This document shows, in pieces, positions 1 to 41,868 of a DNA stretch of 41,868 bases. The stretch lies in contig PKSY01000340.1 in the NCBI GenBank assembly GCA_002869405.1, positions 1 through 41,868 of the forward strand, written 5' to 3'. The translations under genes were made by a program, and so were the position numbers. Position 1 is the stretch's first letter, and each line of letters begins with the position of its first letter. The DNA comes from Marinilabiliales bacterium. Its GTDB lineage: Bacteria > Bacteroidota > Bacteroidia > Bacteroidales > BM520. The notes below the pieces were generated by a model that saw nothing but the letters and a program-made list of their open reading frames with translations, made no database searches and was not told the origin of the DNA.

Positions 1-597
1 CGGATCATCTCGGTATTCTTTTAACAGCAGGTCTGTTATTACCATTCCCGGGCTCAGAAAGCATAAATTGACAGGACTGTTTTTGGTCTCAAGAACAAAA
101 GATTCTGTATAGTACCGAACTGCTTTCTTTGACATCCCGTAAAGGCCGATATTCTTCATCTTGCGATTATCACTGCCAAAACCTTCCATGTTGAAAATGG
201 TGCCAAATCCCTGTTTCAGCATTTGATTATAAACAAATACAGTGGATTGTATTAATCCCTCAATATTAATGCTTATCAAATCGTGTATGGCATCCTTGTC
301 CAGGACGCTGAGAGGCAGGTCCGGCTGGGTTATACCTGCATTATTAATCCAGATGTCTATTGGTGAGAACTGTGCTGCTTTTTCCCACAGAGATGATATG
401 TCATCTGTGTTTCTAACATCGCAGACTACACCATTTATGCTGTCTTTAGGAAATTGATCAGCTATTTTATCAATGGCAGCAGAAACACTACCAATTGATG
501 TTCCGCTAAATGTGACTTTATGACCCAGCTCAAGAAATGAGCATAACAGGCCAAATCCGATACCCCTGGAGCCACCTGTGATAACTATATGTTTCAT
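1..597 (-). CDS. Short-chain dehydrogenase/reductase (SDR), C-terminus outside window
   Basis: Reading the minus strand from the ATG at 595-597 gives 199 codons that run off the left edge. The protein opens with a Rossmann nucleotide-binding motif (TGGSRGIG, residues 7-14), carries the NNAG motif in the middle and a YGMSKKAVRYY segment that supplies the SDR catalytic Tyr-x-x-x-Lys pair, followed by the SPGMVITD segment typical after the active site. It is therefore a classical NAD(P)-dependent SDR; the substrate cannot be told. Its ATG overlaps the TGA stop of the MscS-type channel gene (ATGA), so the two are probably translated together. The usual family length is about 250 residues, so roughly 50 residues are missing. 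Confidence 0.9.
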   Translation of the reverse strand, partial: MKHIVITGGSRGIGFGLLCSFLELGHKVTFSGTSIGSVSAAIDKIADQFPKDSINGVVCDVRNTDDISSLWEKAAQFSPIDIWINNAGITQPDLPLSVLDKDAIHDLISINIEGLIQSTVFVYNQMLKQGFGTIFNMEGFGSDNRKMKNIGLYGMSKKAVRYYTESFVLETKNSPVNLCFLSPGMVITDLLLKEYRDDP

Positions 598-1919
598 GTT
601 TTCTGCGCTCCTTCAGGTTTTGTGAATTCTTTAATATAAACATCCTGCTGAGGAAATGGAATCTGAATGCCATTTTCTGCAAAAGCCTGATAAATCAAAA
701 ACCGGATATCACTCTTTATGTTTTCAACAATGAAGGTCTTTTCGGTCCAGAAAAACAGTTGAAAATCGAGCGATGAGTTACCGAAGTTCAAAAACCGAAC
801 AAAAGGTTTTGGAGAATTTGCGATCTTTTTATGCCCGGAAGCACACTTTAGTAATATCTCTTCTACTTTGTGAACGTCAGAGCCATAAGCCACCCCGACT
901 TCAACATTAAAACGGGTATTCTGGTTGGCGTGACTCCAGTTTATAATAGGCTCTGAAATAAACTGATGATTAGGAATCATCATAAAGATATTATCTCTGG
1001 TCATGATTTTTGTAGTCCTGAGCCCCATCTCTTTTACCTCCCCGACGATCCCTTTGCTTTCAATCACATCACCTTGGGTTAAGTTTTTTTCAAAATGAAG
1101 AAAAACACCTGATATGAGATCCTTAAAGATGTCCTGAATACCCAAACCAATACCCACAAAAAGCGCTGCTGAGGATGCAACCAAAACAGATATTTTTACC
1201 CCCATAGTTTCAAGTGAGAGTATAATTATCAATACCCAGACCAGGTATTTAAAAACCGTAAACATGGTTTTTCTTCGGGGGCGTGATTCCGGGTCACGCT
1301 GCCCGATATTAAGGAATATCTCCTGTAAAACTGATAAAAACCAGTTTGTTAGTGAGAAAACCAGGATTATGGAAATCACATTTCCTACGGTTAGCGTATT
1401 ATTATCCTTAAAGGTAATCAGAGGAAAAGCAAACAGCGTCTTTACAGGAAGATGCATCACGCTAAGTGTAATCAATATTGCACCACCCCACAGCAATATG
1501 TCAAGAACAGTGAGGAGCGTGCGCATTTGTGATGGTTTAAGTTCCTTGCTTTGTTGCCAAACCCTTATGAGATACAAAATCAGCTGTCTGATTATCAATA
1601 CGAAAATCAATTCGCTGACAATCAGTATTAACGTGTACGGTGTTATTCTAACGTGATTTGATTCAATGAATGGCTCTTTAAGGTATTCTCCTAATGGAAT
1701 TCCTGTGAGATTGGCTACAAACCCTGCAAACCATAAAACTGCAAAGAATTGCAATGCCCTGGCAAAATAGTGCGCCCCCTTTTGGCTGAAGATTTTTATT
1801 ACCAGCTCTTTACGTTTGATCTTTTGCAGGCCGATTATTATGGTGAGCAATACCAATACTGCCAGTAATATCTCTGCTGCCAGCATAAAAGTCAGGTGGA
1901 AATTTTCAAAAATGTTCAT
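594..1919 (-). CDS. MscS-family small-conductance mechanosensitive channel
   Basis: A 441-residue inner-membrane protein with about five or six hydrophobic segments in the first 260 residues. The last segment and what follows (SSAALFVGIGLGIQDIFKDL, then SGVFLHFEKNLTQGDVIE) match the pore-lining TM3 and the start of the beta domain of MscS channels, followed by the cytoplasmic alpha/beta vestibule region (MIPNHQFISEPIINWSH). It should open on hypo-osmotic shock to release solutes. The extra N-terminal helices make it longer than E. coli MscS (286 residues), as is common in MscS-like paralogues. Its stop overlaps the start of the downstream SDR gene. A TAnnTTTG box lies 22 bases upstream of the ATG. 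Confidence 0.93.
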   Translation of the reverse strand: MNIFENFHLTFMLAAEILLAVLVLLTIIIGLQKIKRKELVIKIFSQKGAHYFARALQFFAVLWFAGFVANLTGIPLGEYLKEPFIESNHVRITPYTLILIVSELIFVLIIRQLILYLIRVWQQSKELKPSQMRTLLTVLDILLWGGAILITLSVMHLPVKTLFAFPLITFKDNNTLTVGNVISIILVFSLTNWFLSVLQEIFLNIGQRDPESRPRRKTMFTVFKYLVWVLIIILSLETMGVKISVLVASSAALFVGIGLGIQDIFKDLISGVFLHFEKNLTQGDVIESKGIVGEVKEMGLRTTKIMTRDNIFMMIPNHQFISEPIINWSHANQNTRFNVEVGVAYGSDVHKVEEILLKCASGHKKIANSPKPFVRFLNFGNSSLDFQLFFWTEKTFIVENIKSDIRFLIYQAFAENGIQIPFPQQDVYIKEFTKPEGAQKT

Positions 1920-1940
1920 ACGTTGATTAGAAGCTTTTTA

Positions 1941-1948
1941 CAAAGATA
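1941..1948 (-). promoter_or_regulatory. Candidate -7 box for the mscS-SDR unit
   Basis: The minus strand reads TATCTTTG, a full match to the Bacteroidota -7 consensus TAnnTTTG, and lies 22 bases before the mscS-like ATG. No TTG is seen at the expected -33 distance, so only half of the promoter is supported. Confidence 0.4.
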
Positions 1949-2062
1949 GGGATTAATAATGATTGATTTTATTATGTCTGCCTTTGTGTATTTTTAATGA
2001 ATGTTGTATTTTTAACAGATATTAACCAGCCCAAAATGTTTATTAACTAAAATCTACACATT

Positions 2063-5000
2063 ATGCGACATGTTGTACGTACATCAAAATGGTTATTTGT
2101 GCTATTTCTACTGGCAGGATTTACCACACTAACTGCACAGGAGTTGATTTCATTTGCAGAAAATGTAACATCAACCGAATTGACAATCCCTGACAGGCTG
2201 GTTGAAGATAGTCAACCCGGAATTATTCAGGTTACTTATGAGTTTGAAAATGCCGGAAAAGCTACCATTGAGGAGCAGAGTATGGATTGGCAAACTTTAA
2301 CCATCGGTGGCTTTGCCCATCTGGAGGAGGTTGGAAAACCAAATCTGCCATCACGTATCGATCACCTGCTTCTTCCCGACCATGTGACACCCTCGGTTAC
2401 TATAGTCGATGCTGAGTTTACCGAAATGGACGGATATATGATATATCCGGCCCTGGAGCCTGCTGTGGATACATATGGCGCCCCAAACCCTGAATTCTAT
2501 GCTGACGAAGCCATTTATCAAAATGATGCATTCTTTCCGGAGGCTGTTGTTTCAATAAAGGATGTGCAGGTTTATAAAGGTGCCCGGCTTGGCCTGGTTC
2601 AAACCATTCCCGTTCAGTTTAACCCTGTTACAGGAAAAATAAGGGTTTACTCACGTATTGTCTACCAGATTGTTTTCCCTCCCTCAGCTGTGTATTCCTG
2701 CGAAATGAATACCGAGGCGGTAAACAGTGAACTTAGAGGCTTTATTGCCAATGCCCGGTCTGTACCAAAAGGTATCGACCCTTCAGATGTTAAATCTGAT
2801 GCAAAGGATTATATTATTATTACCCATAGCGCATTTATTGATGCTGCCAATGATCTTGCTGAGTGGAAGCAACAGCTTGGGTACACGGTAGAGGTCGTTT
2901 CTCAGTCTTCATGGACTTCTGCACAGGTAAAAGATGCTATTCAGACCCGTTATGCCAGCTGGACTCCCAAGCCATCCTACTTTGTGATTTTTGGCGATCA
3001 TAGCGGTACTTATCCTGTTCCCGGTGAACTTTTAAAGAATCCATCAAATGAAACCTATGCCTCAGATCACTATTATGCCTGTATGGATGGAACATATGAC
3101 TATTATGCAGATATGGCTTTCGGTCGTATTTCCGTAACATCAGCAGATCAGGCCAATACTGTGGTTCAAAAAATAATTAATTACGAAAAGAATCCTGTTG
3201 CTGATGCTTCATTCTATCAAAATGGTTTGAACTGTGCCTATTTCCAGGATGATAATGGTGATGGATGGGCCGAGCGACGTTTTACACATACTTCTGAAGA
3301 TATTCGTAACTATACAATGGCGCAGGGCTATACTGTTCAGCGTATTTATGATACAGAATCAAGTACATATCCAACACATTACAATAATGGATATTACAGC
3401 AATGGTGAAGCCTTGCCGGCAGAGCTTCTTAAACCCGGCTTCGCATGGGATGGTGGCGCGTCAGATATTACCAACGCCATAAACTCGGGAAAATTTTATG
3501 TCTTCCACAGAGATCATGGTTATACAGGTGGTGTTGGCTGGGCATCACCATACTTTGTAACCTCCAGTATTAATACACTCACTAATGGTAATAAGCTGCC
3601 GGTGCTCTTTAGTATAAACTGTCATACCGGTGAATTCTATCAGACAGAGTGTTTTGCGGAGAAATTCCTTCGTCATGATGCCGGTGGTGCTGTTGGCGTT
3701 ATTGCTGCCGCACAATACAGTTATTCCGGATATAATGATGGTTTTTCTCTTGGAGCTATTGATGCAATATGGTCTGATCCGGGTCTGATTCCAAACTTTG
3801 GTTCAGGTGGCGTTTCCAATCCAAACCTTTCTCCTCACGGTGATATCGTAACTATGGGTGATGTGCTCAATCAGGCACTCATACGTATGGTTGAAACATG
3901 GGGCTTTAACCAGTATACTTTCGAACTATATCACTACTTCGGTGATCCTGCAATGAAGATATGGACAGCGCAGCCTCAGGCTATTGCTGCAACAGTTCAG
4001 ACAAACTGTGATCCCACTTCAATACAAATAACAGGCAGTACCTGTGCCGACGGGTTGGCAACTGCAATGGCCAACGGTGTTCTTATAGGAGAAACTGTGC
4101 TATCAGGTGGTAATGGAACAATAACTTTCCCAAATCAGGCAGATAATACTGTAATTACTGTGACAATTTCTCAAAGAAACTATGAACCATATATTGCACA
4201 AACAACTGTGGTATCAGGACCTGCTGTTATTCCGGTAGCAGATTTTTCCGGCACACCTGTAACAATCTTTGAAGGTGAGACTGTAAACTTCTCAGATCTG
4301 TCGCAAAATAGTCCGACTTCGTGGAGCTGGACATTTACAGGAGGTACACCGGCTACTTCAACAGCGCAGAATCCTTCAGTAAGTTATGCTGCTGCAGGAA
4401 CCTATACCGTGGCACTTACGGCTACCAATGATGCTGGCTCTGACACTAAAACGGTTACCGATTATATCACCGTAAACGTTGTTCCACCAACGGCTGACTT
4501 TACATCAGATAATACCTATATTCTTTTTGGTGAGTCAGTTCAGTTTACAGACCTCTCTGTTAACAACCCGACAAGCTGGAACTGGACCTTTGCCGGAGGT
4601 ACACCTGCAAACAGTACTTTGGAGAACCCTTCTGTTCTTTATGACACTCCCGGTTTATATGATGTAAGTTTAACTGTTTCCAATGCCGGTGGAACAGATA
4701 TGGAGACCAAATCCGGGTATATTACTGTTAGCGATGGTTCTGTTAACTATTGTGATTCCAGAAGCCAGAGCTATGATACTGAATATATCAGGAATATTGT
4801 CTTTAATACCTTCTCTTTTGCTTCAGGTGGTTCTTACTATTCAGATTTTACCGCTCAGGAGATAAGCCTTGACGCAGGGGAGATATGTAACATTACTCTT
4901 ACTCCTCAGATTAATAAGCGAAACAGAAGAGAGTTCTGGCGCATCTGGATTGATTTGAATGTTGATGGAGACTTTAATGATGCCGGAGAGCTGGTATTTA

Positions 5001-6367
5001 GCGCTGATGGCCAGAAAACAGAAGTTAATGGGACTTTTAGTGTGCCGAATACTGATGTAACAACGACGATGCGAATCAGCATGAAATATGCTTCACCGCC
5101 AACATCATGTGAGATATTCGCCAATGGTGAGGTTGAAGATTATACTGTTATTATTGGTGTTCCTGTACCAGAACCTCCAACTGCTGATTTCTCTGCAAAT
5201 CAGACTGAAATCTATGAAGGTGAGACAGTGAGTTTTATCGATCAGTCTATAAACAACCCGACAGCATGGATCTGGACATTCAACGGAGGAACTCCTGCAA
5301 CATCAACTACACAAAACCCTTCTGTAACATATGCTACAGCAGGAACTTATACAGTAGCACTAACGGTTACAAATGAAGCAGGGTCTGATACTAAAACTGC
5401 TAATAATTTTATAACTGTAAATGTTATCCCGCCTCCTGTTGCGGATTTTACAGCTGATAATACGATTATCTCTATTGGAGAGTCAGTGCAGTTTACTGAT
5501 TTATCGATCGGTAATCCTGATAACTGGAACTGGACTTTCTCCGGGGGTACACCGTCTGAAAGTATACAGCAAAATCCTGCGGTAACTTATAATACCGTTG
5601 GAGTTTATGATGTATCTCTGACTGTAAGCAATGCCCTTGGATCAGATACTAAAACCATGAGTGGTTTTATTACTGTAGAAGATAATCCGGTAACTGACTA
5701 TTGTGCTACTCAGGGGCTTAATTATAATATTGAATGGATAGCCGGTGTTAGTGTAGATGGATTTACAAATACAAGCGGTGCAAGTGGATATTCTGATTTT
5801 ACAAACCAAACGATTAATTTATCGCCCGGTGCAACATCTTCAATCTCTGTTGTACCCGGTTTCTCTGGTCGGGATCGCCGTGAAGCAATAGCTGTTTGGA
5901 TTGATTATAATGCTGATGGTGACTTTGCTGATGCCAATGAAACAGTCTTTACAATTGTTGGTACAAAATCAACAGTTTCCGGGTCGTTTTATGTCCCCGC
6001 GGGTCTTACAGGATTCTCCAGAATGAGAGTTTCTTTAAACTATAAAACTCTGCCGCCGTATTGTGGTAATTTTGAAAATGGTGAAGCAGAAGATTATACC
6101 GTCGCATTTGGTGCAGAGGGTTTAACATTGCCTCAACAATTATCTGTTTATCCAAATCCAACATCAAAAAATATAACAGTTACAGTTCCTCAGAAAGGTG
6201 TTGGAGGAATAATCTCTGTCTTCACATTGACAGGGGAATTAATTTATCAGGAAATAACAGATGGAAATGATATAGTAATAAGCTCCGGGGAATGGGCAGA
6301 TGGAATCTATATCATGCAATACAGCAATATTTTCAATTCGTATATTACACGAATAATAAAACAGTAA
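2063..6367 (+). CDS. Gingipain-like C25 cysteine protease with PKD/GEVED modules and T9SS sorting domain
   Basis: A 1434-residue secreted protease. Order: signal peptide (1-25, ending LTAQE), a propeptide-like region, the C25 catalytic domain (about 250-650), then PKD (about 722-804), PKD (805-890), GEVED (894-1033), PKD (1036-1120), PKD (1124-1207), GEVED (1213-1350) and a C-terminal T9SS type A sorting domain (about 1354-1434, starting near LSVYPNPTS). Catalytic residues by alignment to gingipain R are His485 (HRDHGYTGGVGW) and Cys520 (LFSINCHTGEF), 35 residues apart against 33 in RgpB. It should be exported by Sec, crossed over the outer membrane by the T9SS encoded at 35.7-41.6 kb, and attached to the surface or released. 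Cleavage specificity is not predictable. The PKD-PKD-GEVED block appears to have been duplicated as a unit. A strong terminator follows. Confidence 0.93.
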   Translation: MRHVVRTSKWLFVLFLLAGFTTLTAQELISFAENVTSTELTIPDRLVEDSQPGIIQVTYEFENAGKATIEEQSMDWQTLTIGGFAHLEEVGKPNLPSRIDHLLLPDHVTPSVTIVDAEFTEMDGYMIYPALEPAVDTYGAPNPEFYADEAIYQNDAFFPEAVVSIKDVQVYKGARLGLVQTIPVQFNPVTGKIRVYSRIVYQIVFPPSAVYSCEMNTEAVNSELRGFIANARSVPKGIDPSDVKSDAKDYIIITHSAFIDAANDLAEWKQQLGYTVEVVSQSSWTSAQVKDAIQTRYASWTPKPSYFVIFGDHSGTYPVPGELLKNPSNETYASDHYYACMDGTYDYYADMAFGRISVTSADQANTVVQKIINYEKNPVADASFYQNGLNCAYFQDDNGDGWAERRFTHTSEDIRNYTMAQGYTVQRIYDTESSTYPTHYNNGYYSNGEALPAELLKPGFAWDGGASDITNAINSGKFYVFHRDHGYTGGVGWASPYFVTSSINTLTNGNKLPVLFSINCHTGEFYQTECFAEKFLRHDAGGAVGVIAAAQYSYSGYNDGFSLGAIDAIWSDPGLIPNFGSGGVSNPNLSPHGDIVTMGDVLNQALIRMVETWGFNQYTFELYHYFGDPAMKIWTAQPQAIAATVQTNCDPTSIQITGSTCADGLATAMANGVLIGETVLSGGNGTITFPNQADNTVITVTISQRNYEPYIAQTTVVSGPAVIPVADFSGTPVTIFEGETVNFSDLSQNSPTSWSWTFTGGTPATSTAQNPSVSYAAAGTYTVALTATNDAGSDTKTVTDYITVNVVPPTADFTSDNTYILFGESVQFTDLSVNNPTSWNWTFAGGTPANSTLENPSVLYDTPGLYDVSLTVSNAGGTDMETKSGYITVSDGSVNYCDSRSQSYDTEYIRNIVFNTFSFASGGSYYSDFTAQEISLDAGEICNITLTPQINKRNRREFWRIWIDLNVDGDFNDAGELVFSADGQKTEVNGTFSVPNTDVTTTMRISMKYASPPTSCEIFANGEVEDYTVIIGVPVPEPPTADFSANQTEIYEGETVSFIDQSINNPTAWIWTFNGGTPATSTTQNPSVTYATAGTYTVALTVTNEAGSDTKTANNFITVNVIPPPVADFTADNTIISIGESVQFTDLSIGNPDNWNWTFSGGTPSESIQQNPAVTYNTVGVYDVSLTVSNALGSDTKTMSGFITVEDNPVTDYCATQGLNYNIEWIAGVSVDGFTNTSGASGYSDFTNQTINLSPGATSSISVVPGFSGRDRREAIAVWIDYNADGDFADANETVFTIVGTKSTVSGSFYVPAGLTGFSRMRVSLNYKTLPPYCGNFENGEAEDYTVAFGAEGLTLPQQLSVYPNPTSKNITVTVPQKGVGGIISVFTLTGELIYQEITDGNDIVISSGEWADGIYIMQYSNIFNSYITRIIKQ

Positions 6368-6384
6368 ATTATTGTTATAAAATC

Positions 6385-6417
6385 AGCCCGCATATTTTGG
6401 TATGCGGGCTTTTTTTT
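6385..6417 (+). terminator. Rho-independent terminator of the C25 protease gene
   Basis: A perfect 10-bp stem (AGCCCGCATA, 6385-6394, with TATGCGGGCT, 6401-6410), a 6-base loop and a run of T from 6410 onward, placed just after the protease stop codon. Confidence 0.92.
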
Positions 6418-6439
6418 ATTTTTACAAAAACTGACTCAC

Positions 6440-7009
6440 ATGGAAGAATTAAAGCAAAGAATCCTTAAGGATGGTATAGTGCTGAATAATAGCGTTATAA
6501 AAGTCGATAAGTTCCTGAACCATCAGTTAGATATCACTCTCCTTGACAATATTGGCAGTGAATTTTACCACCACTTCATGGATCAGGAGATCACAAAAAT
6601 TCTTACCATTGAAGCCTCAGGCATTGCAGTAGCTACACTTACAGCGCTCTACTTTAATGTTCCCGTGGTGTTTGCACGCAAATCCGAATCTATTACTCAC
6701 CCGGAGGATAAATATTCTGCCGATGTATACTCTTTTACTCATGAGAAACAGTTTAATATTTTTGTTTCCCGTGAATATCTAAAGCCCGGAGATAAAATAC
6801 TTGTTATTGATGATTTTCTTGCCAACGGACAGGCGCTTCTTGGCATGGCCAGAATAGTACATGAAGCCGGTGCAACTCTGGTTGGTGCAGGAATCGTGAT
6901 TGAAAAATCATTCCAGGATGGAGGCAAACTGGTTCGGGATGCCGGAATAAATGTATTCTCTCTGGCCAGAATTAAAAATATGTCAGACAGTGGAATAACA
7001 TTTCTATAA
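6440..7009 (+). CDS. xpt: Xanthine phosphoribosyltransferase
   Basis: A 189-residue cytosolic enzyme expected to convert xanthine plus PRPP to XMP and pyrophosphate in purine salvage. The PRPP-binding loop VLVIDDFLANGQA is at about residues 120-132 and the base-recognition region LTIEASGIAVA at about 53-63; both are typical of the Xpt branch of type I phosphoribosyltransferases, and the length matches the family. No purine riboswitch-like element is visible in the 70-base upstream gap, which is filled mainly by the terminator of the preceding gene. Confidence 0.94.
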   Translation: MEELKQRILKDGIVLNNSVIKVDKFLNHQLDITLLDNIGSEFYHHFMDQEITKILTIEASGIAVATLTALYFNVPVVFARKSESITHPEDKYSADVYSFTHEKQFNIFVSREYLKPGDKILVIDDFLANGQALLGMARIVHEAGATLVGAGIVIEKSFQDGGKLVRDAGINVFSLARIKNMSDSGITFL

Positions 7010-7034
7010 AAGCAAGCTGTTTCCTTTATTTTCC

Positions 7035-7042
7035 TATTTTTG
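7035..7042 (+). promoter_or_regulatory. Candidate -7 box for the 7085-8784 gene pair
   Basis: TATTTTTG matches TAnnTTTG exactly and is followed by CA, 43 bases before the GTG start at 7085. It overlaps an in-frame upstream ATG (7040), which argues that this ATG is not the real start. Confidence 0.4.
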
Positions 7043-7084
7043 CATCTGACAGTTAAAAAGATTAACAGCCAAAGGAAAGCGACT

Positions 7085-7756
7085 GTGAAAATCAAACACA
7101 TTTTTTTGGGTATTGTATTATCCATTAGTACACTTTTTTTATTTGCTCAGGATAGCATGACGTATGTTTATCAGGTAGTATCCGACGGAGAGATTTCTGA
7201 TAGCGTGGAGTGGCGGGTAATGCATAAAGAAAATATAATACTTCTCGAGTCAACCCTGCTTGGTACAAGCTATTCATACGAGTGCAACCCTGATTTTACT
7301 ATCCGTACCATGGATATGAAACAGAATAATAGCGATCATCTTCTTTTTAGTGATTCAGGCTCTGAGATTTTTATCCGCGGTAAGAAAGACGGAGATAATA
7401 TAAATACCAAAATCTCAAAAAGTAAATATCCCTGGTATCAGAATATTGGATGGGCAGCTTCCAATATGCTTGCCACTGGTAAAGATGAACTTACTTTTTC
7501 TCTTATTCGTCCTGATAACTTTTCAATACTGAATATGCAGGCAAAAGTTATGGAAGAGGAGCGGATTATGTATGAGAACAGTCTGCATGATGTTGTGAAG
7601 GTAAAAATCACACTTACAGGATTGTTAAAACATTTTTGGTCCGGATATTACTGGTATCGGAAAGACGATTTTAAAATGGTAAAATATCAGGGAAACAGTG
7701 GCCCTCCGGGATCACCAAATCTTACAATGGTGCTGATTAATGAATTTGTAAATTGA
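7085..7756 (+). CDS. Secreted or periplasmic protein of unknown function
   Basis: I do not recognise a characterised family. I place the start at the GTG at 7085, because the codons from there give a clean signal peptide (VKIKHIFLG, hydrophobic run, LFAQ; about 19 residues), an AAGGAA lies just upstream, and a longer in-frame ATG at 7040 sits inside a likely promoter box. The mature part of about 200 residues is rich in alternating beta-type segments and ends with a YWYRKDDFKMVKYQG segment followed by GPPGSP, reminiscent of lipoprotein-carrier-fold proteins that describe ligand- or conversion-type domains, but this is only a resemblance. The stop codon overlaps the TTG start of the next gene, so the pair is probably co-translated. 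Confidence 0.75.
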   Translation: MKIKHIFLGIVLSISTLFLFAQDSMTYVYQVVSDGEISDSVEWRVMHKENIILLESTLLGTSYSYECNPDFTIRTMDMKQNNSDHLLFSDSGSEIFIRGKKDGDNINTKISKSKYPWYQNIGWAASNMLATGKDELTFSLIRPDNFSILNMQAKVMEEERIMYENSLHDVVKVKITLTGLLKHFWSGYYWYRKDDFKMVKYQGNSGPPGSPNLTMVLINEFVN

Positions 7757-8784
7757 TATCCATCAGTAAGAATATTATCTGGTGCCTTATTTTTTTTGGT
7801 TTTGCCTTTCAGACTAATTATGCACAAATCCCGGATGTAAATACAAAATACGATTTTGACACTGGTGAAGTGCAATGCAATAAAATTGCTGTTCCCGGTG
7901 GTCCTGAAGATATTGTTTTAGGCAAAATTGGTGAAAAATCCTGCCTTTTTATCTCATGTGCAAACCGCACCAACGATCCCGGTCAAAGCAATGAAATAGC
8001 AATCCTTTCGGATATTGACTCAGTGGTTAAAATTATGAACCGTTTATATGAACCGGATTCATTATTCTTTAGACCTCATGGTATCGATTTCAGGATTGTA
8101 AATGATACTCCGTTTCTTTATGTGATCAGCCATGACGATGAGCGTGGTTTTCATCCTGTTATCAGGTATATAATTAATGGTGAAACTCTGGTATATGATA
8201 CGCTCTTCTTTGATGCCTCCTTTGTCTCACCCAATGACTTGACAGTATGCGGTGACGGAGATTTCTATTTTGTGAATGATGCAGGAAAACGAGGGAGTAA
8301 GCCTGAGCTTTTTCTGATGCTCAAAAGAGGAAGTGTAGTATATCATGATGGTAATAGAGGGTCGGTAGTAGTGGCAAGTCATCTGGGTATGCCGGCAGGT
8401 ATTTTGGCAGACCTGACCCATGTTTATGTCTCAGCTGCTACAGAAAACCGTATTTATCGTTATGATAAGCTACAGAATAATTTATTGGGGAAGAAAGAGC
8501 TGTTCGCACGTATGCCATCTCCTGATAACTTTTCTGTGTATGATTCACTCATGATTGTGTCGGGTCATAAGAGTAAATTGAAATTTATTAAACATGTAAA
8601 TGATCCTGATAATTTTTCACCATCAATAGTCTATGGTTTTTTAAACAACGAAAAACAGCTTCTCTTTGATGAAAAGACGGGAGAATTGATTAGCGGAGTT
8701 AGTGTCGCCGCAATGTGGGATAAAGATATAATTATTCTTGGGCAAATATTCAGACCGTATATTTTGACAATTGTAAATAAGTGA
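7753..8784 (+). CDS. Paraoxonase/arylesterase-like six-bladed beta-propeller, secreted
   Basis: A 343-residue protein with a TTG start that overlaps the preceding TGA (TTGA). The signal peptide ends near residue 24 (FQTNYAQ). The rest resembles the arylesterase/paraoxonase (PON) family: Glu52-Asp53 in GGPEDIVLG, His109 in RPHGIDF, Asn161-Asp162 in SPNDLTV and Asp258-Asn259 in SPDNFSV line up with PON1 calcium and active-site residues Glu53-Asp54, His115, Asn168-Asp169 and Asp269-Asn270. The equivalent of calcium ligand Asn224 appears to be Ala215 (MPAGILAD). It may be a calcium-dependent lactonase or aryl esterase in the periplasm, but the substituted ligand leaves activity uncertain. Its end lies 6 bases from the end of the convergent KamA gene. 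Confidence 0.75.
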   Translation: MISISKNIIWCLIFFGFAFQTNYAQIPDVNTKYDFDTGEVQCNKIAVPGGPEDIVLGKIGEKSCLFISCANRTNDPGQSNEIAILSDIDSVVKIMNRLYEPDSLFFRPHGIDFRIVNDTPFLYVISHDDERGFHPVIRYIINGETLVYDTLFFDASFVSPNDLTVCGDGDFYFVNDAGKRGSKPELFLMLKRGSVVYHDGNRGSVVVASHLGMPAGILADLTHVYVSAATENRIYRYDKLQNNLLGKKELFARMPSPDNFSVYDSLMIVSGHKSKLKFIKHVNDPDNFSPSIVYGFLNNEKQLLFDEKTGELISGVSVAAMWDKDIIILGQIFRPYILTIVNK

Positions 8785-8789
8785 TTTTT

Positions 8790-10949
8790 TTAAATGTCAA
8801 GGTTGGTAAATTCATCTGTAGCATCGTAATCGTAATCCGGATATTGATAGATTGGCATCACCTTTTCAGTCTCGCCGAGAGTATATCCCCAGACAGTTTC
8901 ATATTCCTTAGTATCCTCACCCCAATCACGAATTTGCCCTATATATTCTGACATCGTTTTTGATTCGATAATATATACCTTTTCCATCTCCTTGATAATT
9001 GGACTGTGGCGACGGCTATGATCATGTTCAAACTCGAGGATTCTTCTTCCATGCCTTGTGATTCCAATAACTCTGAAAGTAGAACTTTTTCCAACACCGG
9101 GCATGTTGAGTACGTTACGGTCGGTAGCCATAAACGGGATTTCTGCTTTTTCCCTGAGTTTGACAATGTTATTAACGAGGTTCTCCGGATGATCCGGCAT
9201 TGCTTTCAGATCATCATAATATTTCTGATCCACGTATCCGATATACTTTTCTTCAACTTTCTCCTGCAGTGAACGTGCGCTGGTGGCAAAGTTCCAGTAG
9301 TTCTCTTTATATCCTTTAACAGTAAACGTGTAATACGGCAGCACGCCTGCGTCATTGAGCACTTTTCTGAGTTTTGCAGTATGTCCTCTTCTGGACGACT
9401 GTGCCAGGAATACCAGCTGGTTGGTTACCATCCATCCTGCTTCAGTGAGCATTTTAATACCTTTCACAGCTTCAGGCGTCAGTTCCATTGCTGTTTCAAA
9501 ATGATTCTGGACTACGAACTGTCGTACTCCAAGCTTTGATGCTCTGGCTTTGAAATCGCCTAATATTTCACACAGTTCGGGAGTTATTCGCTGTGGAAGA
9601 TATACGGGCAACCTTGTTCCCAGACGCACACGAAGCATTTCCGCATACTTTTTTCCTTCCGGGCGGGCATCATTGGCTTCCTTCTTTCTTTTTATCATCT
9701 GATACAGCTCGTCAAGAATCTGTTTTAAAGAATTGTCGGAGCTCATAAGAGCGTCACCACCCGTAATAAGAATATCCCTGAGTTGTGAATCATTTTCAAA
9801 ATATGAAAGCCTGTTGCGGAGCTTATCAAGCCATGTTTCACCAGGTCTCAGCTTGTTGAGATTGAAGTTAAGGTGTCCGCTTTGAAAATCATACATTCTT
9901 TGACAAGAGCTGCATAACCCTCCGCACGCACGACCCATGGTTTCAGGAATGAGGATAGCGACTTCAGGATAGCGGCGGTGAATAGTATGGTGACCAGGAA
10001 GAATCCAACCTGCCGCATTAGGCTTGCCGGGTTCTACCTTATCCTCTTTCTCCCATGCCACAATATGTCCAAACTCTTCAATAAGTTCTTCACTGTAAAA
10101 GACATAGGCCTTAATTGCGAGGTCTGTATTATGTGCAAAATCAGGAGAATCTGCATTTAAAAGATGCAGGTAATAGGGATTTACAAAGAAGGGGATTCCT
10201 TTGTCTTTTGCCCGGTTCAGGCGTTCAATCATTGCAGGTTTCAGTGTGCCGCCCAGGAGTTCATTTAACATTTCCGGCGTGCGGACTGCAAAGCGAAGAT
10301 GAAATACGCTTTCATTCCACCACTTTTCTACTGTGGCTTTTTTTGCTTCAAAATCAGTCTCATCCGTAAAGAAATATTTTTTATCGTTGATCTCACCAGA
10401 GTCAATTTTTTCAATAATGATTCTAATGATACGATTTTTGTTTTCTTTTCGGATTTTAATAATCTCCTCATCGAGTCCTGAAGGATGTCTGTCCATCCAT
10501 TCAAGGATTTGTGATTTTGTTGGGATTTCTCTTTTCAGCCTTCCGTCAAGCTGACGGAAAAGATAAACCATATCCTCGAAGAAGTCATCATAAATATCAT
10601 CAGAATTGCCTTTTGCGGCATCCCAGAGCATTTTGATAGGATCTGAGAGCTCAGTTTCACCTCTTTGGTTCAGGTCCTCGAAGGTTCTGCCGGCATGATC
10701 TATATAATCAAGAATTCTAATGGAAGCATAATCGCGGAATGTGATACTGTAATACCCCTCACAAGTATTAATTTCTTTATTATAGTACTTTACAGCATTA
10801 GGATTCTCACTAAGTATTTTAAGTGCATGATCTTTAAGTATGTCTCGAAATTCTTCGTAATTATTTGATTCTGTGAAATATCTGTTTAATGTCGGATTTT
10901 CATTTCGTAATACCTGCAATAGTTCATGTCCTCTGCTGCTCAATACCAT
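8790..10949 (-). CDS. KamA-family radical SAM aminomutase, glutamate 2,3-aminomutase-like substrate residues
   Basis: A 719-residue cytosolic enzyme, much longer than clostridial lysine 2,3-aminomutase (about 416) because of an N-terminal extension of about 300 residues. The 4Fe-4S/SAM motif is Cys342-x3-Cys346-x2-Cys349 (CGGLCSSC) followed by Arg351, which matches the carboxylate-binding Arg134 of the lysine enzyme. LITGGDALMSSD and LPVYLPQRITPE are family signatures, and Lys621 in MPGVGK matches the PLP lysine. The two aspartates that bind the lysine side-chain amino group (Asp293, Asp330) line up with Lys545 (PYYTFTVK) and Asn615 (NMPG). Lys/Asn at these sites is what I recall for glutamate 2,3-aminomutase, so an acidic substrate and a beta-amino acid product, perhaps beta-glutamate as an osmolyte, are plausible. 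An insertion of about 33 residues separates the two sites compared with the lysine enzyme. Confidence 0.85.
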   Translation of the reverse strand: MVLSSRGHELLQVLRNENPTLNRYFTESNNYEEFRDILKDHALKILSENPNAVKYYNKEINTCEGYYSITFRDYASIRILDYIDHAGRTFEDLNQRGETELSDPIKMLWDAAKGNSDDIYDDFFEDMVYLFRQLDGRLKREIPTKSQILEWMDRHPSGLDEEIIKIRKENKNRIIRIIIEKIDSGEINDKKYFFTDETDFEAKKATVEKWWNESVFHLRFAVRTPEMLNELLGGTLKPAMIERLNRAKDKGIPFFVNPYYLHLLNADSPDFAHNTDLAIKAYVFYSEELIEEFGHIVAWEKEDKVEPGKPNAAGWILPGHHTIHRRYPEVAILIPETMGRACGGLCSSCQRMYDFQSGHLNFNLNKLRPGETWLDKLRNRLSYFENDSQLRDILITGGDALMSSDNSLKQILDELYQMIKRKKEANDARPEGKKYAEMLRVRLGTRLPVYLPQRITPELCEILGDFKARASKLGVRQFVVQNHFETAMELTPEAVKGIKMLTEAGWMVTNQLVFLAQSSRRGHTAKLRKVLNDAGVLPYYTFTVKGYKENYWNFATSARSLQEKVEEKYIGYVDQKYYDDLKAMPDHPENLVNNIVKLREKAEIPFMATDRNVLNMPGVGKSSTFRVIGITRHGRRILEFEHDHSRRHSPIIKEMEKVYIIESKTMSEYIGQIRDWGEDTKEYETVWGYTLGETEKVMPIYQYPDYDYDATDEFTNLDI

Positions 10950-11015
10950 AGCCCAATTTACATTTATAAGTTATTGGAAGTCAGGAAGATAAAAGATTAT
11001 TCCTGAAAAGTAGTG

Positions 11016-11023
11016 CAAAAATA
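11016..11023 (-). promoter_or_regulatory. Candidate -7 box for the KamA-family gene
   Basis: The minus strand reads TATTTTTG followed by CA, matching TAnnTTTG, 66 bases before the ATG at 10949. A matching -33 element is not obvious. Confidence 0.4.
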
Positions 11024-11080
11024 ATAAAAATGCCCTTTAAATAAAAGGGTTTTGTGTTTTACGGAAATGTTAAGAATCAT

Positions 11081-11112
11081 AAAAAATGGCTGTCCATTTT
11101 CATGAACAGCCA
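11081..11112 (-). terminator. Rho-independent terminator of the primary sigma factor gene
   Basis: On the minus strand TGGCTGT pairs with ACAGCCA across a 12-base loop and is followed by six T. It lies 24 bases beyond the sigma-factor stop codon. Confidence 0.85.
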
Positions 11113-11135
11113 GTAAAAAAAAGTTTCTTAAAAAA

Positions 11136-11999
11136 CTACCCTAAATAAGTTTTCAGAATTTTACTTCTTGAAGTATGCTTCAGGCGTCGGATGGCTTTTT
11201 CTTTAATCTGACGAACTCTTTCACGGGTAAGGTCAAATTTTTCACCAATCTCTTCCAGGGTCATAGGATGTGTTTGATTAAGTCCGAAATACAAACGTAC
11301 CACATCCGCCTCTCGTGGCGTTAACGTTGATACTGCTCTGTCAATCTCTTTTTTGAGCGAATCATAAAGCAGTTCTTTTTCCGGTGTGGGACCGTCGTCA
11401 GATTTCAACACATCGTAGAGGTTGTTGTCTTCATCCTGAACCAGAGGAGCATCCATAGATACGTGACGACCTGCGTTTTTGAGGCTCTCTTTCACCTCTT
11501 CCACGGGTACATCAAGCTCTGCGGCAATCTCATCAGCATTTGGAGGTCTTTCCAGGTCCTGTTCAAGTTTTGCGTACGCTTTGTTGATTTTGTTGATTGA
11601 GCCGATTTTGTTCAGTGGTAAACGAACAATCCGTGATTGCTCAGCCAAAGCCTGGAGGATTGATTGACGGATCCACCAAACTGCATAGGAGATAAATTTA
11701 AATCCCCTTGTTTCATCAAAACGTTGTGCTGCCTTGATCAGTCCCAGGTTTCCTTCATTGATGAGGTCGGGCAGGCTTAGCCCTTGATTCTGGTACTGTT
11801 TTGATACTGAGACAACAAACCGGAGGTTTGCCTTGGTGAGTTTTTCCAATGCAATTCTGTCTCCCTGTTTGATCCTCTGCGCTAATGCAACTTCTTCTTC
11901 AGCGGTAATCAATTCAACCTTGCCAATCTCCTGTAAATATTTGTCAAGAGATGCCGTCTCCCTGTTTGTTACCTGCTTGGTAATTTTTAGTTGCCTCAT
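11136..11999 (-). CDS. rpoD: Primary (housekeeping) RNA polymerase sigma factor
   Basis: A 287-residue group 1 sigma factor of the compact Bacteroidota type, which lacks region 1.1 and the long non-conserved insert of E. coli RpoD. Region 1.2 is at about 15-45 ([20 protein letters not shown]), region 2 with its core-binding and -10 recognition helices at about 50-125 ([20 protein letters not shown], then [13 protein letters not shown]), region 3 at about 130-205, and region 4 at about 220-280 with the helix-turn-helix [20 protein letters not shown]. It should direct transcription from the TTTG/TAnnTTTG promoters seen throughout this window. It lies 81 bases downstream of pnp on the same strand with a hairpin in the gap and no terminator-like T run, so it may be partly co-transcribed with pnp. 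Confidence 0.96.
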
Positions 12000-12020
12000 A
12001 CAAATTATATAGATTTAATG

Positions 12021-12047
12021 TATAACTCCCTCAGGGAGGAAGTTATA
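12021..12047 (-). other. Inverted repeat (RNA hairpin) between pnp and the primary sigma gene
   Basis: TATAACT (12021-12027) is complementary to AGTTATA (12041-12047), and inside it CTCCC can pair with GGGAG, giving two competing stem choices. On the minus strand there is no T run after it, so it does not look like a terminator; it lies in the leader of the sigma gene, 22 bases before its ATG. Confidence 0.5.
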
Positions 12048-12080
12048 CGGGAAATAAGATGCTTGTGTTACAACAACAGT

Positions 12081-14318
12081 TTATCGACGATTATTGTTTC
12101 GATTCCTGTCATTTCTGTCGCCGCCGCCATGACGATTATTGTCTCTGGAAGGACGACGATTATCACCTCTTGGCCTGCGTTCCGGCTCTTTATAACCTTC
12201 GGGTTTCTCGAGCAGTGCTTTGCGCGAAAGACGCAGTTTGCCGGTCTTTTGATCTACTTCAATAAGCTTCACTTCAATCTGCTGATCAACCTTTAGCACG
12301 TCTTCAACATCCTGAATGCGTTCCCATGCAATCTCAGAAACGTGGAGCAGGCCTTCTTTACCGGGAATAATTTCGATAAAGGCACCAAAAGCAGTGATAC
12401 TTTTAACTTTACCGTTATATATTTCACCTACTTCAGGGACAGCTGTAATATTCTTAATACGTTCCTTGGCTGCTTCAATAGATTCTTTATTTGGTGAGAA
12501 GATATCAATTATACCGAAGTTACCAACTTCTTCAATCATAATCGTAGTATCAGTCTCTGCCTGAATCTGCTGAATGATTTTACCACCGGGTCCGATTACA
12601 GCACCGATAAACTCTTTTCCGATCTTCATGCTCTCGATACGGGGCACAAAGTCTTTATAGTCATCGCGTGGTTCTGTAATTGTTTCAGTGATTTTTTCAA
12701 GGATGTGCATTATGCCACGCTTGGATTGCTCCAGCGCTTCAGTTAGCACTTCATAGGAGAGGCCCTCTACCTTGATGTCCATCTGGCAGGCAGTAAGACC
12801 ATTCACTGTTCCGGTTACTTTGAAGTCCATATCACCAAGGTGATCTTCATCGCCAAGGATATCAGAGAGAACGGCATATTTTCCGGTCTCAACATCTGAG
12901 ATAAGCCCCATTGCAATACCTGAAACAGGGTTGCTGATTTTCACACCGGCATCCATAAGCGCGAGAGTACCGGCGCAAACAGTTGCCATGGAAGATGATC
13001 CGTTGGATTCAAGGATATCAGATACCACACGTATGGTATAAGGGTTTTCGTCAACAGGTGGTAATACCTGCTTGAGCGCACGGAGTGCCAGATTACCATG
13101 ACCTACTTCTCTGCGACCGGGGCCACGCATTGGCTTAACCTCACCGGTAGAGAATGGAGGGAAGTTATAATGAAGGATAAAATTCTCTTTGCTTTCCACA
13201 ACGGCACCGTCGATAGTTTGCTGATCCAGCTTGCTGCCGAGGGTAATAGTTGTGAGAGATTGTGTTTCACCACGGGTAAAAACTGCCGAACCGTGCGCTG
13301 ATGGCAGGTAATCAGTTTCGCACCATATATCGCGAATCTCATCCAGCTCACGACCGTCGATACGTGATCGGGAATCAAGGATGAAGTTACGAACAGCTTT
13401 CTTGTGTGCTTTATGGAAATATCTACTGATCAGAGGTGCTTTTTCTTCAGCTTCCTCTTCCGGCAGTGTTTCAATAAATGCCGCTTTTACAGCATCTACC
13501 TTTTCGTAACGAAGATGTTTGTCGGCAGTTTGCTCTTTGGCAAGCTCATAGCATTTGTCATAGGCAAAATCAAAAACAGCTTTTTCAAGTTCTTCATCAG
13601 CTGTTTCATGACAATATTCGCGTTTTGGTTTATTCACCATTTCTGCGAGTTCAAGCTGTGCCTGACACTGGATTTTGATTGCATCGTGAGCTACTTTCAT
13701 AGCTTCCATCATCACCTCTTCGGAGACCTCTTGCATTTCACCCTCCACCATCATAATGTTGTCCATTGAAGCGGCAACAATAAGGTCAAGGTCAGCCTCT
13801 TCCATTTGTTCGATGGATGGATTGATAATGAATTCACCGTTTATGCGGCAAACACGAACCTCTGAGATTGGGCCGTGGAAAGGGATATCAGATACTGTGA
13901 GAGCTGCCGATGCTGCAAGTGCTGCATATGCATCGGGGAGAGTCTCTTTTTCACCTGAGATCAGGGAAATGAGCAACTGTGTTTCAGCGTGGAAATCATC
14001 CGGGAAAAGGGGACGACAAGCACGGTCTACGAGACGGGAAATCAGTACCTCGTAATCAGAGGCTTTGGATTCGCGTTTGAAGAATCCGCCCGGGAAACGT
14101 CCTACAGCTGCGTATTTTTCGCGATAGTCTACCGATAGCGGCATGAAATCGACATGTTCTTTTGCTTCTTTTGCACTTACAACGGTGGCAAGTAACATGG
14201 TGTTACCCACTCTCACGACAACGCTACCATCGGCCTGTTTGGCAAGTTTGCCGGTCTCGATAGTTACTTGTCTTCCGTCACCTAAGTCAAAGGATTTGGA
14301 AATAGGTTGAATTGACAT
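12081..14318 (-). CDS. pnp: Polyribonucleotide nucleotidyltransferase (PNPase)
   Basis: A 745-residue 3'-5' phosphorolytic exoribonuclease that degrades RNA to nucleoside diphosphates and can run in reverse. Two RNase PH domains (about 10-215 and 315-540) flank an all-helical linker; [18 protein letters not shown] marks the first and RRDVGHG-like GRREVGHG the second. The KH domain (about 560-620) has GAVIGPGGK and the S1 domain (about 625-695) has [20 protein letters not shown]. The C-terminal tail after about 700 is Arg/Asn/Asp-rich low-complexity sequence (for example [17 protein letters not shown]), probably a disordered RNA-binding tail. It lies directly downstream of rpsO, as in many bacteria, with a hairpin terminator between them that probably allows partial read-through. 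Confidence 0.97.
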
Positions 14319-14362
14319 GCGTATAAATTTATTATGTATGTATTTCTACTTGTATATAATGC

Positions 14363-14398
14363 AAAAAAAGGCAATTTGTTTTGAATTGCCTTTTTTTT
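14363..14398 (-). terminator. Symmetric terminator/attenuator between rpsO and pnp
   Basis: A-rich arm AAAAAAAGGCAATT (14363-14376) pairs with AATTGCCTTTTTTT (14384-14397). The stem is flanked by A and T runs on both sides, so it can work in either orientation; on the minus strand it follows rpsO and precedes pnp, which has no clear promoter of its own. Confidence 0.85.
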
Positions 14399-14418
14399 GA
14401 AAGGTATGAGCCGGAAAA

Positions 14419-14688
14419 TTACTTCCTGAGCCCTAGTTTCTTAATGATTGCTCTGTACCGCTCAATGTCATTCTTTTTAAGGTAATCGAGCAAACTACGT
14501 CTTTTACCAACCATACGTACCAGAGAACGCTGAGTAACACGATCCTTCTTGTTTTGCTTCAGGTGCTCTGTTAAATGCTTGATTCTAAAAGTGAACAGTG
14601 CAATCTGGCCTTCTGCAGAACCAGTGTCGAATTCTCCTTTGCCGTGTTCTTTAAATATTTCTTGCTTTGTTTCTGGCGTTAAGTACAT
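14419..14688 (-). CDS. rpsO: 30S ribosomal protein S15
   Basis: An 89-residue protein, exactly the usual S15 length, with the family landmarks [19 protein letters not shown] at about 22-40 and [18 protein letters not shown] at about 54-71. It binds 16S rRNA at the central-domain three-way junction in small-subunit assembly. The leader between its promoter and ATG contains the palindromic CCAAAATTTGG, which could form a small hairpin; S15 represses its own mRNA in several bacteria, but nothing here proves that. Confidence 0.97.
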
Positions 14689-14738
14689 GTCTCTGTTTTT
14701 TATATCTTATTCGCTTCTAACTCCAAAATTTGGGGCTG

Positions 14739-14769
14739 CAAAAATAGTATTTTTTTTATATAAAACCAA
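14739..14769 (-). promoter_or_regulatory. Promoter of rpsO
   Basis: On the minus strand a TTG (14767-14769) is followed after 20 bases by TATTTTTG (14739-14746), matching the Bacteroidota -33/-7 layout. The -7 box lies 50 bases before the S15 ATG. Confidence 0.6.
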
Positions 14770-14884
14770 TTTCGATCAAAAAATCATTAAGTAATAATTT
14801 TATGACCGGCTTCATTTATTACTATATGCAAAACAATAAATGGACGAAATTATTGTATGACTTTTTTTTCTCTTCCATAGAATG

Positions 14885-14892
14885 TACTTTTG
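14885..14892 (+). promoter_or_regulatory. Candidate -7 box for the esterase gene
   Basis: TACTTTTG matches TAnnTTTG. It lies 25 bases before the ATG at 14918 and downstream of the alternative ATG at 14882, so it favours the later start. A -33 element is not convincing. Confidence 0.4.
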
Positions 14893-14917
14893 GAAAAAGA
14901 AAACCTCATTGATTACC

Positions 14918-16576
14918 ATGAAAATATTCAGACTACTTATTCTCGTAATTCTTGTGGCGGGTTTTACTTCCTGTCACCATGAAGCTAATTCTGATCCTGC
15001 TGCATCACATAATATTCTGGATGATTTTAAAGGAAAACAGTTTTCAGGACTTCTTGGTGATAAATTCATATGGGTTGATGCTGTGGATTTCCGGGATGAT
15101 ACTTTAACCGGGAACTATATTATTCAGCATAAAGGAGCTATTGTTACCCGGATGCCTTTTTCAATTTATTTGAAAGCAGATTCACGAGTGTTTTTATCTT
15201 CACCTGATCATAAAGGTGAAGTAGATGTTAAATCTTTATCTGTTGGTGAGGGTGTGGAACTCGTAATTGTAAAGAAGCGAAAGATTTTGTGGATAATCCC
15301 TGCAGGGAAAAAGGAGGTTACATTGAAGCTTAATCCTTATCGAATGGTTAAAACTCCGGTTTTGGAAGGCAGGTATGAAAAAGATCTCTTCCCGGAAATG
15401 CGTATTCAGAAGGATGTTGTTTACGGTGAAGCAGATGGTTACTGGACCTCTTTTTATGGTGGTGAGATGAGTTACTGGGAGATTTTGTCAAAGGGAACGA
15501 GAGAGGCAATGCGGACAAGGGATTTGCCGCTGCTGATGGATGTATATCTTCCTGAAGGAGATACACTGAAGAGCCGGCCGCTATTGGTTCTTATTCATGG
15601 TGGAGGGTTTTATGTGGGAGATAAAGGCGAGCCAACATATATAGCTCTTGCTCATAATTTTGTCAGGAAGGGTTATGTGGTGGCCTCCATAAATTATCGT
15701 ATGGGCTTCAGGATATCCTCAAAGGAGGTTGAACGTGCCGGCTACAGAGCTGTGCAGGATGCACGTGCGGCACTGCGTTTTTTGTCTTCTCACAGTGATG
15801 AATATGGTATTGACCCTGAATGCGTTTATCTTGCAGGTAGTTCTGCAGGTGCAATTACAGCATTGAATGTGGCTTTTATGGATGAAGATGAGCGTCCGGA
15901 GGCTGTTTCCGGTGGTATTTTTAAAGACGACCTTGGTCCGTTGGATTCGGCGGGAAATAGTCTGATAGCTGATTATAAGGTTAAGGCCGTGATAAATATG
16001 TGGGGCGCTGTGGATAATACCGGAATTATTGACGATGATGAACAGATTGCGCTTATGCATTTTCATGGCGACAGTGACAGGATTGTGCCTTATGGTTGCG
16101 GTGTGCCATTTGAAAATGTCGGTGGGCGATGGAACAAGTGGCTTATGCCTGAGATGTGTGGCAGCGCCGGAATTCATGATGTTGTCACAGGGAAATCATG
16201 GAACTCAGAGCTTATTACTTTTGAAAATATGGGGCATATGCCTCATTTAAACCCTGATAAATCGTTTAATGAAAATTTTGATACTATTATGGATCGCTCA
16301 GGAAGCTTCTTTTATCAAAATACTGCAGGAGAAGAAGTTCGTATAATCGGTGATTTAAGGTGTCGTGCCAGACAAGACCGTTGTAATTACAGCTTGTCAG
16401 AGAATAATTTTAATGTAAAAAACTGGTCAGTAACAGGAGGTATTATTGCGTCGTATTACGGGGATTCTGTTGATGTGTTGTGGTTTCGGGATGAGAATAT
16501 CCATGAAGTTCATTGCCAGCTAATGAACCAATATGGTGCTGTAGTTAATATTGAAGCAGAGGTTAAGGTTCCATAG
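14918..16576 (+). CDS. Lipoprotein alpha/beta hydrolase (carboxylesterase/lipase-like)
   Basis: I use the ATG at 14918 rather than 14882 because it starts a clean lipoprotein signal (MKIFRLLILVILVAGFTSC, Cys19) and the earlier ATG is upstream of the likely -7 box; the product is then 552 residues. An N-terminal beta-rich region of about 190 residues of unknown role precedes an alpha/beta hydrolase domain: oxyanion-hole motif HGGGF, nucleophile Ser309 in AGSSAGA, Asp387 in GDSDRIVP and His440 in NMGHMPH form a likely triad. The last 90 residues look like an added beta-sandwich domain. It should be membrane-anchored on the periplasmic side or at the surface and cleave an ester of unknown type. 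The EamA transporter gene follows after 34 bases. Confidence 0.82.
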   Translation: MKIFRLLILVILVAGFTSCHHEANSDPAASHNILDDFKGKQFSGLLGDKFIWVDAVDFRDDTLTGNYIIQHKGAIVTRMPFSIYLKADSRVFLSSPDHKGEVDVKSLSVGEGVELVIVKKRKILWIIPAGKKEVTLKLNPYRMVKTPVLEGRYEKDLFPEMRIQKDVVYGEADGYWTSFYGGEMSYWEILSKGTREAMRTRDLPLLMDVYLPEGDTLKSRPLLVLIHGGGFYVGDKGEPTYIALAHNFVRKGYVVASINYRMGFRISSKEVERAGYRAVQDARAALRFLSSHSDEYGIDPECVYLAGSSAGAITALNVAFMDEDERPEAVSGGIFKDDLGPLDSAGNSLIADYKVKAVINMWGAVDNTGIIDDDEQIALMHFHGDSDRIVPYGCGVPFENVGGRWNKWLMPEMCGSAGIHDVVTGKSWNSELITFENMGHMPHLNPDKSFNENFDTIMDRSGSFFYQNTAGEEVRIIGDLRCRARQDRCNYSLSENNFNVKNWSVTGGIIASYYGDSVDVLWFRDENIHEVHCQLMNQYGAVVNIEAEVKVP

Positions 16577-16610
16577 GAAATTATTCTACATTTGCAGGAA
16601 AGATAATAAC

Positions 16611-17540
16611 ATGAAAGGTCTTCGTTCGTCGGTTGTTGGTGCTGTTGCCATAAGTTTATCTGCAATACTTTGGGGTCTCGACGGTGTTGTTCTGACGCCA
16701 CGTCTGTTAAATGATTCAGGAATGCATCTTGATACCGGATACGTCGTTTTTGTGCTGCATGCATTCCCGTTTTTAATCATGAGTTTTGTGCTTCGGCGTG
16801 AGTTTCATAAATGGAAAACATTTTCACGGTCAGATATTATAAACTTCCTGCTCGTTGCACTGATGGGTGGTGCGTTGGGGACATTATTTATTGTAAAAGC
16901 ACTTTTTACAGTTGGATTTCGTGATCTTACGGTAGTGGCACTGCTTCAAAAGCTACAGCCGGTTTTTGGTATTGCACTCGCTGCAATTATCCTAAAGGAG
17001 AGGATTTCTAAGTATTATGGCATCTGGGCAGTTGTAGCAATAATTTCCGGCTATTTTCTAACCTTTGGGCTTAATGCCCCAAACCTGGATACAGGTGGTG
17101 ATACTGTTCTTGCTGCAGGCTATGCTCTGCTTGCGGCACTGGCTTTCAGTTCTTCCACAGTTTTAAGTAAAAGGGTGCTCAATAATTTTACTTTTACTAC
17201 TGCCACATTTTACCGATACCTTTTTACCACGGTTATCATGTTGGTATATATGATTGTTTTTAACAGGTGGAGTCAGTTTGGACAAACGCCTTCAGGAACC
17301 TGGCTATTGTTTGGAATTATAGGCGCTACAACAGGAAGCGGAGCCATATTTTTATATTATTACGGCTTGCGTCATGTAAAGGCAATGATTTCAACGATAT
17401 GCGAATTGCTGTTTCCTGTTTCCGTTATTCTTTTTGATTATCTGGTGAATGGAAATCGCCTTGATTATGTGCAATGGATAAGCATTTTGGTGATGTTTGT
17501 TTCAATCTATATGCTGAATCATACACGCCACAGAAAATAA
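16611..17540 (+). CDS. EamA/DMT-family transporter
   Basis: A 309-residue inner-membrane protein with about ten hydrophobic segments arranged as two EamA repeats (about 10-145 and 160-305). The ATG at 16611 is preceded by AGGAAAG at a normal distance and starts just before the first membrane helix, so a longer in-frame ATG at 16551, inside the end of the esterase gene, is rejected. Typical features are the GALGTLFIVKALFTVG helix in the first repeat and YYYGLRHVKAMISTI in the second. Family members export amino acids, metabolites or nucleotide sugars; the substrate here cannot be told. Confidence 0.88.
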   Translation: MKGLRSSVVGAVAISLSAILWGLDGVVLTPRLLNDSGMHLDTGYVVFVLHAFPFLIMSFVLRREFHKWKTFSRSDIINFLLVALMGGALGTLFIVKALFTVGFRDLTVVALLQKLQPVFGIALAAIILKERISKYYGIWAVVAIISGYFLTFGLNAPNLDTGGDTVLAAGYALLAALAFSSSTVLSKRVLNNFTFTTATFYRYLFTTVIMLVYMIVFNRWSQFGQTPSGTWLLFGIIGATTGSGAIFLYYYGLRHVKAMISTICELLFPVSVILFDYLVNGNRLDYVQWISILVMFVSIYMLNHTRHRK

Positions 17541-17574
17541 TTTTTTTCGTTAGTTTTTTTTTGATTTAAAAAAC

Positions 17575-17648
17575 TCCTTTGCTAAAGGATTGAATCAGGA
17601 TTTAATTTCTTTCGGGAAGGCTTTTGAATCAGAATTTATCCTCTTTCG
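17575..17648. repeat. Hairpin plus two imperfect 23-base direct repeats
   Basis: TCCTTT-gct-AAAGGA (17575-17589) is a perfect 6-bp hairpin. It is followed by two related 23-base copies, 17592-17614 and 17626-17648, which agree at 19 of 23 positions (both start GAATCAG and end TCTTTCG) and are spaced 34 bases apart; the second is followed by another CTAAAG as in the hairpin. No gene lies in the stretch 17541-17761, which otherwise holds only the sigma-gene terminator. Confidence 0.5.
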
Positions 17649-17665
17649 CTAAAGCTACAGATGAT

Positions 17666-17703
17666 AAAAAACGGCTGCCTCCAAACCCAGAAGAGACAGC
17701 CGT
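17666..17703 (-). terminator. Rho-independent terminator of the ECF sigma gene
   Basis: On the minus strand ACGGCTG (17697-17703) pairs with CAGCCGT (17671-17677), and the inner bases extend the stem; six T follow. It lies about 58 bases after the TAG at 17762-17764, which supports that TAG as the original end of the gene. Confidence 0.85.
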
Positions 17704-17761
17704 CGCGCTAATTATAACAAAATAAACCAAATCTACATAAACTGTATGTATGTTGAGACTA

Positions 17762-18268
17762 CTAGTTCTGGTAGTCGTCAAGAGATTTCATTAATTTTTT
17801 CCGTGTAAAGAAGATTCTGCTTTTTACTGTTCCAATTGAAAGGTCCAGCTTTTCAGCAATCTCTTTGTATTTAAATCATCTTGTATGCATTTCAAAAGGA
17901 AGCCTGTGAACGTCTTCCAGTTTGTCAATCGCTTTTCTTATTTCCTTTACAGAGATTTTTGTTTCCGGAGAATCCTCATCGTTATTACGAGGAATATTGA
18001 TGTAATACTGGTCTGTTGTTGAATCAGTAAAAGTATTTGCTTTCTGGCTTCTTCTGTAGTTGTTGATGAAGGTATTCTTCATAATAGTGTAAGTCCATGC
18101 TTTCAGATTTGTGTTATCCATGAACTTGTCCTTGTTTGTTAAGGCTTTTACAAAAGTATCCTGAACAAGGTCTTCGGCCTCTTCTCTGTTGGAGGTAAGG
18201 GAATTTGCAAAAAACTGAAGGTTATCTTTCAGGCTAAGGAGCTTATTATTGAATTCAAGTTCTGACAT
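17762..18268 (-). pseudogene. ECF-type RNA polymerase sigma factor interrupted by an in-frame TGA
   Basis: The uninterrupted part (17876-18268, 130 residues) carries sigma region 2 (EEAEDLVQDTFVKALTN, LKAWTYTIMKNTFINNYRR) and the start of region 4 (IDKLEDVHRLPFEMHTR). A TGA at 17876-17878 then stops it. The same frame continues without a shift for 37 codons as FKYKEIAEKLDLSIGTVKSR and on to LMKSLDDYQN before a TAG at 17762-17764, which is the missing region 4 helix-turn-helix. Related sigma factors usually have Gly at this position (GGA to TGA is one base). Without region 4 the product should not recognise a -35-type element. Promoter and terminator look intact, so the change is recent, a sequencing error, or read through; I cannot tell which. 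Confidence 0.85.
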
Positions 18269-18317
18269 AGTCTTAAATTTTAGTGTGAGTAAATCGTTTG
18301 TTTAACATTTACAGCTA

Positions 18318-18350
18318 CAAAGTTAAACAAAATTCAATACACACAACAAA
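18318..18350 (-). promoter_or_regulatory. Promoter of the ECF sigma gene
   Basis: On the minus strand TTTG (18347-18350) is followed after 21 bases by TAACTTTG (18318-18325), a full match to TTTG-N19-21-TAnnTTTG. It lies 50 bases before the ATG at 18266-18268. Confidence 0.65.
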
Positions 18351-18463
18351 AAAGATTAAAAAAATATGTTAACAAATGTTAATACATTGAATATGAGTAA
18401 CATAGTATATATGTCAAATATGAAATTTGTTTATTTTGGATGGAAAATGAAAAGAAAAACCGG

Positions 18464-19360
18464 TTACAGAGGGTATCTCGTTGACAGATCAGCCTTAAAA
18501 TCTTCAACAGAATGAATAACTTTTACATTGAGCGGGCAATCGAGCCCGTTTTCAGGATCCTGCAATTTGGTAAGATAAATTTGTTGAACCGGGAAGTCGG
18601 TACATAAGGATTTAATGTAGGATTCTGTTTCACAACTGCTGAGAGGTGAGGTAAACGTTGTGATAAGTGCATCAGGGTGTTTTACCTTTGCAATAGACCT
18701 TAAAGCGGATCTTGTAACTGATTGGCCGAGATAAATTGTTTTGTGACCGCTTTTGCGAATAAGGTATGCGAAGAACAGCATGCACAACTCATTGTAATGC
18801 CCTTCAGGCAAAAAGATAAAAAACCGTTTACCATTTTCAGCTGGTGGAATTATTAAACCATCAAGGGCAACAATAACTTTTTGTCGAAGTATTGAGTCTG
18901 CAAAATGTTGCTGAGCTTCTGAAATAACGCCGGTAAGCCAGTGAAGACGTACTTTTTGATAAAAAGGAAAAAAGACTTTATGAAATGCATTTTCAAAACC
19001 GTGTGCAATAACTGCGTTGGTTATTGCTTTATTGAAAAGCACCGAATCCAGTTCAAGTGTAGCATGAAGCATGGTTTCAATGATGCTCTCCGCTTCCTGG
19101 CTTTGGGATGCAAGTTTTAAGACTTCCGAATTTATCTCTTCATTGGAAAGTTCGGCGATATGAGATATTTTCCAGCCTGAATTATTAAGGATGGAGATAT
19201 TCAGAAGTTTCTTAAGGTCGTTATCACTATAATACCTGATGTTGGTATCTGTTCGGTGAGGTTCAATTATCCCGTAGCGCTTCTCCCATATTCTAATGGT
19301 GTGCGCTTTAATCCCGGTCATTCTTTCCAGGTCACTTATGGAATAATTTTGCTTGCTCAT
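18464..19360 (-). CDS. MerR-family regulator with B12-binding-like C-terminal domain
   Basis: A 298-residue regulator started at the ATG 19358-19360, which has GGAAG a short distance upstream; a TTG five codons earlier is less likely. The MerR winged helix is at about 5-72 (SISDLERMTGIKAHTIRIWE, RYY wing). A helical segment (75-165) and a Rossmann-like domain (170-298) follow the layout of CarH/LitR photoreceptors. The cobalamin motif DxHxxG is degraded to Glu186-x-His188-x-x-Glu191 (EGHYNE); Trp141 and His152 of the helix bundle are kept while the glutamate before that His is Gln151. Light sensing through B12 is therefore uncertain. It sits between alaS and the ECF sigma gene on the same strand. 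Confidence 0.85.
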   Translation of the reverse strand: MSKQNYSISDLERMTGIKAHTIRIWEKRYGIIEPHRTDTNIRYYSDNDLKKLLNISILNNSGWKISHIAELSNEEINSEVLKLASQSQEAESIIETMLHATLELDSVLFNKAITNAVIAHGFENAFHKVFFPFYQKVRLHWLTGVISEAQQHFADSILRQKVIVALDGLIIPPAENGKRFFIFLPEGHYNELCMLFFAYLIRKSGHKTIYLGQSVTRSALRSIAKVKHPDALITTFTSPLSSCETESYIKSLCTDFPVQQIYLTKLQDPENGLDCPLNVKVIHSVEDFKADLSTRYPL

Positions 19361-19419
19361 TCTTTTTTCTTCCAAATCCTAAACGGACAGCGGGGAAAAA
19401 AGTTTTGATTCGAATAAAC

Positions 19420-22032
19420 TTATGCGAGTAGTTCTTTGGCTTTTTCTATGGCTGCAGGTATCCCTTCAGGGTTTTTACCTCCGGCGCTTGCAAAGTGTGG
19501 CTGTCCGCCTCCGCCACCTTTTATCTCTTTGGCCAGTTCACGAATAATGGCTCCGGCGTTAAGTTTATTATCCCTGGCAGTTTCTTCATCAATCATTACA
19601 AGTAAACCGGCTTTCCCTTCAGCTTTTGTTCCCAGCACTATTACAAAGTTTGAGATTTGTCCTTTGAGCTGGAAGGCAAGATCCTTCATAGTGGAGGCAT
19701 CAAGTTCTACCTCGGTAGCGAGAAGATTATACTTTCCGGTATCTGTCACTTGCGATAGTATATTATTACGCACATTCGCTGCTTTTTCTTTTTTAAGTAT
19801 TTCAATCTCTTTTTGCAGCTCATGATTTGCTTCCTGAAGCATTTCAATACCTTTAATAATATCGTTTTGGTTTTTCAGAATTGCTTTTGCCTGCATCACT
19901 GTTTCTGTCATATTGTTAAGGTACTCTTCGGCTTTAGTGCCTGTAAGAGCTTCAATCCTTCTTATACCTGCCGCAATTGCTCCTTCTGAAGTTATTTTGA
20001 TTATACCGATATTTCCAGTTGAATTAACATGCGTGCCTCCGCAGAGCTCAGTTGAGTTACCGAAATTTATTACACGCACCAAATCGCCGTATTTTTCCCC
20101 AAATAAAGCAAGAGCACCCATTTCACGGGCTTCTTCCATAGGAACAGCTCTTTTCTCGTTTAGAGGATGGTTTTTCCGGATTTCTGTATTTACAATATGT
20201 TCAATTTGTTTTATCTCTTCCGGAGTCATTTTGCCAAAATGGGAAAAATCAAATCGCAGATAGTCAGGGCCAACAAAAGATCCTTTTTGTCCAACATGCT
20301 CACCAAGTACTCTTCTGAGTGCGTGATGAAGCAAATGTGTTGCAGTATGGTTACGTTTTATATTTTCTCTTCTTTCACTGTCAACTACTGCATGAAAGTT
20401 TGCTTTTGGATCTGAGGGCATCTCTTTTGCGAAATGGATTATCAGATCATTTTCTTTTTTTGTATCGATTATATATGTTTTCTTGTTGTCGGCTTCAATA
20501 TATCCGGTATCACCAATTTGACCGCCGCTTTCTGCATAGAAAGGAGTGTAATTAAACACCAGTTGATACATGGTTTTGTTTTTTGCTGTGACTTTCCTGT
20601 ACCTGGTAATGTGCACCCTGGCCTCAGTGTGATCGTAGCCGATAAACTCTTCTTTAGTATCTTTTTCATCAAGAACCACCCAGTCGTCAGTATTTATAGA
20701 AGCGGCTTTTCTTGAGCGTTCTTTTTGTTGCATCAGTCGTTTCTGAAATTCTGCTTCATCAACAGTTTTTTGATGTTCTTCGGCAATTAGTGCAGTCAGG
20801 TCGAGGGGGAATCCGTATGTATCAAAAAGTTCAAAAGCAAAAGCCCCATCTATAACTTCAACATCTTTATTACTTTCCAGATATTGGTTAAATCGCTGGA
20901 TTCCATTGGCAAGGGTTCTGAGGAAAGATGACTCTTCTTCCATAATAACCTTTGTGATGATCTCCTTTTGCTTTTCAACTTCAGGGAAGATATCGATAAA
21001 CTGTCCTGCGAGAGTATCAATGAGTTTATAGATTGTAGGATCTTTTTGATCGAGGAAGGTATAAGCATATCTTACGGCCCGCCTAAGAATCCTTCGAATT
21101 ACATATCCTGCTCCGGTGTTGGAAGGAAGCTGGCCATCGGTTATGGCAAAGGTTATTGCTCTTGTATGGTCAGCGATAACGCGCATAGCGATATCAGTCT
21201 GCTCATTTTTGCCGTAAGGAATCTCAACGATTTCACTAATTTTCTGAATCATGGGCTGGAAAACATCAGTGTCGTAATTACTTTGTTTTTTTTGCAGCAC
21301 CATACAAAGGCGTTCAAACCCCATTCCTGTATCCACATGTTTGGCAGGAAGTGATACCAGAGAACCATTGGCCATTCTGTTGAATTCCATAAACACAAGG
21401 TTCCAGATCTCAATTACCTGTGGATGGTCTTTATTGACGAGTTCTTTTCCTGGTATTTTTGCTTTCTCATCGTCGTTTCTTATGTCAATATGGATTTCAG
21501 AACAAGGGCCACAGGGACCGGTTTCGCCCATTTCCCAAAAATTGTCTTTTTTAGATCCGTAAAGAATTCTGTTTTCCGGGATAATACTCTTCCACAATTC
21601 AAAAGCTTCATGATCGATCTCAAGGTTCTCATCTTTATCTCCGCCAAATACTGTGACATAAAGATTTTCTTTATTGATTTTATAGACTTCGGTGAGTAGT
21701 TCCCATGCCCATTCAATAGCTTCTTTTTTGAAATAGTCACCAAACGACCAGTTTCCAAGCATTTCAAACATTGTATGGTGGTAAGTGTCGCGACCAACTT
21801 CCTCCAGGTCATTGTGTTTACCTGATACGCGAAGACACTTTTGTGTATCTGCGGCACGTGGGAACTTCGCCGGTTTATTTCCAAGGAAAATATCTTTAAA
21901 CTGATTCATTCCGGCATTGATAAACATCAATGTAGGGTCATCCTTAACTACCATGGGAGATGAGCATACAATCTCATGGTTTTTTGTTTGGAAAAAATCG
22001 AGAAATGTTTTTCTGACTTCTGAAGCTTTCAT
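19420..22032 (-). CDS. alaS: Alanyl-tRNA synthetase
   Basis: An 870-residue class II synthetase that charges tRNA-Ala. The aminoacylation domain opens with LMFINAGMNQFKDIFLG (about 30-46) and contains FEMLGNWSFGDYFKKEAIEW; the editing domain has the zinc ligands His562 and His566 (HTATH) and Cys664 and His668 (CGGTH); the C-terminal DHHA1-type domain has GGGGGQPHFASAGGK. Length and domain order are normal. The MerR gene follows after 59 bases and may be co-transcribed. Confidence 0.98.
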   Translation of the reverse strand: MKASEVRKTFLDFFQTKNHEIVCSSPMVVKDDPTLMFINAGMNQFKDIFLGNKPAKFPRAADTQKCLRVSGKHNDLEEVGRDTYHHTMFEMLGNWSFGDYFKKEAIEWAWELLTEVYKINKENLYVTVFGGDKDENLEIDHEAFELWKSIIPENRILYGSKKDNFWEMGETGPCGPCSEIHIDIRNDDEKAKIPGKELVNKDHPQVIEIWNLVFMEFNRMANGSLVSLPAKHVDTGMGFERLCMVLQKKQSNYDTDVFQPMIQKISEIVEIPYGKNEQTDIAMRVIADHTRAITFAITDGQLPSNTGAGYVIRRILRRAVRYAYTFLDQKDPTIYKLIDTLAGQFIDIFPEVEKQKEIITKVIMEEESSFLRTLANGIQRFNQYLESNKDVEVIDGAFAFELFDTYGFPLDLTALIAEEHQKTVDEAEFQKRLMQQKERSRKAASINTDDWVVLDEKDTKEEFIGYDHTEARVHITRYRKVTAKNKTMYQLVFNYTPFYAESGGQIGDTGYIEADNKKTYIIDTKKENDLIIHFAKEMPSDPKANFHAVVDSERRENIKRNHTATHLLHHALRRVLGEHVGQKGSFVGPDYLRFDFSHFGKMTPEEIKQIEHIVNTEIRKNHPLNEKRAVPMEEAREMGALALFGEKYGDLVRVINFGNSTELCGGTHVNSTGNIGIIKITSEGAIAAGIRRIEALTGTKAEEYLNNMTETVMQAKAILKNQNDIIKGIEMLQEANHELQKEIEILKKEKAANVRNNILSQVTDTGKYNLLATEVELDASTMKDLAFQLKGQISNFVIVLGTKAEGKAGLLVMIDEETARDNKLNAGAIIRELAKEIKGGGGGQPHFASAGGKNPEGIPAAIEKAKELLA

Positions 22033-22080
22033 ATTATTGTTTTCAAGTTGTAATCATCAAATTTCACTTTTACAGCAAAA

Positions 22081-22110
22081 TTGCAAATTTAATCCAATTT
22101 GTTACTTTTG
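22081..22110 (+). promoter_or_regulatory. Promoter of the M23 peptidase-merR pair
   Basis: TTG (22081-22083), 19 bases, then TACTTTTG (22103-22110), a full match to the Bacteroidota promoter layout, 33 bases before the ATG at 22144. Confidence 0.6.
22084..22091 (-). promoter_or_regulatory. Candidate -7 box for alaS
   Basis: The minus strand reads TAAATTTG (TAnnTTTG match), 51 bases before the alaS ATG. No -33 TTG is found at the right distance. It directly abuts the -33 TTG of the opposing peptidase promoter. Confidence 0.35.
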
Positions 22111-22143
22111 CATATACATAATGCAATTTTGACAAGTTAAATA

Positions 22144-23115
22144 ATGGCGAAGGTCAAATATCATTTTAATCCCGAATCTTTTACTGTTGAAGAAGTTAAG
22201 CTGACGTTCCGCGACCGGCTGCGCAGAAGCATAATATCAATAATATCAGGTTTGGTGCTTGCAGTATTGTTACTTTTTGTGGCATATACGTTTTTTAGTT
22301 CTCCCAAAGAGCGGATGATGCAGCGGGAAATAGCTCATCTGGAGCTTCAATATGCAATTCTGAATGACCGAATGGAGCAGGCTCAAAAAGTGCTTGATGA
22401 CCTTTCGGACCGCGACGATAATATATACCGGGTAATCTTCGAAGCTGAACCTGTTCAGGAGTCAAAACGGAAAGCCGGATATGGTGGTGTAGACCGCTAT
22501 GCACGCCTTGACGGGTTTGACAATAGTGAGATGATGATTAGTACAACCCGCAGGATGGATCAGTTATACAGTCAGCTTTATGTGCAATCCAAGTCATTTG
22601 ATGAGGTTTTTGAACTTGCCAAGACAAAAGAAGAGATGCTGCGGAGAATCCCTGCGATACAGCCGGTTCGTGATATTGATATTAAGCGTATTAGTTCTTA
22701 TTTTGGGTATCGCACGGATCCGTTCTATAAGGTGCGTAAATTTCATGATGGAGTTGATTTCTCGGCCCCCGTTGGTAAAGAGATTGTTGCTACCGGTGAC
22801 GGGACAGTGGTGGATATTAGGAGATCCAGGCGCGGATACGGAAATACACTCATTATTGATCATGGATACTCCTATAAAACTGTGTATGCGCATCTGCACA
22901 CTTTTGAAGTAAGAAAAGGCCAAAAAGTAAAAAGGGGACAGGTTATCGGAACCGTTGGTAATACAGGTAAATCTACCGCACCGCATTTGCATTATGAGGT
23001 AAGGAAGAATAACAGAGCTGTAAATCCTATTCACTTCTTTTTTAATGACCTTACACCGGAGCAGTATGAAGAGATGCTGGAACTCTCTCTTCGCCCAACT
23101 CAATCTATGGATTAA
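22144..23115 (+). CDS. Membrane-anchored M23 family peptidase
   Basis: A 323-residue protein with a cytoplasmic start, one membrane helix at about 32-54, a coiled-coil-type linker to about 170 and a C-terminal lysostaphin-type domain (about 190-300). Zinc-ligand motifs are HDGVD (HxxxD) and PHLHYE (HxH). It should act on peptidoglycan cross-links in the periplasm or work as a non-enzymatic regulator of them. The following merR gene starts directly after its TAA. Divergent from alaS. Confidence 0.93.
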   Translation: MAKVKYHFNPESFTVEEVKLTFRDRLRRSIISIISGLVLAVLLLFVAYTFFSSPKERMMQREIAHLELQYAILNDRMEQAQKVLDDLSDRDDNIYRVIFEAEPVQESKRKAGYGGVDRYARLDGFDNSEMMISTTRRMDQLYSQLYVQSKSFDEVFELAKTKEEMLRRIPAIQPVRDIDIKRISSYFGYRTDPFYKVRKFHDGVDFSAPVGKEIVATGDGTVVDIRRSRRGYGNTLIIDHGYSYKTVYAHLHTFEVRKGQKVKRGQVIGTVGNTGKSTAPHLHYEVRKNNRAVNPIHFFFNDLTPEQYEEMLELSLRPTQSMD

Positions 23116-23457
23116 ATGAGCACAAACGCAGATAAACTATATTATTCCATTGGTGAGGTGGCAAAGATGTTCGGAGTTAACACTTCCCTTATCCGATTCT
23201 GGGAAAAGGAGTTTGGCAAATGGATAAAGCCCCACCGTTCAAAAAGCGGAAGCCGTTATTATACAAAAGATAATATTGATCAGATCCGTGCTGTTTATAA
23301 GTTGGTAAAGGTTGAAGGATATACTCTTCAGGGCGCAAAAGATGTGTTAAATGAAGGTGCAGATGAAAAACAGTCCAATGAAGAAATCAGAAAAACTCTG
23401 CTTAAAGCTAAGGCTTTGCTGCAACAGCTTTTAGATGCTGAAAATTCTTTTGATTAG
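23116..23457 (+). CDS. Small MerR-family transcriptional regulator
   Basis: A 113-residue protein that is almost only a MerR DNA-binding domain (about 8-78: YSIGEVAKMFGVNTSLIRFW, SRYYTKDNIDQIRAVYKLVK) with a short helical tail and no ligand-binding domain or cysteine cluster. The ATG immediately follows the stop of the M23 peptidase gene. Its TAG overlaps the TAA of the convergent rfaD gene, so there is no room for a terminator between the two units. Target genes are unknown. Confidence 0.9.
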   Translation: MSTNADKLYYSIGEVAKMFGVNTSLIRFWEKEFGKWIKPHRSKSGSRYYTKDNIDQIRAVYKLVKVEGYTLQGAKDVLNEGADEKQSNEEIRKTLLKAKALLQQLLDAENSFD

Positions 23458-24419
23458 TAATACTCTCCCTTAATAAGATAGTTTTTTACATAATCATTTA
23501 CACCATCTTCAAGCCTGGTGAAAGGTGTTTTGTATCCGGCATTTATCAGTTTGCTCATATCTGCTTCAGTAAAATACTGATATTTATCTCTAATATCTTC
23601 CGGAGTATCAATAAATATGATTTCAGATTTCTTTTCCAGACTTTTAAAAGTGGCATTTGCCAGATCCAGGAAGCTTCTGGCGGTTCCTGTTCCAAGGTTA
23701 TATATCCCGTTTTCCGGCTGATTTTCCATCATCCATAGAACCACATTGGTAAGGTCTTTTACATAGATAAAATCTCTGAGTTGCATGCCGTCTTCAAAAT
23801 CTGGTCGGTGTGACTTAAAAAGTTTTACGCGGCCCGTATCATTTATTTGTTTGAAAGCGCCTAAAATAACTGATGCCATTCTGCCTTTGTGATACTCATT
23901 CGGACCATAGACGTTAAAGAATTTCAATCCGGCAAAGAAAGGAGGAGTCTCTTTCTGTTGAAAAATCCATTTGTCAAATTCATTTTTGGATCGACCATAT
24001 GGATTAAGTGGTTTAAGATCTTCAATAATATTGTGATCATCTTTGTACCCCAATTCTCCAAGTCCATAGGTTGCTGCTGAGGATGCATAAATCAGAGGTA
24101 TATTCTTTTGGGTGGCAAATTTCCAGATCATTTTGGAGTATCCGAGGTTTAACTTTTCGAAGACGCTCCAGTCAAATTCTGCTGTATCGGTACGAGCACC
24201 AAAATGGATAATGAAGTCAACTTTATGTCCATTTTTCTCTAGCCATGATTCCAGGTCATCACGATGAACTGTGGTATTCAGAAGTTTTCCGTTAAGGTTC
24301 TTATTTTTATCATCACGCGAGAAATCGTCTGCAACTACCAGATTAAAATATCCTGCTTCATTGAGTTTCTTAACCATACAGCTGCCAATAAAACCTGCTG
24401 CTCCTGTAACGAGTATCAT
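23454..24419 (-). CDS. rfaD: ADP-L-glycero-D-manno-heptose 6-epimerase
   Basis: A 321-residue extended SDR enzyme that epimerises ADP-D-glycero-D-manno-heptose for the lipopolysaccharide core. The nucleotide-binding motif GAAGFIGS is at residues 6-13, the catalytic Tyr-x-x-x-Lys lies in NPYGRSKNEFDKW, and the C-terminal sugar-binding region includes RDFIYVKDL and NLGTGTARSF. Also called hldD. Its stop overlaps the convergent merR stop. A TACTTTTG -7 box is 17 bases before the ATG. Confidence 0.92.
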   Translation of the reverse strand: MILVTGAAGFIGSCMVKKLNEAGYFNLVVADDFSRDDKNKNLNGKLLNTTVHRDDLESWLEKNGHKVDFIIHFGARTDTAEFDWSVFEKLNLGYSKMIWKFATQKNIPLIYASSAATYGLGELGYKDDHNIIEDLKPLNPYGRSKNEFDKWIFQQKETPPFFAGLKFFNVYGPNEYHKGRMASVILGAFKQINDTGRVKLFKSHRPDFEDGMQLRDFIYVKDLTNVVLWMMENQPENGIYNLGTGTARSFLDLANATFKSLEKKSEIIFIDTPEDIRDKYQYFTEADMSKLINAGYKTPFTRLEDGVNDYVKNYLIKGEYY

Positions 24420-24436
24420 AGGGTAGAATTTGTGGT

Positions 24437-24444
24437 CAAAAGTA
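24437..24444 (-). promoter_or_regulatory. Candidate -7 box for rfaD
   Basis: The minus strand reads TACTTTTG, matching TAnnTTTG, 17 bases before the rfaD ATG. No clear -33 element. Confidence 0.4.
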
Positions 24445-24559
24445 ATGATTTTTTATTGTTGAGGTAAGGCGTTGTGATGCATTCCTGAATTTTGTGTGTT
24501 TTTGATGGGTAACAAAAAAGTGTTTTTTGCATAAAGCAACAGGTACCTTATTGAATAAG

Positions 24560-24755
24560 ATAATGTGGCTCATGGGAAATGGGTTGGCTGGGGGAGGTGT
24601 GTTTTGTGGTTTGGTTTTGATGAGGTATGGGTGTGAGGGCGAGGTCGGCCGATTTCAATTCCACCCTTTCAAAGGGTAAGTCCGGCCAAGAAGCAACCAC
24701 ACCGCTCCCAAAAATCCAAATTCCTCCCCCAATCACACAATTTATCCCCATTCTA
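24560..24755. repeat. Gene-free stretch with imperfect inverted symmetry and G/T to C/A strand switch
   Basis: The stretch 24420-24822 has no convincing gene. Its left part (about 24570-24645) is rich in G and T on the plus strand and its right part (about 24680-24755) in C and A. At the centre is ACCCTTT-c-AAAGGGT (24663-24677), a perfect 7-bp inverted repeat, and GGCC occurs on each side (24647-24650 and 24684-24687). Left-arm CTGGGGGAGG (from about 24590) is echoed by CCTCCCCCAAT in the right arm (from about 24723). This suggests a decayed long hairpin or a dispersed intergenic repeat. Confidence 0.45.
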
Positions 24756-24756
24756 A

Positions 24757-24788
24757 ATAAAAAAAAGCGCCCAAAAACATCAGACGCC
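24757..24788 (-). terminator. Probable terminator of the sprE-fabD operon
   Basis: On the minus strand GGCGTC and GGCGCT-type arms pair over 5-7 bp with wobbles around an 11-base loop, followed by eight T. It lies 35 bases beyond the fabD stop. Confidence 0.6.
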
Positions 24789-24822
24789 TCTTCAGTGGAC
24801 CTCCACCAAATATTTAATCTTT

Positions 24823-25710
24823 TTACCAGGTCGCGCTGTTTGCTACTGCATCAGCTTTTACCTTCTTAATTAATCCCTGTAAAACTTTTCCAGGACCAAC
24901 CTCTACAAAGCTATTCGCTCCATCTGCAATCATATTCTGAACTGTCTGGGTCCATCGTACCGGTGAGGTAAGCTGTGCAATAAGATTACTCTTAATCACA
25001 TCAGGGTTCTTCACGGGCTGAGCATTTACATTCTGATATATTGGACAAACAGGGTCTTTAAAGACTGCCTTCTGTATCGCTTTCTCAAGTTCAACTTTTG
25101 CAGGATCCATTAACGGTGAATGGAATGCGCCTCCCACTTTCAAAGGTAACACTCTTCCGCCTTCTTCTTTCAACTTTTCTCCTGCAGCCTCTATGCCTTC
25201 CATAGATCCTGAAATTACTATCTGTCCCGGACAGTTATAGTTTGCTGCAACCACAATATGCTCAGATGATACACTTCGCAACACCTTCTCTACATCAGAA
25301 TCTGCCATCTTTAACACTGCAGCCATAGTTGAGGGATTCTGCTCGCATGCCATCTGCATCAATTCCGCACGACGGGCAACAAGCTTTAGCCCCTCTTCAA
25401 ATGTAAGAGCTCCCGATGCTACCAGGGCAGAAAACTCACCTAGTGAATGACCTGCAACCATATCCGGACGAAATCCTTCAGTACCCATCACCCGCGCCAT
25501 AATCACTGAATGCAGAAATATGGCAGGCTGGGTCACTTTTGTCTGCTTAAGATCTTCTTCACTACCCTCAAACATTATTTCGGTTATTTTAAACCCCAAA
25601 ATATTGTTTGCTTTTGAGAAAAGATCTTTAGCAACAGATTTGTTTTCATAAAGGTCTTTTCCCATACCTGAAAACTGAGCTCCCTGTCCGGGAAAAACAA
25701 ATGCTTTCAT
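24823..25710 (-). CDS. fabD: Malonyl-CoA:ACP transacylase
   Basis: A 295-residue cytosolic enzyme that moves malonyl from CoA to acyl carrier protein for fatty-acid elongation. The N-terminal FPGQGAQ, nucleophile Ser89 in AGHSLGEFSA, Arg113/Arg114 region (VARRAELMQ) and catalytic His197 in GGAFHSPLM match FabD (Ser92 and His201 in E. coli). It is the last gene of the run that begins with sprE; no other fatty-acid gene adjoins it. Confidence 0.96.
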   Translation of the reverse strand: MKAFVFPGQGAQFSGMGKDLYENKSVAKDLFSKANNILGFKITEIMFEGSEEDLKQTKVTQPAIFLHSVIMARVMGTEGFRPDMVAGHSLGEFSALVASGALTFEEGLKLVARRAELMQMACEQNPSTMAAVLKMADSDVEKVLRSVSSEHIVVAANYNCPGQIVISGSMEGIEAAGEKLKEEGGRVLPLKVGGAFHSPLMDPAKVELEKAIQKAVFKDPVCPIYQNVNAQPVKNPDVIKSNLIAQLTSPVRWTQTVQNMIADGANSFVEVGPGKVLQGLIKKVKADAVANSATW

Positions 25711-25773
25711 TTTATCTTTCTTAAGTTTATGTAACAGCTAAACTGTTATTTTCAAGGCGTTAGATGATAACTG

Positions 25774-26484
25774 CTATTTCCGGTTACCAAAAAAACGCAG
25801 CAAAAATAAAAATAAATTAATAAAATCAAGATACAGAGTTAAGGCACCCATCACAGATATCTTATGAAAAGATGCTCCGGACATACCTGAGGACTCCCCT
25901 AATCGCTTGATCTTCTGAACATCCCAAGCGGTCAACCCTGTAAATACTACTACTCCTGCAATACTAATAATATAATCAAAAGCAGCACTGTTTAGAAAGA
26001 AATTAACCACTGAGGCAACGATAATCCCGATTAAACCCATAAACATCAATGAACCAAAACGGGTCAAATCTACCTTTGTAGTATATCCCAACACCGCCAT
26101 AATTCCAAACATTCCCGCTGCAATAGCGAAAGTTTGATATATTGATGTTGCTGTATATGCCAGAAATATAAAGCTAAAACTTATCCCGTTTACACTGGAA
26201 TATATTCCGAATAATAGCCCCAGTAAAGGTGCTGACAGCCTTTGATAGCCAATAGACATAATAAGCACAAAAGCCAGAGGTGCTATCATAACTGCAATTC
26301 CCAGACCTGTCATGCCCTGCTCATTAATCAACCTTGAAAACAGAGCCGGGTTGGATGAAAAATACCACGCAACAACTGCAGTAAGTCCGATGCCTGTTGC
26401 CATCAACAGGAACACACGCCTAAGGAGATGATTTACCGCCACCTCCCGTCGGCCTTCAACAGTGATATATTGATTATTCTCCAT
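25774..26484 (-). CDS. Bax inhibitor-1/YccA family membrane protein
   Basis: A 236-residue protein with seven hydrophobic segments, the usual BI-1 number, and the family's C-terminal Asp-containing segments (TGLTAWDVQKIK and LTLYLDFINLFLFLLRFF). Bacterial relatives (YccA, YetJ) have been linked to FtsH control and calcium leak; the role here is not known. It lies between folE and fabD with gaps of about 50-65 bases. The 63-base gap before fabD contains a small TAACAG/CTGTTA hairpin without a T run. Confidence 0.9.
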   Translation of the reverse strand: MENNQYITVEGRREVAVNHLLRRVFLLMATGIGLTAVVAWYFSSNPALFSRLINEQGMTGLGIAVMIAPLAFVLIMSIGYQRLSAPLLGLLFGIYSSVNGISFSFIFLAYTATSIYQTFAIAAGMFGIMAVLGYTTKVDLTRFGSLMFMGLIGIIVASVVNFFLNSAAFDYIISIAGVVVFTGLTAWDVQKIKRLGESSGMSGASFHKISVMGALTLYLDFINLFLFLLRFFGNRK

Positions 26485-26534
26485 AAATTATCTGATAAAA
26501 ACTTCTAACGTTGTAAAACAACTGATATTGCTAA

Positions 26535-27188
26535 TTAATGCAGATTCGTGCCAATAAGATGGATAAACTCCTCTCTTGTAGCTTCACGTAAAAAGGCACC
26601 GGTAAAATCTGATGTGGTAGTAACAGAATTTTGCTTTTGTACTCCCCGCATCGACATACACATGTGCTGTGCTTCAATAACAACAGCAACCCCAAGAGGG
26701 TTCAATGTTTGGACAATACAATCTTTTATTTGGGTAGTAAGACGTTCCTGAACCTGCAAGCGGCGGGCAAATGCATCCACAATGCGTGGAATCTTGCTTA
26801 ACCCAACAATATAACCATTGGGAATATATGCCACATGTGCTTTACCAAAAAACGGAATCATATGATGCTCACACATTGAATAGAGCTCAATGTCTTTTAC
26901 CAGGACCATCTGTTTATAATCCTCCTTAAATCTGGCGGAAAGCAAAATCTCCTGTGGCTTCATACCATATCCGTGGGTCAGAAACTGCATCGCTTTGGCT
27001 ACTCTTTCAGGAGTTTTTAATAACCCCTCACGCTCCGGATCCTCCCCTATCAACTTCAGAATCTCATGATAATGACCAGCCATTTTACTGACCACATTCA
27101 TATTATAATTCTCTACCTTCTCATATCCTTCTTCAAAATCCAGATTGTTATCTATTCTGATATCATTATGATGTTCACTCATGCTCAT
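26535..27188 (-). CDS. folE: GTP cyclohydrolase I
   Basis: A 217-residue enzyme that converts GTP to 7,8-dihydroneopterin triphosphate, the first step to folate, tetrahydropterins and queuosine. Zinc ligands are Cys106 and His109 ([11 protein letters not shown]) and Cys177 (HMCMSMRGV), matching Cys110, His113 and Cys181 of the E. coli enzyme. The ATG overlaps the TGA of the upstream PTPS-like gene by four bases, implying coupled translation and a shared pathway. Confidence 0.96.
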
Positions 27189-27610
27189 TCTCCGTAATAT
27201 TCAACAAAATTATTCTCGGTCTCAACCAGTTTTACACAATGCAATGCAGCACCGATATTTGATATTGGTTTTTCAATCTGATCCCATATTGCTATAGCTA
27301 TATTTTCTGAGGAGATAATGGTATTTTCCAAAAAATCAACTTCCAGATTCAGGTTTTTATGATCCAGCTTTTCTATTACATAATCATTAATAATCCGACT
27401 TAAATCTTTTAGGTTGATAAGATATCCTGTCTCCGGGTTTACAGGCCCTTTTACAGTCACAAACAGGTGATAATTATGACCATGCCAGTTAGGATTGGAG
27501 CATTTCCCAAAATACTCAAGATTCTTTTCATCCGACCAGTCGGGACGAAACAGCCTGTGAGCACCGTTAAAACGCTCTCTGCGTGTAATATAAATAATTC
27601 TTTCAGACAT
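27185..27610 (-). CDS. 6-pyruvoyl-tetrahydropterin synthase / QueD family protein
   Basis: A 141-residue T-fold enzyme acting on dihydroneopterin triphosphate, the FolE product. Zinc ligands are His18 (FNGAHRL), His43 and His45 (WHGHNY), with catalytic Cys37 in [13 protein letters not shown]. The Cys-x5-His-Gly-His spacing resembles 6-pyruvoyl-tetrahydropterin synthases of animals, whereas E. coli QueD has Cys-x3-His-Gly-His. The product may therefore be 6-pyruvoyl-tetrahydropterin for a biopterin-type cofactor, or 6-carboxytetrahydropterin for queuosine; the sequence alone does not decide. It overlaps folE. Confidence 0.9.
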
Positions 27611-27637
27611 AGGGATTGGTAAAATTATCAGGGAGTT

Positions 27638-28033
27638 TTACTTCCCTTTCTCCGGCACCGGAGTTGGCGGAGTAACTGTTTTTGCCACAGTCTCATCCTC
27701 CATCTTACAATTACCGGTAAATATAGCTCCCGGCTCTATAGCCAGTTTCTTAACAATGATGTCACCCAAAAGTTTTGAAGTGCTCTTCAGGCTCAGCAAA
27801 CCATTAACCTTCATACTTGCATGTAACCTACCCTGAACCTCAGCATTACTGCATTCAACAGTACCATCAAGCTCTCCGGTTTTTCCAATGATAAGCTTTC
27901 CTTTACAATCTAAAGTTCCGGTGAGTTTCCCGTCTATACGAATATTACCTTGTGTAATCACGTCACCCTTTATTTCTGTTCCACTCTGGATAAGGTTGGC
28001 GGAATTAGTATCCATGTCAGCTGCTTTTGCCAT
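27638..28033 (-). CDS. Bactofilin (polymer-forming cytoskeletal protein)
   Basis: A 131-residue protein made of the bactofilin right-handed beta-helix (about 12-115), with short repeated segments such as IKGDVITQGNIRIDGKLTG and GELDGTVECSNAEVQGRLHA, and a short Pro/Thr-rich tail. Bactofilins form nucleotide-independent filaments that organise cell-wall enzymes, often M23 peptidases; an M23 gene lies on the other side of sprE. It sits 75 bases downstream of sprE and 27 bases upstream of the PTPS-like gene. Confidence 0.93.
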   Translation of the reverse strand: MAKAADMDTNSANLIQSGTEIKGDVITQGNIRIDGKLTGTLDCKGKLIIGKTGELDGTVECSNAEVQGRLHASMKVNGLLSLKSTSKLLGDIIVKKLAIEPGAIFTGNCKMEDETVAKTVTPPTPVPEKGK

Positions 28034-28108
28034 GATCCGTCGTTGTTTATTGATTCTTCTGCTAGTAATGCGACAAATATATCGTTTTTTTTAAAATATA
28101 ACCTATTT

Positions 28109-30778
28109 TTATTCAGGAAGATACTCTTTATTGTAAAACATAAGGTATGCATCCACATTCTTGTTTTTATAGAATACAGGGTAGTTGGCAGAACTGATAA
28201 TAAAGTGAATATAATCCTCTGCACCCATTTGTGAAAAGACATATTCATTACCTGAAATATCAGAGAAATAATCCGCAGCATCAGTGGCATTGCCAAAGCT
28301 GCTTACGGTAATCATCTGTTTTTTATCCTGCAAAATAACCGAACTTACTGAAAGCTTTGACAGTCCCTGATATTTACTGTTATAATCAGATACTTTCACT
28401 TTTGTAGCATTTACATTAACACGGGAACCATCCACAATAAGCACATAGAAATGCTGTGTTTCAGGCTTGTAAGAATATAGCTCCATAAGTTCCAAAAGCT
28501 CTTCAGAAATTTCTTCTTCGGGTTCAGCATCATCCTCTTCTGCTTCCATATCCGGATTAAACATTTGCTGAAGAATATTCTGAGCCAAAGGTGTTACTTC
28601 ACTATTTGGATAGAGCGCCACAATCTCGCGCAGACCTTTCACCAGGCTGTCCTGCTGCTGCTTTGCACCGAATGCCAGCGCTTTGAGATATTTGAATTTG
28701 GGTGTGAATTCATCCTCGTCAAAATCATTTATCCCCTCTTCTGCATATATCATCACCAGATTATGCATTCCGTCGCTGTGCGCCATATAGGCTTCTCTGT
28801 ACAATGCCGACTTTCTGTTGAGCTCTTCCAAAAGTGTTTTATTATACTCGGGATCACGGATAATTTTTGCATAATCGGTATCCGGGAACTCATTAAGAAT
28901 ACGATTTTTATACTTTTCCGCCTCTGAAACATTTTCCAGCGTCTCATTCATCTTGTATAGCATATAGAGTGAAAGCAACAGGTTATCAGTTTCAGGATAA
29001 CGTTCAATAAGATCTTCAAAACAATTTACAGATTCCTCAAGATTCCCAAGCCCTTCATAATAGATAAAACCGGCATTAAACAGGGAACTTTCAATTTTCT
29101 TATGCGATGCTTCCATCTTCTCTTCTGTAAGCGGGACATCCTGCAGATATGTCTGCGGATCTTTGGGGTCAACAGAGCGCTTGACAGTATCATTCAGCGC
29201 AAGACTATCCGCTGCCATTCCTTCTTCATCAGGAAAATCGCCAAAATCCACAACTATCTTATTGGATAGTCGCCACAGATCCTCCAATTTCCTTTCGCCC
29301 CATCGCTTTTCAAACTCAGCCATTCCGAAACTCACGGTCTGAGGATTATAGAAATACCATGAGGCACCTCCCATACCTGGTCGGTTTTGCATATTACGGT
29401 TTTGCATCTGCGTCATCCTGGCCTGCATCAGCTGTTGCTGCTTCCTGCGCTCTGCTTCCGCTTTCCTACGCTCCTCCTCCTCAATCTTCTTTATTAATTT
29501 CCTGATAATCTCCATGCGCTCACCCTCCTCAAGGCTTGCCAGATGCTGAAGACTGTCCTGCACCTGAACCTCCTGAAGGTTGGTCACCAGATCCGTTAAG
29601 GTAGTTGTTTTCTTACGCAACTTTACAATATTCGGATAATCTTCCGGTATCGACTGCATTGCAGTATCGTAATAGGCCTGTGAGTTTTCATAATCCTGTT
29701 GTGAAAAATAGAGATCAGCAAGCTCCAGGGAAGATTTTGACAACTGATAATTATTATCCTCACTGCTCGCCACCGAACTGGTAAGATGCTGCATCAACAA
29801 TGCGGTGTCTTTATCACGCCGTGCTATCTCTGCCAATGCATAATATATCTGATCACGATACTCTTCATTCTTCTCATCATCAAGAAGCTTGTTGAGCTGC
29901 TTAAGCACCATGGATTTATTTCCCTTCTCTGCATCGTAGGATTGCGCCAGGCTGATTCGCGCATTAAAAGTCATCTCATAACCGGGATTCTTTCTGATTA
30001 CTTTTGAGAAATATTCTGTAGCAGCCTCCAGGTCCCCTTCCCTCTGATATATCTGCGCCAGAATATACCACAAGCGCGTGCGAAGCTTCTTGTTTCTATT
30101 GAAAATCACACCATTCTCAAGATGCTTCTTTGCTTCGGCATATCGCTCCTGCATTAAAAAATATTCGGCATAAACCAATGGGAATAGCCTGGTAACATCC
30201 ACTGGTACCGTGTGATTATCAATCTCTTTTTGTAAACCCTCAAGAATTGTCAGGGATTTTTCATACTCACCCATCTGATTGTAAGCCCTGGCCATCCATA
30301 ACTGAGCCTCTGCACCCATTGGCTTTTTATAGGTCTTGTTGATATATTCAAAAGTCCGTCGCGCCTTCAGGTACTCCTTCTTATAAAAATAAGATTGCCC
30401 GATAAGAAGGTAACAGTCATCAATCCACTTCACCTGCTCCTCCTTATCAAAAACCATAGAGTGTCTCTGAATCATAATCCCCGCCTTTTCAATGGCCTTA
30501 TCCATATAGGGCGCCAGTGAAGCTGCTTCCTGATCAGTACCATAATATACTACCGGAAGAATAAAGGCATAATTGTCCTGACCGTTAGTCTCAAGCTCCC
30601 TCACACCCTGGCGAAAACTCTCACGACCGTTCCAATAGCCATTATAATGCGTATTCAGATTATGAAAAGCCCTGCGAAATGCAGTATTCTTTTTTGTGCT
30701 GCATGAAAACATCGCCAGCGTTACAAACAGTAACAATGACAACTTCATGATTGTGCGAATGATAGTATTTTTTCTCAA
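28109..30778 (-). CDS. sprE: T9SS accessory TPR lipoprotein SprE/PorW
   Basis: An 889-residue protein with a lipoprotein signal ending at Cys26 (FVTLAMFSCSTKK); an in-frame Met11 is an alternative start. Tetratricopeptide-type helices fill about 90-400, a charged coiled coil (EEEERRKAEAERRKQQQ) lies at about 425-460, and the conserved block ASWYFYNPQTVSFG...GERKLEDLWRLSNK at about 473-510 is the feature by which I recognise SprE/PorW. Further TPR-like helices follow and a beta-type domain closes the protein (about 770-889). SprE (Flavobacterium) and PorW (Porphyromonas) are outer-membrane-associated lipoproteins needed for type IX secretion, with PorW linked to PorN. It heads a six-gene run. 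Confidence is lower for the symbol than for the TPR lipoprotein call. Confidence 0.88.
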   Translation of the reverse strand: MRKNTIIRTIMKLSLLLFVTLAMFSCSTKKNTAFRRAFHNLNTHYNGYWNGRESFRQGVRELETNGQDNYAFILPVVYYGTDQEAASLAPYMDKAIEKAGIMIQRHSMVFDKEEQVKWIDDCYLLIGQSYFYKKEYLKARRTFEYINKTYKKPMGAEAQLWMARAYNQMGEYEKSLTILEGLQKEIDNHTVPVDVTRLFPLVYAEYFLMQERYAEAKKHLENGVIFNRNKKLRTRLWYILAQIYQREGDLEAATEYFSKVIRKNPGYEMTFNARISLAQSYDAEKGNKSMVLKQLNKLLDDEKNEEYRDQIYYALAEIARRDKDTALLMQHLTSSVASSEDNNYQLSKSSLELADLYFSQQDYENSQAYYDTAMQSIPEDYPNIVKLRKKTTTLTDLVTNLQEVQVQDSLQHLASLEEGERMEIIRKLIKKIEEEERRKAEAERRKQQQLMQARMTQMQNRNMQNRPGMGGASWYFYNPQTVSFGMAEFEKRWGERKLEDLWRLSNKIVVDFGDFPDEEGMAADSLALNDTVKRSVDPKDPQTYLQDVPLTEEKMEASHKKIESSLFNAGFIYYEGLGNLEESVNCFEDLIERYPETDNLLLSLYMLYKMNETLENVSEAEKYKNRILNEFPDTDYAKIIRDPEYNKTLLEELNRKSALYREAYMAHSDGMHNLVMIYAEEGINDFDEDEFTPKFKYLKALAFGAKQQQDSLVKGLREIVALYPNSEVTPLAQNILQQMFNPDMEAEEDDAEPEEEISEELLELMELYSYKPETQHFYVLIVDGSRVNVNATKVKVSDYNSKYQGLSKLSVSSVILQDKKQMITVSSFGNATDAADYFSDISGNEYVFSQMGAEDYIHFIISSANYPVFYKNKNVDAYLMFYNKEYLPE

Positions 30779-30818
30779 AGTATTATGCGCTGTTTCTTAT
30801 AGATTAACTACTTGCATG

Positions 30819-30826
30819 CAAAAATA
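30819..30826 (-). promoter_or_regulatory. Candidate -7 box for the sprE operon
   Basis: The minus strand reads TATTTTTG followed by CA, matching TAnnTTTG, 41 bases before the sprE ATG. It overlaps the end of a perfect 10-base palindrome TTGCATGCAA (30812-30821). No clear -33 TTG. The rest of the 221-base gap to the divergent M23 gene shows nothing else I can name. Confidence 0.4.
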
Positions 30827-30999
30827 TTTTATTTTTCCGAATTCATTGTCCTTTTAATGCGCTTCATCCCGCAAATAACAAATTTATTACGTTCCAAAGT
30901 CACCTGAAGCCATTAACTTTTTTTCATCCCTTACTATCTGCCTATTTTTACGATATTTGTAACAGTTTTTGAAAATAGCCACCTATTATAATTTATACT

Positions 31000-31911
31000 G
31001 TGGAATCTAACAATCAGAAAAAAGAAAAAAAAAGGAGTTGGTTCAAAAAAATAAGCGATAAGTACCGTCTTATTTTTCTCAACGAACAGACTCTTGAAGA
31101 GCGGTTCTCAATAAGGCTATCCAGGCTTAATGTTATCTCCTTAATTTTTTTCTTTGTCATTGTTATCGTTTCAGGCACCTTCCTGCTGATTTCACATACA
31201 TCACTCAAAGAATTTATTCCCGGATATACTGAGTTGCAGTACCGACAGGAAATGTACGGACTGCTTCAAAAAGCCGACTCCCTGGAACTTGAGATGCAAC
31301 GTAAAGATACTTATCTCAAAAATATCAGAATAATCCTTTCTGACAGCTCCGCCATTACAGAACTCTATAGCGTAGATACTGTTAATAATGTGACTGACTC
31401 CAATGCTGCACTCTATGCAGACATTGAAATCGATATCTCACCGGAGGATAGCCTTTTACGGGCAGAGTACGAACAGGCCACACAATATAACCTCAGGTTT
31501 AAAGCCAGTGATGAATTGTATGAAGATATAACTGATGCTTCAGATTTTCTTTTCTATCCTCCTGTGGATGGTACAGTAACTTCAAAATTTAACCCCATAA
31601 TAAAACACTTCGGAATTGATATCGTAACAGCAGAAAACGAACCGGTACTTGCGACTCTTGACGGCACGGTTTTAATTAGCAACTGGACCACGGAAACAGG
31701 TTATGTAATCGCCATCCAACACAGGCATGACCTCATATCTGTATATAAACATAATGCAGTATTACTAAAAAAACAGGGAGATTATGTTGCAGCCGGTGAA
31801 GCGATAGCAATTGTGGGTGAGTCTGGCGAAATCTCTACCGGTCCGCACCTCCACTTCGAGGTTTGGTATAAAGGCAACCCCATGAACCCGGCCAAATTCC
31901 TTAACTTCTGA
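31000..31911 (+). CDS. Membrane-anchored M23 family peptidase
   Basis: A 303-residue protein with a GTG start, a very basic cytoplasmic N-terminus (NNQKKEKKRSWFKKI), one membrane helix at about 47-67, a linker with heptad-like helices and a C-terminal M23 domain (about 195-300). Motifs are HFGID (HxxxD) and PHLHFE (HxH), so zinc binding looks intact. It should trim peptidoglycan peptides in the periplasm. dxr begins 5 bases after its stop, giving an operon with dxr and rseP, divergent from sprE. Confidence 0.92.
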   Translation: MESNNQKKEKKRSWFKKISDKYRLIFLNEQTLEERFSIRLSRLNVISLIFFFVIVIVSGTFLLISHTSLKEFIPGYTELQYRQEMYGLLQKADSLELEMQRKDTYLKNIRIILSDSSAITELYSVDTVNNVTDSNAALYADIEIDISPEDSLLRAEYEQATQYNLRFKASDELYEDITDASDFLFYPPVDGTVTSKFNPIIKHFGIDIVTAENEPVLATLDGTVLISNWTTETGYVIAIQHRHDLISVYKHNAVLLKKQGDYVAAGEAIAIVGESGEISTGPHLHFEVWYKGNPMNPAKFLNF

Positions 31912-31916
31912 TTATC

Positions 31917-33083
31917 ATGAACAAAAAACATATCGCCCTGCTGGGCTCTACTGGTTCTATCGGTGTGCAGACACTGGATGTTATTAAGCAAAACCCTGAT
32001 CTTTTTATTGCTGAAGTTATTACGGCCAATAGCAATGCCGACCTGCTCATAAAACAGGCCCGGGAATTTATGCCTAATGCTGTCGTAATTACTAATGAGA
32101 CACATTATAATAAGGTAAGGGATGCGCTTAGCGACCTTCCTGTAAAAGTATATGCCGGACAGGATGCGCTTTCGCAGATAACTGAAATGGGCACCGTCGA
32201 TATTGTGGTAACAGCAGTTGTGGGTTCTGTAGGTTTAAAGCCCACACTGGCAGCTATTGAAGCCGGAAAACCCGTTGCTATTGCAAATAAAGAGACACTG
32301 GTGGTGGCCGGAGAGCTGGTTACCAATGCAGCAAGAATTAAAGGTGTTAACCTCTACCCTATTGACTCTGAACACTCTGCCATTGCACAATGTATTACCG
32401 GTGAGCCCAACAGCATTCATAAAATTCTGCTTACCGCCAGCGGTGGCCCTTTCAGAGGTTATTCAAAAAATGACCTGAAAGCGGTTAGCCCGAAGCAGGC
32501 CTTGAAACACCCTACATGGAACATGGGTGCCAAAATCACTATCGATAGTGCCAGCATGATGAATAAAGGCCTCGAAGTTATTGAAGCACGATGGCTCTTC
32601 GATGTTTCTCCTGAACAGATCGAAGTGGTCGTTCACCCACAATCAATAATTCACAGTATGGTAGAATTTGAAGATGGAAGCGTTAAAGCACAACTCGGAG
32701 ATCCTGACATGAGAATACCTATACAATACGCACTCTCATACCCCAAAAGACTTAAATCACAATTCACAAACTTTAACATTTTTGATCACAGCCCTCTGAC
32801 TTTCGAAAAGCCCGATCCGGAAAATTTTCGTAATCTTGCCCTCGCATATCAGGCACTAAAACAGGAAGGTAATATGCCCTGTATCCTGAATGCAGCAAAT
32901 GAAATTGCCGTGGATGCTTTTCTGAATGAACAAATCTCCTTTACAGGAATGTCGGATGTGATTGAACATTGCATGAAAAACATTACGCATATCTCTCGCC
33001 CGGGATTGCAGGATTTACTGGAAACGGACAATGAGACACGTGCCCTGGCATCATCAGTCATTAAAAATAATAAACTTAAATAA
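31917..33083 (+). CDS. dxr: 1-deoxy-D-xylulose 5-phosphate reductoisomerase
   Basis: A 388-residue cytosolic enzyme of the methylerythritol phosphate isoprenoid pathway, making MEP from DXP with NADPH. The NADPH motif LLGSTGSIGVQTLD is at about 9-22, NKETLVVAGE and the metal-binding PIDSEHSAIAQC segment lie at about 122-160, and the SGGPFRG loop and TIDSASMMNKGLEVIEA follow. Normal length and all landmarks present. Its TAA shares its last base with the rseP ATG. Confidence 0.97.
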   Translation: MNKKHIALLGSTGSIGVQTLDVIKQNPDLFIAEVITANSNADLLIKQAREFMPNAVVITNETHYNKVRDALSDLPVKVYAGQDALSQITEMGTVDIVVTAVVGSVGLKPTLAAIEAGKPVAIANKETLVVAGELVTNAARIKGVNLYPIDSEHSAIAQCITGEPNSIHKILLTASGGPFRGYSKNDLKAVSPKQALKHPTWNMGAKITIDSASMMNKGLEVIEARWLFDVSPEQIEVVVHPQSIIHSMVEFEDGSVKAQLGDPDMRIPIQYALSYPKRLKSQFTNFNIFDHSPLTFEKPDPENFRNLALAYQALKQEGNMPCILNAANEIAVDAFLNEQISFTGMSDVIEHCMKNITHISRPGLQDLLETDNETRALASSVIKNNKLK

Positions 33084-34405
33084 TGGACATATTAATCAAG
33101 GTATTACAACTGCTGCTCAGCCTCTCCATACTGGTAGTATTTCATGAGATGGGGCATTTTCTGGCAGCTCGGGCATTTAAAGTCAGAGTAGAAAAATTCT
33201 ATCTGTTTTTTGACCCCTGGTTTTCACTTTTCAAATTTAAACATAAAGATACTCAATATGGTATCGGATGGCTTCCGCTGGGGGGTTATGTGAAAATCGC
33301 AGGTATGATTGATGAATCAATGGATAAGGAGCAAATGAAAAAGCCGCCACAACCCTGGGAATTCAGATCAAAACCTGCCTGGCAGCGCCTCATAATCATG
33401 CTTGGCGGCGTTACTGTGAATGTCATTCTTGCTATGGTTATCTATATCTCACTGTTATCTATCCACGGTGAAGAATACCTCCCGACTTCGGAACTGAAGT
33501 ATGGTATTGTGGTTGATTCTCTGGGTTATGAAATGGGACTGAGAAACGGAGACCGAATCCTGACTATTGATGGTAAGGAAATTGAAGATTTCAACAAAAT
33601 TCCGGAAGCGCTGATTCTTGATGAGGCAAAAACCATTCAGGTAATCCGCGAGGGAAGCCAAATGGATATTAGTGTTCCGGAAGGCATGACAGCAAAATTG
33701 CTAAAGCATGAAACACCATTCCTTTCCTACAGGATTCCCTTTATTGTTGGTGGTTTTGCGGAAGGATCTCCGGCGCTTGAAGCAGGTCTTCAGGAGAAAG
33801 ACTATATAATAGGTGTAAATGATATCCATGCACCGTTTTTTGATCAGTTTAAAGAAGCTGTCGCCGGTTTCGCCGGAGAAGAGATCTCTCTCAGCGTTGT
33901 AAGAGACAGTGACACACTCTCTCTTCCCGTTAGAGTTACCGATGAAGGCATGATTGGAGTTGCCCCGGTGGGCCAGCTCGATTTTTACTTTTACCTTCAT
34001 CAACGTGAATATTCTTTCTTTGAAGCTATTCCGGCAGGCATTGTTAAAACATTTAACGGTATCGGCAGTTACTTCAAACAGTTAAAACTGCTGGTTCGTC
34101 CGGAGACTAAAGCCTACGAAAGCATTGGTTCATTTATCACCATTGGAAGCATCTTCCCTTCAACGTGGGACTGGCATGTATTCTGGCGACTGACAGCCTT
34201 TCTCTATATCATGCTTGCTATCCTGAATGTGTTGCCAATACCTGCACTTGACGGAGGGCATGTGCTCTTCCTTCTGTTCGAGATTATCAGCGGCCGAAAA
34301 CCGGGAGAGAAGTTTATGGAAATTGCTCAGATGGCAGGGATGATAATCCTGCTGGGGCTCTTTATCCTTGCAATGGGAAATGATATTTTAAAACTATTCA
34401 GATAA
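33083..34405 (+). CDS. rseP: RIP metalloprotease RseP (site-2 protease)
   Basis: A 440-residue inner-membrane zinc protease. The zinc motif His21-Glu22-x-x-His25 (HEMGH) is in the first membrane helix and the third ligand Asp390 lies in PIPALDGGH near the C-terminus; two PDZ-like regions lie between (about 125-300, for example EMGLRNGDRILTIDG and EGSPALEAGLQEKDYI). It cuts membrane helices of anti-sigma factors or leftover signal peptides. It is translationally coupled to dxr, a pairing common in bacteria. Confidence 0.96.
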   Translation: MDILIKVLQLLLSLSILVVFHEMGHFLAARAFKVRVEKFYLFFDPWFSLFKFKHKDTQYGIGWLPLGGYVKIAGMIDESMDKEQMKKPPQPWEFRSKPAWQRLIIMLGGVTVNVILAMVIYISLLSIHGEEYLPTSELKYGIVVDSLGYEMGLRNGDRILTIDGKEIEDFNKIPEALILDEAKTIQVIREGSQMDISVPEGMTAKLLKHETPFLSYRIPFIVGGFAEGSPALEAGLQEKDYIIGVNDIHAPFFDQFKEAVAGFAGEEISLSVVRDSDTLSLPVRVTDEGMIGVAPVGQLDFYFYLHQREYSFFEAIPAGIVKTFNGIGSYFKQLKLLVRPETKAYESIGSFITIGSIFPSTWDWHVFWRLTAFLYIMLAILNVLPIPALDGGHVLFLLFEIISGRKPGEKFMEIAQMAGMIILLGLFILAMGNDILKLFR

Positions 34406-34436
34406 AAAAAAACCGGGAAGTCCTCCCGGTTTTTTT
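34404..34436. terminator. Bidirectional terminator between rseP and the YitT-like gene
   Basis: ACCGGGA (34412-34418) pairs with TCCCGGT (34424-34430) around AGTCC, flanked by an A run on the left and a T run on the right, so it can end both convergent units. Confidence 0.9.
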
Positions 34437-34463
34437 ACACACTCACACTAACTAAACACTATA

Positions 34464-35390
34464 TTAAGATTGCTCAACTTTCTCTTTTAATGACCTGAAG
34501 CCTTTCCCAAGTACTTCACTTGAATCTGTAACTGTCATAAACGCCTCAGGGTCGATAATACTGATATAATCCTGAAGAATTGCAAGCTCACGGCGCGTAA
34601 CAACAGTGAAAATAACCCTCCGGTCATCACCGCTGTAAAGTCCCTGTCCGTGAAGAAACGTTCCTCCACGCCTAATATCATTCACAATTTTTTCTTTTAT
34701 CTCTTCATGCTTTTCAGAAATAATCATAAGCGTCTTCTCATAGCTCATACCTTCAACCACAATATCAATTACTCTTCCCGTTACAAAAATTGTAATCCAT
34801 GAGTAAAGCGGTATACGCCAATCCTTGAATACAGCCAAACCTAAAAGTACGATAACGGAATCCACAATAATAATGAGCTGACCCAGCGGCATACGCGTAT
34901 ATTTCGCAAAAATCATTGCCACAATATCTGATCCTCCGGTAGTAGCTCTGGCTTTAAATATCAGTCCCAGACCAAGACCAATTAAAACCCCACCAAAGAC
35001 AGAAGCAAGCAGTACATCGTCACCGATTAACAGGGGATCTTCTCCAAACATGATCGTTAAAAGATCAATAAACCCTGATACCAGAATAAATCCCACAACC
35101 GTTTTAACGCCAAACCGAGGCCCAAGAACCCTGATTCCCAAAATTGTAAGCGGAATATTCAGCAGCAATCCAAATAAACCGATTGGAAAACCATCGGGAG
35201 CAAAAGAAAAGAGCCCCTTTGTCATATAATGCACGACAATACCGATTCCGTAAACTCCTCCCGGAACAATCCTGTATGGAGAGATGAAAAAACTGTATCC
35301 GGCAGCCATGATGATTGAGCCAATCAAAATTAAAGCATACGACCGGAACCACTTTCGGCTAAACAACTGTTCGCGTGTTACAAAGGCCAT
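34464..35390 (-). CDS. YitT family membrane protein (DUF2179)
   Basis: A 308-residue protein with five or six membrane segments (about 15-215) containing the family's GGVYGIGIVVHY and GSDIVAMIFAKYTRMPLGQ segments, followed by a cytoplasmic DUF2179 domain (about 220-300; KTLMIISEKHEEIKEKIVND, GRRGGTFLHG-like RRGGTFLHGQGLYSG). Function of the family is unknown. It has its own promoter, divergent from porP. Confidence 0.9.
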   Translation of the reverse strand: MAFVTREQLFSRKWFRSYALILIGSIIMAAGYSFFISPYRIVPGGVYGIGIVVHYMTKGLFSFAPDGFPIGLFGLLLNIPLTILGIRVLGPRFGVKTVVGFILVSGFIDLLTIMFGEDPLLIGDDVLLASVFGGVLIGLGLGLIFKARATTGGSDIVAMIFAKYTRMPLGQLIIIVDSVIVLLGLAVFKDWRIPLYSWITIFVTGRVIDIVVEGMSYEKTLMIISEKHEEIKEKIVNDIRRGGTFLHGQGLYSGDDRRVIFTVVTRRELAILQDYISIIDPEAFMTVTDSSEVLGKGFRSLKEKVEQS

Positions 35391-35448
35391 GATGTTGATT
35401 TTTAAATGTTTATACCAAAATATTTCCTTGATTCACGAAAAATGGCTG

Positions 35449-35478
35449 CAAAAGTAATCTTTCTGAATTATTTGGCAA
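35449..35478 (-). promoter_or_regulatory. Promoter of the YitT-like gene
   Basis: On the minus strand TTG (35476-35478), 19 bases, then TACTTTTG (35449-35456), a full match to the Bacteroidota layout, 58 bases before the ATG. Confidence 0.6.
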
Positions 35479-35630
35479 TATCTATTGCATGAATTTACCT
35501 AACCTTTTTCAGGTTTAACGATTTAGAAACATATAAAACCGGGTTAAGTGTTAAAGTTTACTCCGTTAATGCTCATAATCCCTGAAAAGTGTACTAAAAA
35601 CCGTACTCAAACGTTTTAGAAGAAAAATTA

Positions 35631-35679
35631 CCATTACTATAAGGTAGTGGTTGATGTTCAAAAAAAATTACTATTTTAG
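35631..35679 (+). promoter_or_regulatory. Putative porP promoter with an inverted repeat directly upstream
   Basis: CCATTACT (35631-35638) pairs with GGTAGTGG (35643-35650) over 8 bp, two of them G-T wobbles, around ATAA. The very next bases are TTG (35651-35653), then 18 bases and TATTTTAG (35672-35679), a -7-like box that departs from TAnnTTTG at one position, 20 bases before the porP ATG. The inverted repeat is placed where an activator could bind. The remainder of the 309-base gap 35391-35699 holds the opposing YitT promoter and no gene. Confidence 0.4.
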
Positions 35680-35699
35680 CGTCGCTTTAGAATTACCAT

Positions 35700-36653
35700 A
35701 TGTTAACACGCATTTCAAGAGTCATAGCAATTGTACTGTTACTTAGCAATGTAGGATTGGCGGTTGCCCAACAGGAGCCGCAATTTACTCAGCATATGTT
35801 CAGTAAACTCAACTATAACCCCGGTTATGCCGGGATGCGTGATGCCATTTGTGCAACAGGTATTATGAGGCAACAATGGGTTGGATTTGTCGATATGGAG
35901 GGGCAGAGTATTGGTCCAAAAACCTACTCGTTTTCCATCGATATGCCGGTAAAAGTACTCAGAGGCGGAGCCGGAATAAACATTATGCAGGATCAGATTG
36001 GTTATTTTACGCAAACAAATGTGGATATTGGCTATGCCTATCACACTTCAGTCGGCGCAGGAGATCTGGGAATCGGGGTTCAGGCTATGTTCTTTAACAG
36101 TATCCTCGACTTCTCGCAATTTAACCCTATCAGTTCTGAAGATCCGGTGCTTATGCAGCGTAACGGCGAAGAGAGTGATATGATTTTTGACGCTAATCTC
36201 GGTGTTTATTATCAGGTGCCAAATGAATTCTGGGTTGGTGTATCAGCACAAAACATTATTCAATCCACTGGAAGAAATACACTATATCAACTCTCACGAA
36301 CGTTTTATGTTGCAGGAGGATATCAGCTCAGCTTCCCCACAAGGCCATTTATTAAAATTGAACCTTCTGTGGTGATAAAGAGCGATCTGGCAGTATTACA
36401 GGCTGACTTTAATGCGCTGGTAAAATACAAAGACCAGTTCTGGGGCGGATTGAATTATCGCTTCGGAGATGGTGTTGGTGTACTTTTCGGGCTGTGGTGG
36501 AAAGACTTTAAACTGGGGTATTCCTATGACTTATCCACCTCTAAGGTGAATGTCGGCGGAAGCAAAGGCAGTCATGAAGTTATGCTCGGATATTGTTTTA
36601 AATTTGAATTTGACCGGGGTATTCGTACCTTGCGAAACACAAGATATTTATAG
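35700..36653 (+). CDS. porP: PorP/SprF family type IX secretion outer-membrane protein
   Basis: A 317-residue protein with a signal peptide (1-23, ending LAVAQ) followed at once by the family opening QEPQFTQHMFSKLNYNPGYA and then alternating amphipathic beta-strands consistent with an outer-membrane barrel, ending in basic, aromatic residues (LRNTRYL). In Porphyromonas PorP is needed for T9SS secretion; SprF in Flavobacterium serves the adhesin SprB. Its place at the head of gldKLMN makes the PorP role the better guess. Confidence 0.93.
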   Translation: MLTRISRVIAIVLLLSNVGLAVAQQEPQFTQHMFSKLNYNPGYAGMRDAICATGIMRQQWVGFVDMEGQSIGPKTYSFSIDMPVKVLRGGAGINIMQDQIGYFTQTNVDIGYAYHTSVGAGDLGIGVQAMFFNSILDFSQFNPISSEDPVLMQRNGEESDMIFDANLGVYYQVPNEFWVGVSAQNIIQSTGRNTLYQLSRTFYVAGGYQLSFPTRPFIKIEPSVVIKSDLAVLQADFNALVKYKDQFWGGLNYRFGDGVGVLFGLWWKDFKLGYSYDLSTSKVNVGGSKGSHEVMLGYCFKFEFDRGIRTLRNTRYL

Positions 36654-36714
36654 TAAAACCGTAAAACACACTAATTTAAAAGAAAAATCGTTATTCTGAA
36701 TAAAACAGCAAAAC

Positions 36715-38076
36715 ATGAAAAAATTATTCTTGTATTCATTCGTACTCCTCATGCTTGCCGGATGCAGTAATTCGGGGAATGGCGAGTTGACAGGCGTGAA
36801 AAGAGATGGAGAATTTTATCAACCTGATCCTTTCGGTATGGCATATGTGCCTATGGGAAGCTTTACCATGGGTGGTGGCGATCAGGATGTACCTTACGCT
36901 CGCATTAACCAGCCTCGCGTAATTACTATCTCTGCTTTCTATATGGATGAAACTGAAATCACCAACAACGAATACCGCCAGTTTGTATTTTGGGTACGCG
37001 ACTCCATCGCAAGAACACTCCTCGGAGACCTTAACCCTGAAGAATATCTTATTGAAGAAAATGAAGAAACCGGCGAAGTCTATGACAATCCCGTGCTGAA
37101 CTGGGAAACAGAAATAGACTGGAATGGCGAAGAAGAACGTGATATCCTCGAAGAGATGTATCTCCCCGAGCACGAAAGATTCTTCCGCAGAAAAGAGATC
37201 GATACAAGAAAGCTGTTTTATGAATATTACTGGATCGACCTGCAGGCTGCTGCAAGAAAAAATTATACCGATCCCGATGCTACAAGCAGAAATGCTGCTT
37301 TCGCTAACCGTCGTCAGGGTCGCACCGACCGTTCAGTATATATCCGTAAAGAAACAATTAACGTTTACCCCGATACTCTCAGCTGGATTCACGATTACAG
37401 TTACTCGTACAACGAGCCGATGACCAAGAAGTACTTCTGGCACCCGGCTTATGATAACTACCCGGTAGTAGGTGTAAACTGGAAACAGGCGAAAGCGTTC
37501 TGTATCTGGAGAACAGAGTTCCTCAACTCCTACCTCAGTAATAACGATGAGGTTGTAGTAAACGAATTCCGCCTGCCAACAGAAGCAGAATGGGAATGGG
37601 CAGCACGCGGTGGTTACGAACTCTCACCTTACCCATGGGGTGGTCCTTACACTCGTAACGAAAACGGGTGCTTCCTGGCTAACTTTAAGCCTATGCGCGG
37701 TGATTATGCCGACGATGGTGGAGCATATAGTGTAATTGTAGGTCATTACCCTTCCAATGACTTCGGCTTATATGACATGGCAGGAAACGTTGCAGAATGG
37801 ACAGAAGACGCATACGACGAGTCAACATATAACTTCGCATGGGATATGAACATGAGCTATACCTACAACGCTCGCGAAGATGACCCTGTAGCTCTTAAGC
37901 GCAAGGTTGTTCGCGGTGGTTCATGGAAAGATGTTCATTACTACCTCGAAGTAGCTTCCAGAGCTTACGAATATCAGGATACTTCGAAATGTTATATCGG
38001 TTTCCGTTGTGTGCAAAACTACCTTGGTCGTCAAAAAGGAGATAACCCCTCCCGTGCCTCCAAAGTTTATAATTAA
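36715..38076 (+). CDS. gldK: T9SS ring lipoprotein GldK/PorK
   Basis: A 453-residue lipoprotein (signal ending at Cys17, LMLAGC) with a formylglycine-generating-enzyme/SUMF1-type fold (about 40-440: VPMGSFTMGG, ITISAFYMDETEITNNEYRQ, RLPTEAEWEWAARGG, GLYDMAGNVAEWTEDAY, VVRGGSW, IGFRCV). GldK/PorK uses this fold structurally and forms the large periplasmic ring with GldN under the outer membrane. It lies 61 bases after porP. Codon use here and in gldL-N is slightly more C-ending than in neighbours, in keeping with high expression. Confidence 0.96.
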   Translation: MKKLFLYSFVLLMLAGCSNSGNGELTGVKRDGEFYQPDPFGMAYVPMGSFTMGGGDQDVPYARINQPRVITISAFYMDETEITNNEYRQFVFWVRDSIARTLLGDLNPEEYLIEENEETGEVYDNPVLNWETEIDWNGEEERDILEEMYLPEHERFFRRKEIDTRKLFYEYYWIDLQAAARKNYTDPDATSRNAAFANRRQGRTDRSVYIRKETINVYPDTLSWIHDYSYSYNEPMTKKYFWHPAYDNYPVVGVNWKQAKAFCIWRTEFLNSYLSNNDEVVVNEFRLPTEAEWEWAARGGYELSPYPWGGPYTRNENGCFLANFKPMRGDYADDGGAYSVIVGHYPSNDFGLYDMAGNVAEWTEDAYDESTYNFAWDMNMSYTYNAREDDPVALKRKVVRGGSWKDVHYYLEVASRAYEYQDTSKCYIGFRCVQNYLGRQKGDNPSRASKVYN

Positions 38077-38130
38077 TATTCAGAAAACGTAAAAACACTA
38101 ATTAAACAATTTAAGTTAAGTTATATCATT

Positions 38131-39042
38131 ATGGGACTAAACAAGCTTGTTCAGAGCAGATTTTACAAGAACTTCATGTCAAAGTTATATGGATGGGGTG
38201 CTGCAGTTGTAATCGTGGGTGCATTATTTAAAATTACCCATATCCCGGGAGCTAACGAAATGCTCTTTGCAGGGATGTTGACAGAGGCAATTATCTTTTT
38301 CTTCTCTGCTTTTGAACCTCCACATGTGGAGCCCGACTGGAGTCTGGTATATCCTGAACTATCAGGCATGTATCATGGTAAAAAAGGTGGCATTGAAGGT
38401 AAAAAAGGCGGCGTTAAAAAACCTGCCGGTTCTCCTGTAAAAGAACTCGATGATATGCTCGAAAAAGCAAAAATCGACTCGAAACTCATTGAAGACCTTG
38501 GTAAAGGATTAAGCAACCTTAGCAATACTACAAATGCGCTTGCTGATATTTCCAATGCAAAAGTTGCCAGTGATAAATTCGCTAAAAGCATGGATTCTGC
38601 TTCCACTTCAGCTGATAAACTCTCGCAAACTTACGAGAAAACTGCTGACGCTATGAATAAAGATCTTGCAGGCACTGAAGCGTTTCTGAATAACGTGCAA
38701 AATGCTGCCACTGCTGCAGGTACGCTATCTGAAACTTATGCTAAAGCGGCAAAAGCTGTAACAAACGAAAATAAAGCTTACGACGAAACATTCCAGAAAC
38801 TGACGCAAAACCTTGCTGCTCTTAACGCAGTATATGAAATGCAACTTAAGAATTCTGATGCCCAGTCGAAAGTAACGAATCAAATGGGTGAGGCTATCGA
38901 AGCTTTCATGAAAAACATGAAAGAATCTATCACCACTACAGAAAATTACAAGAAACAAGCTGATGCACTGACACAGAATGTTGCTGCGCTCAACACTGTT
39001 TATGGCAATATGCTCTCAGCAATGAATGTGAAAACAAAGTAA
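38131..39042 (+). CDS. gldL: T9SS inner-membrane motor protein GldL/PorL
   Basis: A 303-residue protein with two membrane helices at about 22-38 (WGAAVVIVGALFKITHI) and 43-59 (NEMLFAGMLTEAIIFFFSAF). The family glutamate in TM2, Glu50 or so in MLTEAI, is part of the proton-driven motor. A Gly/Lys-rich linker with a tandem GKKGG follows (about 87-99), then a long helical cytoplasmic domain with Ala/Thr/Asn-rich repeats to the end. With GldM it forms the motor that energises secretion and gliding. Confidence 0.95.
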   Translation: MGLNKLVQSRFYKNFMSKLYGWGAAVVIVGALFKITHIPGANEMLFAGMLTEAIIFFFSAFEPPHVEPDWSLVYPELSGMYHGKKGGIEGKKGGVKKPAGSPVKELDDMLEKAKIDSKLIEDLGKGLSNLSNTTNALADISNAKVASDKFAKSMDSASTSADKLSQTYEKTADAMNKDLAGTEAFLNNVQNAATAAGTLSETYAKAAKAVTNENKAYDETFQKLTQNLAALNAVYEMQLKNSDAQSKVTNQMGEAIEAFMKNMKESITTTENYKKQADALTQNVAALNTVYGNMLSAMNVKTK

Positions 39043-39091
39043 TTTTCACGGTGAATTAACCCTTTTGAAAACAAAATTAAGCTCATTATAA

Positions 39092-40705
39092 ATGGCTGGA
39101 TATAAAGAAACCCCACGGCAAAAGATGATCGGGATGATGTACCTGGTACTGACGGCAATGCTTGCCCTCAACGTATCAGTGGAAATCCTCGAAGCTTTTG
39201 TTACCGTGAACGATAGTGTTGAGCAAACTAACAAGACGTTTGAAGATAAAATCGACAACCTCTATGGTAAGTTTGAACAACAATATATGATCAATCAGGC
39301 CAAAGTAGGTCCTTACTGGGAAAAAGCCCAGCAGGCAACCCGCCTTTCTGAAGAAATGATCAATTATATTGAAGAGACTAAACTCGAAGTCATAGCACTT
39401 ACTGAAAAGAAAACAATTGACGAAATCCGAGGTGTGAAACGTGAGGATATTGGCAATCGTGACAGCTATGACGAACCTACTAACTACTTCATTGGTTCTT
39501 CTCCCGATGGTTCCAGAGGAAAAGCCGGTGAACTGAAAAACAAAATCAACGAGTTTAAAACAAATATGGCAGCCCTTTACGCAGGGGAGGAAAACGCCAA
39601 TATTAACCTCGGGCTGGAAACAGATAAAGAGTATCATGATGCTGACGGAGCACCCCAGAACTGGGAAATGCACCACTTCTATCATACTATCCTGGCCGCA
39701 GATGTGACTTTCCTCAATAAGCTTATTATGGATGTACAGAATGCCGAATTTGGCGTACTCAACTACTTCTATAATAATATTAGTGCCGAAGACTTTAAAT
39801 TTGATATGATTAACGCCAAGGTTATTCCTGCCAGTAATTATGTTTTCCTTAACGGAGAATATGAAGCAGAAGTACTCGTGGCAGCTTACGACAGCAAACA
39901 GGCGCCTACAGTTCGTGTAATGAAAGGTGTTAATACCCTGACACCAAATATGTACAATAATGCGACTGAATTACCCGGTGATAGCGGAGTCGTAAAACTG
40001 AAATTTCCTGCTACCGAAGAAGGAATACACTCTTACGCAGGTGTGATTGAAGTAAAAGGTCCTGACGGAAGCGTAAATACTTATCCATTTAATGAAACTT
40101 ACATCGTTGCCAAGCCATCATTAACTGTGGCCCCAACAAAGATGAATGTGTTCTATAAAGGTGTTGATAATCCGGTTTCTATATCATCTCCGGGAATTGG
40201 CACTGACCTGCTTCAGGTGGATATCTCAAAAGGTAACCTGCGTCGTAGTGAAACTAATGACGAATGGATTGTAACCATTCCGGATGAAGCTACAGGAACA
40301 ACTGTAATCAGCGTTTCTGCAGACCACGATGGTAATATGGTTGAGATGGGATCTTCAGAATTCCGTATCAAACGTGTACCTGACCCTATGGCGAAAATTG
40401 GTGGCACTGATGGAGGACCAATTAATAAAAATCTTTTAATCACTGCCGCGGCAATTATCCCGCAAATGCCTGACGATTTTGAATTCGAAATCAACTATGA
40501 AATCACAAAATTTGATTTTGTTGCTACTCAGAGAGGTGGAGATATGTTCACGCGTCAGGGTTCAGGAAACAGACTTACTGATGAGATGCTGACCTTTATC
40601 CGCAATTCGCGCCGCGGTGATAAAATCTGGCTCGAAAATATTTATGCCAAAGGTCCTGATGGTTCAACCCGTCGCCTTGGTACCATTAACTTGACAATAC
40701 AATAA
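39092..40705 (+). CDS. gldM: T9SS motor/shaft protein GldM/PorM
   Basis: A 537-residue protein with a short cytoplasmic start (AGYKETPRQK), one membrane helix at about 12-32 (MIGMMYLVLTAMLALNVSVE) and a long periplasmic part: a helical first domain (about 35-225) and successive beta-sandwich domains (about 230-537) as in the known GldM/PorM D1-D4 structure. It couples the GldL motor to the GldK-GldN ring. Confidence 0.96.
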   Translation: MAGYKETPRQKMIGMMYLVLTAMLALNVSVEILEAFVTVNDSVEQTNKTFEDKIDNLYGKFEQQYMINQAKVGPYWEKAQQATRLSEEMINYIEETKLEVIALTEKKTIDEIRGVKREDIGNRDSYDEPTNYFIGSSPDGSRGKAGELKNKINEFKTNMAALYAGEENANINLGLETDKEYHDADGAPQNWEMHHFYHTILAADVTFLNKLIMDVQNAEFGVLNYFYNNISAEDFKFDMINAKVIPASNYVFLNGEYEAEVLVAAYDSKQAPTVRVMKGVNTLTPNMYNNATELPGDSGVVKLKFPATEEGIHSYAGVIEVKGPDGSVNTYPFNETYIVAKPSLTVAPTKMNVFYKGVDNPVSISSPGIGTDLLQVDISKGNLRRSETNDEWIVTIPDEATGTTVISVSADHDGNMVEMGSSEFRIKRVPDPMAKIGGTDGGPINKNLLITAAAIIPQMPDDFEFEINYEITKFDFVATQRGGDMFTRQGSGNRLTDEMLTFIRNSRRGDKIWLENIYAKGPDGSTRRLGTINLTIQ

Positions 40706-40718
40706 TTAACGCATATCC

Positions 40719-40723
40719 GGAGG
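40719..40723 (+). promoter_or_regulatory. Strong Shine-Dalgarno sequence before gldN
   Basis: GGAGG lies 9 bases before the gldN ATG. Bacteroidota mRNAs usually lack such a site, and other genes in this operon have none. The AGGTT of the site could pair with the AACCT next to the ATG, though the loop would be very small. Confidence 0.5.
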
Positions 40724-40732
40724 TTTTAACCT

Positions 40733-41587
40733 ATGAAAAAATTTGTTGCAATAGTTACTTTCTTAAGCCTTACAATCGCTGGTGTTATGTCGTCGCAGGC
40801 ACAGGTTGTGAGCACTCCAAGAGATGGCGTTTACGATAAGGTAAATATCGTGGATAAGCGCCCTATCCCTTATGTCTTTGTACGTGAAGCAGACTATATC
40901 TGGTCAAGAAGAGTCTGGCGCGTAATTGATATGAGAGAAAAAGTAAATCAGCCATTCTACTATCCTGAAGTACCTCAGAATGGCTGGAGAAGTCTGATGA
41001 CCATAATCATGGATGGCCTTAAAGAGGGTCAAATCACCGCATACGATGCCTCGGTACCTACCGATGAATTTCTGGTGCCTATTACTTATGAGGAGATTAT
41101 GAGCCGTCTGGCACGTACAGATACCGTACAGCTGCAGAGGACATTCCCTCCATACGATTATTACGATACTATTATTCATTCTGAATTTAATCCTCAGGAT
41201 GTAAAACGTATCCGTATCAAGGAGGACTGGTTCTTTGACAAGCAGCGCTCTATGATGGAAGCCCGCGTTCTTGGCATCTGTCCTGTACGCGATAACCTTG
41301 ATGAAAATGGTAACTTCAGAGGTTATGACCCGATATTCTGGGTTTACTATCCTGAAGCACGTGAAACTTTTGCCAAAGCAGAAGTTTACAACCCTCAGAA
41401 TGATGCTCAAAGACTCACCTACGACGATGTGTTCTGGAAGCGAATTTTCCACTCCACAGTTTATAAAGAGTCTAACCGCTTCGACAGAAGGATTTCTGAA
41501 TATGCTACCGGTATCGACGCACTACTGGAATCAGAACGCATAAACCGGGAAATCCTACAGTACGAACACGATTTCTGGGAGTTCTAG
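40733..41587 (+). CDS. gldN: T9SS ring protein GldN/PorN
   Basis: A 284-residue periplasmic protein with a signal peptide (1-24, ending SSQAQ). The family is recognised by RDGVYDKVNIVDKRPIPYVF and the tract DYIWSRRVWRVIDMREKVN near the N-terminus and KEDWFFDKQRSMMEAR-like EDWFFDKQRSMMEARVLGI in the middle. GldN/PorN forms the periplasmic ring with GldK/PorK. It closes the porP-gldKLMN operon and is followed by a terminator. Confidence 0.95.
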   Translation: MKKFVAIVTFLSLTIAGVMSSQAQVVSTPRDGVYDKVNIVDKRPIPYVFVREADYIWSRRVWRVIDMREKVNQPFYYPEVPQNGWRSLMTIIMDGLKEGQITAYDASVPTDEFLVPITYEEIMSRLARTDTVQLQRTFPPYDYYDTIIHSEFNPQDVKRIRIKEDWFFDKQRSMMEARVLGICPVRDNLDENGNFRGYDPIFWVYYPEARETFAKAEVYNPQNDAQRLTYDDVFWKRIFHSTVYKESNRFDRRISEYATGIDALLESERINREILQYEHDFWEF

Positions 41588-41615
41588 TAGAAAACTATTG
41601 CACAAAAAATATTGT

Positions 41616-41648
41616 AAAAGAGCTGTCCTGTTAAGGATGGCTCTTTTT
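41616..41648 (+). terminator. Terminator of the porP-gldKLMN operon
   Basis: AAAAGAGCTGTCCT (41616-41629) pairs with AGGATGGCTCTTTT (41634-41647), with two G-T wobbles, around GTTA and running into a T tract. Confidence 0.9.
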
Positions 41649-41731
41649 GTGTAAATGCGCACCTCCTTCTTACACTCCTGACGGAACTACACTTTCAACA
41701 CATCTTCACAATCTAAAAAAATTAAAATCGC

Positions 41732-41739
41732 TACATTTG
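41732..41739 (+). promoter_or_regulatory. Candidate -7 box for recG
   Basis: TACATTTG followed by CA matches TAnnTTTG, 49 bases before the recG ATG. No clear -33 TTG. Confidence 0.35.
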
Positions 41740-41788
41740 CAATGGGTAACAAATCATCAAAATCTGTATTAACGGATAAAAAGACATT

Positions 41789-41868
41789 ATGCAGAATCAT
41801 ATCCTTAATACATCTATTACATATTTAAAAGGTGTAGGCCCTGCCAGAGCCGATCTGCTAAAAGAGGA
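41789..41868 (+). CDS. recG: ATP-dependent DNA helicase RecG, N-terminal fragment
   Basis: Only the first 26 codons are inside the window. They read MQNHILNTSITYLKGVGPAR and then ADLLKE, matching the start of RecG proteins, in which a short lead is followed by the wedge-domain signature of the type YLKGVGPxRAxLL. RecG remodels branched DNA at stalled forks. The helicase motifs lie beyond the right edge. Confidence 0.82.
   Translation, partial: MQNHILNTSITYLKGVGPARADLLKE

Follow-up and report, generated by a model that had tools for sequence, protein, structure and literature searches.

Lysine 2,3-aminomutase (LAM; TIGR03820; PDB 2a5h) and glutamate 2,3-aminomutase (GAM; gene eam; TIGR04368) are the closest described systems to the gene considered here. 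GAM has Lys and Asn in place of the lysine-binding aspartates of LAM; these two residues persist across the whole GAM family and are linked to glutamate binding (PMC3965090). The NCBI models bear the same signature: when single replacements in one LAM sequence were scored, D293K lost 3.4 bits on the LAM model and gained 2.8 bits on the GAM model, while D330N lost 2.6 and gained 3.0 bits, respectively. An initial annotation of the present locus had assigned Lys and Asn at these sites to GAM, correctly as both the publication and the scoring indicate. The putative product of such chemistry, beta-glutamate, reaches 730 mM in Nitrosopumilus maritimus (PMC8269262).

The window, meaning the whole stretch of 41,868 nucleotides analysed (contig PKSY01000340.1 of a Marinilabiliales bacterium), encodes a 719-aa protein that is a real and conserved member of a KamA-type subfamily, hereafter subfamily A, with a GAM-type pocket and an N-terminal domain of its own. 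It is the one KamA-type gene seen in its genome, where the next matches have E >0.001. Its features are as follows.

8790..10949, minus strand: KamA-type radical SAM/PLP protein of subfamily A, 719 aa (ORF, NCBIfam, 81 aligned relatives, AlphaFold model against 2a5h)
10335..10949, minus strand: N-terminal helical domain, residues 1-205, of which 1-167 lie beyond LAM (AlphaFold models, 2a5h match)
9903..9926, minus strand: CGGLCSSC [4Fe-4S] motif, residues 342-349 (cysteines invariant in 81/81)
9897..9899, minus strand: Arg351, equivalent of LAM Arg134, for the substrate carboxylate (family alignment, LAM numbering, joint alignment)
9315..9317, minus strand: Lys545, at the LAM Asp293 site (HHalign, family and joint alignments)
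9108..9314, minus strand: residues 546-614 between the pocket sites, exceeding the LAM segment by about 33 (spacing of 70 against 37 residues)
9105..9107, minus strand: Asn615, at the LAM Asp330 site (alignment via subfamily B, joint alignment)
9087..9089, minus strand: Lys621, the PLP lysine, LAM Lys337 (alignment via subfamily B, joint alignment)

Fold, pocket and N-terminal domain

Alignment and modelling establish the fold, the cofactor residues and the pocket residues of the protein. All 81 subfamily A members aligned have the three cysteines, Arg351, Lys545, Asn615 and Lys621 without exception, so that the pocket residues cannot be attributed to chance; at the level of fold, the constancy of the CxxxCxxC motif, carboxylate Arg and PLP lysine in these members, together with the match to 2a5h, places the protein among the KamA radical SAM/PLP proteins. 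With LAM numbering (Arg134, Asp293, Asp330, Lys337) fixed by a Phmmer comparison of one LAM (L131) with 2a5h, HHalign of subfamily A against LAMs sets Lys545 opposite Asp293. The other two positions were reached through a second long subfamily, B, whose match to A runs through the PLP lysine and whose match to LAM runs through Asp330; because A aligns with B, and B with LAM, Asn615 falls at Asp330 and Lys621 at Lys337. The spacing between Asn615 and Lys621 is one residue shorter than its LAM counterpart, and the register at Asn615 therefore rests on alignment. When 102 KamA-type proteins were aligned jointly, both long subfamilies showed Lys/Asn and LAM-type proteins Asp/Asp, with Gln/Asp, His/Asn, Glu/Ala or Arg/Ser at the two sites in smaller groups. 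HHalign, the bridge through subfamily B and the joint alignment thus agree with the initial annotation in its placement of Lys545 and Asn615, and the invariance across the family upholds its statement that the cluster motif, Arg351 and Lys621 are kept; the insertion that it noted between the two sites is present, and can now be sized at some 33 residues.

On NCBIfam profiles the protein misses the curated cut-off even of TIGR00238, the KamA family radical SAM protein model (150.1 bits, E 7e-44, against 199.2), as well as those of GAM (108.8 against 650) and LAM (101.9 against 525.4), and the cut-offs of arginine 2,3-aminomutase (TIGR04468; 79.0 against 600) and EpmB (TIGR03821; 74.6 against 369.3). 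With LAM it has in common the overall fold, the cluster and the equivalents of Arg134 and Lys337, but differs in the exchange of both aspartates and in its N-terminal extension. With GAM it has in common the Lys and Asn sites, the radical SAM cysteines, the carboxylate Arg and the PLP lysine, yet falls far short of the cut-off of this, its best substrate-specific model, to whose 404 positions it adds a large N-terminal domain and the insertion. The protein is outside the curated GAM family, though by its pocket it is GAM-like in its predicted working.

GAM is the top substrate-specific model in every subfamily A member scanned, with GAM and LAM scores of 109/102 (the 719-aa protein), 113/99, 101/86, 98/87 and 100/90, a margin of 7-15 bits, and also in subfamily B, where its lead is 32-57 bits. 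Removing the N-terminal 239 residues from a subfamily B protein cost 17 bits on the GAM model and left the LAM score unchanged, so that B and GAM have an N-terminal segment in common; the corresponding removal in subfamily A cost only 2 bits on the GAM model. As that model gives a LAM 465 bits but subfamily B proteins 237-243, GAM probably lies nearer to LAM than to either long subfamily. If so, the Lys and Asn common to GAM and the long subfamilies may be either convergent or ancestral.

By sequence search, LAM 2a5h is the sole solved relative. An AlphaFold model of the protein (51 sequences, pLDDT 85, pTM 0.88, with the cluster loop 339-368 poorly modelled) was set against LAM as the initial annotation had proposed; model residues 168-650 match 2a5h chain residues 3-390 with Z 22.3 and an rmsd of 2.8 over 329 residues, against Z 9.2 for the second-best structural match. 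KamA profiles align from about residue 205, and the extension is therefore some 165 (by structure) to 205 (by profile) residues long, rather than the 300 or so first claimed. Modelled alone, residues 1-205 form a helical domain (pLDDT 86) for which structural searches returned no convincing solved relative (best Foldseek E 1.6, best VIA-align Z 4.1); such weak matches are no demonstration of a new fold.

Distribution, tree and gene neighbourhood

In a genome scan, 501 stretches were found to encode relatives, and the best 80 of these were retained. Judged from record titles, some of which may reflect mis-binned sequences, these 80 derive mainly from Bacteroidales, and also from Ignavibacteria, Kapaibacterium, Aminicenantes, Acidobacteria, Nitrospinota, Myxococcota and others. 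Many of the titles suggest a marine or saline source (Marinilabilia, Mariniphaga, Carboxylicivirga, hydrothermal vent and sediment bins), which is an impression of a leaning, shared by some titles and not others, rather than a count. Taken together, the long Lys/Asn subfamilies occur in marine and soda-lake Bacteroidota, in gut Bacteroides and in several other phyla. Within the order to which the window belongs, 58 of 247 genomes carry subfamily A, once genomes with subfamily B only are removed. In the window's own genus the gene is present in G000 and G199 (3.5 Mb) and absent from G198 (2.3 Mb, 97% complete), so its gain or loss takes place at short range. Subfamily A proteins at 45-46% identity are present in gut Parabacteroides, Phocaeicola and Bacteroides, the annotated ones being named 'KamA family protein'; among these, WP_009275016.1 of Parabacteroides distasonis (704 aa) has 46% full-length identity and the same Lys/Asn and PLP motifs, but gene surroundings unlike those in the window. 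Our search found no member of subfamily A with measured activity.

The two long subfamilies with Lys/Asn differ in length, A being of about 720 aa and B of about 650 aa (range about 600-690). Subfamily B (L005, L048, L139, L148) has the same Lys/Asn pocket, the CxxxCxxCQR motif and a homologous N-terminal part, but only some 35% core identity to A, and far higher scores on the KamA (319-347 bits) and GAM (237-243 bits) models. In a tree built from the core, the 26 Lys/Asn rows cluster together (100/98) and divide into A (100/100) and B (98/95), although long branches part A, B and one outlier row, so the joins among them carry some risk. GAM is represented in our comparisons by the NCBI model, and by no row of this tree, since no authentic GAM sequence was obtained from Bacteroidota, the phylum of G257, viral contigs or plasmids. 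Within these bounds the tree sustains the earlier suggestion of a separate subfamily, and the published signature, the lead of the GAM model and the Lys/Asn group on the tree together support the reading of a KamA-related aminomutase with substrate residues of the GAM rather than the LAM type.

No partner gene is conserved beside subfamily A across the 80 loci (best of the 501 stretches), and pathway assignment by gene neighbourhood was accordingly abandoned. Such stand-alone genes contrast with the paired ablA and ablB (PMC1224877). Neighbours recur sporadically and, with names judged from their sequences, comprise flippase-like (14/80), hydrolase-like (12/80) and P5C dehydrogenase-like (9/80) genes, the last being divergent from the subfamily A gene in its nine loci. 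A P5C dehydrogenase would form glutamate. In the window, rpoD and pnp lie upstream on the same strand, and a scan of the flanking genes there gave no pathway hint. Elsewhere in the window, positions 2063-6367 (plus strand) encode a C25 peptidase of the gingipain type, 1434 aa long, which carries PKD and GEVED domains as well as a tail for type IX secretion. The product of positions 18464-19375 (minus strand) is a regulator of the MerR type that, among NCBIfam models, matches CarH best (90 bits against a cut-off of 400).

Proposed reaction, alternatives and a possible link to salt

From the residues described above we infer the substrate, product and role of the protein. A [4Fe-4S] cluster on Cys342, Cys346 and Cys349 would cleave S-adenosylmethionine to yield a 5'-deoxyadenosyl radical, with the amino-acid substrate held as an imine of PLP, itself resting on Lys621, and Arg351 holding the substrate alpha-carboxylate. 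The radical would take a hydrogen from C3, the PLP-bound nitrogen would shift from C2 to C3, and the hydrogen would be given back. As Lys545 and Asn615 stand where LAM has its two aspartates and would bind a carboxylate on the substrate side chain, the likeliest reaction turns L-glutamate into beta-glutamate (3-aminoglutarate). A PLP-dependent radical SAM 2,3-aminomutase acting on glutamate is the best-supported single reading of the sequence, and in our judgement evenly poised between right and wrong.

Against glutamate stand the distance of 109 bits from a cut-off of 650 and a lead over LAM, in subfamily A, of just 7-15 bits. Both the N-terminal domain and the insertion next to the pocket might be suited to a different substrate, and a same-mechanism aminomutase acting on a different polar or acidic amino acid, such as glutamine, 2-aminoadipate or a glutamyl conjugate, in a pocket reshaped by these additions, would account for the low GAM score, the extra domain, the 33 additional residues adjoining the pocket and the great length of the branch that leads to subfamily A. 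We consider this somewhat unlikely, as Lys and Asn never vary among the members and together make up the published signature for glutamate, and no neighbouring gene hints at a different substrate. The large N-terminal domain without known relative might instead be the recognition part of a radical SAM enzyme whose chemistry lies beyond that of aminomutases, for example a protein or peptide modifier, and that the gene stands alone would suit such a role; yet neither the PLP lysine, nor the carboxylate Arg, nor either pocket position varies, a constancy that aminomutase chemistry on a free amino acid explains directly, making a modifier improbable. A divergent LAM supplying beta-lysine, for which the nearest solved structure might speak, is very improbable indeed, given that both lysine-binding aspartates are replaced, one of them by a positively charged Lys, and that a distinct LAM-type gene, high-scoring and with Asp/Asp, accompanies the subfamily A gene in 7 of the 16 carrier genomes searched.

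If glutamate is the substrate, beta-glutamate would probably be used as is, since no partner gene is conserved alongside, and most likely directly as a compatible solute; for the product of this gene such an osmolyte role is conceivable, and we advance it tentatively. Na+ riboswitches control eam, and also precede ablA, in other bacteria (PMC9337991), whereas an Rfam search found no salt riboswitch in the window or in eight related loci. Among the 247 genomes of the same order, and with descent accounted for to genus level only, genes for betaine uptake turn up more often in carriers than in non-carriers, both for BCCT (7/58 against 5/189, p 0.008; p 0.031 by genus) and for OpuAC (9/58 against 6/189, p 0.002; p 0.012 by genus), while the window's own genome has neither at the threshold used. 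The osmolyte reading is further opposed by occurrence of the gene in gut Bacteroides and Parabacteroides, which are not high-salt organisms. Proteome acidity was rejected as a salt marker, as a difference between carriers and non-carriers in 15+15 genomes (p 0.046) lost clear support on enlargement to 41+44 (p 0.16).

More speculatively, the protein may represent a second, structurally distinct aminomutase forming beta-glutamate, with its own N-terminal domain, which occurs widely among bacteria of anoxic marine and saline sediments and serves there as a main bacterial source of beta-glutamate. A testable bacterial beta-glutamate gene, with some 500 related stretches in a genome scan, would allow makers to be tracked in genomes, and the many proteins named only 'KamA family protein' would gain a substrate.

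Other KamA-type groups

A further KamA-type group of about 512-519 aa (L011:1471-3006, plus strand; L024:961-2517, minus strand), with a CxxxCxxCQR motif and a long C-terminal part, has His where LAM has Asp293 and Asn where LAM has Asp330, a pair that is the signature of neither LAM nor GAM. Small groups in L147, L160 (G261) and L158 (G268) carry Glu/Ala and Arg/Ser at the substrate sites, and as these residues differ, the proteins likely act on other substrates. On plasmid pTHIMO01 of Thioflavicoccus mobilis (L349, 2360-6017), a KamA-type gene lies opposite genes annotated as an ATP-grasp ligase, ornithine cyclodeaminase/mu-crystallin and SbnA of diaminopropionate synthesis, a locus which is perhaps responsible for a small natural product containing a beta-amino acid.
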